Below are positions 1 through 64,000 of a stretch of DNA of 64,000 bases, in pieces (positions within the stretch are counted from its first letter, which is position 1; every line of letters starts with the position of its first letter). The notes beneath the pieces are model-generated. The model did no database searches. It was not told where the DNA came from and saw only the letters and a program-made list of their open reading frames with translations. The stretch is from the NCBI RefSeq assembly GCF_020035535.1, contig NZ_CP083349.1, positions 558,001 through 622,000 on the forward strand. The letters are read 5' to 3'. The position numbers were made by a program, and so were the translations under genes. This stretch comes from Ensifer adhaerens (lineage in GTDB: Bacteria; Pseudomonadota; Alphaproteobacteria; Rhizobiales; Rhizobiaceae).

Positions 1-174
1 GGCGCCGTTGCCTATATCGGACTTTTGATCGCGGCAGCGATGCTGACCTACCAGATTCTGGTCCTGAATATCCACGACCCGGCGCAGTGCCTGGCGCTGT
101 TCAAGTTCAATGGGGTGGTCGGCCTGATCATCTTTGTCGGCCTGGTGCTGGCGTTTCTCGTTCGCCTGATGTGA
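1..174 (+). CDS. ubiA: 4-hydroxybenzoate polyprenyltransferase, C-terminal end (partial)
   Basis: Only the last 57 codons are in the window; the gene starts before base 1. The reading frame from base 1 gives two hydrophobic helices separated by a short loop containing HDPAQCLALFKFN, and ends at TGA. That loop followed by a last membrane helix is how rhizobial UbiA proteins end. UbiA attaches the polyprenyl tail to 4-hydroxybenzoate in the inner membrane, an early step of ubiquinone synthesis. The call rests on a short fragment, so another UbiA-superfamily member cannot be excluded. A GC-rich hairpin follows the stop codon. Confidence 0.7.
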   Translation, partial: GAVAYIGLLIAAAMLTYQILVLNIHDPAQCLALFKFNGVVGLIIFVGLVLAFLVRLM

Positions 175-177
175 AAA

Positions 178-199
178 ATCCTCCGTCGCGGCGGAGGAT
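178..199 (+). terminator. Hairpin after ubiA
   Basis: Eight-base perfect arms (ATCCTCCG and CGGAGGAT) around a six-base loop, four bases after the ubiA stop. The following sequence is only mildly T-rich, so this is a possible terminator or an mRNA 3' stabiliser. Confidence 0.45.
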
Positions 200-269
200 C
201 TCGTCTTCACGCATTCGGTCCGTCCCGCTCCGGCATGTTTCCTTAGATCCTAGCCGATTTAAGGGTAAA

Positions 270-333
270 AACATGCGGCCATGAAGGTACTACAGCGACC
301 TTTGCACGTCTGATAAGACGCGCGGCGCTGTAG
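270..333. repeat. Dispersed palindromic intergenic element, copy 1
   Basis: The core at 290-333 is an interrupted palindrome: outer arms CTACAGCG and CGCTGTAG, inner arms CACGTCT and AGACGCG around GATA. It is preceded by ACATGCGGCC at 271-280. A degenerate copy with the same upstream block lies at 13418-13482. I remember similar elements as common in rhizobial intergenic DNA, but I cannot name the family or a function. Confidence 0.6.
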
Positions 334-351
334 TGGCGGGGCGGGAAAGTC

Positions 352-456
352 TCAGGCCCAGCTGATGTCGCGGGCGGCCTTGCGCTTCTTCGCTTCGTGA
401 CGCGCACGGAAGCTGGACAGAATGACGGCAACGGCGGCGGCGATATGCTTGCGCAT
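352..456 (-). CDS. Small basic hypothetical protein (34 aa)
   Basis: A 34-codon frame starting MRKHIAAAVAVILSSF and continuing into a strongly basic tail (RARHEAKKRKAARD). The ATG at 456 has a good AGGAG ribosome-binding site seven to eight bases upstream. The hydrophobic start followed by a basic tail is reminiscent of the very short rhizobial proteins related to DUF1127, but the characteristic DUF1127 signature is not clear. No function can be given. A longer upstream frame exists but has no ribosome-binding site and looks non-coding. Confidence 0.45.
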   Translation of the reverse strand: MRKHIAAAVAVILSSFRARHEAKKRKAARDISWA

Positions 457-618
457 CGGGTTTCTCCTTCTTTCGTGTTCTGGGCTATGAACGCGATATG
501 GCACGAAGAAGGCGGCCGAGCTGTTTCCGTGGGAACATCGCAAACGATCCCGGAAAATCTGTGCGGTGGCTTGTCGGCCGCAGCGCCCCCAAAGAGCCGG
601 CGGACGGAGATCGAACGA

Positions 619-651
619 CAACAGCCGGCCGCAGGGAACGGCCGGCTGTTG
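619..651 (-). terminator. Strong hairpin downstream of the DUF6101-like gene
   Basis: Twelve-base perfect arms (CAACAGCCGGCC and GGCCGGCTGTTG) around a nine-base loop, 22 bases beyond the stop codon of the leftward gene at 674-1240. There is no clear T-run, so termination may be weak. Confidence 0.5.
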
Positions 652-673
652 CGCTGGAGGTACTGCTGCGGAA

Positions 674-1240
674 TTAGCTGCGGGCGATGATCTCGCGCCC
701 GTCGATCTTCATGTGAACGCCAAGCGTGCCGGTGGAGCGGCGCACGAGGAAGCGCGGCCGGCGCTCTGCGAAGAAGGAGTGGCGGCGCCGCGGCTTGACC
801 GGCGCGGTGCGCACGTCGCCGAGATGCTCTTCGAGCGGCCGTGCGACACCGTCGGCTTCGACCATCAGCATCGGAATGCGATAGGCCTCCGCCCAGGCGC
901 GCCAGTCGGCGGCGATGTCGGACAGGTCGTGTGCGACGAGCAGCGGAACGCAGAGGTCCGGGTCGTCGTGATGAAGTTCCAGCGTCACTGTAACGTCTCC
1001 GTCGCCGTGATCGATCGCGCGAGCCGCGACCCCTTTGAATGCCCGCGCCGGCAATGCGATCGAAAGCGGCAGGCCGCTCGATGGTAGCACCTTGCGCAGA
1101 ACTGCGCCACGCTCGTCCAGGCTGATCGTGACATTACCCGTGTGACCGCGCAAAGCGTAGCTTGCCTGCTGTGGAAAGCGCTTCGGATCAAGACGGAGCG
1201 TGTTTTCGACCCATGCGGGTTGAGAGAGTGTGTTGCGCAT
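674..1240 (-). CDS. DUF6101-like conserved rhizobial protein (188 aa)
   Basis: A soluble protein without signal peptide or membrane segment. The N-terminal half is rich in beta-strand-like sequence, with a long central stretch of alternating hydrophobic and acidic residues (HHDDPDLCVPLL). The C-terminal third is very basic (PVKPRRRHSFFAERRPRFLVRR). It resembles the DUF6101 family known from Rhizobiales; that assignment is from memory of the sequence type and is moderate. The gene is a single unit, with a hairpin 22 bases after its stop and 336 bp of non-coding DNA before its start. No function is known. Confidence 0.65.
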   Translation of the reverse strand: MRNTLSQPAWVENTLRLDPKRFPQQASYALRGHTGNVTISLDERGAVLRKVLPSSGLPLSIALPARAFKGVAARAIDHGDGDVTVTLELHHDDPDLCVPLLVAHDLSDIAADWRAWAEAYRIPMLMVEADGVARPLEEHLGDVRTAPVKPRRRHSFFAERRPRFLVRRSTGTLGVHMKIDGREIIARS

Positions 1241-1576
1241 TTCAATCGCCCTTGTTTTTCCTTGAGAGCCGGTTTCCGGTCTTCTCGTCGGGACTTTTTC
1301 GTCCTCTATGGGCTGGAGAATAGGCGCCCCCCTTTCCGAACGGCTTAAGAATCGCGGTTAAGAAAACTTTGCGTTTTTCGATGGTTAGCAAAAGCCGACC
1401 GCTCAGGGTTTCCGTTTCGTCAACGGCTTCGGCGGTGTTGTTCCGATCGGGCGCAACAGGCGGCGTGCCGGCCGCCGGCGAAAAGCCACACACAAGCCAG
1501 TGCTGCAATCATGACGCGTCAGAATTCTGTTTCGGGGTTGGATCGGCCGCCCCATGGGTAACCGACGGGGCCAGGC
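1241..1576. other. Divergent intergenic region
   Basis: 336 bp separating a leftward and a rightward gene, so it should hold both promoters. It contains an inverted pair CTTAA-N9-TTAAG near 1345-1363 in a locally A/T-rich stretch. The spacing does not fit the CtrA box (N7). No RNA gene or repeat is recognised. Confidence 0.4.
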
Positions 1577-4051
1577 ATGGTATCGACCTATCTCGACTAC
1601 AGTCGCATCACACGTGATTTGCGCAGCAGCCTCAATCGCGTTGCCCAGCAGCCGCAGATCGCGCGCGAAGCCGAGTACTATCGGGAAAACATCGGCAGCG
1701 TGAAATCCGTCGACGAGTTCCTCGACGACTACCGGCTCTACTCCTACGCGATGAAGGCGCATGGCCTGGAGGACATGACCTATGCCAAGGCCTTCATGCG
1801 CAAGGTCCTGGAGAGCGACCTCAAGGACGACAACAGTTTTGCCAACCGTCTCACGGATGAACGCTACCGCAATTTCGCGCAGGCCTTCAATTTCAGTTCC
1901 GCCACTGCGGTGGCCCAAACCAACGCACAGCAGGACGCGCTGATCGGCCTCTACAACGACCGCATCACGAATCTCGATACAGTCATGCGGCAGGAGATGG
2001 CCTATTTTGGCGCGGCCATGGATCTGGTGACTGACGTCGACCAGTTTCTGGGCAACGAAAAGCTGCGCTCCTTTGCCTTCACCGTGTTTGGACTGGACCC
2101 GAAGACCTTTTCGTACACAGAAGTTCGCAATGCATTGACCAGCGATCCCGCGACCTTGACCGCCAACCAGACGGCAGCCAAGACGCGGTTGACCGAAGCG
2201 AGCAAGCAACTGACGGACCTCGGCGCACGCGACACGGCGCTGGCCCAGATCACCAGCCTGACAGCCCAACTGGCTGCCGCACCCGATGCCGACAAGCCTG
2301 CCATCCAGACGAAGATCGATGAGCAAAACGCGATCGTCAGCGACCTCGATGCGCGGCTGCCGCCGCGCGACCAGGCGCCGGCGCTAAAGGCGCAGTTGTC
2401 GCTGGAGGTGAACACGCTTGCCAGGCAGATCAGCGGTCTCGATGTCTATATCCAGCTCGCCTCGACGTTCAATTTCAATGCCGACGGCAGCGTGCCGGCC
2501 GGCGAGAAGGCGATCAGCGACGAAAAGAAGACGCTGCTCAACGAGGCCTATGTCTTCCAGCGGCCTGGCGCCACGCCTTCGGGCGGCACACGGCTGACCG
2601 GTGCTGGCGCGTTGCTCAACAAGGAATATTACGAGCAGAAGATCGGCAGCATTACCAAGGTGTCGGACCTGATTGCCGACAATCGCCTGCTCAACTACGT
2701 CATCACCGCTTTCGGCTTGCCGTCTGCGACGACGATGCCATCCACGGTCGAAAACATCCTCACCAGCGACATCAACGACCCGGAGAGCTACGTCAACAAA
2801 TATGGCGGCGAATACAACGCCGCCTACAAGAGGATGCTCGCCGCCTTCAACTTCCAGACTGACGGTACGCTGCAAGCGGGCAAGACCGCGCAGGATGCGG
2901 CCCAGATGAAGACGACATCCGACGAGTACATGGTGCGCTATAACGACAAGAGCGATGCCGAGGACGAAGCTCTGGTCAAGCGCTTCAAGCTGCTGATCGG
3001 TACGTTGAAATCGGTCGACGATCTGCTTGCCAACAATGACATGAAGAAATTCATGCTGCGCGCTTTCGGCCTCGAAAATGAGGATCTGAGCACGCGAACG
3101 CTGAAGCGGATTCTGACCAGCGATCTCAATGACCCCAAGAGCTATGCCAATACCCTGCGCGATGAGCGCTACGTCAAGCTCGTAAAAGCGTTCAACTTCA
3201 ATCCGGACGGCACGCTCGGCGCACCAAAGCTGGCGCAGAGCGAAGCCGACATCATGAACACGGCCAAGGCCTACGTGATTGCCAAGTCGCGTTTCGGCAC
3301 GGATGAAGAAAAGAAGGTCGCCAAGGAGAAGGCGCAGGAGGAAGCCAAGTACTACACCGCCGAGATCGAAAAGGTGGAGACGCTCGACGCCTTCCTCGCC
3401 AACCGGCGTCTGGTCGATTTCGTTCTCGTCGGCGCCGGCATCGATCCGGAAACAGTCAAGACCGAATACCTCAAGGACATGTTCACGTCCAATCTCGACG
3501 ATCCCAAGAGCTTCATCAATACCGATCCGAACGGGCTGAGGTATCGCGAAATCGTTGCCTCCTTCAATTTCGACCAGGAGGGGAAGATCATCAGGGGCGA
3601 GGCGGGCCAGATCCAGACCCGGCGCGGACTTGTCACCACAGTCGACCTCTATCTCAATCAGTCGCTTGAGGAGACGGAAGGCGCTGACAACGGCGGCGTC
3701 CGTCTTGCGCTCTATTTCAAGCGCAAGGCTCCTGAGATCAACACCGCTTACGACATCCTGGCCGAGACCGCCCTGTTCCAGGTTATCAAGACGGCCTACA
3801 GCATGCCGGAGGGTCTGCAGAACGCCAAGATCGAGGCGCAGGCCGCTTATATCGAGCGTGTCGTCGACATCAAGGATCTGCAGGACCCTGAAAAGCTCGA
3901 GAAGCTTCTGCAGCGGTTCACGGCGCTTTATGACGTCGAAAACAACACGGACGTATCACCGGGGTTGGCCATTCTCAGCGGTAGCGGTGGAGGCGGTGTC
4001 AGCGCCGAGACGCTCCTGTCCCTTTCACAGCTGCGCGCGGGCGGACGCTGA
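1577..4051 (+). CDS. Large protein with tandem DUF1217 repeats
   Basis: An 824-residue protein built from repeats of about 80 residues. Each unit runs YY-x-I-x-x-V-x-(T/S)-V-D-x-(F/L)-L, then a helix ending in FGL/AGI, then (L/M)-x-SDL-x-D-x-SF/SY, and closes with FNF. Clear units lie at about residues 33-113, 138-301, 349-432, 465-545 and 589-668, with a degenerate sixth at about 710-787. Unit 2 is interrupted at about 196-262 by an Ala/Thr/Gln/Asp-rich coiled-coil-like insert. The C-terminus is Gly/Ser-rich. There is no signal peptide. DUF1217 proteins are often found in flagellar gene regions of alphaproteobacteria, but no flagellar gene is adjacent here, so a flagellar role is only a suggestion. 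The start ATG has the weak site GGGGCCAGG. Confidence 0.85.
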   Translation: MVSTYLDYSRITRDLRSSLNRVAQQPQIAREAEYYRENIGSVKSVDEFLDDYRLYSYAMKAHGLEDMTYAKAFMRKVLESDLKDDNSFANRLTDERYRNFAQAFNFSSATAVAQTNAQQDALIGLYNDRITNLDTVMRQEMAYFGAAMDLVTDVDQFLGNEKLRSFAFTVFGLDPKTFSYTEVRNALTSDPATLTANQTAAKTRLTEASKQLTDLGARDTALAQITSLTAQLAAAPDADKPAIQTKIDEQNAIVSDLDARLPPRDQAPALKAQLSLEVNTLARQISGLDVYIQLASTFNFNADGSVPAGEKAISDEKKTLLNEAYVFQRPGATPSGGTRLTGAGALLNKEYYEQKIGSITKVSDLIADNRLLNYVITAFGLPSATTMPSTVENILTSDINDPESYVNKYGGEYNAAYKRMLAAFNFQTDGTLQAGKTAQDAAQMKTTSDEYMVRYNDKSDAEDEALVKRFKLLIGTLKSVDDLLANNDMKKFMLRAFGLENEDLSTRTLKRILTSDLNDPKSYANTLRDERYVKLVKAFNFNPDGTLGAPKLAQSEADIMNTAKAYVIAKSRFGTDEEKKVAKEKAQEEAKYYTAEIEKVETLDAFLANRRLVDFVLVGAGIDPETVKTEYLKDMFTSNLDDPKSFINTDPNGLRYREIVASFNFDQEGKIIRGEAGQIQTRRGLVTTVDLYLNQSLEETEGADNGGVRLALYFKRKAPEINTAYDILAETALFQVIKTAYSMPEGLQNAKIEAQAAYIERVVDIKDLQDPEKLEKLLQRFTALYDVENNTDVSPGLAILSGSGGGGVSAETLLSLSQLRAGGR

Positions 4052-4118
4052 CGCTACTCAACCCGAACGTATGAGTCGCTGCGGAAGGGCGCGGGCCTGC
4101 GGCTGAGGCGCGCCCGCT

Positions 4119-5552
4119 TCACCGGTCTGCGCGCAGCACCTTGTCCGGATTCATGACGCCTGCAGGATCAAACGCGTGTTTGATCCGTTGCATCAGTTCG
4201 ATCTCGATCGGCGGACGGACCTCGGCAAGCTCGTCGCGCTTCAACTGGCCGATGCCGTGTTCGGCCGAGATCGAGCCGTTATATTTCAGAACGATGCCGT
4301 GGACGATGGCGTTGATCTCGCGCCAGCGGTCGAGGAAGGCCTGCTTGTCGGCGCCGACCGGCTGCGAGATGTTGTAGTGGATGTTTCCGTCGCCCATGTG
4401 GCCGAAGGAGCAGATGCGCGCTCCCGGGATCGCCTTCATGACAGCGGCGTCCGCTTCCTTCATGAAGGTGGGAATGCTGGAAACGGGCACCGAAACATCG
4501 TGCTTGATCGAGCCGCCCTCGGGCTTCTGCGCTGGTGACATGCTTTCGCGCATATGCCACAGCGCCTTCGCCTGCGCCTCATTTGCAGCAATCACGGCGT
4601 TTTCGACGAGACCGGCGGCAAGGCCCTGTTCTAGAAGATCGTTGACCATGCGCTCGGCGCTTTCGGCCGAATCCGCGGTCGAGATGTCGATCAGCACATA
4701 CCAGGGATGGACGGTTTCCATCGGGTCGCGAACGCCGGGAATGTGTTTCGTGGTGAATTCCACGCCGAGGCGCGGCATCAGCTCGAAACCGGTCAGCGCC
4801 GGACCGCAAAGACTGGAGGCCTTTTCGAAGAGGGCGAGCGCGTGCTCGACGCTGCCCACGCCGGCGAAGGCGACCCGATGCCCGAGCGGCTTCGGGAACA
4901 GCTTGAGCACCGCGCCGGTGATGACGCCGAGCGTGCCCTCCGCGCCAATGAAGAGGTCGCGCAGGTCGTAGCCGGTATTGTCCTTCTTCAACCGGCGCAG
5001 ACCATCCCAGATCTCGCCGGTTGGCAGCACGACTTCGAGGCCGAGGCAAAGCTGGCGCATGTTGCCGTAGGCGAGCACGGCGGTGCCGCCGGCATTGGTG
5101 GAGAGATTGCCGCCGATCCGGGCGGAGCCTTCCGATCCGAGCGACAGCGGGAACAGGCGATTGTGATCGTCCGCCGCCTTCTGGATATCTGCAAGAATGC
5201 AGCCGGCATCCGCAACGATCACGTTGCCGACCGGATCGATGTCGCGGATCCGGTTCAGCCGTTCGAGCGAAAGCACGATGTCCGCCTTGCCGTCCCGCGG
5301 GATCTGCCCGGCGACGTGGCCGGTATTGCCGCCCTGCGGCACGATCGCCGTGCGGGTCGCGCTGGCGAGTTTCATGATGCGTGAGACCTCGTCGATCGAG
5401 CCGGGACGCAGTACCATCGGCGTCGTGCCGCGATAAAGCCCCCGGGATTCGACGAGATAGCGCGCCTTGTCCGCTTCCGCGGTAAGGGCATTGGCGCTGC
5501 CGACGATCTCGACGAAGGAGGCGATGAGTTCGGGAGAGGGAAGCGTCGTCAT
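4119..5552 (-). CDS. FAD-linked D-2-hydroxyacid dehydrogenase (GlcD/D-LDH/D2HGDH family)
   Basis: A 477-residue flavoprotein. The N-terminal FAD-binding domain (about 40-220) has VPQGGNTGHVAGQ, SLGSEGSARIGGNLSTNAGG and the phosphate-loop region FIGAEGTLGVIT. The C-terminal FAD-oxidase domain has FGHMGDGNIHYN, AEHGIG and the closing MNPDKVL. These are hallmarks of the family that oxidises D-lactate, glycolate or D-2-hydroxyglutarate and passes electrons to a quinone, cytochrome or ETF. Closest in style to D-2-hydroxyglutarate dehydrogenase, but the exact substrate cannot be read from sequence. It lies 137 bp downstream of the Sua5-type gene on the same strand. Confidence 0.88.
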   Translation of the reverse strand: MTTLPSPELIASFVEIVGSANALTAEADKARYLVESRGLYRGTTPMVLRPGSIDEVSRIMKLASATRTAIVPQGGNTGHVAGQIPRDGKADIVLSLERLNRIRDIDPVGNVIVADAGCILADIQKAADDHNRLFPLSLGSEGSARIGGNLSTNAGGTAVLAYGNMRQLCLGLEVVLPTGEIWDGLRRLKKDNTGYDLRDLFIGAEGTLGVITGAVLKLFPKPLGHRVAFAGVGSVEHALALFEKASSLCGPALTGFELMPRLGVEFTTKHIPGVRDPMETVHPWYVLIDISTADSAESAERMVNDLLEQGLAAGLVENAVIAANEAQAKALWHMRESMSPAQKPEGGSIKHDVSVPVSSIPTFMKEADAAVMKAIPGARICSFGHMGDGNIHYNISQPVGADKQAFLDRWREINAIVHGIVLKYNGSISAEHGIGQLKRDELAEVRPPIEIELMQRIKHAFDPAGVMNPDKVLRADR

Positions 5553-5689
5553 GGGTCAGCCTTCGCATTGCGCTTGCGCGCGCTATCGGATCGGTCGATC
5601 TGAAGACGCGATCCTCGGTTCGTATCGCCTGCGATCATAACCGCAATCGCAGCCGCTCGCTGAGGGTGGGTGCGGAACCGCACGCGATC

Positions 5690-6664
5690 TTACCCTCGTG
5701 GTGCCGCCGCCCGCTGCAGCCGGTCGATGATGGCTTCTCCCAATCCTTCCGAAGGGATGGGGCCGAAGGCGATCGTTGCAGCGCCGCTGGCGTCGGCCCG
5801 CTTCATATAGTCGAAGAGATTGGCGGCCGCTTCGCGCAGGTTTCCGGTCGGGCTCAGATCGAGAACGACAGCCGCCTGTTCCTCGCCGAGGACCCGGCCG
5901 CCGCCGAAACGGATCAGGGCCTCGCCCGCCCGCACATCGGTGGCTTCGAGCCTGACGGCTGCACCCGGCGCATAATGCGAGGCCAGCATCCCCGGCGCCT
6001 CGATCGTCGCACCCGCGGTTTCCGCCCTGATCACCGGACGATCGAGCAGGCGTTCGATCTCGGCGGCATCGAGGCCACCCGGCCGGAGTAGCCGGATCTC
6101 GTCGCCATCGACCTTGATGATCGTCGACTCGAGCCCGATTTGCGCCGGACCGGCATCGAGGATCAGTTTCAGCTTTTGTCCGAGATCGGCATCGACATGG
6201 GCGGCACTGGTTGGGCTGATCTTGCCCGAGGTATTGGCGCTCGGTGCCGCCAGAGGTCGTCCGAAACGGGCGATCACCCGGCGCGAAAACCCGTCGGGCA
6301 TGCGAATGCCAAGTGTGTCCAGGCCGGCCGAGGCGAGGGCATGCACTGTACTCTCGGGTCGCTGCGGCAGGATCAGCGTCAGGGGGCCGGGCCAGAACGC
6401 TTTCGCCAGGCGTCGGGACAGGGGATCGAAGCGCACATGGGTCTCGGCCATCGCCACGTCGGAAACATGCGAGATCAGCGGATTGAAGCGCGGCCGGCCC
6501 TTCATCTCGTAGATGCGGCTGATCGCATCGGGATTGGTGGCGTCGGCGGCAAGGCCGTAGACGGTTTCGGTCGGGATGGCGACCGGTTCGCCCTCGGCGA
6601 GAACGGCGCAGGCGCGATCGATCGCGCGGTCCGGTTCCTTATCCGTGTCGATGATCTCTGCCAT
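5690..6664 (-). CDS. L-threonylcarbamoyladenylate synthase (Sua5 type)
   Basis: A 324-residue YrdC/Sua5 protein. PTETVYGLAADA near the N-terminus and RPRFNPLISH belong to the YrdC fold that makes threonylcarbamoyl-AMP from threonine, bicarbonate and ATP, the first step of t6A37 in ANN-decoding tRNAs. LAAPSANTSGKISPT and GLESTIIKVDG complete the fold. The length beyond about 200 residues indicates the long Sua5 form with an extra C-terminal domain rather than short TsaC. The end (residues about 240-324) is less conserved, as expected. The following leftward gene is metabolically unrelated. Confidence 0.92.
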   Translation of the reverse strand: MAEIIDTDKEPDRAIDRACAVLAEGEPVAIPTETVYGLAADATNPDAISRIYEMKGRPRFNPLISHVSDVAMAETHVRFDPLSRRLAKAFWPGPLTLILPQRPESTVHALASAGLDTLGIRMPDGFSRRVIARFGRPLAAPSANTSGKISPTSAAHVDADLGQKLKLILDAGPAQIGLESTIIKVDGDEIRLLRPGGLDAAEIERLLDRPVIRAETAGATIEAPGMLASHYAPGAAVRLEATDVRAGEALIRFGGGRVLGEEQAAVVLDLSPTGNLREAAANLFDYMKRADASGAATIAFGPIPSEGLGEAIIDRLQRAAAPRG

Positions 6665-6744
6665 GCCGGTTCCTTTCCGACGCTTCCTTAACGGACGCGC
6701 CGGGAAAACAGAACGATTTTCTTTGCAGGGAGCGGGCTGCTTGC

Positions 6745-7344
6745 TCAGAGGCTGCGGATGATACGGCGTAGCGCGTCGTCACGGGCACCCAGCATCAGCA
6801 CGTTCTTGAGAGCGACCTTTGGGTCGTCGGTGCGGAAGAGAAGCCCGTTGTCGCGGACGTTGCGATTGATGACCATCTGTCCGTCTTCGGCGTTCGGCTC
6901 GATCGCGACCGCGAAGTACATGCGGGAATAGCCGGCCTGGATGCGGTCGAAGAAATGCGTCTCGTCACCAAGGTCGCTGAAAAAATTGGCGAAATAGAAC
7001 GACCAGGTGATGTCCTTGGAAGGTGTGACCGCCGTCCGAGCGGCCGTCACATGGCAATAGCCGAGGTGCGGCTTGCCAACGAGCGTACGGTGGAAGATCA
7101 ACTTCGGAAACTGGATCGAGGCATGAAAGCCGTTGATCCGCTTGTGCGTCGTGTCGCCGGCGGTCGAAAGCTTCTTGCCGGTTCGGTCAGCGACTTCCTC
7201 ATAGCTCAGGTAGCGTCGCTCGGTCGGCATCCATTGCCGGCGGTTGATCCGGCCGGTGCGCAGAAACTCGGTGTGAACTGCCGTCTTCGACGTGACCGCC
7301 GGCGGCTTCTCTGCCGCTGCGTCGTAATATCTAAGCTTTGCCAT
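6745..7344 (-). CDS. Hypothetical protein (199 aa)
   Basis: The open frame runs further upstream to 7671, but sequence before MAKLRYYDA looks non-coding and would enter the AT-rich intergenic DNA, so the ATG at 7344 is chosen; its ribosome-binding site is weak. The protein is soluble, basic in its N-terminal half (TGRINRRQW) and has conserved-looking blocks KLIFHRTLVGKPHLGYCHVTA, SFYFANFFSDLGDETHFFD and YSRMYFAVAIEPN. I do not recognise the family with confidence; it may be one of the DUFs restricted to Rhizobiales. It is transcribed away from the riboswitch-controlled operon. Confidence 0.6.
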   Translation of the reverse strand: MAKLRYYDAAAEKPPAVTSKTAVHTEFLRTGRINRRQWMPTERRYLSYEEVADRTGKKLSTAGDTTHKRINGFHASIQFPKLIFHRTLVGKPHLGYCHVTAARTAVTPSKDITWSFYFANFFSDLGDETHFFDRIQAGYSRMYFAVAIEPNAEDGQMVINRNVRDNGLLFRTDDPKVALKNVLMLGARDDALRRIIRSL

Positions 7345-7671
7345 GATCGTCAGCGCGCCATCTGCCTGCCGGACATCCTCGTCCGCCGGCAAGCCTAGTG
7401 GCTTATGGTTAACGAAGCATTTCCTTTCGCTAGCGGAACATGCCTGTGCCCAGTCACGGAAATGTCGCAAACGGGCGAAGCTTTTCCGTGCCTGCGCCAT
7501 GCCGGCCGCAAAAGATGGCATATGCCCAATTTTTGATCTATCTATATGTTTATAAAGTGAAAAATTTGCGTATTTGGTTTCGGAAGGCAGTTTTGATGGT
7601 GTCGTCATTCTGGAATTGGATGTCGCTATCCGGCGTCTGCCGAGGCGCCTTCCGCGCTTACATATCCTCAC
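7345..7671. other. AT-rich divergent promoter region upstream of the cobalamin riboswitch
   Basis: Non-coding DNA between the leftward hypothetical gene and the riboswitch. The part at about 7520-7580 is markedly A/T-rich against the GC-rich background and is the likely site of promoters for both directions. I see no confident -35/-10 pair or known operator. Confidence 0.4.
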
Positions 7672-7849
7672 TCAAGGTGTCGTCTTCCAAAAGGGAAGGC
7701 GGAGAATTGGGAAGCCGGTCAAATCCCGGCGCTGCCCCCGCAACGGTGGTGGAGCGAAAGTCTCGGCAAAAGGCCACTGGACGGTTCCGTCCGGGAAGGC
7801 GCCGGGCTGGTCCGCAAGGACGGCTCCTGAGCCCGGAAACCAGCCTTGA
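7672..7849 (+). promoter_or_regulatory. Cobalamin (B12) riboswitch upstream of gbcA
   Basis: All core elements of the AdoCbl aptamer are visible in order: AAAGGGAA (about 7690), the GCTGCCCCCGCAAC core at 7731-7744, GCCACTGG at 7773-7780, GGGAAGG at about 7793-7799, and the B12 box AGCCCGGAAACCAGCC at 7830-7845. A closing helix P1 can form between TCAAGG (7672-7677) and CCTTGA (7844-7849). The stem CCGGGCT/AGCCCGG is also present. Such elements turn genes off when coenzyme B12 is abundant, in proteobacteria usually by blocking translation. It lies about 118 bases before the gbcA start, in the right orientation. Confidence 0.95.
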
Positions 7850-7924
7850 CGCACATAACCGTAACGGGTTGCGGCGGGCAGCCGGATCGGAGCCGAGAAC
7901 GTGTGGGCGTATGCCCGTGCGGGT

Positions 7925-7965
7925 TCCTGTCCTGCCTCTCCGAAACATGGCGCATGAGGACAGGA
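7925..7965 (+). promoter_or_regulatory. Hairpin sequestering the gbcA ribosome-binding site
   Basis: TCCTGTCCT at 7925-7933 is perfectly complementary to AGGACAGGA at 7957-7965, which is the Shine-Dalgarno sequence immediately before the ATG at 7967. The nine-pair helix would hide the ribosome-binding site. Placed downstream of the B12 aptamer, it fits a riboswitch expression platform that controls translation. The alternative ligand-free pairing was not resolved by eye. Confidence 0.75.
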
Positions 7966-7966
7966 C

Positions 7967-9211
7967 ATGGATACCAAGACCGATATGCTTCGCAAGCTGA
8001 AGGGCCGGCGTGACGGCTACAGCCTCGATCGGGCCTTCTACACCGACCCCGACTACTACCGGCAGGACCTGGAAAACATCTGGTACAAGGACTGGCTGTT
8101 CATCGGCCATGACTGCGAAATTCCGCGGGCTGGCAACTATTTCACCGTCCAGGTCGGCGACTATCCGGTTGTTGTTACCCGCGATCGCCAGGGCACGATC
8201 CGCGCGCTGCACAATTCGTGCCGGCATCGCGGTTCCCGCGTCTGCACGCAAGCAAAGGGCTCTTCGGCAAAGCTCGTCTGTCCCTATCACCAGTGGACCT
8301 ACGAACTCGACGGCTCGCTGCTCTTCGCACGCCAGATGGGCGAGGATTTCGACAAGGCGGCCCACAGCCTGAAGCCGATCCATTGCGAAACGGTCGGCGG
8401 CTACATCTTCATCAACCTGTCGGAGACGCCGGCAGATTTTGCGGCCTTCCGTGAGCTGGCCACGCCCTATCTCGCGCCGCACCGGCTGGGAGAGACCAAA
8501 GTCGCCTTCGAAAGCACGATCATCGAAAAGGGCAACTGGAAGCTCGTCTGGGAAAACAATCGCGAGTGCTATCATTGCGCCGCCAATCATCCGGAGCTCT
8601 GCCGCACCTATCCAGAGGCGCCGACTGCTACCGGGGTACAGGGCGCCAAGGATGATCCGGTGATTGCCGCCCATTGGGCGAAGTGCGAGGCCGAAGGCCT
8701 GCCGAGCGAATTCCGGATGTCTCCGACCGGCCAGTTCCGCGCCGCGCGCATGCCGCTGGTCGACAATGCCGAAAGCTACACCATGTCGGGTGCGGCTGCC
8801 GTCAAAAGGGCGCTGTCGGCCGATGTCAGGCAGAAGCAGATCGGCACGCTTCTGATGTTCCATTACCCCACGACCTGGAACCATGTGCTTTCCGACCATG
8901 CCATCACCTTCCGTGTTCTGCCACTCGGGCCGGAACTCACCCAGGTGACGACCAAGTGGCTGGTCAACAAGGACGCGGTCGAGGGCGTCGACTACACGCT
9001 CGATGACCTGACCCATGTCTGGACCGAGACCAACGACCAGGACCGCCAGATCGTCGAAGAAAACGCCTTCGGCATCCGCTCGCCGGCCTATGAGCCTGGC
9101 CCCTATTCGCCGGACCATGAAGGCGGCGTGATGCAGTTCGTCGAATGGTACTGCAAGTTCATGGAGCAGCGCCTTGCAGGCGATGCGGCTCCGCTTTCAA
9201 AGGTCGCCTGA
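7967..9211 (+). CDS. gbcA: Rieske non-haem iron oxygenase, glycine-betaine demethylase type (GbcA)
   Basis: A 414-residue Rieske oxygenase alpha subunit. The [2Fe-2S] motif is CRHRGSRVC followed by CPYHQW (C-x-H and C-x2-H, about residues 86-110). The catalytic domain carries NRECYHCAANHPELC with the two iron-binding histidines, and a distal Asp in TNDQDRQIVEENA. The opening (MLRKLKGRRDGYSLDRAFYTDP) and general layout match GbcA, which oxidatively demethylates glycine betaine to dimethylglycine and formaldehyde. A related substrate such as proline betaine or carnitine is possible. The partner reductase follows one base after the stop. The mRNA leader carries a cobalamin riboswitch and a hairpin over the ribosome-binding site. 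Confidence 0.85.
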   Translation: MDTKTDMLRKLKGRRDGYSLDRAFYTDPDYYRQDLENIWYKDWLFIGHDCEIPRAGNYFTVQVGDYPVVVTRDRQGTIRALHNSCRHRGSRVCTQAKGSSAKLVCPYHQWTYELDGSLLFARQMGEDFDKAAHSLKPIHCETVGGYIFINLSETPADFAAFRELATPYLAPHRLGETKVAFESTIIEKGNWKLVWENNRECYHCAANHPELCRTYPEAPTATGVQGAKDDPVIAAHWAKCEAEGLPSEFRMSPTGQFRAARMPLVDNAESYTMSGAAAVKRALSADVRQKQIGTLLMFHYPTTWNHVLSDHAITFRVLPLGPELTQVTTKWLVNKDAVEGVDYTLDDLTHVWTETNDQDRQIVEENAFGIRSPAYEPGPYSPDHEGGVMQFVEWYCKFMEQRLAGDAAPLSKVA

Positions 9212-9212
9212 C

Positions 9213-10307
9213 ATGCAGATGGCATCCTCCTTCCACCATTTCGACGAGCTGCATGTCTGGATCGACCGGCAGCAGATGCTCGAATGCACCTCGGCGGTCG
9301 TCGAAACCGCAGATGTCATGACCTTCACCTTCCGCGCCGAAAAGCCGGCCTGGTTTCGCTACCTGCCCGGCCAGTTCGTCACCCTCGAACTGCCGGTCGC
9401 CGACGAACCGGTCATGCGCACCTATACGCTGTCGTCGACGCCATCGAGGCCGCTGTCGATTGCCGTCACCGTCAAGGCGCAGGCCGACAGCATCGGCACG
9501 CGCTGGATGTTCGACCATCTGAAGCCCGGCATGAAACTGAGAGCCTTCGGCCCGCTCGGCGATTTCAGCTTCGTCCGCCACTCCGGTGACAAGTACCTGT
9601 TCATCTCGGCGGGGTCCGGCATCACGCCGATGATGTCGATGACGCGATGGATGGCGGACTGCGTGCCGGAGACGGACGTCACCTTCATCTCCTGCGCGCG
9701 CCGGCCGGACGACCTCCTGTTCCGTTCCGAGCTTGAGGTGCTGGCGACGCAGATGTCCGGGTTGAGCCTCGGCTTCATCGTCGAGGGCCACGAGGCGCGC
9801 CACGGCTGGCACGGCCTGCGCGGCCGCATCGACGGCGCCAAGCTGCCGCTGCTTGCCCCTGATTTCATGGAGCGCACTGTCTTCTGCTGCGGTCCGGAAC
9901 CGTTCATGCGCGGTGTGCGCGAGATGCTGAAGGCGGCCGGCTTCGACATGGCCCGCTATCACGAGGAGAGCTTCCAGCCGGCGGCAGCGCCTGCTGCGGA
10001 GGAGATCGCCGTCCGCGCCGGCGTGGCGGGCGACAGCGAGGCCGCTGCCGCCAAGGTCGCCTTCACCATGAGCGGCAAGGAGGTCGAGGCGAAGCCAGGT
10101 CAGACGATCCTGCAGACGGCGCGTGCCAATGGTGTGCGGATCGGTGCTGCCTGCGAGGGCGGCATCTGCGGCACTTGCCGGGTGATGAAGGTCGCGGGTG
10201 ACGTCGAGATGAACCACAATGGCGGTATTCTCGATGACGAGATCGACGAGGGTTACATCCTCGCCTGCTGCTCGCGGCCCTTGGGAGATGTCCAGATCGA
10301 AGCTTGA
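9213..10307 (+). CDS. gbcB: Rieske-oxygenase reductase, FAD/NAD(P)H and [2Fe-2S] ferredoxin domains (GbcB)
   Basis: A 364-residue electron-transfer partner. The N-terminal FAD domain has RYLPGQFVTLELP and RTYTLSSTPS, and the nucleotide-binding domain has ISAGSGITPMMSM and FCCGPEPFMRGVREML. The C-terminal plant-type ferredoxin has CEGGICGTCRV and a last cysteine in CCSRP. It passes electrons from NAD(P)H to the Rieske centre of GbcA. The ATG at 9213 is chosen because AAAGG lies eight bases before it; an in-frame ATG 39 bases earlier would overlap gbcA. The gene ends four bases from the stop of the convergent muramidase gene. It should be co-regulated with gbcA through the riboswitch. Confidence 0.87.
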   Translation: MQMASSFHHFDELHVWIDRQQMLECTSAVVETADVMTFTFRAEKPAWFRYLPGQFVTLELPVADEPVMRTYTLSSTPSRPLSIAVTVKAQADSIGTRWMFDHLKPGMKLRAFGPLGDFSFVRHSGDKYLFISAGSGITPMMSMTRWMADCVPETDVTFISCARRPDDLLFRSELEVLATQMSGLSLGFIVEGHEARHGWHGLRGRIDGAKLPLLAPDFMERTVFCCGPEPFMRGVREMLKAAGFDMARYHEESFQPAAAPAAEEIAVRAGVAGDSEAAAAKVAFTMSGKEVEAKPGQTILQTARANGVRIGAACEGGICGTCRVMKVAGDVEMNHNGGILDDEIDEGYILACCSRPLGDVQIEA

Positions 10308-10311
10308 AGGA

Positions 10312-11463
10312 TCAGGGCGTGTTGCAGGGCGGCGGCTGGACGGTCGTGGGCCCCGCGCCGCCGGTAACGGCCGATGGCTTGGAGCATCCGCCCTGTGCGG
10401 CGTCATCGGCAGCGACGGCTACCTGCATGGCGCGTTCGTGGCGAGCGAAGTCGATGGAGCCGGTCACCAGCATGTCGACGCCGCTGCCGGCCCCGCTTGT
10501 GGCACCGGCACGGCTAATGAGCAGCGGCTCGCTAAACGTTGCGGTCGCTCGTGCGACTACGTGCGTGCCCGCTCCTTGCTCGGCTCGGGCGATAAGGGTG
10601 AGCGGTAACGGCTTTTCAGCCAGCAATGCGCCCTGAGCCCAGATCGCCTTTAGCGCCAGCGGCGACATCGCCGCGACATTCACGTCGATGTCGTCGAGCG
10701 TTCCGGGCACGCGGTAGGGACAGCGCCGCTTGCCGCAGTTGATGCCGGACGAGAACTGCCACAGCGCGTAGCTGTCCCAATTGCCCATGGGGAAGACCTG
10801 GCGGATATCCGGCTTGTAGCGGGCGTACCAAAGCGGCAGGCGCGACAGCAGCCGGTATTTGGCACGGTGCGCGGCGATGTATTTGGCGGTGATGTGATTG
10901 GTGTAGAGGATCGGGTAGCGCCCCGTCCGGGTTTTGATATGGCCGGCGAAGATGGCGGCATCCTCGAGCGACATGTATTTTTCCGGATCGATGCCTTCGA
11001 GGTCGAGCACCATCAGTTCGTCGGCGCGCGGATCGGCGTAGTCGAGGAAATGGTTCGCCTGGTCCACGGGATTGCCGGGACGGGCGAGATGGTAGGCACC
11101 CCAAAGCAGCCCGTGCGTGCGGGCGATCATGCGCCGGGTCTGGTAGAGTTCGCGGCTGACGGCGTATTTGCGCCACATGGTCTTGCAGTGGTTGAAGGTG
11201 TCGCCGTTGTGATCGCCGGTGCAGGAGAAGCTTTCGGGCAGGCCATCGGAGGCCTTGGCGATGAAGCCGGAGATGCGCTTGTCGGCAAGCATCGTTTCCC
11301 AATCGATGCTGTTCATCTCATAGGCGTCGACGATGATGGCGTTGGACTTGGTCTTCCAGGGCTCCAGTTCACCGGCGCGTACGATCGTCGCCGCGAATGC
11401 CAGACCCAGGAAGGTCGCGAGGCGCAGAATCATCCCTGTGGTGGAGATATACCGCTTTGCCAT
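10312..11463 (-). CDS. Secreted glycoside hydrolase family 25 (lysozyme-like) protein
   Basis: A 383-residue protein with a signal peptide (hydrophobic MILRLATFLGLAFAATIVRA). The GH25 domain spans about residues 40-260: IIVDAYEMNSIDW at the first strand, GFIAKASDG, WGAYHLARPGNPVDQANHFL, the catalytic-region LMVLDLEG, YPILYTNH and LPLWYARY, ending with YALWQFSS and the final Asp-rich IDVNV. GH25 enzymes cleave the MurNAc-GlcNAc bond of peptidoglycan. An additional Cys-containing loop (CTGDHNGDTFNHCKT) and a C-terminal extension of about 100 residues of unknown role are unusual. The family assignment is good; whether this one is active is untested. Confidence 0.85.
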   Translation of the reverse strand: MAKRYISTTGMILRLATFLGLAFAATIVRAGELEPWKTKSNAIIVDAYEMNSIDWETMLADKRISGFIAKASDGLPESFSCTGDHNGDTFNHCKTMWRKYAVSRELYQTRRMIARTHGLLWGAYHLARPGNPVDQANHFLDYADPRADELMVLDLEGIDPEKYMSLEDAAIFAGHIKTRTGRYPILYTNHITAKYIAAHRAKYRLLSRLPLWYARYKPDIRQVFPMGNWDSYALWQFSSGINCGKRRCPYRVPGTLDDIDVNVAAMSPLALKAIWAQGALLAEKPLPLTLIARAEQGAGTHVVARATATFSEPLLISRAGATSGAGSGVDMLVTGSIDFARHERAMQVAVAADDAAQGGCSKPSAVTGGAGPTTVQPPPCNTP

Positions 11464-11872
11464 TCTCTGAGATTGCCGACAGTATCGTTAATGCATCGTA
11501 AATCCCAGCCCCCGACCGGGACTGTGCTGGAGCGGCGCGTGAATGTATACCGACCTCCGGCTGCATATGAGCAATGTCTTTCATAATTTGGTATGTCGCC
11601 ACGGTGCCGTGACTACCCACATGCGGATGAACGAATTCATGGAAGCGGGCACTTGCACGCGTCTGTCGCTATGCGGCCGCACCAGCCGCGATGCCTGAAG
11701 ATGGAACAAAACCGGTGGCTTATGCGTTTCTGGTCGGTTTCAGGTTTCCCGGCTGAGGGTCATCCCCGGTTCTGCAGCGACCCGGGTGAAATCATGCAGA
11801 GGCTGAAGTTCCCGTGGTTGCGCGATTTTTTTTTCGCAGCCTGCGGAGCGTGGATAGGTTATGGAGGTTTTG
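11464..11872. other. Divergent intergenic region
   Basis: 409 bp between the muramidase gene and the BA14K gene. It includes an A/T-rich patch (about 11540-11595) and a run of nine T residues at about 11826-11834 shortly before the BA14K ribosome-binding site. Short frames here have poor codon usage. No RNA gene or known operator is seen. Confidence 0.4.
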
Positions 11873-12325
11873 ATGAAGGCTTTGCTGAAGACCGGGAAGA
11901 GCCGGTGGTTTTCTTCGATCATTGCCGCGGCAGTCCTGATGACATCCGCGGCCCCGTCACAGGCGTTCATGCCGACGCCGCCGCGCGTCGAACAGCAGAA
12001 TGACGCGACGAATGTTCAGTATCGCCGGCCGGGCTATGAACGCCGCGGCAATTATTATTATTACAACGGCTATCGCGGTTATCGCTACGAGCGCCCTGGA
12101 TATCGTTACTACAATGGTTGGTGGTATCCGATGGCTGCCTTCGGTGCCGGTGTGATCATCGGTGGGGCGATCGCCCAGCCGCCCCGTTACACGCGTCCCG
12201 CGCCCGGTTACGGCAATCGCCATGTGCAGTGGTGCTATGACCGCTACCGCTCCTACAGGGCCTACGACAATACCTATCAGCCCTACGGCGGCCCGCGCCG
12301 CCAGTGCTACTCGCCCTATAGCTGA
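11873..12325 (+). CDS. BA14K family protein
   Basis: A 150-residue exported protein. The ATG at 11873 follows GGAGG by five bases and is preferred to the upstream ATG at 11861. A basic start and the hydrophobic run [17 protein letters not shown] form a signal peptide. The middle is Tyr/Arg/Gly-rich ([19 protein letters not shown]), then comes a hydrophobic stretch [15 protein letters not shown]. The C-terminus [19 protein letters not shown] with a following RQCYSPYS is the classic BA14K signature, named after the 14-kDa immunoreactive Brucella protein. The role in the envelope is poorly defined; lectin-like activity has been reported for the Brucella protein. Confidence 0.9.
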
Positions 12326-12335
12326 AGGTAGGGCA

Positions 12336-12360
12336 GGGCCGGGGCTTCCGGCCCAATCTT
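12336..12360 (+). terminator. Terminator between BA14K and CorA-like genes
   Basis: GGGCCGG and CCGGCCC arms around a five-base loop, followed by AATCTT. It lies just after the BA14K stop and before the convergent CorA-like gene. Confidence 0.5.
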
Positions 12361-12364
12361 AAGC

Positions 12365-13354
12365 TCAGAGAATCCCGATCCGCCGCAGGATCCACCAGGC
12401 AAAGGCCATGGAAAGCGCGATGAACAGCGCCGCATAGAGCGTGCCGGTGCCATCGGAGAAGGGGAGCGCCCCGGTGTTCATGCCGAAGAACCCGGTAACG
12501 AGCGTTGGCGGCAGCAGGAAGGCGGTCATCAGCGACAGGATGTAGAGGTGGCGGTTGGTCTCCGAGGAGATCTTGCTGTCGATTTCTTCGTGCAGCAGTC
12601 GCGCCCGTTCCTGTAGCGCGAAGACGTCGCGGTCGACCGTCTCGAGCCGGTCGGAAAGCCGCTCCGCAACGTCGATGAATCCGGGCGGAACCTCGTCGTC
12701 ATCCGAGGCGGCGGCCCGCCTCAGCAGCGCGAGGATCGTGCGCAGATGCCGGTGAAGCCGCACCACCGTGCGGCGGAGCGGCGCAAGCCCCGGCTGCTGG
12801 CGATGTCCGGCCTCGCCATAAACATGATCCTCGATGACGTTCAGTTCTTCGGTCAATTCCAGGACCAGCGAGATCAGCGTGCGCTGGAACTCGATCACGA
12901 TCATCTCGAAGAGGTCGATCGGCCTTGCGCACTTGGTGCTCTTTTCCACCGCCGCCTTGACGCGGTCGATGCTGCGCAGCGGATGCAGGCGCGTGGTGAT
13001 GATGATCCGGTCACTGACGGCGAAATGCAGCCAGCCGATCGTCTTGGTCACCGCGTCGAAGGTGCGCTCGAAGTCGACGAGCGTGCCGTGTACGATATCG
13101 TCCGAAACCGTGATCGCTGCCTGCGTGTCGTGGCTGGTCAGCGTGGTGACCGCGAGCGGCGGCAGGTTGCTGATCCGCTCGATCAGGGCAGGCGTGCGTG
13201 CGTCGGAGAGCGCCAGATGAACCCAGACCCATCCTTCGCCCCTAAGCAGGCTGTCGATAGAGGCGTCGGTGGCGATGCGCTGGCAGCGGCTCTCGCCCGG
13301 CAGGAAACGATAGGCCCAGACGATACCGGGTATTTCGGGGGAAATCAGGTTCAT
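12365..13354 (-). CDS. CorA/ZntB-like divalent metal transporter
   Basis: A 329-residue protein from the ATG at 13354. It has a long cytoplasmic N-domain (strands and helices to about residue 260), a long helix rich in charged residues (ERARLLHEEIDSKISSETNRHLYILSLMTAFLLPP) and two C-terminal membrane helices. The loop between them has the GMN signature (GFFGMNTGALPF). In the ZntB branch the GMN motif is kept but later residues differ from CorA, and the members have been linked to Zn2+ transport; Mg2+ or another divalent ion is equally possible. An upstream in-frame ATG at 13393 with GAGGA close before it is an alternative start. Confidence 0.85.
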   Translation of the reverse strand: MNLISPEIPGIVWAYRFLPGESRCQRIATDASIDSLLRGEGWVWVHLALSDARTPALIERISNLPPLAVTTLTSHDTQAAITVSDDIVHGTLVDFERTFDAVTKTIGWLHFAVSDRIIITTRLHPLRSIDRVKAAVEKSTKCARPIDLFEMIVIEFQRTLISLVLELTEELNVIEDHVYGEAGHRQQPGLAPLRRTVVRLHRHLRTILALLRRAAASDDDEVPPGFIDVAERLSDRLETVDRDVFALQERARLLHEEIDSKISSETNRHLYILSLMTAFLLPPTLVTGFFGMNTGALPFSDGTGTLYAALFIALSMAFAWWILRRIGIL

Positions 13355-13417
13355 CGGTACGCCTTGGCAAGGGCCTGCCACATGGTTCCTCAAACTGCTG
13401 CCGGTGTGAGGGAAAGA

Positions 13418-13482
13418 ACATGCGGCCGTTCAACGTGCTGCGGCGGCCTCAGGGCACTCCATAAGGACGCGCGGCGCCGTAT
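13418..13482. repeat. Dispersed palindromic intergenic element, degenerate copy 2
   Basis: It aligns along its whole length with the element at 270-333: ACATGCGGCC at 13418-13427, then CTGCGGCGGCCT, ATAAGGACGCGCGGCGC and CGTAT. Several differences break the outer arms of the palindrome, so this copy looks decayed. Confidence 0.55.
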
Positions 13483-13551
13483 GCCTTGGCTTCTATGCGC
13501 CGTTGATGACAGTTTTGTTACGCGGCGCGACGTCGCGACGGAGCGCGGCAA

Positions 13552-13573
13552 TTGACGTTGACGTTTACGTAAA
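13552..13573. promoter_or_regulatory. Candidate MerR/LiuR-type operator before the acyl-CoA dehydrogenase
   Basis: TTGACGTTGACGTTTACGTAAA contains the perfect palindrome TTTACGTAAA at 13564-13573 and repeats of the ACGTT half-site. Sites of this look precede acyl-CoA dehydrogenase genes controlled by MerR-family regulators such as LiuR in proteobacteria. It is 65 bases before the start codon. The assignment is by resemblance only. Confidence 0.4.
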
Positions 13574-13637
13574 AATCAATAGTGTTCGGCGCAACGAGGA
13601 TGCACCCTGCGCAACCTGGCTATCTGGGAGGATCACC

Positions 13638-15419
13638 ATGTACAAGGCACCCGTCGACGAGATCGCGTTTACGCTGAAACACGTGGCAGGCATGGGCGAG
13701 GCACTGCAGTCCGGCGCGCTCGGCGACCTTGGCGAAGATCTGGTCGATGCCATCCTGTCGGAAGCGGGCCGGTTCGCGACGGAGGAGGTTGCTCCCCTCG
13801 GCGATATCGGCGACCGGCAAGGCTCGCGTCTGGTTGAAGGCAAGGTCGAAACGCCGGACGGCTGGCGTGATCTCTATCACAACTGGATCGCCGGCGGCTG
13901 GAACGGGCTGACCGCACCAGAAAATTTCGGCGGCCAGAATCTGCCGCACATGCTGCACGTCGCCGCCATGGAGATGTGGAACGCCGGCTCCATGGCCTTC
14001 GCGCTTGGGCCGACGCTCACCATGGGCGCGATCGAGGCGCTGGAGAAACACGGCTCCGATGAGCTCAAGGCCACCTACCTGCCGAAGATGGTCTCGGGCG
14101 AATGGACCGGCACCATGAACCTGACCGAGCCGCATGCCGGCTCCGATCTCGGCGTCTTGAAAACCCGCGCCGAGCGCAGGGACGACGGCACCTACCGCAT
14201 CTTCGGCCAGAAGATCTTCATCACCTGGGGCGAGCACGACTTCACCGACAACATCGTCCACCTCGTGCTGGCGCGGCTTCCTGACGCGCCTGCAGGTACC
14301 AGGGGCATCTCGCTCTTCCTGGTGCCGAAATTCCTGGTCAACACGGATGGTTCGCTCGGCGAGCGCAACGATCTCTTCTGCCATTCGCTCGAACACAAGC
14401 TCGGCATTCATGGCTCGCCGACCTGCACGATGATTTACGGCGACGGCAAGTTCGGCGCCGAGAAGGGCGCGATCGGCTATTTGATCGGCGAGGAAAACCG
14501 TGGCCTTGCCTGCATGTTCACGATGATGAACAACGCTCGCCTTGCCGTCGGCATGCAGGGCGTTGCCATCGCCGACGCTGCCACGCAAAAGGCGATCGCC
14601 TTCGCCAAGGAACGCACCCAGGGCAAGGCACCCGGCTGGACCGGTCAGGGCATGAGCCCGATCATCGAGCACCCCGACGTCGCCCGCATGCTTCTGACGA
14701 TGAAGGCGCTGACGCAAGGATCGCGCGCGATTTCCTACGCCTGCGCCCACGCCGTCGACATGGGGCACGCGGCCGAAGGCGAGAAGGCAAAGTTCTGGCA
14801 GGAACGTTCCAGCCTGCTGACCCCGATCGCCAAATCCTTCTCGACCGATGCCGGCGTCGATGTGGCCTCGCTGGGCATCCAGGTCCACGGCGGCATGGGC
14901 TTCATCGAGGAAACGGGTGCAGCCCGCTACCTGCGCGATGCCCGTATCGCCCCGATCTACGAGGGCACCAACGGCATCCAGGCGATCGACCTCGTCACCC
15001 GCAAGCTGCCGCTGTCTGACGGCCTCCACGTGCGCGGTTTCATCGGCGAACTGCGCGAAATCGCGTCGGCCGTGCGCGCCTCGAACCGCAACGGCTTCGG
15101 CGAGACGGCTGCGCGCCTCGATGCGGCGCTGGACGATCTCTCGGCCGCGACCGAGTGGCTGATCGCGGCAGTTGCCGGCGGCCAGCTAGCTGAAGCGCTG
15201 GCAGGTGCCACCGCCTATCAGCGCCTCTTCGGACTGGCGCTGACCGGCGCCTATCTGGCCAAGGGTGGTCTGGCTGAAGTGGCCGACGGCAAGGAAGACC
15301 AGCGCATCGCGCTTTCCCGCTTCACCGCGGAAAACCTGCTGGCGGAGACTGCGGCGCTTAAGGATCGTGTCGTCAACGGCGCCAATAGCCTCGCCCTCGC
15401 GCGCTCTGTTCTGGCTTGA
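13638..15419 (+). CDS. Acyl-CoA dehydrogenase, long (about 600 aa) type
   Basis: A 593-residue flavoprotein. The start at 13638 is set by GGGAGGA eight bases upstream; the open frame begins earlier without support. Visible features: an N-terminal extension typical of this branch, the FAD/substrate segment MNLTEPHAGSDLG, the flavin-binding FGQKIFITWGEHD, VGMQGVAIADAA, the C-terminal domain motif QVHGGMGFIEETGAARYLRDARI and the catalytic glutamate in IYEGTNGIQA. A further C-terminal domain of about 130 residues follows. This subgroup includes DmdC (methylmercaptopropionyl-CoA) and broad-specificity FadE-like enzymes. The enoyl-CoA hydratase gene lies 11 bases downstream, so the two act in sequence in beta-oxidation. 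Confidence 0.9.
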   Translation: MYKAPVDEIAFTLKHVAGMGEALQSGALGDLGEDLVDAILSEAGRFATEEVAPLGDIGDRQGSRLVEGKVETPDGWRDLYHNWIAGGWNGLTAPENFGGQNLPHMLHVAAMEMWNAGSMAFALGPTLTMGAIEALEKHGSDELKATYLPKMVSGEWTGTMNLTEPHAGSDLGVLKTRAERRDDGTYRIFGQKIFITWGEHDFTDNIVHLVLARLPDAPAGTRGISLFLVPKFLVNTDGSLGERNDLFCHSLEHKLGIHGSPTCTMIYGDGKFGAEKGAIGYLIGEENRGLACMFTMMNNARLAVGMQGVAIADAATQKAIAFAKERTQGKAPGWTGQGMSPIIEHPDVARMLLTMKALTQGSRAISYACAHAVDMGHAAEGEKAKFWQERSSLLTPIAKSFSTDAGVDVASLGIQVHGGMGFIEETGAARYLRDARIAPIYEGTNGIQAIDLVTRKLPLSDGLHVRGFIGELREIASAVRASNRNGFGETAARLDAALDDLSAATEWLIAAVAGGQLAEALAGATAYQRLFGLALTGAYLAKGGLAEVADGKEDQRIALSRFTAENLLAETAALKDRVVNGANSLALARSVLA

Positions 15420-15430
15420 GAGGAGCTATC

Positions 15431-16183
15431 ATGACCGATCACGTGCTCGTCGAGCGGCCGGAAGCCCACCCCGGCGTCCAGGTAATCCGCTTCAACCGGC
15501 CGGAAAAGAAAAACGCCATCACCCGCGACATGTACGCGAAGATGACCAATGCACTGACGGTCGCTTCAAGCGACCCGGCCGTGCGCGCCACTGCCTTCCT
15601 CGGAACCGATGGCTGCTTTTCCGCCGGCAATGACATGGCCGATTTCCTTGCCTTCGCCATGGGCGGCGCCATGGGCATGGAAGTCATCGCGTTCCTGAAG
15701 GCGCTTGCGACCGCCACCAAGCCGGTCGTGTCGGGCGTCGATGGTCTGGCGATCGGCATCGGGACCACCATTCACCTCCATTGCGACCTGACGATCTCGT
15801 CCGATCGCTCGCTGTTCAAGACCCCCTTCGTCGATCTGGCATTGGTGCCGGAAGCGGCTTCGAGCCTGATCGCGCCGCGCATCATGGGCCACCAGCGAGC
15901 ATTCGCGCTGCTTGCCGCCGGCGAACCGCTGACCGCCCGCGAGGCGCTGGATGCCGGGCTGATCTGGAAGATCGTGGCGCAGGATGCGGTGCAGGAAGAA
16001 ACCCTGGCGCTTGCCGGTCGTCTCGCCAAGAAGCCGCCGGAGGCGCTTCGCATCGCCCGCGATCTCGTTCGCGGTGACCGCGGCGACGTGCTGGCGCGGA
16101 TCGACGAGGAAGCGAAACACTTTGCCGCGCAGTTGAAGAGTGCCGAAGCGCGGGCTGCCTTCGAGGCTTTCATGCGCCGCTAG
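15431..16183 (+). CDS. Enoyl-CoA hydratase/isomerase (crotonase) family protein
   Basis: A 250-residue crotonase. GAGGAG precedes the ATG at 15431 by seven bases. Motifs: VIRFNRPEKKNAI, the first oxyanion-hole segment CFSAGNDMADF and the second DGLAIGIGTTIHLHCDL; VPEAASSLIAP follows. The alanine/serine-rich VPEAASS in place of the usual E-x-G pair for hydration suggests an isomerase-like or other crotonase reaction rather than a classical hydratase. Closely coupled to the acyl-CoA dehydrogenase gene, it presumably handles the enoyl-CoA made there. The fold is certain, the exact reaction is not. Confidence 0.86.
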   Translation: MTDHVLVERPEAHPGVQVIRFNRPEKKNAITRDMYAKMTNALTVASSDPAVRATAFLGTDGCFSAGNDMADFLAFAMGGAMGMEVIAFLKALATATKPVVSGVDGLAIGIGTTIHLHCDLTISSDRSLFKTPFVDLALVPEAASSLIAPRIMGHQRAFALLAAGEPLTAREALDAGLIWKIVAQDAVQEETLALAGRLAKKPPEALRIARDLVRGDRGDVLARIDEEAKHFAAQLKSAEARAAFEAFMRR

Positions 16184-16546
16184 GCAGTCTGCAGGCCTTG
16201 TGAGCGAAAGATAAACGGGTGCCGCTGCGCACCCGTTCTTGCGTTCGGGGCGGCGTTCTACCCACCGCAACGTAAAGATCGCGTTGCCGCTGGCATCGCG
16301 AACTTGCATAGACCAATTTTAATTTGTTCTTAAATAGCGATCGCTAGCGTGCGGCGCGATAGGCCAATCCTCTTTTCGGATGGCCCCGGCCGCATGAAGC
16401 ATGGCTGGCCTCGCCTTCTGGCATGTTCAACGTTTTCCCGTCAGCGTTATCGCTCCGTCCTTCCGGCGGACGAAGGATGCTGCGCGAAAATCATCGAGAG
16501 CTCATGTCCGGCGGTAGGTAGCGCCGGCATCCATTGGGAGCCCATC
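16184..16546. other. Intergenic region before the first chemoreceptor gene
   Basis: 363 bp. It holds the crotonase terminator (16214-16240), a perfect 12-base palindrome TAGCGATCGCTA at 16335-16346, and an A/T-rich tract with TTGTTCTTAA just before it. The second chemoreceptor has a comparable TTGTTTCTTAA in its upstream region, so this may be part of a shared promoter. No gene is seen. Confidence 0.45.
16214..16240 (+). terminator. Terminator of the acyl-CoA dehydrogenase/crotonase operon
   Basis: AACGGGTGC and GCACCCGTT form nine perfect pairs around a six-base loop, followed by CTT. It begins 31 bases after the crotonase stop. Confidence 0.7.
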
Positions 16547-18646
16547 TTGTCCAAGCGATCGAACCTCATGACGCGGATTCTCGTTGCCGCGTCCTGTGTT
16601 GTCGTCGGCGCCTTTGCCGGCTTTTCCGTTTACATCGACACGCTGCAGCGTAGCACCACGACCAAGGCCGTCGAGGAGAACATTGCCTCCTCCGGCACGC
16701 AGGCAGCGCAGAGTGTCGCAAAGTGGCTGAACGGCCGCGTCACGCTGACGGCGATGGTGGCCGATGCCACCGGCAGCGTCGCGGACGACGGCGCCATCCA
16801 GCCGATCCTGAAGAACGACGTACTGACCAGCGAATTCATGTCGACCTATGTCGGCAACGAAAGCGGCAAGTTCATCACCTGGCCGGACAACCCGATGCCG
16901 GCCGGCTACGATCCGCGCCAGCGGCCCTGGTACCAGCAGGCCGTGAAGGCCGACGCACGCGTGCTGACCGAACCCTATGTCGACGCTTCCACGGGCGCGC
17001 TGATCATCAGCGCCGCTGTTCCGGTCAAGCGTGACGGCAAGCTCTATGGCGTTGCCGCCAGCGACTTCTCGCTCGACACGCTGGTCTCGATGATCAAGGG
17101 CGTCGATGTCGGCGGCGAAGGCTTTGCCTTCCTCGCCAGCAAGGACGGCCAGATCCTCGTCCATCCGGACGCCAAGCTCGTTACCAAGTCGCTCGCCGAT
17201 GCCTTTCCGATCGACACGCCGTCGATCGGATCCGGTATCATGAACACCGAGCTCGACGGCAAGCCGATGCTGGTGAGCTTCGTTCCGGTCCAGGGCCTGC
17301 CGTCGGTCGAGTGGTATGTCGGCTTCGTCATCGACGCCGATGCCGCCTATTCCGCCATCGACCAGTTCCGCATTGCCGCCACCATTGCCACGATCCTTGC
17401 GGTCGGCGTCATGCTCGTCTTCCTCGCGACGTTCCTCAATCGCCTCGTCATCCGTCCGGTGACGGACATGACCGGCGCGATGGAAAAGCTCGCCGCCGGC
17501 AACCACAACGTAGAGATCCCCGGCGAAGAACGCCGCGACCAGATCGGCTCGATGGCTGCCGCCGTTGCCGTCTTCAAGGCGAATGCCGTCGAGCGCGCCC
17601 GCCTCGAAAGCGAAGCGGATGCGAACCGCTCGCTGTCGGAGCGCGAGCGTCTGGAGCGCCAGGCCCGCGATGCGCGGGATGCCGCCGAAGTGCAGCAGGC
17701 CGTCGATGGCCTGGCGACCGGCCTCGGTCGTCTGGCTGAAGGCGATCTCGCCTACCGCATCGACAATCCCTTCGCCGATCGCCTCGATCGTCTGCGCGCC
17801 GACTTCAACAATTCGGTCGCCAAGCTCCACGACACACTCTGCGCTGTCGGGGCCAACGCCCGCGGCATCGATGCCGGCGCGACCGAAATCCGCTCGGCGG
17901 CCGACGATCTCGCCCGCCGCACGGAGCAGCAGGCAGCCTCCGTCGAAGAAACCGCCGCAGCGCTCGAAGAGATCACCACGACGGTCAAGGACTCCGCTCG
18001 TCGGGCCGAGGAAGTCGGTGCGCTCGTCGCCCGTACCCGTGCGGGTGCGGAAAAGTCCGGCGAAGTGGTCGCCAACGCCGTCGAGGCGATGCATGCGATC
18101 GAAAAGTCCTCGGGCGAGATCTCCAACATCATCGGCGTCATCGACGACATCGCCTTCCAGACGAACCTGCTGGCGCTGAACGCTGGCGTCGAGGCGGCAC
18201 GCGCCGGTGAGGCCGGCAAGGGCTTTGCCGTCGTCGCCCAGGAAGTGCGCGAGCTTGCGCAGCGCTCGGCGAATGCCGCCAAGGAGATCAAGGCGCTGAT
18301 CACCACCTCGGGCAACCAGGTGCGTAACGGCGTGACCCTGGTCGGCGATACCGGCAAGGCGCTGCAGACGATCGTCGCCGAAGTGCAGGAGATCAACAAA
18401 CACGTGAGCGCGATCGTGACGGCGACGCGCGAACAGTCGACCGGGCTTCAGGAGATCAACACGGCCGTCAACACCATGGATCAGGGCACGCAGCAGAATG
18501 CGGCGATGGTCGAGGAACAGACGGCGGCGAGCCATGGCCTCGCGTCCGAGGCCGCCTCGCTCAACGCGCTGCTCGCCCAGTTCAATCTTGGCGATACGCA
18601 GAGCGTATACGCGACGGCGACCAACCATCGCCGCCGGGCAGCATAG
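16547..18646 (+). CDS. Methyl-accepting chemotaxis protein with amino-acid-type dCache sensor (McpU-like)
   Basis: A 699-residue receptor if started at TTG 16547, which has GGGAG six bases before it; ATG 16568 is the alternative. TM1 is at about 14-31, a periplasmic dCache_1 sensor at about 32-272, TM2 at about 274-297, HAMP after it, and the MCP signalling domain at about 440-680. The sensor carries the full amino-acid ligand motif in this numbering: Y121, R126, W128, Y129, Y144 and D173 (in [14 protein letters not shown] and AASDF). This predicts direct sensing of free amino acids, as for McpU of Sinorhizobium. No C-terminal CheR-binding pentapeptide is obvious. A terminator follows, and a second receptor gene lies 310 bp downstream. 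Confidence 0.92.
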
Positions 18647-18956
18647 TCTTTGCCGCTATTCGACACGCAAAAGGCCCGGGAGACCGGGCCTTTTCTTTGC
18701 GCGTTGCATCGGGAATTTCGGTTTTCACTGCAGGATCGCTAACCATCACGTTGTTTCTTAAGCTTTGATAAAGCGGTCGCGCATACCGTTTCTTCGCCGC
18801 GAAATGACTTCGCCCCGCACGTCGCCCCCAGGCATTCATCATCGCGATGTGTTCCAGACACCTGTCCCAATGCTCAGCGTGACGGCGAACCCGCCACGCG
18901 ATCGATGATTTGGCCGCGCACGACCGGAACGGCGGAGACGCGAGGGGAGACATACG
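18647..18956. other. Intergenic region between the two chemoreceptor genes
   Basis: 310 bp. It contains the first gene's terminator at 18669-18697 and a TTGTTTCTTAAGCTTT tract at about 18750 that may be promoter DNA for the second gene. The second gene therefore seems to have its own promoter. Confidence 0.45.
18669..18697 (+). terminator. Rho-independent terminator of the first chemoreceptor gene
   Basis: AAAAGGCCCGG and CCGGGCCTTTT arms with a short loop, followed by CTTT. An almost identical hairpin ends the second receptor gene at 21250-21275. Confidence 0.85.
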
Positions 18957-21161
18957 GTGATCCTAAAGACTGCAACCGCAAGAAACATGTTCGCCATCGT
19001 GATGACCGGCCTGCTGACCTGCATGGTCACTGCCGCCGTCGTCTTCTGGCTGTCCTACCAGCAATTGCGGGAGCGCAGCATCGCCGAGATGACCAATGCC
19101 GCTTCCGCCAGCGCCCGCAGCGTCGAGACGAAATTCGCCGAAGGAAAGACACTCGCGAACAACATCCGCTCGGCGCTCTACGCGGTGATGGGCACCGGTG
19201 CGCCGTCGCGTGCCGAGATCGAAACCTTGATGAAACGTTGGATCGTCGATAATCCGCTTGCGGTCGGCATGAGCACCGGCTGGGAGCCGAACGCCTTCGA
19301 CGGCAAGGATGCCGAGTTCGTCGGCAAACCCGGCCATGATGCGACCGGCCGCTTCGTTCCCTATATCGCCCGTTCCGGCGACAAGGTGATCCACGAGGCG
19401 CTCGCCGATTACGACAAGCCCGGCCCCGGCGACTACTACCAGATCCCGAAGAAGACCGGCCTCGACATGGTCACCGAGCCCTATGTCTATCCGATCAACG
19501 GCAAGGACGTGCTGATGACTTCGATCATGGTGCCGCTGAAGAAGGATGGTGCCTTCATCGGTGTCGTCGGTGTCGACATGGCGCTCGGTGAACTCTCCAC
19601 CGAACTCGGCAAGCTGAAGCCCTTCGGCACCGGCTTCGTGTCGCTGCTCAGCAAGGATGGCAGCATCATCAGTCACCCCGATGCCGACGTGCTCGGCAAG
19701 GTGCTGAAGGACACGCCCCTGCAAGGGGAGGGCTGGGGACAGTTGCTCGCCAACACCGGACACGCTTTCGCCCTGAAACACACCGATGGCAGCGATCATC
19801 TCGCGGTCGCCGTGCCCGTCAACCTGCTGCCGGACACTGTCTGGTACGTCGTCGTCTCGGTTCCAGAAGCGACGGTGTTTGCCGGCCTCTCGCAGCTCGC
19901 AATGATTTCGATCGCCGTCATCGCGTTTGCCGCCGCGATCATGATCATTGTCGGCTGGACGCTTGCAAGCCGCTTCCGCAAGCGTGTTGCCAATGTCATC
20001 GGAGTTACCGGCCAGATCGCCGCCGGCGAGACCGATGTCGACCTGTCCGAGGCCGAACGCAAGGACGAGATCGGTGATCTCGCCCGGTCGCTGCGGGTTC
20101 TGCGCGACGCCACCATTGCCAAGATGCAGCTCGAAAGCGAAGCGGATGCGAACCGCTCGCTGTCGGAACGCGAGCGCCTGGAGCGCGAGGCGCAGAAGGC
20201 GCGTGACGCGGCCGAGATCCAGCAGGCCGTCGATGGCCTGGCGACCGGCCTCGGTCGTCTGGCTGAAGGCGATCTCGCCTACCGCATCGACAATCCCTTC
20301 GCCGATCGCCTCGATCGTCTGCGCGCCGACTTCAACAATTCGGTCACCAAGCTCCACGACACACTCTGCGCTGTCGGGGCCAACGCCCGCGGCATCGATG
20401 CCGGCGCGACCGAAATCCGCTCGGCGGCCGACGATCTCGCCCGCCGCACCGAGCAGCAGGCAGCCTCCGTCGAAGAAACCGCCGCAGCACTCGAAGAGAT
20501 CACCACGACCGTCAAGGACTCCGCTCGTCGGGCCGAGGAAGTCGGTGCGCTCGTCGCCCGTACCCGTGCGGGTGCGGAAAAGTCCGGCGAAGTGGTCGCC
20601 AACGCTGTTGACGCGATGCATGCCATCGAGAAGTCCTCGGGCGAAATCTCCAACATCATCGGTGTCATCGACGACATCGCCTTCCAGACGAACCTGCTGG
20701 CGCTGAATGCCGGCGTCGAGGCGGCACGCGCCGGCGAGGCCGGCAAGGGCTTTGCCGTCGTCGCCCAGGAAGTGCGCGAGCTTGCGCAGCGCTCGGCGAA
20801 TGCCGCCAAGGAAATCAAGGCGCTGATCACCACCTCGGGCAACCAGGTCCGCAACGGTGTGACGCTCGTTGGCGACACCGGCAAGGCGCTAGAGACGATC
20901 GTCGCCGAAGTGCAGGAGATCAACAAACACGTGAGCGCGATCGTGACGGCGACGCGCGAACAGTCGACCGGGCTTCAGGAGATCAACACGGCCGTCAACA
21001 CCATGGATCAGGGCACGCAGCAGAACGCGGCGATGGTCGAGGAACAGACGGCGGCGAGCCATGGCCTCGCGTCCGAGGCCGCCTCGCTCAACGCGCTGCT
21101 CGCCCAGTTCAATCTTGGTGACGTTCGGATGGTCGGTGGTGGCCGTCGTCGTGCGGCTTGA
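18957..21161 (+). CDS. Methyl-accepting chemotaxis protein with a different dCache sensor
   Basis: A 734-residue receptor starting at GTG 18957 after GAGGGGA. TM1 at about 10-32, periplasmic dCache at about 33-310, TM2 at about 313-338, then HAMP and a signalling domain. The sensor has [41 protein letters not shown] and [12 protein letters not shown] and lacks the amino-acid motif of its neighbour, so it should bind another ligand class. From the linker before the signalling domain onward it is collinear and nearly identical with the first receptor (20130-21121 against 17603-18594, no gaps). It therefore looks like a duplicate whose sensor was replaced, or a pair kept alike by gene conversion. 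The ligand is unknown. Confidence 0.9.
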
Positions 21162-21249
21162 GTGCGAGCGGGTCGAGAGAACGCTGTAACAACAAGGCGG
21201 TAAGCCGCTGTCGTGAATCAGTATGGCAAGTGCTTGAAACCTGAGATGA

Positions 21250-21275
21250 TAAAGGCCCGGGAAACCGGGCCTTTT
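21250..21275. terminator. Terminator between the second chemoreceptor and rlmD-like genes
   Basis: AAAGGCCCGG/CCGGGCCTTTT hairpin with A-run before and T-run after, so it can serve the rightward receptor gene and the convergent methyltransferase gene whose stop is at 21277. Confidence 0.85.
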
Positions 21276-21276
21276 C

Positions 21277-22527
21277 TCATTTTTCCAGCGTCGCCACTGC
21301 CTCGACATGGGCGGACCAGAGGAACTGGTCGATCGGCGTCACCGAGGTGATGCGATAACCGGCGGCGGTCAGGATCGAAAGGTCGCGGGCCAGCGTCACC
21401 GGATTGCAGGAGACGGCGACGATCTTCTTGACGCCGGAGCGGGCGATCTCGTGACACTGCGCTTCTGCGCCGGCGCGCGGCGGATCGAAGACGATGGCGT
21501 CGAAGACTTTCAGTTCCTGCGCCATGACCGGGCGGCGGAAGAGGTCGCGCTTTTCGACCGTTACGGGCTTGAGGCCCTGCGTGTTGCGGGCGGCGAAATC
21601 GAGCGCCTTCAGCGCCTTGTCTTCGCCTTCGACCGCATGCACCCGTGCCTTGCGAGCAATACGCAGCGCGAAGGTGCCGTTACCGGCAAAGAGGTCCGCG
21701 ACGCGCTTTGCCTTGCCGAGATGCTCGAGCACGAGATCGACCATGGCCTCTTCGGCCTCGGCGGTTGCCTGGGTGAAGCTGCCCGGCGGCGGCGAGACCG
21801 CAACGCCACCAAAATCGATGACGGGCTTTGCCGGCTCTACGATGATTTCGCCGTTGAGGCTGACGCGGGCAATGCCGCGTTCGCCAAGCACCGCTTCGAC
21901 GGTGCGGCGGCGCTCGCGGTCGTCAAGTTTCTTGATGCCATCGACGGCGAGGTCGAGGCCGGCGAGAGTTTCGAGAACGCTGATACGAAACGGCTCGGCA
22001 TTGACGGCTATGGCACTGGCGATCTTGGCGATGGTTGCGAGCTTCGAGACGATACCCGGGCTCGCGACCGGACATTCCGAAATCGCGACGATATGGTGGC
22101 TCTCCGCCTGGTTGAAGCCGAGAAGCAGTTCCTTCTCGGTTTTTCGCGCCGTGAAGACCGCGCGCCGGCGTTGGCCGGGCTCGGCTGTGACGAGCGGCGC
22201 CACCTCCGGCTTCAGCCCCTTCGACTTCAGGGCAGCGATCACCAGATCGCGCTTGAAGCCGTGATAGAGCGTGTCCGACGCGTGCTGCAGGGTACAGCCG
22301 CCGCAGGTGCCGTTGACACCGTCAGGGCCGAAATGACGACAGAGCGGCTCGACGCGCTCAGGGGAGGCTTCCCGCAAGGAGATCAGGGTGCCATGCGACT
22401 TGTTGACAGCCAGAGCCACGCTCTCGCCGGGCAGTGTAAACGGCGCATAGATCGGGCCTTCTTCGCCCTCGGCAATGCCGTCCCCCTGGGCGCCGAGGCG
22501 AGCGATCGTGACCGTCTCTGTGCTCAT
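21277..22527 (-). CDS. rlmD: RlmD/TrmA-family RNA uracil-C5 methyltransferase
   Basis: A 416-residue class I SAM-dependent RNA methyltransferase. The first about 55 residues form a TRAM-like RNA-binding domain (ETVTIARLGAQGDGIAE, LPGESV). CRHFGPDGVNGTCGGCTLQHA has cysteines as in the Fe-S cluster of RlmD. The Rossmann domain has VADLFAGNGTFAL and the catalytic region FDPPRAGAEAQ followed by VSCNPVTLARDL with the nucleophilic cysteine. It would make m5U in 23S rRNA (U1939 in RlmD); another U54/U747-type target is possible. It overlaps the upstream tlyA stop by four bases (ATGA), so the two are translationally coupled. Confidence 0.9.
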   Translation of the reverse strand: MSTETVTIARLGAQGDGIAEGEEGPIYAPFTLPGESVALAVNKSHGTLISLREASPERVEPLCRHFGPDGVNGTCGGCTLQHASDTLYHGFKRDLVIAALKSKGLKPEVAPLVTAEPGQRRRAVFTARKTEKELLLGFNQAESHHIVAISECPVASPGIVSKLATIAKIASAIAVNAEPFRISVLETLAGLDLAVDGIKKLDDRERRRTVEAVLGERGIARVSLNGEIIVEPAKPVIDFGGVAVSPPPGSFTQATAEAEEAMVDLVLEHLGKAKRVADLFAGNGTFALRIARKARVHAVEGEDKALKALDFAARNTQGLKPVTVEKRDLFRRPVMAQELKVFDAIVFDPPRAGAEAQCHEIARSGVKKIVAVSCNPVTLARDLSILTAAGYRITSVTPIDQFLWSAHVEAVATLEK

Positions 22528-23306
22528 TGCTCTTCCTCGGGCTTCTTGCCCGCAAGCAGATATTCGACGTTGCCGTCGCCGCCGGCAATCGGCGAGGGGA
22601 TGAGGCCAAGGCTCTGCCAGCCCATATCTTCGACGAGCCAGCGCTCGAGTTCGGCGGCGACATCAGGTGCGCTGTCGGGATCCTTGAGCAGTCCCGCCTT
22701 GCTGATCGCGTCGCGTCCGGCTTCGAACTGAGGCTTCACCAGCAGGATGCAGTGCGAGCCGGGAAGCGCCATGTCGAGCGCCGGCGGCAAAGCGAGTTTC
22801 AGCGAGATGAAGGAGACGTCGGAAACGATGAAGGTGATCTCGCGATCGTCGATGTCTTCTTCAGTCATCGCGCGAGCATTGAGGCCCTCGATGCTGGTGA
22901 CGCGTTCGTCGCCCTCTATGCGCGGATGGATCTGGCCGTGGCCGACATCGATCGCGACCACGTGCTCGGCTCCGCGCTTCAACAGCACCTCGGTGAAGCC
23001 GCCGGTCGAGGCGCCGATATCGAGGCAGCTTTCGCCTGCGGGGTCGAGCCCGAAATGATCGAGCGCCGCGACCAGCTTCAGCGCCGCGCGCGACACATAG
23101 TCCTGCGCCGGGTCATCGATGGTGATCGTGACGCTCTCGGCAAACATCGACGCTGCCTTGGTGACGGTGCGGCCATCGACTTTGACGGTGCCGCGCTGGA
23201 TGGCGTCACGCGCGCGCGCACGACTGGCGACCAGTCCGCTGTTCAGCAGCAGCTGATCGAGACGGACCCTGTTCTTGTGTTCTTCGTTCTGGCGTTCTTC
23301 TGACAT
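22524..23306 (-). CDS. tlyA: TlyA-family rRNA 2'-O-methyltransferase / hemolysin A homologue
   Basis: A 260-residue protein. The N-terminal S4 RNA-binding domain (RVRLDQLLLNSGLVASRARARDAI) is followed by an FtsJ-like Rossmann fold with LDIGASTGGFTEVLL, AIDVGHGQ, IVSDVSFISL and the catalytic-type LLVKPQFE. TlyA proteins methylate ribose 2'-OH groups of 16S and/or 23S rRNA. In mycobacteria this confers capreomycin sensitivity. It is the first gene of a two-gene leftward operon with the RlmD-type methyltransferase, giving an rRNA-modification unit. The ATG is preceded by moderately purine-rich sequence only. Confidence 0.92.
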   Translation of the reverse strand: MSEERQNEEHKNRVRLDQLLLNSGLVASRARARDAIQRGTVKVDGRTVTKAASMFAESVTITIDDPAQDYVSRAALKLVAALDHFGLDPAGESCLDIGASTGGFTEVLLKRGAEHVVAIDVGHGQIHPRIEGDERVTSIEGLNARAMTEEDIDDREITFIVSDVSFISLKLALPPALDMALPGSHCILLVKPQFEAGRDAISKAGLLKDPDSAPDVAAELERWLVEDMGWQSLGLIPSPIAGGDGNVEYLLAGKKPEEEQ

Positions 23307-23393
23307 GTGTTTCTCATGGCGACTCGCCGCCGTATTGGCAAGCCCCGGCGGCCGCAGCCATGGAGCCCTTTCTGCAAATCCATCTGGAAAAGC

Positions 23394-23424
23394 AAAAAAC
23401 CCCGGTGATGGAGCCGGGGTTTCT
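23394..23424 (-). terminator. Rho-independent terminator of dxs
   Basis: Read leftward, AAACCCCGGCTCCATCACCGGGGTTTTTT: a stem with a short loop and a run of six T residues. It lies 26 bases beyond the dxs stop codon. Confidence 0.9.
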
Positions 23425-23449
23425 TCTTTCGAGCAGTGCGCGTACAGCC

Positions 23450-25387
23450 TTAGCCTGCGGCGCCGATGCCGATATCCTGTTTCTGGCCGAGCGCCTTGAA
23501 AACGGTCGAGACGATGCCGGCGCGGTCGAGGCCGGCGGCGGCATACATCGCTTCGGGCTTGGCTTGTTCCATCCAGATATCCGGCATGACCATGGGGCGC
23601 ACCTTGAGACCGCCATCGAGCAGGCCGTCTTCGGCGAGGAACTGCAGAACGTGGCTGGCAAAGCCGCCGACGGCGCCTTCCTCGATGGTGATCAGCACTT
23701 CGTGGTTGCGGGCGAGCTGGCGGATGAGATCATGGTCCAGCGGTTTGGCAAAGCGGGCATCGGCGACCGTGGTCGAAAGACCGGCGGCATCGAGATCTTC
23801 TGCAGCCAGCAGACAGTCGGCGAGGCGGGTGCCGAAGGAAAGCAGCGCCACCTTCGACCCCTGCTTGACGACGCGACCCTTGCCGATCTCGAGGATCTGA
23901 CCGCGCTCGGGCATTTCGACGCCCACGCCTTCGCCGCGTGGATAGCGGAACGAGATCGGGCCGGCATCGTAGGCAGCGGCCGTGCGCACCATGTGCTTCA
24001 GTTCCGCCTCGTCGGCGGCGGCCATCACCACGAAGCCTGGAAGAGTCGCGAGATAGGTCGTGTCGAAGGAGCCCGCATGAGTCGGGCCGTCGGCACCGAC
24101 GAAACCGGCGCGGTCGATCGGGAAGCGCACCGGCAGGCCCTGGATCGCCACGTCGTGCACGACCTGGTCGTAACCGCGCTGCAGGAAGGTGGAATAGAGC
24201 GCTGCGAACGGCTTGTAGCCTTCGGCGGCAAGGCCGGCGGCAAAGGTCACGGCGTGCTGTTCGGCAATGCCGACATCAAAGCAGCGCGACGGATGGACCT
24301 TGGCAAACTTGTCGAGCCCGGTGCCCGAGGGCATGGCGGCGGTGACAGCGACGATCTTGTCGTCGAAGCCGGCTTCCTGCGTCAGCGCATCGGCAAAGAC
24401 CGAGGTATAGGCCGGCGCATTCGGCTTGGCTTTTGCCTGGGCGCCGGTGATGACGTCGAACTTGTTGACGCCGTGGTACTTGTCGGCGGCAGCTTCCGCC
24501 GGCGGATAGCCCTTGCCCTTCTGCGTGACCACATGGATCAGCACCGGCCCCTTGGCGTTGTCGCGCACGTTGCGTAGCACCGGGAGCAGATGGTCGAACG
24601 AATGCCCGTCGATCGGGCCGATATGGTAGAAGCCCATCTCCTCGAACAGTGTGCCGCCGGTGACGTAGCCGCGGGCATGCTCGACCGCACGGGTGATTGC
24701 CCGGTCCACGGTTTTGCCGAGATAGGCGGTCAGCTTCTTGCCGACTTCGCGGATACCCATATAGGTGCGGCCGGAGGCAAGGCGCGCGAGATAGGCGCTC
24801 ATGGCGCCAGTCGGCGGCGCGATCGACATGTCGTTGTCGTTGAGGATGACGATCAGCCGCGCATCGAGCGCGCCGGCATTGTTCAGTGCCTCATAGGCCA
24901 TGCCGGCCGAAAGCGCACCGTCGCCGATGACGGCAATGACGTTGCGGTTCTTGCCGTCGAGGTCGGCGGCGACCGCCATGCCGAGGCCGGCGGAAATCGA
25001 TGTCGAGGAGTGCGCGGCACCGAAGGGATCGTATTCGCTCTCGGCGCGGCGGGTGAAGCCCGAGAGGCCGCCTTCCTGGCGCAGCGTCCGGATGCGATCG
25101 CGGCGGCCGGTCAGGATCTTGTGCGGATAGCACTGGTGGCCGACGTCGAAGATCAGCCGATCATGCGGTGTGTTGAAGACCTTGTGGATGGCGATCGTCA
25201 GCTCGACGACGCCAAGGCCCGCGCCAAGGTGCCCGCCGGTGCGCGATACCGCGTCGATCATTTCTGCCCGGACTTCTCCGGCAAGCTGCGGCAAATCCTT
25301 GTCGTCGACCTTCTTCAGATCGTCGGGAAAGGTCACCTTGTCGAGCAAGGGAGTAGCCGGCATCGGATTGGTTGGCAGTTGTGTCAC
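23450..25387 (-). CDS. dxs: 1-deoxy-D-xylulose-5-phosphate synthase
   Basis: A 645-residue thiamine-diphosphate enzyme that condenses pyruvate and glyceraldehyde 3-phosphate, the entry step of the MEP isoprenoid pathway. Visible: [16 protein letters not shown] and [15 protein letters not shown] in the first domain, the ThDP/Mg motif [18 protein letters not shown], the pyrimidine-domain [16 protein letters not shown], and [15 protein letters not shown]. The frame opens at GTG 25387 with GAGG eight bases upstream; no better ATG lies before the conserved start. Length is normal for Dxs. ispH, a later step of the same pathway, is also in the window at 58288, but not linked. Transcription stops at a strong terminator. 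Confidence 0.97.
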
Positions 25388-25607
25388 GCTGCATGCCTCA
25401 TGCGCGCCGTGGGATCAGGCGCGCGATAGTTGGTGGTACCGTCGAAGCGGCTCTTTAGACGCAATCGTTGCTGAATGCAAAATTAGGCGTTCCTGCGTCG
25501 TCAACCAAGAGACTAGCGCATGATTCTGTGAATCGAAATCGATTCAAGCGTCATGAGGCAATGTTGCGCGGTTTTCCGCACCCAGCCTGTGCCACTTCAG
25601 GTCGCAG

Positions 25608-26531
25608 TCAGCCCTCGGGCAGCGGAACAAATTCCTCTTCGTCTCCGGGCACGATGTCGAAGCGGCCGGTGCGCCACTCTTCCTTGGCTTTCTCGATACG
25701 CTCTTTCGAAGACGAAACGAAATTCCACCAGATGTGGCGGGAAGACCCGAGTGCGGCCCCGCCAAAGAGCATGACGTGACAGCCCTGAGGTCCTGCCGTC
25801 ACCGTGATCTCGTCGCCCGGACGGAAGACAAGCAGCTGGTTGTCGGCAAAATGGTCGCCGGCGATGATCGCCTCACCGGAGAGGATGTAGAGCGCACGCT
25901 CTTCCCATTGCGCGGCGAAAGGCGCGCTCTTGCCCGGCGCAATGTTGAGGTCGACATAGATCGTGTCGGTGAAAACCGAGACCGGCGACTTAGCGCCTTC
26001 GAAACTGCCGATCACCACCCGCGCCTTGATGCCGTCGTCGCTCATATGCGGCAGCATCTGCTCTTCGGTATGGCTGAAGATCGGGTCGATTTCTTCCTTG
26101 TGGTCGGGCAACGCCAGCCACGTTTGCAGGCCCGAGATCGAGCGCGCATGTCCGCGCTGGTTCTCCGGCGAGCGCTCTGAATGCACGATGCCGCGTCCGG
26201 CGGTCATCAGGTTCACGTCGCCGGGGCGGATGACCATTTCCGTACCAAGGCTGTCGCGATGCTTGATCTCGCCGTCGAAGAGATAGGTGACGGTCGAAAG
26301 GCCGATATGCGGATGCGGACGCACGTCGATCGCCTCACCGGCCCGCAAGAGTGCCGGCCCCATCCGGTCGAAGAAGATAAAGGGGCCAACAAGGCGGCGT
26401 TTTGCGGAGGGCAGGGCACGGCGCACCTGCAGCCCGCCGATATCGCTGGTGCGCGGAACGATCAGATGTTCGATGGCGTCGCAGGCGGGCTTGTCGCCGG
26501 CAAGCGGATCGGGGCCTGGGAAGAAGGACAT
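25608..26531 (-). CDS. Pirin family protein
   Basis: A 307-residue bicupin. The pirin iron-site pattern is present: RPHPHIGLSTVTYLFDG, then KHRDSLG and GRGIVHSERSP, giving three His and a Glu in the N-terminal cupin. The second cupin begins about residue 180 (VFTDTIYVDLNIAPG) and includes GEAIIAGDHFADNQLLVF. Bacterial pirins have been assigned as quercetin dioxygenases or as regulators of metabolic enzymes; the physiological role here cannot be inferred. It stands alone between dxs and xseB with its own upstream region that includes a palindromic repeat. Confidence 0.92.
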   Translation of the reverse strand: MSFFPGPDPLAGDKPACDAIEHLIVPRTSDIGGLQVRRALPSAKRRLVGPFIFFDRMGPALLRAGEAIDVRPHPHIGLSTVTYLFDGEIKHRDSLGTEMVIRPGDVNLMTAGRGIVHSERSPENQRGHARSISGLQTWLALPDHKEEIDPIFSHTEEQMLPHMSDDGIKARVVIGSFEGAKSPVSVFTDTIYVDLNIAPGKSAPFAAQWEERALYILSGEAIIAGDHFADNQLLVFRPGDEITVTAGPQGCHVMLFGGAALGSSRHIWWNFVSSSKERIEKAKEEWRTGRFDIVPGDEEEFVPLPEG

Positions 26532-26642
26532 GCGCGTGCTCCCGTTTTTTGCTGTCGCATCAAGTACTAACGCCTATGACGTCAGGCGGGTAGGGGCGAA
26601 GCAAGGACGCAGTGTTTCCGCGCAGCGATCAATCCGATCTTG

Positions 26643-26684
26643 GCAATTCCGGGAGAAGCGTGAAGCGTTTTCGTCCGGAATTGC
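26643..26684. repeat. About 44-bp palindromic intergenic repeat, copy A
   Basis: Ten-base perfect outer arms GCAATTCCGG and CCGGAATTGC enclose GAGAAGCGTGAAGCGTTTTCGT. Same family as the elements at 29336-29379, 29392-29421 and 43664-43707. It lies ten bases beyond the xseB stop codon, so it may also act as a 3' hairpin. Confidence 0.8.
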
Positions 26685-26694
26685 GATGAAACGA

Positions 26695-26946
26695 TCAATC
26701 GGCGTCGAGCGGTTCCACGCCCTGCGGCTTGCCGGCGCGGTCAAGGCGGATCTTTTCGATGCGGTCCTCGGCGGCCTTCAGCAGTGCCTCGCAATGCTTC
26801 TTCAGAGCTTCGCCGCGCTCGTAGATCTCGATCGACTTGTCGAGGGCGACGTCACCGCGCTCCAGCGCCGAAACGATCCGCTCCAGTTCCTCTACGGCCT
26901 GCTCGAAGGAGAGGGCGGAAACGTCCGGTTGCGTGGTGGTGTTCAT
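26695..26946 (-). CDS. xseB: Exodeoxyribonuclease VII small subunit
   Basis: An 83-residue protein with the XseB core [20 protein letters not shown] followed by [29 protein letters not shown]. It is the small helical subunit that associates with XseA to form the single-strand exonuclease used in DNA repair. It starts two bases after the stop of the deacetylase gene, so it is co-transcribed with it. The C-terminal tail ([19 protein letters not shown]) is typical of rhizobial XseB. Confidence 0.93.
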
Positions 26947-26948
26947 GG

Positions 26949-27878
26949 TTACCCTCTTATCAGTCTCAAGATGTGCAGACCGGCCGATTCGGCCAGGCCC
27001 TGAAGGTCATAGCCGCCTTCGAGCAGGCTGACCATGCGGTTGCCGGCGCTACGATCGGCGATCTCGTGCAGGCGTCCGGTCGCCCAGTCGAAATCCTCGG
27101 CGACGAGGTTGATCTGCGCCAGCGGGTCGCGGTGATGCGCATCGAAGCCGGCGGAGATCAGGATGAAGTCCGGCCGGAAATTGGTGAGCGCCGAAAGCAC
27201 GCGGCTGCGGAACGCCTCGCGAAAATGCTCACTGCCCATGTTCGGCGACAGTGGCGCGTTGACGATGTTGCCCTTGATGCCCGTCTCGTCCTTGGCGCCG
27301 GTGCCGGGATAGAGCGGCATCTGGTGCGTCGAGCAGAAAAGCACCGATGGATCGTTCCAGAAGATGTCCTGCGTACCGTTGCCGTGGTGCACGTCCCAGT
27401 CGACGATCGCGACGCGCTCGGCCCCATGGACCTTCTGGGCATATCGGGCGGCGATCGCCACCGTGTTGAAAAGACAGAAGCCCATCGCCCTGTTCTTTTC
27501 GGCGTGGTGTCCCGGCGGCCGCGCAGCAACGAAGGCGTTGTCGGTCTCGCCGGTAAAGACTGCATCGACGGCCGCAACCGCGCCGCCTATGCCCGTCAAC
27601 GCGGCTTCCAGGCTCAACGGGCTTGCATAGGTATCCGCCTCTAAATGATTGAGGCCTTCCTCCGGAATGGCGCGTTTGACCTCACGCAAGTGTTCTTCCG
27701 GGTGTGCGAGCATCACGAGATCTTCGCTCGCCTTCTTCGCCTCGATCCGCTTGAGATCGGCGAAGTTCGGATGTTCGAGCGCGAGGTTCAGCGCCTTCAG
27801 CCGGTCCGGCCGTTCAGGATGCCCCTCCGGAACCTCGTGTTCCAGAAAGACCGGATTTTCATAGAGGAACGTGGTCAT
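26949..27878 (-). CDS. Histone deacetylase family protein (AcuC/HDAC-like)
   Basis: A 309-residue zinc hydrolase of the arginase/deacetylase fold. Motifs: [38 protein letters not shown] with the catalytic His pair, [16 protein letters not shown] with zinc-binding Asp and His, and [13 protein letters not shown] with the second zinc Asp. Bacterial members deacetylate acetyl-lysine or acetylpolyamines. The neighbour xseB follows after two bases, without obvious functional link. Full length and intact active site indicate an active enzyme, substrate unknown. Confidence 0.92.
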
Positions 27879-27940
27879 GCCCGGAACCTAGTGCGCCCAC
27901 CCCGCAAGGTCCATGGTGGCGCAGCCGAAAGACAGATTTT

Positions 27941-28912
27941 TCAACAGCGCGGATCGATGAGCAGCTTGCCGTCGCGGCCCGGATCCGCCTGATGCGCAAG
28001 CGCCGCGTCGAGCCGGCTCAGCGGATAGATCTCAGCGATGCGGCTGGAAAAAAGGCCGGTTCGCAGACCTTCGAAACTTTTCGCAAAGGCCGCTTCTATC
28101 GCTGGCCGCCCGGCCGAATGCACCCAGGTCCGCAGCCACAGGAAGGAAAAGCGGATATCCGGCCGCGCCTGGATCGCCGCCTGCGGCACCGGAACGCCGC
28201 TCAGCGCCCCATACTGGATGAAAGCGCCGCCCGGTTCGAGCGCGCGTCGGATGAGATCGCCGGCGAAGGCACCGCCAACTGCGTCGATGATTGCGTCGAG
28301 GCGAAGCTGCGGCACGTGGCTCTCGTCGCCAAGTATGATGTGGCCGGGAACCTCGGTTGCCAGCCGCTCGGCGCTGCGCTGGCTGCGGACGATGCCGGTG
28401 GCATCGGCTCCTTCGCCGGCGAGCAGCTTCATCAGCATGCCGCCGATCGCCGATCCGGCCGCCGTGACGCCGATGCGGCGACCATCGAGCGAACCGAAAT
28501 GCGCACGCAGCGCCTCGGTCAGTTGCAGCGCGGTCAGCGGATTGACGTAGCAGGTCGCCGCATCGGTCTCGCTGATGTCCTCGGGCAGGGCGAAACACCA
28601 TTCGGCCGGCCTGATCAGATACTCCTGCCACAGGCCGCTGGCGCCGATCGGGATCACCCGGTCGCCGACTTTTAGCGTCGTGACGCCGGTGCCTATGCGC
28701 GTCACCGTACCGAAGCCCTCGAAACCCGGCACGAAGGGCAAAGTTGTGCGGGCGCTATAGGCGCCGGTCACCGGGATCAGATCGGACGGGTTGATGGCGG
28801 CGAGCGACAGCGCCACTTCGACTTCGCCGGGTCCAGGCGCTGCGCGGTTCGCGTCGACAAGCGCAATCACTTGCCGGGGATCGCCGAACTGGCTAACGAG
28901 GGTGGAGCGCAT
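27941..28912 (-). CDS. MDR-superfamily oxidoreductase (enoyl reductase/quinone oxidoreductase-like)
   Basis: A 323-residue medium-chain dehydrogenase/reductase starting at ATG 28912. It has NPSDLIPVTGAYSARTTLPFVPGFEGFGTV at the catalytic domain, VGDRVIPIGASGLWQEYLI, and the NAD(P)-binding region GRRIGVTAAGSAIGGMLMKLL. Catalytic zinc ligands are missing. The pattern (a conserved Tyr in the substrate loop, GLWQEY) resembles mitochondrial 2-enoyl thioester reductases (ETR/MECR), so an NADPH-dependent enoyl-CoA/ACP reductase is possible. It is divergent from the thioesterase gene, with only 16 bp between start codons. Confidence 0.82.
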   Translation of the reverse strand: MRSTLVSQFGDPRQVIALVDANRAAPGPGEVEVALSLAAINPSDLIPVTGAYSARTTLPFVPGFEGFGTVTRIGTGVTTLKVGDRVIPIGASGLWQEYLIRPAEWCFALPEDISETDAATCYVNPLTALQLTEALRAHFGSLDGRRIGVTAAGSAIGGMLMKLLAGEGADATGIVRSQRSAERLATEVPGHIILGDESHVPQLRLDAIIDAVGGAFAGDLIRRALEPGGAFIQYGALSGVPVPQAAIQARPDIRFSFLWLRTWVHSAGRPAIEAAFAKSFEGLRTGLFSSRIAEIYPLSRLDAALAHQADPGRDGKLLIDPRC

Positions 28913-28928
28913 CGTCAGGGAGCCTCGC

Positions 28929-29330
28929 ATGGACGGCAGGGAGCTGGAGAACGTCACGGAAATCCGCATTCCGTTTCGCGATATAGACATGCACGGCCAC
29001 ATGCACAATGCCGCTTATTATGCCCATGCCGAGGCCGCGCTCTCCAGTCTGTGGCGCCATCGCCCCCATGTGGTCAACGAACCGAGTTATCTCGTTCGCC
29101 GCTCTGGCTGCGTCTATCACCGCGGCTTGCGCTATGACGAGCCCGCGCGTTTTACGGTCAACGTTGCGAAGGTCGGTGGCAGCTCGATCAGCTTTGCCGT
29201 GAAGGTCGAAGCGCGGGGGCAGTTGGCGGCAGAAGTCGAGGTCGTCTGGGTGGCGGTCGATCCTCAACGGCACACACCGCTACCGCTGCCGACGGCAACG
29301 CGCGAATGGCTGGCGGCCTACGCCGTTTAA
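28929..29330 (+). CDS. Acyl-CoA thioesterase, hot-dog fold (4-hydroxybenzoyl-CoA thioesterase-like)
   Basis: A 133-residue single hot-dog protein. ATG 28929 follows GGGAG by seven bases; the open frame extends upstream, but that part overlaps the divergent gene. The catalytic region RDIDMHGHMHNAAYYAHAEAA is the 4HBT/YbgC-type motif, with Asp and an Asn/His pair. It would hydrolyse an acyl- or aryl-CoA to the free acid. The extremely short spacing to the divergent oxidoreductase gene suggests shared regulation; a joint role in acyl-CoA metabolism is an inference. Confidence 0.85.
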   Translation: MDGRELENVTEIRIPFRDIDMHGHMHNAAYYAHAEAALSSLWRHRPHVVNEPSYLVRRSGCVYHRGLRYDEPARFTVNVAKVGGSSISFAVKVEARGQLAAEVEVVWVAVDPQRHTPLPLPTATREWLAAYAV

Positions 29331-29335
29331 CCAAA

Positions 29336-29379
29336 GCAATTCCAGGAAAAGTGCGAAGCGGTTTTCCGTCCGGAATTGC
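29336..29379. repeat. About 44-bp palindromic intergenic repeat, copy B
   Basis: Outer arms GCAATTCC and GGAATTGC, inner arms GGAAAA and TTTTCC around GTGCGAAGCGG. It starts five bases after the thioesterase stop codon and is the most symmetrical member of the family. Confidence 0.85.
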
Positions 29380-29391
29380 GGACTGAGAGAC

Positions 29392-29421
29392 CAATTCGAG
29401 GAAAAGTGCGAAGCGTTTTCG
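29392..29421. repeat. Truncated copy C of the 44-bp palindromic repeat
   Basis: CAATTCGAGGAAAAGTGCGAAGCGTTTTCG reproduces the left arm and centre of copy B but lacks the right outer arm. It lies next to copy B, near the end of the leftward thiolase gene. Confidence 0.65.
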
Positions 29422-29430
29422 TGGGCGTTC

Positions 29431-30621
29431 TTAAGCCGCGCGAAACAAGGCGACGATGCCCATGCCGCCGCCGACGCCCATCATTGCCAACCCTTCCGCG
29501 CCCTTCGGCGATGTCTGCATCTGCGAGAAGAGCCGGACGGTGAGGATCGCCCCCGAGGCGCCATAGGGATGGCCGAGCGCGATAGCGCCACCGTCGAGAT
29601 TGACCCTCTCCGCCGGGATATCGAGCTGTTCGAGGCTTCCGAGCACCTGGGAGGCGAAGGCCTCGTTGAATTCGATAAAATTGGTCTTTGCCGGATCGAG
29701 CGCGGGTTGTCGCGCTTTCAGCTTCTGCATCGCCGGAACAGGGCCGAGCCCGAGCAGGTTGGGATCGACGCCCGCCGTCGCCGCATCGACGAATTCGAGC
29801 GCGAAGGGAACGCCAAGTCGGCGCGCTTCGGCAAGGCTCGTGACCAGTACCATAGCCGCGCCGTCGTTGATCGGGCAGGCATTACCGGCGGTCACCGTCC
29901 CACCCTCGACGAAGACCGGCTTCAGCCGCTGCAGGGTTTCTATCGAAGCATTGGCGCGCGGGCACTCGTCGTTCGATACCGAGCCTGCCGCCGTTTCGAT
30001 CGCCACGATTTCGCGGGTGAAACGGCCGGCAAGGGCCGCCTCGACCGCGCGTCGATGGCTTTGTAGCGCAAAGACGTCTTGCCGTTCGCGGGAGATCCCG
30101 CAGGCGGCCGCGACGTTTTCGGCGGCCACACCCATGTCCGGATCGCCGATCTCGTCCGGCGCCATGCGCGCCCGTTTGACCGGTGCCAGTTCGCCGCCGC
30201 GCTCCAGCGGCGGCCTCAGGCGGATATGCGCGCGGCTGGCGCTCTCGGTGCCGCCGGCCAGATAGAAGCGGCCGGCACCCGCCTGGATCATTCGCGCGGC
30301 AAGCGTGATCGCCTCCAGCCCGGATCCGCACTGGCGATCAACGGTGACGCCCGGTGTCGAGACCGGCAGGCCCGCCTCAAGGGCGGCGAGCCGCGCAAGA
30401 TTTCCGGCGCTGTTGGCGGCATTTCCAAGGATGACATCGTCGATGTCGGTCGCTTTCAGACCGGTATCGCGGAGAATGCGGGCGATCAACGGTGCTGCCA
30501 GCCGCGACGGCTCGATATCGCGAAGCGCGCCGTTGACGCGGCCGATCGGCGTCCGGAGCGCGGCGATGATCACCGGTATGCGTGCGGGGTCAGTCGATGA
30601 GTTCGAGAGCATCGTTTCCAT
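29431..30621 (-). CDS. Thiolase family protein lacking the second catalytic cysteine
   Basis: A 396-residue thiolase. AALRTPIGRVNGAL opens the fold, DRQCGSGLEAITLA carries the acyl-accepting Cys, NEAFASQVL and GHPYGASGA carry the catalytic Asn and His. At the end the usual C-x-GGG-M-G block reads GVGGGMG, so glycine replaces the second Cys that acts as acid/base. A normal acetyl-CoA acetyltransferase or 3-ketoacyl-CoA thiolase activity is therefore uncertain; a changed or degradative reaction is possible. The gene overlaps the AMP-ligase gene by 32 bases and is the last of the leftward unit that starts with bioMNY. Confidence 0.87.
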   Translation of the reverse strand: METMLSNSSTDPARIPVIIAALRTPIGRVNGALRDIEPSRLAAPLIARILRDTGLKATDIDDVILGNAANSAGNLARLAALEAGLPVSTPGVTVDRQCGSGLEAITLAARMIQAGAGRFYLAGGTESASRAHIRLRPPLERGGELAPVKRARMAPDEIGDPDMGVAAENVAAACGISRERQDVFALQSHRRAVEAALAGRFTREIVAIETAAGSVSNDECPRANASIETLQRLKPVFVEGGTVTAGNACPINDGAAMVLVTSLAEARRLGVPFALEFVDAATAGVDPNLLGLGPVPAMQKLKARQPALDPAKTNFIEFNEAFASQVLGSLEQLDIPAERVNLDGGAIALGHPYGASGAILTVRLFSQMQTSPKGAEGLAMMGVGGGMGIVALFRAA

Positions 30622-32092
30622 CCGCGATCCACTGTCTGAGCGTGCCCGCCGCCACCTTGCCCGACTGCGTCATCGGCATATTCCGGCAAAGCCAGAAGCG
30701 ACGGGGATGCTTGTAGCGCGGCAGATGGGCGGCGAGATGACGGTCAAGCGCTTCTTTATCAAATATACGGCCCTCCGGCTCGATGACGGCGACGAGTTCG
30801 CTGCCGAGATCCGGGTGATCGAGCCCGAGGACAAGCGCTGCGTGAACGCCGGCATCAGCGACGAGCACTACTTCCACCTCCTGCGGGTAGATGTTGTTGC
30901 CGCCCGATAGCACCATGCCGCCGGCGCGGCCGAGAAGGTGCAATGTCCCGTCTTCATCGAGGAAGCCGAGATCACCGACGGTTGCAAGCGACCCAAGGCG
31001 GCGAAAGCCGGCTCCGTCGGCGTCGCCGACATAACCGTCGGAGATGAGGGCGCTGTCGACGAAGATCGTACCCGTCTCGCCCGTTGGCGTTGCGCTCCCT
31101 TTGTTGCTGCGGATGCTGAGCGTGACGCCGGGAAAGGCGCGGCCGACGGCGGTAGCCGAAGCGGTGTCGCTCTCGGTCGCAACGCTGATGAAGCCGAGCT
31201 CCGAGGCGCCGTAGTATTCGATGATATTTGCTTTCGGAAAAGCAAGCACGGCGCTGGCACGATCACTCGCCGTCAGCTTGGCACCGGCGACCGTGATCTG
31301 GGTGACCGATGCCTGTGACCTGTCCGTCGCTGCCACGCAGAGCCGCCGCAGCATTGTCGGCACCAGCACCAGACGCTGGACTTTTTCCGTCTCGATGATG
31401 GAAACCGCCCATGTCGCTTCGAAATGCGCGGCCCCGATGAACTGAGCACCGGCGACAAGGGTTTCGGCAAGCGCATAGAGTGTCAGCCCGTGCGCGAGCG
31501 GACCGGGGGCAAAGGTCAGGGTATTGCGGTCGATGCCGAAGAAGTGCTCGCCGATCGCCAGACTCCTTCGCCACGAGCCGCGATCGCGGACGATCGCTTT
31601 GGGCGTTCCTGTCGTGCCCGAGGTGAACACGATCAGAAAGGGCTCGCTGTCTTTGCCGACCGCGAGCGGCTCTCGTTCCTTGCCATTGGTCTCGCGGAAG
31701 GTTCGCGTCTTGCCGCTTGCCGGGGCAAGGAGCGACAAGGCGGCGCCATCGGCGACGATGATGAGATCGGGAGACAGGCGATCGCGCATGGCTTGGCGCG
31801 CCGCTTCCGGCAGATGCGGGTCGATCAGTGCGACGCAGTTGCCGCCGCTGGTGGCGGCGAGAAAGGCGGCTGCGAAGAGCGGGTGATTGCCGGCCTCCAG
31901 CACAATCAGGCGGGTGCGGTCGCCCAGCACGCTACGGCGTTCGGCAATCCCAACCAGATCGTCGAAAGCTTCGGCAAGTGCGCCGGCGATGCAAGCGAGT
32001 TCGCCGAAAGTGAAAACCCGGCCCTCGATTTGGAAGGCCGGGGCATGCGGACGGTCTTCCGCGTGGCGATTGATCGCGGCGGCAAACGGCAT
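30590..32092 (-). CDS. AMP-binding acyl-CoA synthetase (ANL superfamily)
   Basis: A 500-residue adenylate-forming ligase from ATG 32092, four bases after the bioY stop codon. Motifs: FTSGTTGTPKAIVRD (phosphate loop), EYYGASELGFIS, the hinge region GDLGFLDEDGTLHLLGRAGGM and the C-terminal lysine segment MTQSGKVAAGTLRQW. It would activate a carboxylic acid to an acyl-AMP and then acyl-CoA. The location directly after the biotin transporter genes and before a thiolase suggests an acid taken up or released with biotin, but the substrate is not known. The alternative upstream ATG at 32140 would overlap bioY. Confidence 0.88.
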   Translation of the reverse strand: MPFAAAINRHAEDRPHAPAFQIEGRVFTFGELACIAGALAEAFDDLVGIAERRSVLGDRTRLIVLEAGNHPLFAAAFLAATSGGNCVALIDPHLPEAARQAMRDRLSPDLIIVADGAALSLLAPASGKTRTFRETNGKEREPLAVGKDSEPFLIVFTSGTTGTPKAIVRDRGSWRRSLAIGEHFFGIDRNTLTFAPGPLAHGLTLYALAETLVAGAQFIGAAHFEATWAVSIIETEKVQRLVLVPTMLRRLCVAATDRSQASVTQITVAGAKLTASDRASAVLAFPKANIIEYYGASELGFISVATESDTASATAVGRAFPGVTLSIRSNKGSATPTGETGTIFVDSALISDGYVGDADGAGFRRLGSLATVGDLGFLDEDGTLHLLGRAGGMVLSGGNNIYPQEVEVVLVADAGVHAALVLGLDHPDLGSELVAVIEPEGRIFDKEALDRHLAAHLPRYKHPRRFWLCRNMPMTQSGKVAAGTLRQWIADGNDALELID

Positions 32093-32096
32093 CGGC

Positions 32097-32660
32097 TCAG
32101 GTGCGAACCGGCAGCAGCGGATAGCCGGCGTAGACGGCACGCGCGGCGAGCGTCGCGATTGCAGCCTTCAAGAGGTCGCCCGGGATGAAAGCGAGCGAGC
32201 CGGTGGCAACCGCCAGCAGCGGCGTGCCGGTGACGACCGAGACCCAGGGCACGCCGATCGCATAGAGCACGGCGATGCCGCCGAGGACGGACGCCAGGAA
32301 GAAGCCGATGAACTGGCGCGTTTCGGCCTGGCCTTCGCGCACGGTGCGCTCGGCGATGAGACCGGTAACGAAAGCGGCGACAACCCAGCCGACGATGAAG
32401 CCGCCGGAAGGGCCGGCGATGACCGCAAGGCCGCCGCGGCCGCCCGAAAGTACCGGCAGGCCGATCGCGACCAGAAGCAGGAACAGCAGGAAGGCAAGCG
32501 CCCCACGCTTGGCGCCGAGAATGCAGCCGGCGAGCATCACGCCCATGGACTGCGCGGTGGTCGGTACCGGAATGAAGCCGAGCGTGATCGGCGGGATGAG
32601 GCCGAGCACGACAACGATCGCTGCGAAGAGGGCGATGAGGACGAGGTCTCTGGTGTTCAT
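32097..32660 (-). CDS. bioY: Biotin transporter substrate-binding subunit BioY
   Basis: A 187-residue integral membrane protein of about six helices. MNTRDLVLIALFAAIVVVLG, then ITLGFIPVPTTAQSMGVMLAG is the conserved BioY block, followed by LAVIAGPSGGFIVGW and the C-terminal LLAVATGSLAFIPGDLLKA. BioY binds biotin and, with BioM and BioN, forms an ECF-type importer. The gene is 37 bases after bioN and four before the AMP-ligase start, in a leftward operon. No biotin-type riboswitch exists to look for; a BioR operator was not found. Confidence 0.95.
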   Translation of the reverse strand: MNTRDLVLIALFAAIVVVLGLIPPITLGFIPVPTTAQSMGVMLAGCILGAKRGALAFLLFLLLVAIGLPVLSGGRGGLAVIAGPSGGFIVGWVVAAFVTGLIAERTVREGQAETRQFIGFFLASVLGGIAVLYAIGVPWVSVVTGTPLLAVATGSLAFIPGDLLKAAIATLAARAVYAGYPLLPVRT

Positions 32661-32697
32661 GCGGATCCGGTTCCCTTATTTATTAGTAGGCGCGAAT

Positions 32698-33303
32698 TTA
32701 TTGGCGGCGAAATCCGCGCGCGTCAATCGCTGCGGCAATCGTATCGGCGTCCTTGAGCGTCAGGATGATCAGCGGCCCGATGATCGTCAACGGTCTGACG
32801 GGCAGCCCGCGGGCGCGATGGGCCTCGCGAATCGCCTCGTAGCGCGCAAAGATATCCGGGACGAAGCGCAGCACGAGCCCGAGCGCCAGGCTGACGTCGG
32901 CCGCCCGCACCAGGCCGAGGCGCTCGAGCGGTGTCAGCAGGATGGTGACCTCATCCATGAAGGCGCTGATCGTCGTCGTCGCCGTCACTGCGGCTGCAAA
33001 CAACACCAGCGCCATCAGCCGCAATGTCAAAGTCGCGACCTCGGCAAAGGAGAGATAAAAAAGATTGACCGCTGCCAAAAAGAAGATCGTCAGGAACACG
33101 AAGCCGACACGCTTGATCGCGTCCTTCGGCGACAGCCCGACGGACAGATAGAGGCCGGCGGCGATGATGAAGGCGATCGTCTGAAGGGCGAGCGACGAGC
33201 TGAGGAAGAGGCCGATGCTCAGCACCAGCAGCGCGACAAGTTTCGCCCGCACGGGCAGCCGGTGCAGCAGGCTGTTGCCCTCGATATGCAGGCTCGTCAG
33301 CAT
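32698..33303 (-). CDS. bioN: ECF transporter transmembrane subunit BioN
   Basis: A 201-residue T-component. Hydrophobic helices in the first 130 residues are followed by the cytoplasmic coupling motifs RYEAIREAHRARGLP and, at the end, IDARGF, the two Ala-Arg-Gly motifs that contact the ATPase. It transfers the movement of BioM to BioY. The start overlaps the end of bioM by seven bases. Confidence 0.93.
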   Translation of the reverse strand: MLTSLHIEGNSLLHRLPVRAKLVALLVLSIGLFLSSSLALQTIAFIIAAGLYLSVGLSPKDAIKRVGFVFLTIFFLAAVNLFYLSFAEVATLTLRLMALVLFAAAVTATTTISAFMDEVTILLTPLERLGLVRAADVSLALGLVLRFVPDIFARYEAIREAHRARGLPVRPLTIIGPLIILTLKDADTIAAAIDARGFRRQ

Positions 33304-33977
33304 CCGGCGATCTCGTGATAGTGACGGATGGTCTCGCCTGGATCGCCGTCAGCGGCAAGTCGGCCTTCGTGGAAAAGCAGCAGCCGGTCGACATTTTCGA
33401 CCAGCCCGAGATCATGGGTGATCACCACCGTATCTTCCGGCAGTCCATCGATCGCGGCGGCGACACGGCGGCGGTTCCTGAGGTCGAGCTGGTTCGTCGG
33501 CTCGTCTAGGATCAGGATCTTCGGATCGGTGACGACGACGCTCGCCATGGCGACGAGTTGCGTTTCGCCGCCCGAAAGCTCGTGCACGCGCCGACGCGCC
33601 AGGTGCTCGATGCCGAAGCGTGACAGTGCGCCTTGCATTCGGCGGTCGATCTCTTCGCGGGAGAGCCCGCGGTTCTTCAATCCGAAGGCGATGTCCTCGG
33701 CGACGATGGGCATGATCAGCTGGTGCTGTGGATTTTGGAAGATGAAGCCGGCTTCAGAAAGTACGGCACGATCATCCGCGACCGTATCGAGCCCATTGAC
33801 CCTGACGTTGCCGGAGGAAGGCTTGACCAGGCCGTTGATCAGCCGGGCAAAAGTGGTCTTGCCGGAACCGTTGAGCCCGATGATGCCGATGCGCTTTTCG
33901 GTAAGTGTGAGCGTCAGGGGCTGCAATGCCACCCGCTCGCCGAAGCGGACCGCGCAATCGGTAAAGCGGATGTCCAT
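33297..33977 (-). CDS. bioM: ECF transporter ATPase BioM
   Basis: A 226-residue ABC ATPase from ATG 33977; the frame continues upstream to 34259, but that overlaps the divergent gene and does not look like protein. Walker A is GLNGSGKTTFARLI, Q-loop FIFQNPQHQLIMP, signature LSGGETQLVAMASV, Walker B ILILDEPTNQLD and switch ITHDL. It energises biotin uptake as part of BioMNY and is the first gene of a five-gene leftward unit. Confidence 0.94.
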   Translation of the reverse strand: MDIRFTDCAVRFGERVALQPLTLTLTEKRIGIIGLNGSGKTTFARLINGLVKPSSGNVRVNGLDTVADDRAVLSEAGFIFQNPQHQLIMPIVAEDIAFGLKNRGLSREEIDRRMQGALSRFGIEHLARRRVHELSGGETQLVAMASVVVTDPKILILDEPTNQLDLRNRRRVAAAIDGLPEDTVVITHDLGLVENVDRLLLFHEGRLAADGDPGETIRHYHEIAGC

Positions 33978-34110
33978 CCCGTTCCTCGCTGTCTCCGGCT
34001 CGCGCCTTTTTCGGGTTGCTCTATAGGCCAAGTCCGCCAACAAGGGCAATGCGGGTGATCCTCCGGATCCCGCGTTTGAATTATGGGAATAAAAGCCTAT
34101 TCTTGTTGCC

Positions 34111-35310
34111 ATGACGATTCGCCTTTCCAACAGCGACGCCCGTCGCATCTTCCTCGCCAAGCAGGGCCTTTCCGGCGCGCCGAACCGTGCGCTCGGCAAG
34201 GAGGGCCTGTTGAAGCTCATCCACGGCATCGGCTTTGTGCAGGTGGACAGCATCGCCACCGTCGAACGCGCCCATCATCAAATCCTGTTTGCCCGCAACC
34301 AGACCTATCGTCGGGAGCATTTGACGGCGTTGCTGGAAGACGATCGCGATCTGTTCGAACATTGGACGCACGACGCTTCGATCATTCCGAGCAGTTTCTT
34401 CCGCTACTGGAAGCATCGCTTCAAATGGGAAGGCGAGACGATCGTCGAGCGCTGGCAGAAATGGCGCGGCGAAGGTTTTGAGAAGGGCTGCGACGACACC
34501 TATGCACGGATCGCCGAGGGTGGCCCGGTGCTGGCCCGCGATCTGAAGGAAGTCGAGCACGAATCCGGCGGCTGGTGGAACTGGCATCCCTCCAAGACCG
34601 CGCTCGAAGTGCTCTGGCGCACGGGAAAGCTTGCGATCGCGAGGCGCGAGAATTTCCAGAAGGTCTATGACCTGACTGAGCGGGTGATCCCGCCGCATCA
34701 CCAGGACGGCGACGTCAGCCACCAGGAATTCATCGACTGGGCCTGCCGCAGCGCGCTTGAGCGCCTGGGTTTTGCCACCCACGGCGAGATCGCCGCCTTC
34801 TGGGATCTCGTCTCCCCGGATGAAGCGAAGACCTGGGTCGCCGAGCATCGCGATGAACTCGTTGAGGTGCAGATCGAGGCGATCGACGGCGGACGCCCGC
34901 GCGCCGCCTTCGCTTTCACCGGTTTTCCAGAAACGCTGGGCGATATTCCCGAACCCCCCGGTCGTGTTCGGGTGCTCAGCCCCTTCGACCCGCTGCTGCG
35001 CGATCGCAACCGCGCGGAAAGGCTCTTCGGCTTCTTCTATCGCATCGAGATCTTCGTGCCCGAAGCCAAACGCGAATATGGCTACTACGTTTTCCCGCTT
35101 ATCGAGGGCGATCGGCTCATCGGCCGCATCGACATGAAGGCGGACCGCAAGCGGGGCAGCCTTGATGTCCGTAAGCTCTGGCTCGAAACGGGCGTCCGCG
35201 CCTCGGCGGGGCGCCTGGAGCGCATCGATGCGGAGCTTGAGCGGGTCGCCCGGTTCGCCGGCGTCGAGCGGGTCGAACGCCTCGAAGGCTGGAACACGTC
35301 ATTCACATGA
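34111..35310 (+). CDS. YcaQ/AlkX-type winged-helix DNA glycosylase
   Basis: A 399-residue HTH_42 family protein. It opens with LSNSDARRIFLAKQGLSG, and the GFVQVDSI block holds the Q-x-D catalytic motif of the AlkX/YcaQ subgroup, contrasting with Q-x-Q in antibiotic-associated AlkZ. Further blocks: ALLEDDRDLFEHWTHDASIIP, WNWHPSKTALEVLW and the C-terminal LSPFDPLLRDR plus YYVFPLIEGDRLIGRID. These enzymes unhook interstrand crosslinks and remove bulky N7-alkyl adducts. It stands alone, divergent from bioM with 133 bp between. Confidence 0.9.
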   Translation: MTIRLSNSDARRIFLAKQGLSGAPNRALGKEGLLKLIHGIGFVQVDSIATVERAHHQILFARNQTYRREHLTALLEDDRDLFEHWTHDASIIPSSFFRYWKHRFKWEGETIVERWQKWRGEGFEKGCDDTYARIAEGGPVLARDLKEVEHESGGWWNWHPSKTALEVLWRTGKLAIARRENFQKVYDLTERVIPPHHQDGDVSHQEFIDWACRSALERLGFATHGEIAAFWDLVSPDEAKTWVAEHRDELVEVQIEAIDGGRPRAAFAFTGFPETLGDIPEPPGRVRVLSPFDPLLRDRNRAERLFGFFYRIEIFVPEAKREYGYYVFPLIEGDRLIGRIDMKADRKRGSLDVRKLWLETGVRASAGRLERIDAELERVARFAGVERVERLEGWNTSFT

Positions 35311-35382
35311 TATTTTCCTTGGCTTGAACCCGCGGCCTTCCTAAATGGAGGCAATAGATATCTCGATGCGGGAGCGCAGCAC

Positions 35383-36798
35383 ATGAACACCGATCTGATG
35401 AGCCTCTTCGATGCCGATGAGGCAACGATCCGCAAGGTTCTCTCGGAAACGCTCGCCGGTGCCGACGACGGCGAACTGTTCCTCGAACATGCCCAGGCGG
35501 AGGTGCTGTCCTTCGACAATGGCCGTCTCAAGGGCGGCAGCTTCAACACCGACCAGGGCTTCGGTCTTCGCGCCGTTGCCGGCGAGGCGGTCGGCTATGC
35601 CCATTCCGGCGAGCTTTCGCTGTCTGCGCTGCGCCGGGCCTCCGACGCCGTGGCACAGGTGACGCGCGGCTATGCCGGCTCCTATGCCGCCGCGCCGCAG
35701 CGCACCAACAAGAAGCTCTACGGCGATGAGAACCCGATCGGCGAACCGAGCTTCGAGGCGAAGGTTGCCCTGTTGCAGGAGATCGACGCCTATCTGCGCG
35801 CCAAGGACCCGAAGGTCCGCCAGGTCACCGCGTCGATCGCCGCCAGCTGGCAGGTCGTCGATATCCTGCGCGCCGACGGCCATCGTGTGCACGACGTCAG
35901 GCCGATGACGCGCATCAACATCTCGGTCGTAACCGGCGATGGCGATCGCCAGGAAAGCGGCTCATTCGGCACCGGCGGGCGCCGTGGTTTCGGCGATTTC
36001 GTCACCGAGGAGAACTGGAAGATGGGCGCCGACGAGGCGCTGCGCCAGGCACTGGTCAATCTCGAAGCGATAGATGCGCCGGCCGGTACCATGGACGTGG
36101 TGCTCGCCTCCGGCTGGCCGGGCGTCATGCTGCATGAAGCGGTCGGCCATGGCCTCGAAGGTGACTTCAACCGCAAGAAGACTTCGGCCTTTGCCGGCCT
36201 TTTGGGCGAGCAGGTCGCTGCCAAGGGCGTCACCGTCGTCGACGACGGCACCATCGAGGCGCGCCGCGGTTCGATCTCGATCGACGACGAGGGCACGCCG
36301 TCGGGCTACAACGTGCTGATTGAGGACGGCAAGCTCGTCGGCTACATGCAGGACCGACAGAACGCCCGATTGATGGGCATGCAGCCCACCGGCAACGGCC
36401 GTCGCCAGGGCTACGCCCATGTGCCGATGCCGCGCATGACCAACACCTACATGCTCTCGGGCGACAGGACGCCGGACGAAATCATCGCCTCGGTGAAAAA
36501 GGGCATCTATGCCGTTTCCTTCGGCGGTGGCCAGGTGGACATCACCTCCGGCAAGTTCGTGTTCGGCTGCACCGAGGCCTATCTGATCGAAAACGGCAAG
36601 ATCGGCGCGCCGGTCAAGGGCGCCATGCTGATCGGTAATGGCCCGGATGCGATGAAGCGGGTGACCATGGTCGGCAACGACACCAAGCTCGACACCGGCA
36701 TCGGCAATTGCGGCAAGGCCGGCCAGTGGGTGCCGGTTGGCGTCGGCCAGCCGCACCTGCGTATGGACCAGGTCACGGTCGGCGGCACGCAGGCGTAG
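35383..36798 (+). CDS. tldD: Metalloprotease TldD
   Basis: A 471-residue TldD/PmbA-family protein. The zinc motif HEAVGHGLEGD (HExxxH) lies at about residue 251. Other conserved parts: QGFGLRAV, DGGTIEARRGS-type DDGTIEARRGS, PSGYNVLIEDG, MTNTYMLSGD and FGCTEAYLIENGKIGAPVKGA. TldD acts with PmbA/TldE as a heterodimeric peptidase that unfolds and cleaves small peptides. In several rhizobia tldD sits beside coxB, while here the cox cluster is 14 kb away. The ATG has AGCGCAGCAC upstream, a weak site. A strong hairpin follows the gene. Confidence 0.96.
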   Translation: MNTDLMSLFDADEATIRKVLSETLAGADDGELFLEHAQAEVLSFDNGRLKGGSFNTDQGFGLRAVAGEAVGYAHSGELSLSALRRASDAVAQVTRGYAGSYAAAPQRTNKKLYGDENPIGEPSFEAKVALLQEIDAYLRAKDPKVRQVTASIAASWQVVDILRADGHRVHDVRPMTRINISVVTGDGDRQESGSFGTGGRRGFGDFVTEENWKMGADEALRQALVNLEAIDAPAGTMDVVLASGWPGVMLHEAVGHGLEGDFNRKKTSAFAGLLGEQVAAKGVTVVDDGTIEARRGSISIDDEGTPSGYNVLIEDGKLVGYMQDRQNARLMGMQPTGNGRRQGYAHVPMPRMTNTYMLSGDRTPDEIIASVKKGIYAVSFGGGQVDITSGKFVFGCTEAYLIENGKIGAPVKGAMLIGNGPDAMKRVTMVGNDTKLDTGIGNCGKAGQWVPVGVGQPHLRMDQVTVGGTQA

Positions 36799-36828
36799 CT
36801 TCGAGCGGGCTTGGCTTCAGAAACAGCC

Positions 36829-36858
36829 GACAGTTCCGCCGCCTTGGGCGGAACTGTC
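36829..36858. terminator. Hairpin between convergent tldD and carboxypeptidase genes
   Basis: GACAGTTCCGCC at 36829-36840 pairs perfectly with GGCGGAACTGTC at 36847-36858, loop of six. It lies between two convergent stop codons. Confidence 0.75.
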
Positions 36859-36876
36859 TAAATCGCGCCGCCGCCG

Positions 36877-38154
36877 TCAGCCGCGCGACGGCAGCATCAT
36901 GCAATCATAGGAACGCTGCTTGAGCGCATCGCAGGCGGCCGCTGCTGCGTCCCGGCTCGAAAAGCCGACGAAGCGGGCGCGGTACACCGCATTGGCGCCC
37001 TTGCCGACAGCTTCCGTGTAGGGTGTGGCCCCTGCGAGCGGCGCACCGGCTTCCGAACGTGCCTGGGCGAGCAGCATGCGCGCGGCCTCCGCTGACGGTG
37101 CCGCTGAAATCTGGATCTGCCAGCCGCCGGTCGTAGCCGGAACCGCGGCCGTCGTTTCGATCTCGGCAACCTCGGTCGGGCGTTCCGCAGGGATGGCGGT
37201 CGTGGCGGTGGCCGCAATCAGGGCAGCAACGGAATCCTGCTTCGCCCTCTGCGGCGCGGTGTAGGGCATCGGAACGTCCGATGTGCTGGCCGCTGCAACC
37301 TCGACCGGCGCTTCAACCACTTTGCCACCGCGCGCCGACGCCACGAGCTGCCTGCCGCCCTTGGCCGCCTTGCCGACATGGCGATCGAGAAGTGCGGCCA
37401 TCTTGGCATCGCGGCTGCGCGCCGTCTTGCCGCCGAGCACGACGCCGACCACCCGGCGATTGCCATCCTTGACGGCGCTGACGAGATTGAAGCCGGAGGC
37501 GTTCGTATAGCCGGTCTTGATGCCGTCCATGCCCTCGTAGCGATACATCAGATTGTTGTGGCCACGGACCTTGCGGCCGCGGAAATTGAAGCTCTCGGTC
37601 GCAAAGAGCTGATACTCGCGCGGGAAGTCGCGCATCAGCGCGACAGCGAGCGTCGACATTTCGCGCGCCGTCGTCACCTGCTTGCTCGCCGGCAGGCCCG
37701 AGGCATTGATGAACATGGTCTTGCTCATGCCGAGTTGACGCGCCTTGGCTGTCATCATTCGGGCGAAATTCGCTTCCGAGCCTCCGAGCTTTTCTGCCAT
37801 GGCTGCCGCCGCGTCGTTGCCCGAGCGCACGATCATCCCCATCACCGCTTCGCGGACCGTGATCGTCATGCCCGACTTGAGGCCGAGGCGCATTGGCGGT
37901 TTTGCTGCCGCCGCCTTCGACACCTTGATCTTGCTGTCCCAGGAGAGTTCGCCGCGCTTGAGTGCCTCGAAGGCCATATAGATGGTCATCATCTTGGTCA
38001 GTGAAGCCGGGTGATTGAGGACGTCAGGGTTTTCTGCCGAGAGAACCTTGCCGGTGCGTGCGTCGAGAACCAGGGAGGCGGTTCCGGCGATGGCGGTTGC
38101 AGACCCAAGGGCGAGAGCAAAGGTCGCCAGCAGGAGGCAGCGCAAGGTTTTCAT
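36877..38154 (-). CDS. D-alanyl-D-alanine carboxypeptidase (S11/PBP5 family) with C-terminal SPOR domain
   Basis: A 425-residue envelope enzyme. ATG 38154 is preceded by GGGGA; signal peptide MKTLRCLLLATFALALGSATAIA. Penicillin-binding motifs are complete: SLTK with the nucleophilic Ser, SGN (VRSGNDAA) and KTG (GIKTGYT). After about residue 255 comes an Ala/Pro/Thr-rich linker, and the last about 75 residues (GGWQIQISAAPSAEAARMLL, YRARFVGFSSRDAAAAACDALK) form a SPOR domain that binds denuded peptidoglycan at division sites. The enzyme trims the pentapeptide D-Ala. The SPOR fusion suggests septal localisation. Confidence 0.94.
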   Translation of the reverse strand: MKTLRCLLLATFALALGSATAIAGTASLVLDARTGKVLSAENPDVLNHPASLTKMMTIYMAFEALKRGELSWDSKIKVSKAAAAKPPMRLGLKSGMTITVREAVMGMIVRSGNDAAAAMAEKLGGSEANFARMMTAKARQLGMSKTMFINASGLPASKQVTTAREMSTLAVALMRDFPREYQLFATESFNFRGRKVRGHNNLMYRYEGMDGIKTGYTNASGFNLVSAVKDGNRRVVGVVLGGKTARSRDAKMAALLDRHVGKAAKGGRQLVASARGGKVVEAPVEVAAASTSDVPMPYTAPQRAKQDSVAALIAATATTAIPAERPTEVAEIETTAAVPATTGGWQIQISAAPSAEAARMLLAQARSEAGAPLAGATPYTEAVGKGANAVYRARFVGFSSRDAAAAACDALKQRSYDCMMLPSRG

Positions 38155-38355
38155 GTTGGTCCCCGTCAAAGAGCGCCTTTGGACAGGCGCGATGCTGTTT
38201 CGTTTTGTGACAAGATCCGTGGCTTTGCTGCAACTTTACGGCGGAATGTAACATTTCTACGCTGTTTTCCGGGTTGTGGTAAATGGCTGATGAACATCCT
38301 TCCGTTCAACAAGGTTTAACGCCCTCGCCGTTAACCTTCCAGCCTCTACGCCCGG

Positions 38356-39429
38356 ATGGGAGCGTACGAGGCAGCTTGGGGACCGAACATCAGGAACACG
38401 ATCAGAACAGTTGTTCGCCGCGCCGCGATCGCCGGCGGTCTGGAGGTTGCCGGAGGGCTGAGTCGCGCCGGGCTGATGGCTGGCGCACGCGGGCAGGGTG
38501 CGATCTTCACGCTGCACCATGTCCGGCCGAAACTGGGCCGCGCCTTCGATCCGAATGCCCATCTGGAGATCACGCCGGAATTCCTCGATGCGGCCTTGGC
38601 CACACTGACGCATGATGGCTACCGCTTCGTCGCGCTCGACCAGTTGCCGGCGGCCCTGGAGGCGGGAGGCGCACCGATCGCCTGTTTCACTCTCGATGAC
38701 GGCTATCGGAACAATCTGGAACACGCTCTGCCGGTGTTCGTACGCCATCACGCGCCCTTCACTGTCTTCGTCACCGGCGGGTTCGTTGATCGCACTCACA
38801 CGCTCTGGTGGGAAACGCTCGCCGACATACTGGCGACGAACGAGGCGCTGCGCTTCGACTTCGGCCGCGGCGCCGAGACGCTGCCGACGCAGGCGGCTGC
38901 GGAAAAGCAGGTCGCCTTTAGTCGCGTCGCGGCCTTCATTCATGGCCGCGATGAAGCGGCGGCGATTGCTTCACTCAATGCTGCAGCGATCGCGCATGGT
39001 GTCGATCCGCTGGCGATCACCGAGCGATTGACTTTGGATCAGGCAGGGTTGCGGCAGTTGATCGAAAGCCCGCTGGCAGGCCTCGGCGCGCACACGATCA
39101 GCCATCGTTCTGTTGCGCGCCTCAGCGGCGAAGACGCAAGGAGAGAGATCTCCCAGTCGGCGGAGCGCGTTGAGGCGATTGCCGGCCGCCGGCCGACGAC
39201 CTTCGCCTATCCCTATGGCGATGCACCCGCGGTGTCGGCGCGCGATCATCGCATCGTCGCCGATCTCGGTTTTGCCCTCGCGGTCACCACCCAGCCCGGC
39301 ACGCTTGTGGAACGAGCACGCTCCCGCCTTCATGCGCTGCCACGCATCTCTCTGAACGGCCATTTCCAGCAGGCACGTTACGTGTCGGCACTGGCCTCGG
39401 GCGTCCCTTTCCGGCTGACGAAGGGATAG
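38356..39429 (+). CDS. Polysaccharide deacetylase family protein (NodB homology)
   Basis: A 357-residue protein with a carbohydrate esterase 4 domain. The metal-binding block is CFTLDDGYRNN (TLDDGY), the second HTISHRS (H-x3-H) and FAYPYGD the later motif. The family removes N-acetyl groups from chitin oligomers, peptidoglycan or exopolysaccharides; the substrate here is unknown. The N-terminus (NTIRTVVRRAAIAGG) has no clear signal peptide. The start has no strong ribosome-binding site. An interrupted palindrome GGTTTAACG/CGTTAACC lies about 20-43 bases upstream. It diverges from the D,D-carboxypeptidase gene, compatible with a cell-envelope role. Confidence 0.85.
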   Translation: MGAYEAAWGPNIRNTIRTVVRRAAIAGGLEVAGGLSRAGLMAGARGQGAIFTLHHVRPKLGRAFDPNAHLEITPEFLDAALATLTHDGYRFVALDQLPAALEAGGAPIACFTLDDGYRNNLEHALPVFVRHHAPFTVFVTGGFVDRTHTLWWETLADILATNEALRFDFGRGAETLPTQAAAEKQVAFSRVAAFIHGRDEAAAIASLNAAAIAHGVDPLAITERLTLDQAGLRQLIESPLAGLGAHTISHRSVARLSGEDARREISQSAERVEAIAGRRPTTFAYPYGDAPAVSARDHRIVADLGFALAVTTQPGTLVERARSRLHALPRISLNGHFQQARYVSALASGVPFRLTKG

Positions 39430-39448
39430 GGCGCCGAGGCCTAGCGCC

Positions 39449-40069
39449 TCAGGGGTACATGCGCACCTTTTCCCATCCGCCTTCAGGTGTCGCCCGACGG
39501 AACTCCATCCGGTCATGCAGCCGGAACGGACGGTCGTGCCAGAACTCGATCGAGGTCGGGAGGATACGGAAACCCGACCAGTGGCTCGGACGCGGGATCT
39601 CGCCGAGTGCGTGGCGGGCCGTGTACTCGGCGACGGCCTTTTCGAGAGCGAATCGGCCCTCGAGTGGGCGCGACTGCTTCGAGGCCCAGGCACCGATGCG
39701 GCTGCCGCGCGGGCGGCTCTTGAAATACTCGTCCGCCTCTTCGTCGGTTACGATCTCGACCGGTCCGCGCACACGCACCTGCCGCCGGAGCGATTTCCAG
39801 TGGAAGCACATCGCCGCCTTGCGGGCGCCAAGGATTTCCTGGCCCTTCTGGCTTTCGAAATTCGTGTAGAAAACGAAGCCGCGTTCGTCGAAGCCCTTGA
39901 GCAGCACCATGCGGACATTCGGCAGTCCGTCGCTGTCGACCGTGGCAAGTGCAACGGCATTAGGGTCGTTGATCTCGCTGCCTTCCGCGTCCTTCAGCCA
40001 TGCGCCAAACAGGGAAAAGGGCTCATTTGATTCGGTGAAGTCACCGCTTGTTAACTCATTCGCCGCCAT
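39449..40069 (-). CDS. pdxH: Pyridoxamine 5'-phosphate oxidase
   Basis: A 206-residue flavoprotein from ATG 40069. Motifs: [34 protein letters not shown] with FMN contacts, [44 protein letters not shown], and the C-terminal end [15 protein letters not shown] and WEKVRMYP. It oxidises pyridoxine/pyridoxamine 5'-phosphate to PLP. The frame extends to 40279, but the protein conserved in the family starts here. Divergent from the lipoprotein gene. Confidence 0.95.
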
Positions 40070-40209
40070 TATTGCGTTCCAATGCCGTGATGTCTGGCGC
40101 GGAAATACTTCGGGATGAACCCGACCGGTGTTTCCGCATCGAAAATGTCGGAGCCTGTATGTTGACCACTCGAGCAACGTGCGGCTCCAGCGAGTCTGAC
40201 AGGATTGCC

Positions 40210-40662
40210 GTGCAAGACATAGCAAAGTGGATCGACGCCAAGAAGGGGTTTTCCTTCGCCTTGCTGCGTAGCGCGGCAATTTGCCTGCCGGTCCTGGCGC
40301 TTTCCGGCTGCATGGGCGCGAGTCTCGATCTCTTTGGCAGTGGTGTCGACCGCACCGTCTCGACCGGCACCGTTCCTCTCGCCAAAACCTCCGATGGTCT
40401 CTCCGATGCGGTCATGGTCCGCAATGCCGTAACTTCGGCCGAACTCGGCAGCGGCTCGATCAATCCGATCCCCTGGGCCAACGCGACTTCGGGCAGTGCC
40501 GGTGTCATCAGCAGCATTCAGGAAGACCGTGCGAGCGGCATGCTCTGCCGCCGGTTCACCACGACACGCCATTCCTACGAGGGCATTGCAAAGTTCGATG
40601 GCAACACCTGCCAGGGCGGAGATGGCGCCTGGTATCTGACCAGCTTCGGCCCGCGCGCCTGA
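40210..40662 (+). CDS. RT0821/Lpp0805-like surface lipoprotein
   Basis: A 150-residue protein if started at GTG 40210, with AGGA five bases before it; ATG 40159 is an alternative. After a basic N-terminus there is a hydrophobic run [17 protein letters not shown], ending in a lipobox, so the Cys should be lipidated. The C-terminal part [17 protein letters not shown] and [17 protein letters not shown] matches the RT0821/Lpp0805 surface-antigen type, with two cysteines likely paired. The function is not known; it is predicted in the outer membrane or periplasm. The next gene (DnaJ-like) is 208 bp downstream. Confidence 0.75.
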
Positions 40663-40870
40663 AGCGGGGTTTGGAAATCGGCGATTAACCACAAATCCCT
40701 AAAAGTGCGCGTGATCGCCCGCAGATCTCATTCCGGCGCCGCGCGCACGGTCGCGGCTAACCACTATTTAGCAAGTTCTTTGGATCATCGGTGCTCAGTG
40801 GACGGGCGACAATGACGCCTTCAATCGGGGCATAAGGCGGGCGTCAGGGAGAGGCCGCCGATCAGAGAAG

Positions 40871-41977
40871 ATGGTAGAAGCCATGCGTGATCCCTATGCG
40901 ATCCTCGGTGTCCGGCGCAATGCCGGGCTGGACGAAATCAAGGCGGCCTGGCGTTCGCTGGCAAAGGCCGTGCATCCTGACCACAACCAGGACGACCCGA
41001 CCGCCGCTGAGCGCTTTGCCGAGGCGGGCAAGGCCTACGAGCTTCTGCGCGATCCGAAGCTTAGAAGCCGCTACGACTATGCGCGCCGCGAGGCCGAGCT
41101 TCGTCGCATGGAGGCGATGAAGGCGAAGATGCGCGGCAATGCGCAAGAGGAGGCGCCTGTCGATGCGGAGACGGCCGAAGACGCCATCTCGCAGATATTT
41201 GGCGCCGAGGCGCGTGCCAGGTCGGCCCGGCCATCGCCGAAGCCGGCGTCGAACCCATCGCCCAAGCCCGCGCCGAAACCGGCAGCCGCAAAGGAACCGG
41301 AACGGCCGGCTCAAGCTGCCGACGCAAAGCCGGAACCTGTGGCCGAAGCACAGCAGGAAGCTACCGCCAGGACGGAAACGCCGCTGATGCAGCGCGCCGC
41401 GGCGCCCGCAGCCGAACTCGTGGCAGCCATCGTCCGGCGCATCCGGGGTCGCGCGGCAAAAACTGCAGAGAAGGTGCCTGATCTTGCCGTCGATCTCACT
41501 GTCAGCATCGAGGATCTGATCAATCGCCAGCGCTTGACGATCGAGCTTCCGGATGGCGAGAGTCTGAAGGTTCAAGTTCCACCGGGTGCCGTCGACGGAC
41601 AGACCATTCGCCTTGCGGAACAGGGCTATCGCGTCACCGGCATGAGCCGCGGCGATGTCGTCGTCACGCTCCGGGTCGATCAGGGCGGCGCCTTCCGCAC
41701 CCGCGGCCTCGATCTGTTGACGACCCTGCCGATTGATCTGCAGGGCGCTGTCCTCGGCTGCGAAGAGCGCCTCGAAACGCCGGTGGGCCCGGTCAACGTC
41801 GTCGTGCCGGCCTGGTCCGGATCCGACAAGGTCATCCGCCTCACCGGCCAGGGCCTGCCTGGAACCTACGGTACCCACGGCGATCTCCTGGTGGAGTTGC
41901 GGCTGGTCCTGAAAGACGCGCCGGATGAGAAAGTGACCGATCTGATGAAGTCGCAGCGCGACGGACTCTATCTGTGA
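40871..41977 (+). CDS. DnaJ-family (class II, CbpA-like) co-chaperone
   Basis: A 368-residue protein. An N-terminal J domain (residues about 6-72) has YAILGVRRNAGLDEIKAAW and the HPD tripeptide at 35-37 needed to stimulate DnaK. A Pro/Ala/Lys-rich low-complexity linker (about 110-180) follows. The C-terminal DnaJ_C domain (about 185-365) has LTVSIEDLINRQRLTIELPDGE and RTRGLDLLTTLPIDLQGAVLGCEE. There is no Cys-rich zinc finger, so it is class II. ATG 40871 or 40883 could be the start; neither has a strong ribosome-binding site. Confidence 0.92.
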   Translation: MVEAMRDPYAILGVRRNAGLDEIKAAWRSLAKAVHPDHNQDDPTAAERFAEAGKAYELLRDPKLRSRYDYARREAELRRMEAMKAKMRGNAQEEAPVDAETAEDAISQIFGAEARARSARPSPKPASNPSPKPAPKPAAAKEPERPAQAADAKPEPVAEAQQEATARTETPLMQRAAAPAAELVAAIVRRIRGRAAKTAEKVPDLAVDLTVSIEDLINRQRLTIELPDGESLKVQVPPGAVDGQTIRLAEQGYRVTGMSRGDVVVTLRVDQGGAFRTRGLDLLTTLPIDLQGAVLGCEERLETPVGPVNVVVPAWSGSDKVIRLTGQGLPGTYGTHGDLLVELRLVLKDAPDEKVTDLMKSQRDGLYL

Positions 41978-42186
41978 CGGTCTATTTGTGACAGTTCGCT
42001 GACACTTTGAACCAATATTACGGGGACTAACAGTTCCTGATCTCAGGCGCGCTTGAACCACCCCTGCCACTATGCCATAGGCAATTCTCGACAATCTGCC
42101 GCACCCGTTCCGGTGGGGTGTCTATGACATTTGTGAACTTTGGCACCGGCGCCGGCCGTTGCTGGAAATAGTATTGGGGACTTACC

Positions 42187-43005
42187 ATGGCTCAGGCATC
42201 CGGTCTGATGAAGGGCAAGCGCGGCGTCATCATGGGCGTTGCAAACAACCGTTCCATCGCATGGGGCATTGCCAAGGCCATCCACGCGCAGGGTGGTGAA
42301 GTCGCGTTGACCTATCAGGGCGATGCGCTGAAGAAGCGCGTCGAGCCGCTGCTCGCCGAAATCGACGGCTTCATGGCCGGCCATTGCGACGTCAGCGACG
42401 AAGCCAGCATTGATGCCGTCTTCGATACGCTCGAAAAGCACTGGGGCAAGATCGACTTCGTCGTGCACGCCATCGGTTTCTCCGACAAGGACGAACTTAC
42501 CGGCCGCTACGTCGATACTTCTCCCGACAACTTCGCCAAGACGATGCAGATCTCGGTCTACTCGTTCACCTCGGTTGCCCGTCGCGCTGAAAAGCTGATG
42601 ACCGATGGTGGCTCGATGCTGACCCTGACCTACTACGGCGCCGAAAAGGTCATGCCGAACTACAACGTCATGGGTGTCGCCAAGGCTGCGCTCGAAGCCA
42701 GCGTGAAGTACCTCGCGGTCGACCTCGGCCCGAAGAACATCCGCGTCAATGCGATTTCCGCCGGCCCGATCAAGACGCTCGCTGCCTCCGGCATCGGCGA
42801 CTTCCGCTATATCCTCAAGTGGAACGAGTACAACGCACCGCTGCGCCGTACCGTGACGATCGAGGAAGTCGGCGACGTCGGCCTCTACATGCTCTCGGAC
42901 CTGTCGCGTTCGGTAACCGGTGAAGTCCACCACGCCGACAGCGGCTACCATGTCGTCGGCATGAAGGCTGTGGACGCGCCCGATATCTCCGTCATCAAGG
43001 ACTGA
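42187..43005 (+). CDS. fabI: Enoyl-[acyl-carrier-protein] reductase FabI
   Basis: A 272-residue short-chain dehydrogenase. The NADH-binding GVANNRSIAWGIAKA, VHAIGFSDKDEL, the catalytic Tyr-x6-Tyr-x6-x-Lys region (TYYGAEKVMPNYNVMGVAKAA) and RVNAISAGPIKTLAASGIGDF are typical of FabI. It performs the last step of each fatty-acid elongation cycle in the cytoplasm and is the triclosan target. The 209-bp upstream region holds an 11-base palindrome TGCCATAGGCA (about 42073-42083) of unknown role. The histidine phosphatase gene follows after 47 bases. Confidence 0.96.
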   Translation: MAQASGLMKGKRGVIMGVANNRSIAWGIAKAIHAQGGEVALTYQGDALKKRVEPLLAEIDGFMAGHCDVSDEASIDAVFDTLEKHWGKIDFVVHAIGFSDKDELTGRYVDTSPDNFAKTMQISVYSFTSVARRAEKLMTDGGSMLTLTYYGAEKVMPNYNVMGVAKAALEASVKYLAVDLGPKNIRVNAISAGPIKTLAASGIGDFRYILKWNEYNAPLRRTVTIEEVGDVGLYMLSDLSRSVTGEVHHADSGYHVVGMKAVDAPDISVIKD

Positions 43006-43052
43006 TCGAACCTCCGCTACCGGTTCGACGGCCTGCTGCCCGGAGGCATGTT

Positions 43053-43637
43053 GTGCTGATCTATGTGATCCGTCACGGACAGACCGACTGGAATGCCGAA
43101 AGCCGGCTCCAGGGGCAGAAGGACATCCCGCTCAATGATTTCGGTCGCCAGCAGGCGACCGGCAACGGTGTTGCGCTCGCCGGCATTCTCGGCGCCGACG
43201 CCGCACATTTCGATTTCGTCGCAAGCCCGCTTGGCCGCACGCGCGAGACCATGGAGCGCTTGCGGCTGGCGATGGGGCTCGAACCCACCGCCTACCGGAC
43301 CGACGAACGGCTGAAGGAGGTTTCCTTCGGCGACTGGGAAGGACACACGCTTCCCGAGCTCAAACGCTCGGCGCCGCAAAGGATCGCCGAACGGCGCGCG
43401 GTGAAATGGGACTTTATCCCGCCGGGACCTGATGCCGAGAGTTACGAGATCCTGTCCTGGCGTGTTGCAGCCTGGCTGAAGGACGTAGCGAAGCCGACCG
43501 TCTGCGTCAGCCACGGCGGCGTCATCCGATCGCTATTCAAGCTGTTTGGAGAGATGGAGGCTGAGGAGGCGGCGTCTGCGGCGATCCCGCAGGATCGCCT
43601 TCTGCGCATTTCAGGCCGCACTATCGGCTGGATCTGA
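43053..43637 (+). CDS. Histidine phosphatase (phosphoglycerate-mutase-like) family protein
   Basis: A 194-residue protein starting at GTG 43053, with GGAGG six bases upstream. The catalytic RHGQTDWNAESRLQGQ holds the phosphorylated His; RTRETMERL, DERLKEVSFGDWEGHT and CVSHGGVIRSL with the second His complete the active site. Substrate unknown; such proteins include cofactor-dependent mutases and small-molecule phosphatases. Probably co-transcribed with fabI. Confidence 0.92.
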   Translation: MLIYVIRHGQTDWNAESRLQGQKDIPLNDFGRQQATGNGVALAGILGADAAHFDFVASPLGRTRETMERLRLAMGLEPTAYRTDERLKEVSFGDWEGHTLPELKRSAPQRIAERRAVKWDFIPPGPDAESYEILSWRVAAWLKDVAKPTVCVSHGGVIRSLFKLFGEMEAEEAASAAIPQDRLLRISGRTIGWI

Positions 43638-43663
43638 CGGCCGAAAATAAAACCCGCCCCAAA

Positions 43664-43707
43664 GCAATGCCAGGAAAAGTTTGAAACGCCTTTCTGTTCG
43701 GCATTGC
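43664..43707. repeat. About 44-bp palindromic intergenic repeat, copy D
   Basis: Arms GCAATGCC and GGCATTGC: compared with copy B, both arms changed at the same paired position (T to G on the left, A to C on the right), keeping the stem intact. It lies between two convergent genes. Confidence 0.8.
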
Positions 43708-43732
43708 GCAATCCGAAGGGCGGACCGCTTAT

Positions 43733-43993
43733 TTACTGTACGATTTCGAGGTCGTTGATGACCCGCTTGCCATCGACTTCGGTGTAGAAGACCAGAACCT
43801 TCACGCCCGCCTTCAAGCCTTCGAAGTTGAATTCTTCGGGTGCCTGGTAGCTCTTGCCGTCATCGAGCTGGAGGCTGAGGCGTTCGGTGTCGACACCCGT
43901 AATGGTAGCTTCCACGTCGGCGCTTTCCGCAAGAGCGGACAATGGCGAAAGCAAGCCGGCGGTGGCCATGAGCGCGGCAATGACAAAACGCAT
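43733..43993 (-). CDS. DUF1344 exported protein
   Basis: An 86-residue protein. MRFVIAALMATAGLLSPLSALA is a signal peptide. The mature part EATITGVDTERLSLQLDDGKSY followed by APEEFNFEGLKAGVKVLVFY is the DUF1344 core, a small beta-rich domain. Start at ATG 43993 with GAGGG about eight bases before; the longer frame to 44038 has no support. Probable periplasmic protein of unknown role. Confidence 0.85.
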   Translation of the reverse strand: MRFVIAALMATAGLLSPLSALAESADVEATITGVDTERLSLQLDDGKSYQAPEEFNFEGLKAGVKVLVFYTEVDGKRVINDLEIVQ

Positions 43994-44288
43994 CTTTCTT
44001 GCCCTCTTCAACGATTCTGCGAACATTCTTGTCATCACCCTTGGCCCCCGATTGTGGCAAAAATTGCCTTGTAACTTGGCTTTTGGCCGTCAGGCCCCGG
44101 TTTTTTGGTGACCTGTCCGACGCCGAAAGACTGGACGGCGACATCGTTTTTTTCAAGCGGGGGTACGCCGAAGTGCGGGACGCGGAATGGCGATTTCCCC
44201 ATGAATCATAGTGTTTTCCAAGGATTTGTGACGAAAGCCAATCTTAAGACTCGCTCGCTACCTTTGGTTGGGGATCGAGGGGAAAAGA

Positions 44289-47200
44289 TTGAAGATCATC
44301 GACGTTCTGCGCCAGCGCATTCGGGCGGCAGCCAGATTTGCGAAACCGTCGCTCATACCAGCGGCGATCGCCGGCCTCGTCGTGTTTGCCGGCGGCTATA
44401 TCTATGAGCGGCAGAATCTCGAAAACTTCCAGAACGACCTCCGGATCGACGTCGAGAACGAACTGAACCTCATCGCCAATCGGTTGCAATCGGAGGTCAA
44501 TACCAACATTGCGGCGCTGAACGGATTCGCCAACAGTATCGGCGTGCACCCGGCGATGACGGCTGACGATTTTACCGTCATGGCAACGAAGCTTCTTCTG
44601 CAGAACCCACAGATGGTTCGCGCTTCGGCGGCGCCTGCCGGCGTGGTATGGATCGCCTTTCCGCGTGAAAGCCAGCAATGGTTCGTTGGCACCGATTTCA
44701 ACAGGTTCGGCGCGACGAGGCACGCCATCGAGCGTGCATCGTCGACGGTGAGGCCGGTGATGATCGGCCCCATTCGCCTGCCGAGTGGCCGCAACGGCTT
44801 CGAGCTTTTCCTGCCGGTCTTCTCCAAGATCCAGGGGCGGATGGAGCGCTGGGGCTACGTCGAGGCCATCATTGACGAGAATGCGCTTTACCGCGCCGCG
44901 CGCCTTTTGGAGGCAGGCACTGAAGCGCCGGAACTGACGAAGGATCATCGCCACGTCGACGTCCACCTCGCGATCAGGGACATCTCCGAAGAGGAGCGGA
45001 TCCAGGATGCGTTCTTCGGCGAGGACGCGCTCTTTCGCAAGGCGCCGGTGACACGCCGGCTGGATCTGGCGGGCGGCGCATGGGAACTCGCGGCCATGCC
45101 GGTTGGCGGCTGGGAACAGCTGCCCGCAAACATCGAGAGCATTCGCCTCGCGATCGCCGCCGCTGTCGCCATCGTGGTGATCCCGATCCTTTTGACCGGC
45201 GGGCTCTTCAACGAGCGACAGCGCAATATTGCCAAGCTGAAAGCGCGGGAAGGGGAGGTGATGACGCTGTCTCACCGGCTGAACCTCGCGCTCGACGCAT
45301 CCAAGATCGGCATCTGGGAGATCGACGTCGAAACGCAGCAGCGCTCGTGGGACGATCGCATGTTCCACCTGCATGGGCTCGAGGCCCACCTGGAGGAACC
45401 GACCTACGAAGAGTGGCGTGCGACCGTTCATCCCGATGACATAGGCATCGCCGCCAACGCGCTGTTCCGCAGCCTGGACGATGGACTGGAGTACCGCTCG
45501 CAATATCGGGTCGTCCTGCCAGGCGGCGCCGTGCGCCACATCCGCAACGTAGGATCCAGCCATCGCGGCGCCGACGGTCGCGCAAAGGTGACCGGCATCA
45601 GCTGGGATGTCACCGACGATGTCATGAAGACCGAGCGACTGACAGCGGCCAAGGCACAAGTCGACCAGCAGAACCTCGAGCTTGAGCAGGCGCTGAAGGG
45701 TCTTTACGAGCGTGAGCAGGATCTGGAGTTGCTCTCGCGCCGCCTCGATCTGGCGCTCGATTCCTACCGCTGTGGCATGTGGGAGGCGAATCTCGACAGC
45801 GGACTGACCTATTGGGACGACCGCATGCACCAACTCTACGGCCTCATCTACACCGATGGGACCACCAACGAGGAGACGTGGCTCACAGCACTTCATCCCG
45901 ATGATCGGACGCCGGCGCTGGACGCTGTCAACCGTGCCATTGCCGCGGACGAGACTTATGTTCACCAGGCGCGTGTGGTTCTGCCCGCCGGCGGCGTCCG
46001 CCACATCCGCTCTGTCGGCAAGCTGCACGTGGCGCCGGATGGTGCCCGCAAGTTCGTCGGCATGGCGCTCGATGTCACCGAAGACGTGCTCATGACCGAG
46101 CAGTTGCGGGCGGCCAAAGCCATGGCGGACGCGAAGAACGCCGAACTGGAACAGGCGCGGGTGCGAATCGAACACAACGCCCTGCACGATCCCCTCACCG
46201 GTCTCGGAAACCGCCGCATGCTTGACAAGGCGTTGGAGCGGCTGGCGAGGGCCGGCGATCACGAGGATATCGCCATCCTCCACATCGATCTCGACCGTTT
46301 CAAGCAGATCAATGACACGCTCGGCCACGCAGCCGGTGACGCCATGCTGATCCACGCCTCCGAAATCCTCCGGGCAAATACGTCGCCGGGCGATATCATC
46401 GCCCGCATCGGCGGCGACGAGTTCGTGGTCGCCGTCACCGGTGCACCGGGCGAGGGGGCGCTGGCGGCGCGCTGTGACCGGATCATCGCCGCTATGCGAC
46501 AGCCGGTCGATTACAACGGCTTTCCCTGCCGCTTCGGGGTCAGCATCGGCGTTGCCGTCGGGCGTGGCGCAGAGATCGACGCGCGCAAGTTGCTTATCAA
46601 TGCCGATATCGCGCTCTATCGCGCCAAGGAGGCAGGCCGTAATCGCTATCAGTTCTTCACCCAGGTGCTGCAGGCCGAAGTGGTGACCGCCAAACGGATC
46701 GCCGACGAGATTCTCGAGGGTATTGAGAGGGACGAGTTCGAGCCCTGGTATCAGCCGCAATTCGATGCCACGACGCTTGCGCTCTGCGGGGTGGAGGCGC
46801 TGGTGCGCTGGAACCACCCGCGTGAGGGCGTCCTCACGCCGGATCGCTTTCTCGGTATCGCAGAGGAGTTGAATGTTACGGCCGCACTCGATCGCCTCGT
46901 GCTCGAGAAGTCGCTGATCGACCACATGCGCTGGGCTGCCGCTGGCCTAAGGGTCCCCAAGATCTCGGTCAATGTTTCGGCGAAACGGCTTCAAGACGAC
47001 GACCTGCTGTCCTCGCTCGAAGGCTTGAGCATCGCGCCCGGCCAGATCTGTTTCGAATTGGTGGAGTCGATCTTCCTCGACGAGAGCGACGATATCGTCG
47101 CCACCAACATCGAGGGCATCAAGAAGCTCGGCATCGATATAGAACTCGACGATTTCGGCACCGGCCATACCTCGATCGTCAGCCTGCTGAAGATCAAGCC

Positions 47201-47462
47201 GAAGCGGCTGAAGATCGACCGTCAGCTCGTCGTTCCGGTGCTGAGCGCCCGGCGCGAGCAGGCACTGGTGCGCTCGATCATCGAGATCGCCCGCTCGCTG
47301 AACATCGAGACCGTGGCCGAAGGCGTCGAGACGATGGCGCATGCGGAGATGCTCGGCATCCTTGGCTGCGACGTCCTGCAGGGCTATGCCTTCTCCCGGC
47401 CGTTGAGCGCGGAAAAGTTTCTCGCCTTTGCGACCGATCGCGGCCTGCGCCTGGCATCGTGA
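44289..47462 (+). CDS. Membrane CHASE-PAS-PAS-GGDEF-EAL cyclic-di-GMP protein
   Basis: A 1057-residue protein starting at TTG 44289 with GAGGGG six bases upstream. TM1 is at about 24-42, a CHASE-type periplasmic sensor at about 43-280 (LASAAPAGVVWIAFP-like core with a TDFNRFGATRHAIERA block), TM2 at about 288-308, two PAS/PAC repeats at about 330-450 and 470-590, GGDEF at 708-712 and EAL at 836-838. The GGDEF motif is intact; the inhibitory I-site R-x-x-D is SPGD, so product inhibition is probably lost. The EAL domain retains NVSAKRL, FELVES, LDDFGTGHTS, KIDRQL and AEGVET, so it should be an active phosphodiesterase. The PAS repeats resemble each other (RHIRNVG and RHIRSVG), a likely duplication. 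Confidence 0.92.
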   Translation: MKIIDVLRQRIRAAARFAKPSLIPAAIAGLVVFAGGYIYERQNLENFQNDLRIDVENELNLIANRLQSEVNTNIAALNGFANSIGVHPAMTADDFTVMATKLLLQNPQMVRASAAPAGVVWIAFPRESQQWFVGTDFNRFGATRHAIERASSTVRPVMIGPIRLPSGRNGFELFLPVFSKIQGRMERWGYVEAIIDENALYRAARLLEAGTEAPELTKDHRHVDVHLAIRDISEEERIQDAFFGEDALFRKAPVTRRLDLAGGAWELAAMPVGGWEQLPANIESIRLAIAAAVAIVVIPILLTGGLFNERQRNIAKLKAREGEVMTLSHRLNLALDASKIGIWEIDVETQQRSWDDRMFHLHGLEAHLEEPTYEEWRATVHPDDIGIAANALFRSLDDGLEYRSQYRVVLPGGAVRHIRNVGSSHRGADGRAKVTGISWDVTDDVMKTERLTAAKAQVDQQNLELEQALKGLYEREQDLELLSRRLDLALDSYRCGMWEANLDSGLTYWDDRMHQLYGLIYTDGTTNEETWLTALHPDDRTPALDAVNRAIAADETYVHQARVVLPAGGVRHIRSVGKLHVAPDGARKFVGMALDVTEDVLMTEQLRAAKAMADAKNAELEQARVRIEHNALHDPLTGLGNRRMLDKALERLARAGDHEDIAILHIDLDRFKQINDTLGHAAGDAMLIHASEILRANTSPGDIIARIGGDEFVVAVTGAPGEGALAARCDRIIAAMRQPVDYNGFPCRFGVSIGVAVGRGAEIDARKLLINADIALYRAKEAGRNRYQFFTQVLQAEVVTAKRIADEILEGIERDEFEPWYQPQFDATTLALCGVEALVRWNHPREGVLTPDRFLGIAEELNVTAALDRLVLEKSLIDHMRWAAAGLRVPKISVNVSAKRLQDDDLLSSLEGLSIAPGQICFELVESIFLDESDDIVATNIEGIKKLGIDIELDDFGTGHTSIVSLLKIKPKRLKIDRQLVVPVLSARREQALVRSIIEIARSLNIETVAEGVETMAHAEMLGILGCDVLQGYAFSRPLSAEKFLAFATDRGLRLAS

Positions 47463-47574
47463 CGAAGCGACGGCGGCAGGCGCAAAAGTCTTTCCCCGTC
47501 CCCGGCTTTCCACTAAGAGAGGGCATCCGCGTACGAAACGTACGACATTGCTTGCTTAAGGTTCGGTAGCCTTC

Positions 47575-48672
47575 ATGTCGCATAACACTTTCGGTCATCT
47601 CTTCCGTGTCACCACCTGGGGCGAAAGCCACGGGCCGGCGCTTGGCTGCGTGGTGGACGGTTGCCCGCCCGGCCTTCGCTTCACTCTTGCCGAACTCCAG
47701 GCCTGGCTCGACAAGCGCAAGCCCGGACAGTCGCGTTTCGTGACGCAGCGCCGCGAGGACGATCTCGTCAAGGTCCTTTCGGGCGTGATGTTCGACGAGG
47801 ATGGCGAGACGATGATCTCGACCGGCACGCCGATCTCCATGCTAATCGAGAACACCGACCAGCGCTCGAAGGACTATTCCGAGATCGCCAAGCGTTACCG
47901 CCCGGGCCACGCCGATTACACTTACGATCTGAAATACGGCATTCGCGACTATCGCGGCGGCGGACGTTCGTCGGCGCGCGAGACTGCCGCGCGCGTTGCC
48001 GCTGGCGGCATTGCCCGCAAGGTCGTTCCGGGCCTCGTGGTGCGCGGCGCGCTGGTCCAGATCGGCAAGCACAAGATCAACCGGGCCAACTGGGATTGGG
48101 CCGAGGTCAACAACAATCCCTTCTTCGCTCCGGATCCGGAGATCGTGCCGGTGTGGGAAGAATATCTCGACGGCATCCGCAAGGCAGGCTCTTCGGTCGG
48201 CGCGGTGGTCGAAGTGGTCGCCGAGGGCGTGCCCGCCGGCATCGGCGCGCCGATCTATGCCAAGCTCGATCAGGACATCGCCTCCAACCTGATGTCGATC
48301 AACGCCGTCAAGGGCGTCGAGATCGGCAACGGCTTCGGCGCGGCCGAGATCACCGGCGAGGAAAATGCCGACGAGATGCGCATCGGCGCCGACGGCAAGC
48401 CAGTCTTCCTCTCCAATCACGCTGGCGGTATTCTCGGTGGCATCGCCACCGGCGAGCCGGTGATCGCGCGTTTCGCCATCAAGCCGACCTCGTCGATCCT
48501 CACCGAGCGCCGCTCGGTCGACAGCGACGGAAACGAAGTCGATGTCCGCACCAAGGGCCGCCACGACCCCTGTGTCGGCATCCGCGCGGTGCCGATCGGC
48601 GAAGCGATGCTTGCCTGCACCATCGCCGATCACTACCTGCGTGACCGCGGCCAGACCGGCCGTCTCAAGTAA
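47575..48672 (+). CDS. aroC: Chorismate synthase
   Basis: A 365-residue enzyme that makes chorismate from EPSP using reduced FMN. Motifs: [18 protein letters not shown] at the N-terminus, GKRKPGQ-type [47 protein letters not shown] and [10 protein letters not shown], ending with [23 protein letters not shown] [17 protein letters not shown]. The upstream 112 bp hold CGTACGAAACGTACG, an inverted repeat of unknown role. ribBA begins 45 bp downstream on the same strand. Confidence 0.97.
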
Positions 48673-48717
48673 TTTGGGCCCGAGCAATTCGGCCTAGCGC
48701 AAATCGGGAAGAGCACT

Positions 48718-49818
48718 ATGTCCTATGATCAGAAGCGTGTCGTCGACGCCATCCGCGCCTTCGAAGCCGGCGAAATCGTCGTCGTAACCGATGACGACGG
48801 CCGCGAGAACGAAGGCGACCTGATCGTCGCCGCGGTGCATTGCACGCCGGAAAAGATGGCCTTCATCGTGCGCCATACCTCGGGCATCGTCTGTACGCCG
48901 ATGCCGCGCGAGGAGGCAAAACGCCTCAACCTCAACGCCATGGTCGCGGAAAACGATTCCGCCCATACGACGGCCTTTACCGTCTCGGTCGATTTCAAGC
49001 ACGGCACGACGACGGGCATCTCCGCCGACGACCGCACGCTGACGGTGCGCAACCTCGCCAATCCCAATGTCGGGCCGACGGACTTCGTCCGCCCGGGCCA
49101 CATTTTCCCGCTGGTCGCGCGCGAAGGCGGCGTTCTCATGCGCTCCGGTCACACGGAAGCCGCCGTCGACCTCTGCAAGCTTGCAAGCCTGCCGCCGATC
49201 GGGGTGATCTGCGAACTCGTCAACGACGACGGCACTGTCATGCGTGGGCCCCAGGTGGCAAGCTTTGCCGAGATCCACGGCCTGAAGCAGGTTTCGGTCG
49301 CCGATCTCATCGCCTATCGCCAACGCAAGGAAACGCTGATCGAACACGGCGGCTCCTTCGATATCGAAACGCCCTATGGTCCGGCCAAGGGACATTCCTA
49401 TTCGCTGCCCTGGGATCCGATGCAGCACCTCGCCGTCGTCTTCGGCGATATTCGCGACGGCGTCGATATTCCGGTTCGTTTGCATCTCGAGAACGTCGGT
49501 GCCGATGTGTTCGGCAAGGACTGCCAGATCGATCGCATCATGAAGCGCATCGCCGAAGAGGGCAGGGGGGTCATCGTCTACCTGCGCGAAGGATCAGTCG
49601 GTGTCGGCGTGTCGCAGACCGCCCGCAAGGGCAAGCACGAACGCGAAGCGCATGACGAGGCGCAGGCCCGCGAGAACGAGTGGCTGGAAATCGGCCTCGG
49701 CGCGCAGATCCTGAAAGACCTCGGGATCAGTTCGATTCGCCTGCTGGCTTCGCGCGAGCGGCACTATGTCGGCCTTGAAGGTTTCGGCATCAAGATCGCC
49801 GGAACCGATCTCATCTGA
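48718..49818 (+). CDS. ribBA: 3,4-dihydroxy-2-butanone-4-phosphate synthase with degenerate GTP cyclohydrolase II domain
   Basis: A 366-residue RibBA-type protein. The RibB half (about 1-205) is complete: DDDGRENEGDLIVAA, RHTSGIVCTPM, RPGHIFPL and RSGHTEAAVDLC carry the metal and catalytic residues. In the RibA half the zinc-site cysteines (SEC and RCDCG in active GTP cyclohydrolase II) read LEN and KDCQ, leaving one of three. The loop EEGRGVIVYLREGSVGVGV also departs from the QEGRGIGL pattern. It is therefore predicted to make only the four-carbon precursor of riboflavin. A separate active RibA should exist elsewhere. Confidence 0.92.
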   Translation: MSYDQKRVVDAIRAFEAGEIVVVTDDDGRENEGDLIVAAVHCTPEKMAFIVRHTSGIVCTPMPREEAKRLNLNAMVAENDSAHTTAFTVSVDFKHGTTTGISADDRTLTVRNLANPNVGPTDFVRPGHIFPLVAREGGVLMRSGHTEAAVDLCKLASLPPIGVICELVNDDGTVMRGPQVASFAEIHGLKQVSVADLIAYRQRKETLIEHGGSFDIETPYGPAKGHSYSLPWDPMQHLAVVFGDIRDGVDIPVRLHLENVGADVFGKDCQIDRIMKRIAEEGRGVIVYLREGSVGVGVSQTARKGKHEREAHDEAQARENEWLEIGLGAQILKDLGISSIRLLASRERHYVGLEGFGIKIAGTDLI

Positions 49819-49825
49819 GAACACG

Positions 49826-49857
49826 AAGCCCGGAACGTCGATCCGGGCTTTCCTTTT
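49826..49857 (+). terminator. Terminator of aroC-ribBA
   Basis: AAGCCCGGA and TCCGGGCTT pair perfectly around a seven-base loop, followed by TCCTTTT. Eight bases after the ribBA stop. Confidence 0.85.
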
Positions 49858-49873
49858 CCGGGTTGGTACCGGG

Positions 49874-49914
49874 CCATTAAAAAAGCCGCGCTTTGGGCGC
49901 GGCTTTTTTAATGG
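49874..49914. terminator. Bidirectional terminator with 18-base perfect arms
   Basis: CCATTAAAAAAGCCGCGC and GCGCGGCTTTTTTAATGG with a five-base loop. A-run and T-run flank the GC stem, so it works in both orientations between convergent ribBA and ialB-like genes. Confidence 0.95.
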
Positions 49915-49928
49915 AAATCGCAGTCCGG

Positions 49929-50459
49929 TCAGGGCAACGCGTCGTAGCCTTCGCCGAAGCCCTTGAGGTCGACGGGGATGCCGATGCCTTCTTCCGGCGA
50001 CTGGAAGACGATGAAGGTCGCCGTCGCGCCGGAGCGGAAGGTCTTCAGCAGCTCGTCCTCGAGCACGACCTCGGCGTAGCAACCGTCGGAGAAGCAGCGC
50101 ACGAAATAGGCGCGGCCGATATCCTTGCCGTCGACGTTGAGGCCGAGGCCGTTCGGCAGCAGAACGCCGAGCGGGGCGAGCACGCGCAGGATCTTCGCCT
50201 TGCGATCCGCCGTCTTCAGCACGACGACCGAGAGGCCGACTTCCGGCCGATCTTCGGCGATGACGTTCTGCATCAGCGCGCACTGGTCGCTGGATGCGCC
50301 CGCCGGCTGATCGCAAACGATCGACCATGCGCCGTGATTTGACTTGACCGTGCCGGGTGTTCCGGCGGGTTGCTGGGCCAGGCTCTGAACGGGGAGAGCG
50401 AGAACGGCAAGGCCGAAGGCGGCGTAGGCCGACAGTCGCGAAAAGAGGGGCAGGCCCAT
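49929..50459 (-). CDS. Invasion-associated locus B (IalB) family protein
   Basis: A 176-residue exported protein from ATG 50459, with GAGG six bases upstream. FGLAVLALPVQSLA is the signal peptide. The mature protein has the IalB pattern: HGAWSIVCDQP near the start, QCALMQNVIAEDRPEVGLSVVVLK, LRVLAPLGVLLPNGLGLNVDG, and YFVRCFSDGCYAEVVLEDELL with paired cysteines. The family is named from Bartonella but is general in Rhizobiales, with no known enzymatic role. It diverges from coxB. Confidence 0.9.
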   Translation of the reverse strand: MGLPLFSRLSAYAAFGLAVLALPVQSLAQQPAGTPGTVKSNHGAWSIVCDQPAGASSDQCALMQNVIAEDRPEVGLSVVVLKTADRKAKILRVLAPLGVLLPNGLGLNVDGKDIGRAYFVRCFSDGCYAEVVLEDELLKTFRSGATATFIVFQSPEEGIGIPVDLKGFGEGYDALP

Positions 50460-50825
50460 GTAAACCTCAAAACGTCGAATCATCAGGGCTATTCTTGAAG
50501 CGCGTGGGAATAAATGAAAAGCCCTGCGGGGCACATTCCAGCGTCATATGGCGGAAATTGGGCGCGTTAAACACCCTATCCTGTGTGTTGCCGGGCGAGC
50601 CGCATGCAATCACGCCGCTGGAGGCGAAGAAGACGTCATATAAGTCGATTCGCGACGGCTTCTAAGGGGTGCCTGTGTGAAAAGATGCGTTTGTGCAAAA
50701 ATGCCGCATGGGGTTGATTGGTCAGATGTTGCGGCATCGGACAAACTGTGGTTTGAAGCGCAGCAGTATCGCAGGGATTCTGCGTTCCGGTTTGATCCTG
50801 ATCAAGCGCATTGGGGAGACACATT
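50460..50825. other. Divergent control region between ialB-like gene and coxB
   Basis: 366 bp with promoters for both directions. It contains a perfect FNR/FixK-type box at 50792-50805 and the coxB ribosome-binding site GGGGAG at 50813-50818. No gene of its own is seen. Confidence 0.6.
50792..50805. promoter_or_regulatory. Perfect FNR/FixK box upstream of coxB
   Basis: TTGATCCTGATCAA is an exact match to the anaerobox TTGAT-N4-ATCAA. Its centre is about 27 bases before the GTG start of coxB, thus in or next to the leader. This close position would suit repression of the aa3 oxidase by FixK/FnrN under low oxygen better than activation, but the transcription start is unknown. Confidence 0.75.
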
Positions 50826-51707
50826 GTGAAAAACAAGGCTTATGCAGTTCTGGCAGCGCTTGCCTGTCTGCTTTTTGCTTCGAGCGCCTTTGCTGACAAG
50901 CCTGTCGAATGGCAGACGAACTTTCAGCAGGCTGCTACGGGCATCATGGAAGAAATCACGTGGTTTGAACATTATACCCTGTGGTTCATCATTCCGATCA
51001 CCCTCTTCGTTCTCCTCCTGCTGGTCATCGTCGTGGTCAAGTTCCGCGAGAGCGCCAACCCGGTTCCCTCCAAGACCAGCCACAACACCGCGATCGAAGT
51101 CGTCTGGACCGTCGGTCCGGTTGTCGTGCTTCTGTTCCTCGCTATTCCGTCCTTCCAGCTTCTGACCGCGCAGCTCACGCCGCCGGCCAATCCGGACCTG
51201 ACGCTCAAGGCGACCGGCAACCAGTGGTACTGGTCCTATGAGTATGAAGTCGGCGAAAGCCCGCTCTCCTTCGACAGCCTGCTGATGAAGGAAGAAGATC
51301 GCGCCGCCCTCGGCAAGGAAGACAAGAAGGAATACCCGCGCCTGCTCGCCGTCGACAACGAAGTTGTCATTCCGGTCGGCAAGACGGTCCGTGTCCTCGT
51401 CACCGCCGCCGACGTGATCCATGCCTTCGCAATGCCTGCCTTCGGCGTGAAGATCGATGCCGTTCCCGGCCGCCTCAACGAAACCTGGTTCAAGGCTGAC
51501 CGTGAGGGTCTCTACTACGGCCAGTGTTCCGAGCTCTGCGGCAAGGATCACGCCTACATGCCGATCGCCATCCGCGTGGTTTCGCAGGAAAAATACGACA
51601 CCTGGCTCGCAGCCGCCGCTACCAACCTCGGCAATGCGAACAAGGCGCTCATGGCGTCCATCGATGCGGCCAAGACCGTCGATGTCGCCGCTAACGCCGC
51701 ACAGTAA
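50826..51707 (+). CDS. coxB: Cytochrome c oxidase subunit II (aa3-type)
   Basis: A 293-residue subunit starting at GTG 50826, seven bases after GGGGAG. Signal peptide MKNKAYAVLAALACLLFASSAFA; two membrane helices at about 40-65 and 85-105 (LWFIIPITLFVLLLLVIVVV and TVGPVVVLLFLAIPSF). The periplasmic cupredoxin domain has the CuA ligands in VIHAFAMPAFGVK and CSELCGKDHAYM. NQWYWSYEY is the aromatic electron-entry region. It accepts electrons from cytochrome c. First gene of the coxB-coxA-ctaB-small ORF-ctaG-coxC cluster, under a possible FixK/FNR box. Confidence 0.97.
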   Translation: MKNKAYAVLAALACLLFASSAFADKPVEWQTNFQQAATGIMEEITWFEHYTLWFIIPITLFVLLLLVIVVVKFRESANPVPSKTSHNTAIEVVWTVGPVVVLLFLAIPSFQLLTAQLTPPANPDLTLKATGNQWYWSYEYEVGESPLSFDSLLMKEEDRAALGKEDKKEYPRLLAVDNEVVIPVGKTVRVLVTAADVIHAFAMPAFGVKIDAVPGRLNETWFKADREGLYYGQCSELCGKDHAYMPIAIRVVSQEKYDTWLAAAATNLGNANKALMASIDAAKTVDVAANAAQ

Positions 51708-53417
<1,710 letters not shown>

Positions 53418-53515
53418 CGGGCAACGAACAGAAGCCGCCGGTTCCGGCGGCTTCACCCCGCCGGGAAACCGGCGACACACGGCCATCGCGGCCGGGACTA
53501 AAGCAGGGACAGGAC

Positions 53516-54472
53516 ATGACGGTCATCGACAATCACGAAGCAGTCGGCATGGAAGGCGTAGCACGCCTGTCCGAGGCCTCTGCGCGCGATTATTTCGAGC
53601 TTCTGAAGCCGCGTGTCATGTCACTCGTCGTCTTTACGGCGCTCGCCGGGCTGGTGCTTGCGCCGGGCCATATCAATCCCTTCATCGGTTTCATCGCCAT
53701 TCTCTGCATTGCCGTCGGCGCAGGTGCGTCCGGCGCGCTGAACATGTGGTATGACGCCGATATCGATGCGGTCATGAGCCGTACCGCCAAGCGCCCGATC
53801 CCCGCCGGCAAGATCCTGCCGCAGGAAGCGCTGGCTTTCGGGCTGACGCTGTCGGCCTTTTCCGTGATCATCCTCGGGCTCGCCGTCAATTGGCTCGCAG
53901 CCGGGTTGCTCGCCTTCACCATCTTCTTCTACGTGGTCATCTACACGATGTGGCTGAAGCGCTCGACGCCGCAGAACATCGTCATCGGCGGTGCCGCCGG
54001 TGCTTTCCCGCCGATGATCGGCTGGGCCTGCGTCACCGGCGCCGTATCGATCGAGAGCATCGTTCTCTTCCTGATCACCTTCCTGTGGACACCGGCTCAT
54101 TTCTGGGCGCTTGCCCTCTTCAAGATGGGCGATTACGGCGCCGTCGGCGTGCCGATGATGCCGAACGTCTGCGGCCAGGCGACCACCAAGAAGCAGATCG
54201 TCATCTATGCCGTGCTGACTGCGCTCATCGGTATCTGTCCCACCTTGCTCGGTTTCGCGAGCATCGGGTACGGCGCCGTCGCAACGGGTCTCGGTCTGGG
54301 CTTCATCTGGTACTCGATCGGCGTGCTGCGCATGCCGGAGGCAGATGAGCGCATGCTGCCGGCCAAGAAGCTGTTTGCCTTCTCGATCATGTATCTGTTC
54401 GTGATCTTTTCCGCCCTGATGGCGGATCACCTGATCGTCAATATCTGGCTGAATGCCGGGAGTATTGCCTGA
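53516..54472 (+). CDS. ctaB: Protohaem IX farnesyltransferase (haem O synthase)
   Basis: A 318-residue membrane prenyltransferase with start ATG 53516 after GGGACAGGAC. The Asp-rich motif [19 protein letters not shown] and the second [24 protein letters not shown] are diagnostic; about nine helices. It makes haem O, the precursor of haem A for CoxA. The stop TGA overlaps the start of the next small gene. Confidence 0.96.
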
Positions 54473-54612
54473 TGGAAACCATCAAGCTCACTGAAGCCCA
54501 GAAGAAGTCGCGCCGCGGTCGCAATATTGCGCTCGGCTTCGTCCTCGCAGGGCTCGTCGTCCTGTTCTACATCGTCACGCTGATCAAGTTCGGCAACGGC
54601 ATGGTCAACTGA
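54472..54612 (+). CDS. Small cox-cluster membrane protein (CoxF-like, 46 aa)
   Basis: A 46-codon gene between ctaB and ctaG. Its ATG shares an A with the ctaB stop (TGATG), and it ends 11 bases before ctaG. A short basic start ([18 protein letters not shown]) is followed by one membrane helix [20 protein letters not shown]. Small one-helix proteins at this position in rhizobial cox clusters have been called CoxF. The tight coupling implies expression with the oxidase; role in assembly is likely but unproved. Confidence 0.85.
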
Positions 54613-54623
54613 GGCGGGATGGC

Positions 54624-55217
54624 ATGACGAATTCACCGGAAACCACGCCCAAACAGCGCTCGAACCGCGTCGTCGTCGGCACTTGCCTTGCCTTCGTCGC
54701 TGGCATGGTCGGCATGGCCTATGCGGCCGTACCGCTCTACGACATGTTTTGCCGCGTTACCGGCTACAACGGTACGACGCAGCGCGTCGAGCAGGCTTCG
54801 GACGTGATCCTGGACGAGAAGGTGAAGGTCACCTTTGACGCGAACACCTCGGGTGGCCTGCCCTGGGAGTTCAAGCCGGTCCAGCGCGATATCGATATCC
54901 GCATCGGCGAAACCGTGCAGGTGATGTACCGGGCGAAGAACCTGTCGTCGAAGCCGACGACGGGCCAGGCGACCTTCAACGTCACGCCGATGCAGGCCGG
55001 TGCCTACTTCAACAAGGTACAGTGCTTCTGCTTCACCGAGACGACGCTGCAGCCGGGAGAGGAGATGGAGATGCCGGTGGTATTCTTCGTCGATCCGGAC
55101 ATCGTCAAGGCGGTGGAGACCAAGGACATCAAGACGTTGACGCTTTCCTACACCTTCTACCCGCGCGAACCGTCGAAACCGGTGGCGCAGGTGAAGACGG
55201 AAGAGAACAAACTTTGA
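54624..55217 (+). CDS. ctaG: Cytochrome c oxidase assembly protein CtaG/Cox11
   Basis: A 197-residue protein with one N-terminal membrane anchor ([28 protein letters not shown]) and a periplasmic immunoglobulin-like domain. The copper motif CFCF in [13 protein letters not shown] and the conserved [11 protein letters not shown] are Cox11 hallmarks. It delivers copper to CuB of CoxA. Confidence 0.97.
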
Positions 55218-55281
55218 CTGGAGGTCCTTTTCGGCTATGCCGGAAAGGCGACAAGAGAGAGACATATCGGGGATTACTGAC

Positions 55282-56160
55282 ATGGCCGGTGCGCATCAGA
55301 AGAATCACGACTACCACATCATCGACCCGAGCCCCTGGCCGTTGCTTGCCTCGATCGGCGCCTTCGTCATGGCGTTCGGCGGCATTTGCTACATGCGCTA
55401 CCTCGCGGGCAGCTCGCTGAAGATCTTCGGCCTCGAGCTTGCCAACGTCTGGATTCTGCTCGCCGGTCTCATCATCGTTCTCTACACCATGTTCGGCTGG
55501 TGGTCGGACACGGTGAAGGAAGCGCACGAGGGGCACCATACCCGCGTCGTGTCGCTGCACCTGCGCTACGGCATGATCATGTTCATCGCTTCGGAAGTGA
55601 TGTTCTTCGTGGCCTGGTTCTGGGCCTTCTTCGATGCGAGCCTGTTCCCGGGCGAAGCCATCCAGGCAACACGCGCCACCTTCACCGGCGGCGTCTGGCC
55701 GCCGAAGGGCATCGAAGTGCTCGATCCGTGGCACCTGCCGCTCTACAACACCGTCATTCTGCTGCTCTCGGGCACGACGGTCACCTGGGCACACCACGCG
55801 CTGCTGCACAACGACCGCAAGGGCCTGATCTCTGGCCTGTCGCTGACGGTCGCTCTCGGCGTGCTGTTCTCCTTCGTCCAGGGCTACGAATATGCCCACG
55901 CTCCGTTCGCCTTCAAGGACTCGATCTACGGCGCGACCTTCTTCATGGCGACCGGTTTCCACGGCTTCCACGTTCTGGTCGGCACGATCTTCCTTCTCGT
56001 CTGCCTCGTCCGTGCGCTCCGTGGCGACTTCACGCCGAAGCAGCACTTCGGTTTCGAAGCAGCGGCCTGGTACTGGCACTTCGTTGACGTCGTCTGGCTG
56101 TTCCTCTTCTTCTCCATCTACATCTGGGGTAGCTGGGGTGCGCCGATCGCTCACGGCTAA
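55282..56160 (+). CDS. coxC: Cytochrome c oxidase subunit III
   Basis: A 292-residue, seven-helix protein. ATG 55282 is chosen because homologues start near [20 protein letters not shown]; the open frame continues upstream by 15 codons. Motifs: [56 protein letters not shown] and [16 protein letters not shown]. Structural subunit supporting proton uptake in CoxA. A strong terminator follows. Confidence 0.97.
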
Positions 56161-56183
56161 TTTCGTGAGCCTGTAAGTCTTCG

Positions 56184-56222
56184 AACAAGGCGGTTGCAGC
56201 CATGCAGCCGCCTTGTTCTTTT
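56184..56222 (+). terminator. Terminator of the cox cluster
   Basis: AACAAGGCGGTTGCA and TGCAGCCGCCTTGTT pair over 15 bases with one G-T, four-base loop, then CTTTT. About 24 bases after the coxC stop. Confidence 0.9.
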
Positions 56223-56261
56223 GGTGGTCTGCACGAAGGAAACACGCCGGGGAGGCGCGCA

Positions 56262-56750
56262 GTGCGGGTTGCATCGATCGCAGGCATGGCGGTTCTGGTC
56301 GGATGCGTTTCGGCCGCGGCGGCCGATGTTGTCGACAGGGTCGTAGTTCACAAGGAAAGGCGGCTGTTGCAGCTCTTCCAAGGTGCGCAGATGATCCGTG
56401 AATACACGGTGGCGCTTGGCGGCAACCCCGTTGGCCACAAGCGGCAGGAGGGCGACGAGAGGACGCCGGAAGGGCTCTATTCCCTCGACTGGCGCAATCC
56501 CGGCAGCGGCTACTACAAGTCCATCCACGTCTCCTATCCGGCGCCGGTCGATGTCTCTGCCGCTGCTGCAAGCGGTGTCGATCCGGGCGGCATGATCATG
56601 ATCCATGGCCAGCCCAATTATTTCGGTTGGCTGGCGTTTTTGACGCAGCGCTTCGATTGGACGAACGGTTGCATTGCCGTTACCAATGCCGAAATGGAAG
56701 AAATCTGGGCAATGGTTCCCAACAACACGCCAATCGAGATCAAACCGTGA
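56262..56750 (+). CDS. L,D-transpeptidase (YkuD domain) family protein
   Basis: A 162-residue exported protein from GTG 56262, with GGGGAGG six bases before. ASIAGMAVLVGCVSAAAA is a signal sequence, possibly with a lipobox at LVGC. The YkuD domain follows: RVVVHKERRLLQLFQG, RTPEGLY, MIMIHGQPN and the catalytic WTNGCIAVTN with the active Cys. Such enzymes make 3-3 peptidoglycan crosslinks or link lipoproteins to the wall. The stop codon overlaps the next gene's start (GTGA). Confidence 0.92.
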   Translation: MRVASIAGMAVLVGCVSAAAADVVDRVVVHKERRLLQLFQGAQMIREYTVALGGNPVGHKRQEGDERTPEGLYSLDWRNPGSGYYKSIHVSYPAPVDVSAAAASGVDPGGMIMIHGQPNYFGWLAFLTQRFDWTNGCIAVTNAEMEEIWAMVPNNTPIEIKP

Positions 56751-57130
56751 GCGAAGACAAGGCACATTTCCCGCCGGTGGACCCGGTGATGACAGGGATC
56801 AAGGGACTTTGCCCGCGCTGCGGCCAGGGCAAGGTGTTCGACGGTTTCCTCAAGGTGAAGCCGACCTGCGCGAGCTGTGACCTGGACTATCGCTTTGCCG
56901 ATTCCGGCGACGGCCCGGTGGTGTTCGTGATCCTGATCGTCGGCTTCGTCGTCGTCGGTGCGGCGCTGTGGGCGGAGGTCAATTTCAACCCACCGCTCTG
57001 GCTGCATTTCATCTTGTGGATCCCGCTTGCGGTCATCCTCAGCCTTGGGCTGACACGGATGCTCAAGGGCGTTCTGATCAATCTGCAGTACCGCAACAAT
57101 GCGCGCCCGGGCGAGATCGACCGTGGCTGA
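56747..57130 (+). CDS. DUF983 membrane protein
   Basis: A 127-residue protein starting at GTG 56747, overlapping the previous stop. An N-terminal zinc-ribbon-like part (LCPRCGQGKVFDGF and PTCASCDLDY) precedes two membrane helices (VVFVILIVGFVVVGAAL and LHFILWIPLAVILSLGL). DUF983 genes are commonly found near cox/surf1 genes in alphaproteobacteria, so a role in oxidase biogenesis has been suggested by context. The end overlaps surf1 by eight bases. Confidence 0.88.
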   Translation: MSEDKAHFPPVDPVMTGIKGLCPRCGQGKVFDGFLKVKPTCASCDLDYRFADSGDGPVVFVILIVGFVVVGAALWAEVNFNPPLWLHFILWIPLAVILSLGLTRMLKGVLINLQYRNNARPGEIDRG

Positions 57131-57863
57131 GATCGAAGTCAAGAAGCGCAGCCTTCTCGGACGCCTCGGCGCTTTCCTTTTGCTCGCCGTTGTCTTCGCC
57201 ATCCTTGTTTCGCTCGGCACCTGGCAGATGCAGCGGCTGCATTGGAAGGAAGGCCTGCTGACCGCAATTCAGGAGCATCGGTCGGCGCCACCGGTGCCAC
57301 TTGCCGACATCGAGAAGATGCTCGCCGAGGGCGGTGACATCGACTACCGCACCGTCACGGTGACCGGCAGGTTCGACCACACCAAGGAGCGGCATTTCTT
57401 CGCGACGTTCAATGGCCGCACCGGCTATTACGTCTTCACGCCGCTCCGGTTGGAGGACGACCGCTTTCTCTTCGTCAATCGCGGTTTCGTGCCATTCGAG
57501 CAGAAGGATGCGTCGACCCGTCTTGCCGGTGAGCTTCCCGCCTTCGTCGGTGTCGTCGGCCTTGCACGGCCCAAGCTCACCGAAAAACCGTCGTCGCTCG
57601 TTCCGGATAATGATCTCGCCAAGAACATCTTCTACTGGAAGGACCTCGACACGATGGCATCATCTGTCGGCCTCCCCGCCGATAAGGTCGTGCCGCTGTT
57701 CGTCGATGCCGATGCCACGCCCAATCCCGGCGGCCTGCCGATTGGCGGTGTCACCCAGTTCGACCTGCCCAACAACCACCTGCAATATGCCCTGACCTGG
57801 TATGGTCTTGCGGCGGCACTGGTGCTGGTCAGCGGTCTTTACGCGCTGCGTCGCGGGCGATAG
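57123..57863 (+). CDS. surf1: SURF1 family cytochrome oxidase biogenesis protein
   Basis: A 246-residue protein starting at GTG 57123, within the end of the DUF983 gene. One helix at each end (LGAFLLLAVVFAILVSLGTWQ and YALTWYGLAAALVLVSGLYA). GTWQMQRLHWKEGL, the GRFDHTKERHF block, RGFVPFEQKD, NIFYWKDLDTM and HLQYALTWY(G) are SURF1 signatures. SURF1 helps insert haem a into CoxA. It is separated from coxC by two genes and a terminator. Confidence 0.94.
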   Translation: MAEIEVKKRSLLGRLGAFLLLAVVFAILVSLGTWQMQRLHWKEGLLTAIQEHRSAPPVPLADIEKMLAEGGDIDYRTVTVTGRFDHTKERHFFATFNGRTGYYVFTPLRLEDDRFLFVNRGFVPFEQKDASTRLAGELPAFVGVVGLARPKLTEKPSSLVPDNDLAKNIFYWKDLDTMASSVGLPADKVVPLFVDADATPNPGGLPIGGVTQFDLPNNHLQYALTWYGLAAALVLVSGLYALRRGR

Positions 57864-57918
57864 CCCAGGCGGGGGCACCGTGCTAACCCTGCTGGTAGCA
57901 TGACAGCGGGGAACAGGG

Positions 57919-58284
57919 ATGGCGATCTTCGCAAACGTTCTGATTGGCTTGACGGGGTTGCTGCATGTCGGCTTCCTCGTGCTCGAGATGTTCTTGTGGA
58001 CCGGGCCCCAGGGGATGCCGTCTTCCGCATGACGCCGGAGCAGGCGGAGGCAACACGGGTGCTGGCGGCAAACCAGGGGGCTCTATAACGGCTTCCTTGC
58101 CGCTGGCCTGTTCTGGTCCCTGATCCAGTCGGAACCGTCCTTTGCCGTCGAGCTGAAGGTGTTCTTCCTTGTGTGCGTGGTCGTTGCCGCTATATATGGC
58201 GCGTGGTCGGTCAAGCTGCGCATCCTGTTCATCCAGGGCGGCCCGGCGATCGCAGCGCTTGTTTTCCTTCTAGTGGCATCCTGA
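57919..58284 (+). pseudogene. DUF1304 membrane protein gene with two compensating frameshifts
   Basis: Three adjoining segments in different frames together give a full DUF1304 protein of about 121 residues. Segment 1 (from ATG 57919) reads MAIFANVLIGLTGLLHVGFL and on to MFLWTGP. A one-base loss within CCGGGCCCCAGGGGA (about 58001-58015) shifts to the frame DAVFRMTPEQAEATRVLAAN. One extra G in the five-G run at 58076-58080 restores the first frame, LYNGFLAAGLFWSL and on to ALVFLLVAS. Both events are at homopolymers and cancel in length, so sequencing error is as likely as true inactivation. As written, translation stops after about 38 codons. Confidence 0.85.
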
Positions 58285-58287
58285 TCC

Positions 58288-59298
58288 ATGACATCATCAG
58301 CGGCAGAAAAATCCCCGATCACCATTCGCCTCTGCGGTCCGCGCGGTTTCTGCGCCGGCGTCGACAGGGCCATCCAGATCGTCGTCCTGGCGTTGAAGGA
58401 GTTCGGCGCCCCGGTTTATGTCCGTCACGAGATCGTGCACAACCGCTATGTCGTCGAGGGCCTCGAGGCCAAGGGCGCGATCTTCGTCGAGGAACTCGAC
58501 GAGATCCCGCCGGAGCACCGCAAGCAGCCGGTCGTCTTCTCGGCCCACGGCGTGCCGAAATCGGTGCCCGCGGATGCCGATGCCCGTAATCTCTTTTATC
58601 TCGACGCCACCTGCCCGCTGGTCTCCAAGGTCCACAAGCAGGCAATGCGCCACAACCGCCTCGGTCGGCACGTCGTGCTGATCGGCCATGCCGGCCACCC
58701 GGAAGTGATCGGCACCATGGGACAGTTGCCCGAAGGCGCCGTGTCGCTGGTCGAAACGGTCGAGGATGCCGATGTGTACCAGCCGCCGGATCCGGACAAT
58801 CTCGGTTTCGTCACCCAGACGACGCTCTCTGTCGATGACACCGCCGGCGTCATCAAGCGGCTGCACGAGCGCTTCCCGAACCTGACGGCACCCGCTGCCG
58901 ATTCGATCTGTTACGCCACCACAAACCGCCAGGAAGCGGTGAAGCAGGCAGCGCCCGGCTGTGACCTGTTCCTCGTCGTCGGTGCGCCCAACTCGTCCAA
59001 TTCCAAGCGTTTGGTCGAAGTGGCGCTCCGAGCCGGCGCGAAGAAATCGGTGCTGGTACAGCGTGCGTCGGAAATCGACTGGGACGAGATGGGCGAAATC
59101 GCAACGGTGGGCCTGTCGGCCGGCGCCTCGGCGCCTGAGGTGATCGTCAACGAGATCATCGAGGCCTTCCGCGAGCGTTACGATGCAAAGGTCGAACTTG
59201 CCGATACCGTCGAGGAAAACGAAAACTTCCTCGTCAATCGCGAGATCCGCCATGTGCCGCTGACCGCCGCCGACATGGCCTTCGTCAACGGCGAATAA
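58288..59298 (+). CDS. ispH: 4-hydroxy-3-methylbut-2-enyl diphosphate reductase
   Basis: A 336-residue iron-sulfur enzyme, last step of the MEP pathway giving IPP and DMAPP. Three cluster cysteines occur in [28 protein letters not shown] and [14 protein letters not shown]; the substrate-binding [14 protein letters not shown] and [13 protein letters not shown] are present. It begins three bases after the DUF1304 stop codon. Length and motifs are normal. Confidence 0.97.
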
Positions 59299-59337
59299 CC
59301 ATATTCCTTGCCCGCATATTCTTGAGAGTGGAAAACC

Positions 59338-60318
59338 TTGGCAGTTTACACCGATATCACGGAAGACGATCTCTCCCGTTTTCTCACCGCCTATGACGTC
59401 GGCCAGCTGACCTCCTACAAGGGGATCGCCGAGGGCGTGGAGAACTCCAACTTCCTGCTGCACACGACCAAGGGCGCCTACATTCTCACGCTTTACGAAA
59501 AGCGGGTGAACGCCGGCGACCTGCCGTTCTTCCTGGGCTTGATGCATCACCTTGCCGAGCGAGGGCTGTCCTGCCCGCTGCCGCTGCCGCGTGCTGATGG
59601 CGAACTGCTTGGCGAGCTTTCCGGCCGCCCGGCCGCCGTCATCTCCTTCCTTGAGGGCATGTGGCTGCGCAAGCCCGAGGCAAAACACTGCCATGAGGTT
59701 GGCAGGGCGCTTGCCGCCATGCATCTCGCCGGTGAAGGCTTCGCGCTGAAGCGCGCCAACGCGCTCTCGGTCGGTGGCTGGCGGCCCCTCTGGGTCAATT
59801 CCGAGGCGCGCGCGGACGAGGTGCAGTCGGGTCTCAAGGACGAGATCTCGGCGGAACTCGAGCATCTGGAGCGCCATTGGCCGAAATCCCTGCCTGACGG
59901 AGTGATCCACGCCGATCTTTTCCCGGACAACGTCTTCTTCCTCGGCGACAAGTTGTCCGGCCTGATCGACTTCTATTTCGCCTGCAACGACTATCTTGCC
60001 TATGACGTCGCCGTCTGCCTGAACTCCTGGTGCTTCGAAAAGAACGGCTCCTACAACATCACCAAGGGCATGGCGATGCTTTCGGGCTATGAGAGCGTGC
60101 GCCGGCTTACGCCGGCCGAGGTCGATGCGTTGCCGCTGCTCTGCCGCGGTTCGGCGCTGCGCTTCTTCCTGACGCGGCTCTACGATTGGCTGATGACGCC
60201 TGCCGGCGCGCTCGTGGTCAAGAAGGATCCGCTCGAATATCTGACGAAGATCCGCTTCCACCGCGCCATCGCTTCGAGCGCGGAATACGGCCTGAGACGC
60301 GAAGAGGGCCGGGCATGA
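59338..60318 (+). CDS. thrB: Homoserine kinase (APH-fold type)
   Basis: A 326-residue kinase of the aminoglycoside-phosphotransferase fold, the alphaproteobacterial ThrB. It starts at TTG 59338, [19 protein letters not shown] being the conserved start. [15 protein letters not shown] and LYEKRV belong to the N-lobe; [14 protein letters not shown] is the catalytic loop and [21 protein letters not shown] the metal-binding segment. It phosphorylates homoserine for threonine synthesis. It overlaps rnhA by four bases. Confidence 0.94.
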
Positions 60319-60782
60319 AACATGTCGATATCTTTACCGACGGCGCCTGCTCCGGCAATCCGGGGCCGGGCGGCTGGGGCGCCGTGCTGCGTTACGGTGA
60401 GGTGGAAAAGGAACTCTCGGGCGGCGAGGCGGAAACGACCAACAACCGCATGGAGCTTCTGGCAGCGATCTCGGCGCTCGACGCCCTGAAGAGCGCCTGC
60501 GAGGTCGACCTGCATACCGACAGCAAATATGTTATGGACGGCATCTCCAAGTGGATCCATGGCTGGAAGAAGAACGGCTGGAAAACCGCGGACAAGAAGC
60601 CGGTGAAGAACGGCGAGCTCTGGCAGCGGCTGGACGAAGCCAACCGCCGCCACAAGGTGACGTGGCATTGGGTCAAGGGCCATGCCGGCCATCCGGAAAA
60701 CGAGCGCGCCGACGAGCTCGCCCGCAAGGGTATGGAGCCCTACAAGAAGGGGCGCCGTTCGGACTCTCTTCTCGTGAAGTAA
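60315..60782 (+). CDS. rnhA: Ribonuclease HI
   Basis: A 155-residue nuclease from ATG 60315 (ATGA overlap with thrB). The four catalytic acidic residues occur in [38 protein letters not shown] and ERADELAR; the basic protrusion [20 protein letters not shown] is present. It removes RNA from RNA-DNA hybrids. Order thrB-rnhA is common in rhizobia. Confidence 0.97.
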
Positions 60783-60812
60783 AAAAACGGGCCGGTTGAG
60801 GCCCGTTTTTCG
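60783..60812. terminator. Bidirectional terminator between rnhA and peroxiredoxin gene
   Basis: AAAACGGGCC and GGCCCGTTTTT form a stem around a six-base loop directly after the rnhA stop. The convergent peroxiredoxin gene ends at 60832. Confidence 0.9.
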
Positions 60813-60831
60813 TTTGCGGCTACTTCTGCGC

Positions 60832-61317
60832 TCAGATCTGCTCGAGCATGGCGGCAGCGCCCGAAACGGTCGCCTGTCCGGGGCTTTCTTCGAGATTGAG
60901 CGATTTCACGACGCCATCTTCCACCAGCATCGAATAGCGCTTCGAGCGGACGCCGAGCGTGCCGGCCGACAGGTCGATGTCCATACCGAGCGCCTTGGTG
61001 AAGGCGGCGTTCCAGTCCGACAGGAAATGGATCTTGCCCATGCCGCCGGACGCGGTCGCCCAGGCGCCCATCACATGCAGGTCGTTGACCGAGACGACGG
61101 CGATATCGTCGATGCCGCGGGCGAGGATCGCGTCGCGGTTTTCGAGGTAGCCGGGCAGATGGTTGAGCGAGCAGGTGGGCGTAAAGGCGCCGGGAACGGC
61201 AAAGAGCACGACGCGCTTGCCCGAAAAGAGCTGATCGGTCGTGACTTCCACCGGACCGTCGGCGGTTTTTTCCTTAAAGGTTGCGGCTGGCAGTTTGTCT
61301 CCGACGGCAATGGTCAC
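60832..61317 (-). CDS. Peroxiredoxin (Prx5 family)
   Basis: A 161-residue thiol peroxidase. FAVPGAFTPTCSLNHLPGY places the peroxidatic Cys at residue 49 with the conserved Pro and Thr; FLSDWNAAFTKALGMDIDLS and RSKRYSMLVEDGVV are typical of the Prx5/AhpE-like type. No resolving cysteine is evident in the chain, so it likely depends on glutaredoxin or glutathione. It reduces peroxides in the cytoplasm. It stands alone. Confidence 0.94.
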   Translation of the reverse strand: MTIAVGDKLPAATFKEKTADGPVEVTTDQLFSGKRVVLFAVPGAFTPTCSLNHLPGYLENRDAILARGIDDIAVVSVNDLHVMGAWATASGGMGKIHFLSDWNAAFTKALGMDIDLSAGTLGVRSKRYSMLVEDGVVKSLNLEESPGQATVSGAAAMLEQI

Positions 61318-61391
61318 GGCACTCTCCTTGCGTTGCTTGCGTCCTTGCTTCTCCGCACGCGTCGGAGAACTCGGCGGACTATAGATGTGGC

Positions 61392-62234
61392 CTAATCAAA
61401 GGCAAGGGTCGTCTCCATGCTGCGGCCCTTGGCGCGTATTGTGACAACGATCGGTTTGCCCTTGAGTTCCCTGTCCTTGCCGGAAAGGCGGACAGGAACG
61501 GCAGCGCTGAGGCTCGCCTCGCCCTCGACCGCGATCTCGGGCTTGCCGAAGGAAACCCCGGTGGGGCCGGCCAAAAACAGCTCCGGATGGTCCGCGCCAC
61601 CCGGCAGATGCACAGAGAGGCGCAGCAGGGTTCTTTCGGCATCATAGTGGCTCGCCGTGACGGCAAAGTCCTTGGAAGGCGCTTCCGGCAATAGAGCGAC
61701 GGCGTCTTCGATGCGCGCGCTGTCGAGCGGATTGTCGAAGTCGCCCTCTTTCAGCGCCAGCGTCAGTTCGCCCTGAACCGGGATGCAGATGTCCTCGCAG
61801 ATGCCGAGAAACACGGAGGCGCGAAGCGTGACGTCGCCCGTGCCTTGGACCCGCTTCAGTGTCAGCGGGAAAGCGACCGGCTTGTCGTAGCCGACATAGC
61901 GCACCACGCCATCGTCGAACGTCTTGGGCACCGGGAACCCGACCTTTTCGAGCACCACGCCGCTTGCCGGGTCGATCGTCACTTGCGGGGGAATGCCGCT
62001 TGCGCCCGGTTCACGCCAGTAGGTCTTCCAGCCGGCATTGAGCTTGACTTCGAGCGTTGCGGGGATCGTGCCATCCTGCCTGGGCTGCGCCGCGACGAGG
62101 CGGATCATGCCGCCGGGGGAGGTGACCCACTCGCTGGTGGCGGCCTCTGCGGCGGGGCCAAGAAAAAATCCGGCGACGAGGCTTGCCGCGCCAATCAACT
62201 GGGCCATGTTGTGGTGTGTGGGGCACTGGGTCAT
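61392..62234 (-). CDS. Exported DsbD N-terminal-domain protein
   Basis: A 280-residue protein, start ATG 62234 uncertain because no ribosome-binding site is obvious (62207 is an option). MAQLIGAASLVAGFFLGPAAEAA is a signal peptide. Mature domain: LEVKLNAGWKTYWREPGASGIPP, VRYVGYDKPVAFPLTL and LGICEDICIPVQGELTLAL with the redox-type cysteine pair, matching the N-terminal domain family of DsbD (thiol:disulfide interchange). There is no transmembrane DsbD core, so it might act with a separate CcdA-like protein. Function in periplasmic thiol transfer is an inference. Confidence 0.85.
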   Translation of the reverse strand: MTQCPTHHNMAQLIGAASLVAGFFLGPAAEAATSEWVTSPGGMIRLVAAQPRQDGTIPATLEVKLNAGWKTYWREPGASGIPPQVTIDPASGVVLEKVGFPVPKTFDDGVVRYVGYDKPVAFPLTLKRVQGTGDVTLRASVFLGICEDICIPVQGELTLALKEGDFDNPLDSARIEDAVALLPEAPSKDFAVTASHYDAERTLLRLSVHLPGGADHPELFLAGPTGVSFGKPEIAVEGEASLSAAVPVRLSGKDRELKGKPIVVTIRAKGRSMETTLAFD

Positions 62235-62400
62235 GCCGGAAGCAATATCGCTTTTGCCGGTGAGGCTCCAGACGCTCCAAAGAGAGCAACGATCATAATC
62301 ACTTGATCGGACACGGCGAAGTGAACGTCGTGCGTGCAATATTTCCAGGCCGCGACGCAGAGGCGCTTTTCATTTCGCGGCGAATTGATAGGCTGTTCCC

Positions 62401-63009
62401 ATGATGTCGACTCCGATGGCGCAAAAGAGACGGGAGCGAGGTTTCCTTGACGGTCAGTTCCTGATCGCCATGCCGGGAATGTTTGATGCCAATTTCGCCC
62501 GCACGGTCATCTTCATCTGCGCCCACTCGGGCGATGGCGCGATGGGCTTCGTGCTCAACCGGCCTCAGCAACTGACCTTTCCCGACGTGCTGCTTCACCT
62601 TGATATTCTTGATGAGGACGAGGCGATCCGGCTCCCGCAGATGACGCGGGATTTCCAGATTCAGGCCGGCGGTCCGGTCGAGACGGGCCGCGGCTTCGTG
62701 CTGCATTCCGACGACTACCTGAGCGATTCCAGCATCCCTGTCAGCGACGACATCTGCCTGACGGCAACGCTCGACATCGTCCGCGCCATATCGCGCGGCG
62801 AGGGGCCGGTGAGGGCGACCATGATGCTCGGCTACGCCGGCTGGGGCCCAGGCCAGCTCGAAGCGGAAATCACCCAGAACGGCTGGCTCACATGCCCGGC
62901 ACGTGAGGAACTGATCTTCGACAAGGCGCTGGACGATAAGTACGACCGGGCCTTGGCGCTGATGGGCGTATCGGCCGCGATGCTGTCCGTGGATGCGGGC
63001 CACGCCTGA
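62401..63009 (+). CDS. YqgE/AlgH family protein
   Basis: A 202-residue cytoplasmic protein. [58 protein letters not shown] and [16 protein letters not shown] are the conserved blocks of UPF0301. The function is not established; AlgH was named as a Pseudomonas alginate regulator. The first of two in-frame ATGs is used, without a clear ribosome-binding site. It diverges from the DsbD-domain gene. Confidence 0.93.
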
Positions 63010-63052
63010 TTGCCGGATTAGCCACCGGCTCTCATTCATGCTGAAACAAAAA

Positions 63053-63082
63053 AGCCCGTCGAGCGGTCGCCGACGGGCTCTG
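63053..63082. terminator. Hairpin between yqgE and the GGDEF-EAL gene
   Basis: AGCCCGTCG and CGACGGGCT with a nine-base loop. Six A residues precede it, so it serves as a T-run terminator for the leftward EAL gene. Confidence 0.85.
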
Positions 63083-63110
63083 GTCGCTGCGCGGCGGCGT
63101 TAAGCCGCGT

Positions 63111-64000
63111 TTACGCCCGCTTCATCAGGGGAAAGCGCTCCTTCAGCAGCCGCTGGATCGATTCCGAGCCAATCGGGGGGCCGAAGAGGAAGCTCTGGCC
63201 GTAGTCGCAGCCCATCTGCGAGAGCTGGATCGCGTCGTCCTCGGATTCGATACCTTCGGCCACCACCTGCATATCGAGTTCGCGCGCCATGGTGATGACC
63301 GAGCGCAGCAGGATGCCGCGCTTGTCGCTCGGGTCGCGCACCAGCGCCTTGTCGATCTTGATCGTGTCGAAGGGGAAGCGGGTGAGGTAAGACAGCGACG
63401 AATGGCCCGTGCCGAAGTCGTCGAGTGCCAGCTTCAGACCGGCTTCCTTCAGCTTTTCGAGAACGAGGCGTGCCTGCTCGGGATTTTCCATCACGAGCGA
63501 TTCCGTCAGTTCCATCTTCACCTTGCCCGGATCGCAGCGGTTCTTGGTGAGGATCGCGCGAACGTCGTCATAGAGCTCGTTGTTGAGCAACTGCGCGCTC
63601 GACAAATTGATCGAGACGAAGATCGGCAGGTCGCCGGACTGCAGCTGCCATTCCGTCAGGTCGCTCGTCGCCTTGTCGAAGGCGAACATGCCGAGTTGGT
63701 TGATGAGGTCGGAATTCTCGGCGATCGGAATGAACTCGGTCGGCGAGATGTTGCCGCGTTTCGGATGGTCCCAGCGCATCAGCGCCTCGAAGCCGGCGAT
63801 CTCCGCGTCGTTCAACCGCACGATCGGCTGATAGACCAGCGAAAGCTCCTTGCGCTCGATCGCCTTTTTGAGATCGGCTTCAAGCTGAAGCCTGTCCGAT
63901 CCGGAGGTGCGGAAGGCAGGGCGGAACGGTTCGACACGGTTGCCGCCTTCCTTCTTCGCCCGGAACATGGCGAGTTCGGCGTCGTCGAGCAGGCCGGCGG
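63111..64000 (-). CDS. GGDEF-EAL protein, C-terminal part (partial)
   Basis: The gene enters from beyond base 64000 (start not in the window). The first residues in the window, AGLLDDAELAMFRAKKEGGNRV, are the end of a GGDEF domain. The EAL domain follows: SLVYQPIVRLNDAEIAGFEALMRWDHP, SINLSSAQLLN, ELTESLVME, LDDFGTGHSSLSYL, IKIDKALV, VAEGIES and GCDYGQSFLFGPP. All catalytic EAL residues are kept, so phosphodiesterase activity for cyclic di-GMP is predicted. Domains further upstream are not visible. Confidence 0.92.
   Translation of the reverse strand, partial: AGLLDDAELAMFRAKKEGGNRVEPFRPAFRTSGSDRLQLEADLKKAIERKELSLVYQPIVRLNDAEIAGFEALMRWDHPKRGNISPTEFIPIAENSDLINQLGMFAFDKATSDLTEWQLQSGDLPIFVSINLSSAQLLNNELYDDVRAILTKNRCDPGKVKMELTESLVMENPEQARLVLEKLKEAGLKLALDDFGTGHSSLSYLTRFPFDTIKIDKALVRDPSDKRGILLRSVITMARELDMQVVAEGIESEDDAIQLSQMGCDYGQSFLFGPPIGSESIQRLLKERFPLMKRA

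Follow-up and report, generated by a model that had tools for sequence, protein, structure and literature searches.

A cobalamin riboswitch lies on the same strand as, and immediately before, a gene pair for a Rieske oxygenase and its reductase partner in the genome of Ensifer adhaerens (8.1 Mb, three contigs), within the 64-kb stretch of DNA analysed here and called the window (G000:C1:558001-622000; Table 1). Within the window nothing but the aptamer reaches an Rfam gathering score; it aligns to model positions 1-189 of 189 with 112.4 bits and E 2.3e-27, and was recovered again by a whole-genome search; with the RF00174 gathering score at 31.5, we count it as above gathering over the whole model. 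The B12 aptamer that a preliminary description of this DNA had placed at 7672-7849 sits inside this covariance-model match, and the nine-pair hairpin that it had drawn over the ribosome-binding site has its arms exactly where proposed.

Table 1. Coordinates of the riboswitch, its expression platform and the downstream genes in the window
Feature	Coordinates	Strand	Basis
Cobalamin riboswitch aptamer (RF00174)	7658..7862	+	Covariance-model match
Expression platform, 104 nt, aptamer match to start codon	7863..7966	+	Sequence, spacing and fold
RBS hairpin, 9 bp; arms 7925-7933 (TCCTGTCCT) and 7957-7965 (AGGACAGGA); Shine-Dalgarno GAGGA 7956-7960	7925..7965	+	Stem and fold
Rieske non-haem iron oxygenase, 414 aa, GbcA/Stc2 family, probable betaine N-demethylase	7967..9211	+	PF00355 (Rieske), PF00848 (Ring_hydroxyl_A); NF058607; Stc2 identity
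Reductase partner, GbcB-like	9213..10307	+	PF00970, PF00175, PF00111 (FAD, NAD and 2Fe-2S domains); NF058606

The reductase likely starts at the ATG at 9213, 1 nt past the oxygenase stop, rather than at the TTG at 9174 given in the list of open reading frames. In domain make-up and best NCBIfam models the two proteins resemble the GbcAB glycine betaine monooxygenase of Pseudomonas and Chromohalobacter. The oxygenase scores 513 bits against the GbcA model NF058607, below the curated cut-off of 670 and so short of equivalog level, and the reductase scores 394.5 bits against NF058606, below the curated cut-off of 500; because both best matches fall under their cut-offs, the names gbcA and gbcB need caution. 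What stands of the gbcAB pair reported earlier is therefore a Rieske oxygenase and reductase directly downstream of the riboswitch, with names that rest on sub-cut-off matches. Pfam analysis found no B12-binding domain in either protein, and the regulated enzyme is predicted to need no B12.

Sequence comparison places the oxygenase at ~47% identity to gammaproteobacterial GbcA and at 57% to the stachydrine demethylase Stc2 of Sinorhizobium meliloti, the nearest relative of which both structure and function have been determined (PDB 3vca, which we take to be Stc2). The pSymA locus that we treat as Stc2 agrees with this structure residue for residue over 400 positions. In the family tree the oxygenase clade is separate both from gammaproteobacterial GbcA and from the Stc2 subclade: the Stc2 locus (L205) clusters with loci L067 and L071 with support 100/100 and the window's protein lies in another clade, a placement on which we rejected its assignment as Stc2. 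The nearest named loci, among the best 80 of 588, belong to Sinorhizobium sp. A49, Ensifer adhaerens SD006 and a Rhizobiales isolate, all at 90%. Gene context favours glycine betaine as the probable substrate, since a 71% identical gene in Paracoccus versutus has folD, ETF, fdhA and BCCT transporter genes as neighbours and the Phaeobacter oxygenase gene lies close to a glycine betaine ABC substrate-binding gene. Formaldehyde fits as the product because formaldehyde dehydrogenase genes lie behind the pair in relatives, with fdhA 3′ of it in P. versutus and Agrobacterium tumefaciens 1D1609 and a glutathione-independent formaldehyde dehydrogenase gene next downstream of a second copy in genome G150 (locus L055).

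We examined the expression platform by stem search and folding. A stem over the Shine-Dalgarno zone equal to that of the hairpin arose in 0/30 mononucleotide shuffles of the upstream part, and the minimum free energy fold of 7920-7980 (-27.3 kcal/mol) covers both the Shine-Dalgarno sequence and the start codon, in a shifted and longer register with small bulges. Among 120 leaders with a placeable start codon, two repeats having been dropped, contiguous-stem counts separate those with a riboswitch (mean 6.27 vs 5.77 shuffled; n = 78) modestly from those without (5.33 vs 5.58 shuffled; n = 42). By base-pair probability, Shine-Dalgarno pairing in the riboswitch leaders as a group is 0.677 vs 0.600 for shuffles (p 2.9e-7, n = 78), and 0.534 vs 0.562 in leaders without a riboswitch (p 0.08, n = 42). 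The window's leader alone does not rise above its shuffles, 28% of which reach its base-pair-probability value, and a strong RBS hairpin was not seen in some riboswitch leaders, such as L030 and L050. A hairpin over the RBS is in keeping with the predicted translational OFF control.

RF00174 matches the host genome at six places, with scores down to 33 bits. Genes running in the same direction at these riboswitches comprise a DUF1636 gene with an ABC ATPase, nrdH-nrdI-nrdE-nrdF, bluB, cbtA, a cobU-type kinase with cobW, and the window's operon. As the nrdHIEF genes encode a class Ib ribonucleotide reductase set, one of the other cobalamin riboswitches in this host stands before a B12-independent isoenzyme set of a kind already known. 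On the B12-dependent side, the genome encodes four MTTB-family (PF06253) proteins, all different, one of which (C1:1996563-1998059) is divergent from an MtgC-like protein with both B12-binding domains and lies ~7 kb from an MtgD-type methyltransferase above its cut-off (C1:2006538) and ~10 kb from a betaine-homocysteine-methyltransferase-type protein (PRK07534). The host genome also holds a MetH-like frame of 1276 aa; a search for MetE with PF01717 gave no match in it. The riboswitch-oxygenase pair is not close to the corrinoid-route genes in this genome. In its accessible text, a recent report describes MtgBCD as a B12-dependent betaine demethylation route of aerobic Alphaproteobacteria and argues that the betaine-homocysteine-methyltransferase-type protein of S. 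meliloti (Bmt) is MtgE (PMC12478193). MtgB-, MtgC-, MtgD- and MtgE-type proteins all occur in the host, which makes this betaine methyltransferase/split methionine synthase the candidate B12-dependent counterpart; the MTTB, MtgC-like and MtgD-like proteins would act on the same substrate as the oxygenase. MtgBCDE is a separate system from the riboswitch-oxygenase operon, and in the accessible text the word 'riboswitch' occurs once, in the title of a cited glycine-riboswitch paper (PMC12478193).

To define how widely the riboswitch is kept, we assembled two samples of oxygenase loci. Sample 1 covers 397 genomes of the host's order, 47 of which (host included) hold an oxygenase match at E <= 1e-120, at 50 loci; Rfam searches of the 49 other loci found a same-strand riboswitch at 25, lying 92-152 nt ahead of the oxygenase start. 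Sample 2 consists of the best 80 of 588 named loci, hence rich in close relatives, from genomes unfiltered for quality that include metagenome assemblies, and was scored with a riboswitch motif that had called 24/25 positives and 0/24 negatives on sample 1. The motif is present at 56 of these best 80 loci, and Rfam confirmed 10/10 of the positives tried and found no riboswitch in 14/14 of the negatives tried. Individual cases with the riboswitch are S. meliloti Ak57 (100.3 bits), where the gene order is that of the window, and a plasmid-borne copy of the gene in Phaeobacter gallaeciensis (120.3 bits); the riboswitch is absent at the P. versutus, A. tumefaciens 1D1609 and pSymA loci, so that the operon differs from Stc2 in its leader as well as in its subclade. 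It likewise differs from GbcAB of Pseudomonas and Chromohalobacter, since all 13 loci above the GbcA cut-off in 299 genomes of the phylum lack a cobalamin riboswitch. Two of seven other new loci scanned in the phylum, L185 and L197, carry one and belong to the class outside the order. The riboswitch is kept in several families of the order and at a few loci outside it.

Retention of the riboswitch follows the presence of MTTB proteins. Counted by PF06253, which spans methyltransferases for several quaternary amines and so is not a count of betaine enzymes alone, MTTB proteins occur in 25/25 sample 1 genomes with the riboswitch (host included) vs 8/22 without it (Fisher p 9.4e-7), and in sample 2 in 55/56 with the riboswitch vs 1/24 without. 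After L131 and L144 of sample 2 were dropped as repeats of sample 1, 128 combined rows remain; both features occur in 79 of them, neither in 37, MTTB alone in 11 and the riboswitch alone in 1 (Fisher p 3.7e-21, kinship ignored). On the oxygenase tree, a gain/loss model in which the riboswitch depends on MTTB, run on the gene tree with a custom script and with several rates at their bounds, improves the log-likelihood by 14.6 (likelihood-ratio p 4.6e-7) and puts riboswitch loss ~50 times faster without MTTB. A tree-paired test, which had few independent pairs, gave no significant result (median p 0.25), with 3.4 pairs in the direction of the link, 0 against it and 2.6 showing no difference. MtgD-type proteins above cut-off show the same direction, at 23/25 riboswitch genomes vs 7/22 others, and the two riboswitch genomes without one (G204 and G390) are assemblies 74% and 64% complete. 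Among the relatives examined, the riboswitch is retained almost only where MTTB proteins are present, and this co-occurrence suggests that the oxygenase and MTTB proteins have a substrate in common.

Single lineages show how the two features come and go. In the rows tested, riboswitch and MTTB are both missing from the Rhizobium leguminosarum/R. phaseoli clade and from the A. tumefaciens clade, and the same holds for Agrobacterium vitis (L099) inside a riboswitch-plus clade. Two sister rows without MTTB, L081 and L083, are nested in a riboswitch-plus clade; the first has no riboswitch, and the second, the only row with a riboswitch and without MTTB, has a weak one (57.9 bits) with changed core motifs. 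Among the 11 MTTB-only rows, L067 and L071 cluster with Stc2, and L068 and L072 are each the second copy in their genome, the other one carrying the riboswitch. Rows L054, L058, L064 and L069 fall in the clade of these second copies, yet each is the only listed copy in its genome; these four, together with L048, L066 and L093, are not explained away. L093, from Ciceribacter lividus, has MTTB and no riboswitch and counts against the link, and the L066 genome has no MtgD above cut-off.

Gene neighbourhoods in several relatives bring the operon next to the corrinoid route. In G254 and G377 the riboswitch and gbcAB-type pair stands back to back with a divergent mtgC homologue, 81% and 79% identical to that of the host, with an mtgD-type gene beyond, and in G254 the presence of a RACo-type corrinoid activase gene was also confirmed. 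The pair adjoins a dimethylglycine-dehydrogenase-like gene and an MTTB gene in G044. A metH gene lies within 11 kb in 7/19 riboswitch genomes vs 0/20 others, the 8 genomes without a listed metH row being omitted, and Aminobacter carboxidus (L102) has the order cobF, metH, riboswitch, oxygenase, reductase. The L055 copy of G150 faces a TonB B12-receptor-type gene with its own riboswitch.

Because the riboswitch is kept almost only alongside a B12-dependent counterpart, it looks like a switch between two betaine routes, and we consider it probable that a cis-acting AdoCbl OFF switch selects between two routes of betaine demethylation, with AdoCbl as the presumed ligand, repression as the presumed direction, and betaine as the presumed substrate, shared in turn with MTTB proteins. 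When AdoCbl is scarce, the aptamer would be empty and the oxygenase ribosome-binding site free, so that the oxygenase and reductase would be made and would remove a methyl group with O2 and NADH, releasing formaldehyde, with no need for B12. When AdoCbl is plentiful, the bound aptamer would let the hairpin shut over the ribosome-binding site, and with the oxygenase off, demethylation would pass to the corrinoid route of an MtgB-type MTTB protein, the MtgC corrinoid protein and the MtgD methyltransferase, which would hand the methyl group to tetrahydrofolate or methionine synthesis. The isoenzyme-type switch proposed in the preliminary description is supported by leader conservation in relatives and by the host's corrinoid genes, the two checks which that description had named, and by the co-occurrence with MTTB.

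The same switch logic may instead operate on another quaternary amine, such as stachydrine, carnitine or a similar compound, with an MTTB-type enzyme acting on it, a reading that we regard as unlikely. The closer identity to Stc2 than to gammaproteobacterial GbcA, the score under the GbcA cut-off and the four different MTTB proteins of the host point towards it, but the tree separates the oxygenase from the Stc2 subclade, and the P. versutus context and the Phaeobacter glycine betaine ABC gene argue for glycine betaine.

Less probable still is that betaine demethylation feeds corrin-ring synthesis with glycine and one-carbon units, with B12 shortage turning the operon on. In line with this, the accessible texts of two reports give betaine at 15 g/L in an industrial B12 fermentation medium for Ensifer adhaerens (PMC9157374) and list betaine for a B12 process with S. 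meliloti (PMC8123684). Precursor supply predicts no link to MTTB, however, and 14 sample 1 genomes that have the oxygenase, no MTTB and no riboswitch before the oxygenase each keep 1-7 cobalamin riboswitch matches elsewhere; four of the sample 1 members of riboswitch-less, MTTB-less clades (G023, G187, G281 and G385) have 4-5. On the evidence of these 14 genomes we rejected precursor supply as the main explanation, and for the same reason betaine-stimulated B12 production, offered in the earlier account as a ground for feedback, fits less well. Hitch-hiking, in which a neighbouring B12 gene such as metH or btuB owns the riboswitch and its place before the oxygenase is a coincidence, we rejected as very improbable because, although metH or B12 genes adjoin in several genomes, the riboswitch's strand and its distance to the oxygenase start hardly vary over 25 loci, and on the neighbour's side of L055 and L049 there is a further, divergent riboswitch. 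An isoenzyme switch is favoured because it predicts the observed pattern, whereas supply and hitch-hiking do not.

'Isozymes of B12-dependent enzymes' are named as a target class of cobalamin riboswitches in the accessible part of an earlier paper (PMC3766115). Like the riboswitches of metE and class I ribonucleotide reductase, the present one places RF00174 before a B12-independent enzyme in a genome with a B12-dependent counterpart; unlike those cases, it sets a catabolic, O2-consuming oxygenase against corrinoid methyl transfer. Since the two routes would yield different products, a pathway step rather than an isofunctional enzyme would be replaced. As far as we have seen, the pairing of an oxygenase with a corrinoid route is new to the list of isoenzyme riboswitches, and the kind of regulation is already known. 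A literature search, mostly at listing level and with the 2003 B12-element surveys outside its scope, found no report of a Rieske demethylase gene, gbcA or other, preceded by a B12 riboswitch. One of those surveys, by Rodionov et al. in JBC, reportedly includes a B12-element operon, ardX-frdX, with ring-dioxygenase- and ferredoxin-like products; if that is the window's operon, the bare association is already in print and the link to the corrinoid route is not.

We lean towards the broader view that in many Alphaproteobacteria the route taken by betaine methyl carbon, and with it its fate, depends on the B12 level, with the riboswitch lasting only as long as its corrinoid rival. If so, low B12 would direct betaine to oxidative demethylation and formaldehyde, and high B12 to corrinoid transfer into folate and methionine, and a catabolic, O2-consuming enzyme would join the short list of isoenzyme targets of B12 riboswitches. 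A riboswitch that lasts only while the corrinoid rival does would be a genomic marker of the B12-dependent betaine route, read from whether it stands intact or has decayed ahead of the oxygenase gene. As betaine is a major osmolyte and betaine-fed Ensifer makes industrial B12, a route choice set by B12 would matter for soil carbon flow and for fermentation. The loss of B12 control together with the B12 route would also serve as a genomic test of the recent claim of B12-dependent betaine demethylation in aerobic bacteria, as worded in the accessible text (PMC12478193).

Cobalamin riboswitches (Rfam RF00174) recur in the genome that contains the window, where another lies upstream of nrdHIEF, which encodes a class Ib ribonucleotide reductase. 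Single intergenic regions at two oxygenase homologue loci (L055 in genome G150 and L049 in G061) each carry two divergent cobalamin riboswitches, one preceding the oxygenase gene and the other on the side of the neighbor, which in L055 is a TonB B12-receptor-type gene. We also observed metH near the riboswitch-bearing oxygenase pair in genomes G050, G061, G087, G121, G189, G198 and G265 and at loci L090 and L102, a proximity spread over several families. For six riboswitch-bearing oxygenase genes (L028, L029, L117, L125, L126 and L127), no reductase homologue was found within the locus sequence examined, and the reductase may be encoded elsewhere.

The window's genome encodes a second Rieske demethylase-like gene, sharing 33% identity with the window's oxygenase and located next to two dimethylglycine-dehydrogenase-like genes and a divergent gene resembling the MTTB family (PF06253) of corrinoid-type methyltransferases. 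Despite a match to the pyrrolysine insertion sequence PYLIS_3 (RF02510, 44.9 bits), the frame of this MTTB-like gene contains no internal stop. Among the best 80 of 588 named oxygenase loci, Ciceribacter lividus DSM 25528 (L093) is the sole genome with an MTTB protein and no riboswitch called by motif, and its MTTB gene (L170) still adjoins mtgC- and Bmt-type genes.

Coordinates of additional features in the window's genome (G000)
Feature	Locus	Position in locus	Genome position
Cobalamin riboswitch upstream of nrdHIEF	L002/L020		G000:C2:1548643-1548866
Second Rieske demethylase-like gene with adjacent MTTB-like and dimethylglycine-dehydrogenase-like genes	L019	8366-16952	G000:C1, about 2539366-2547952
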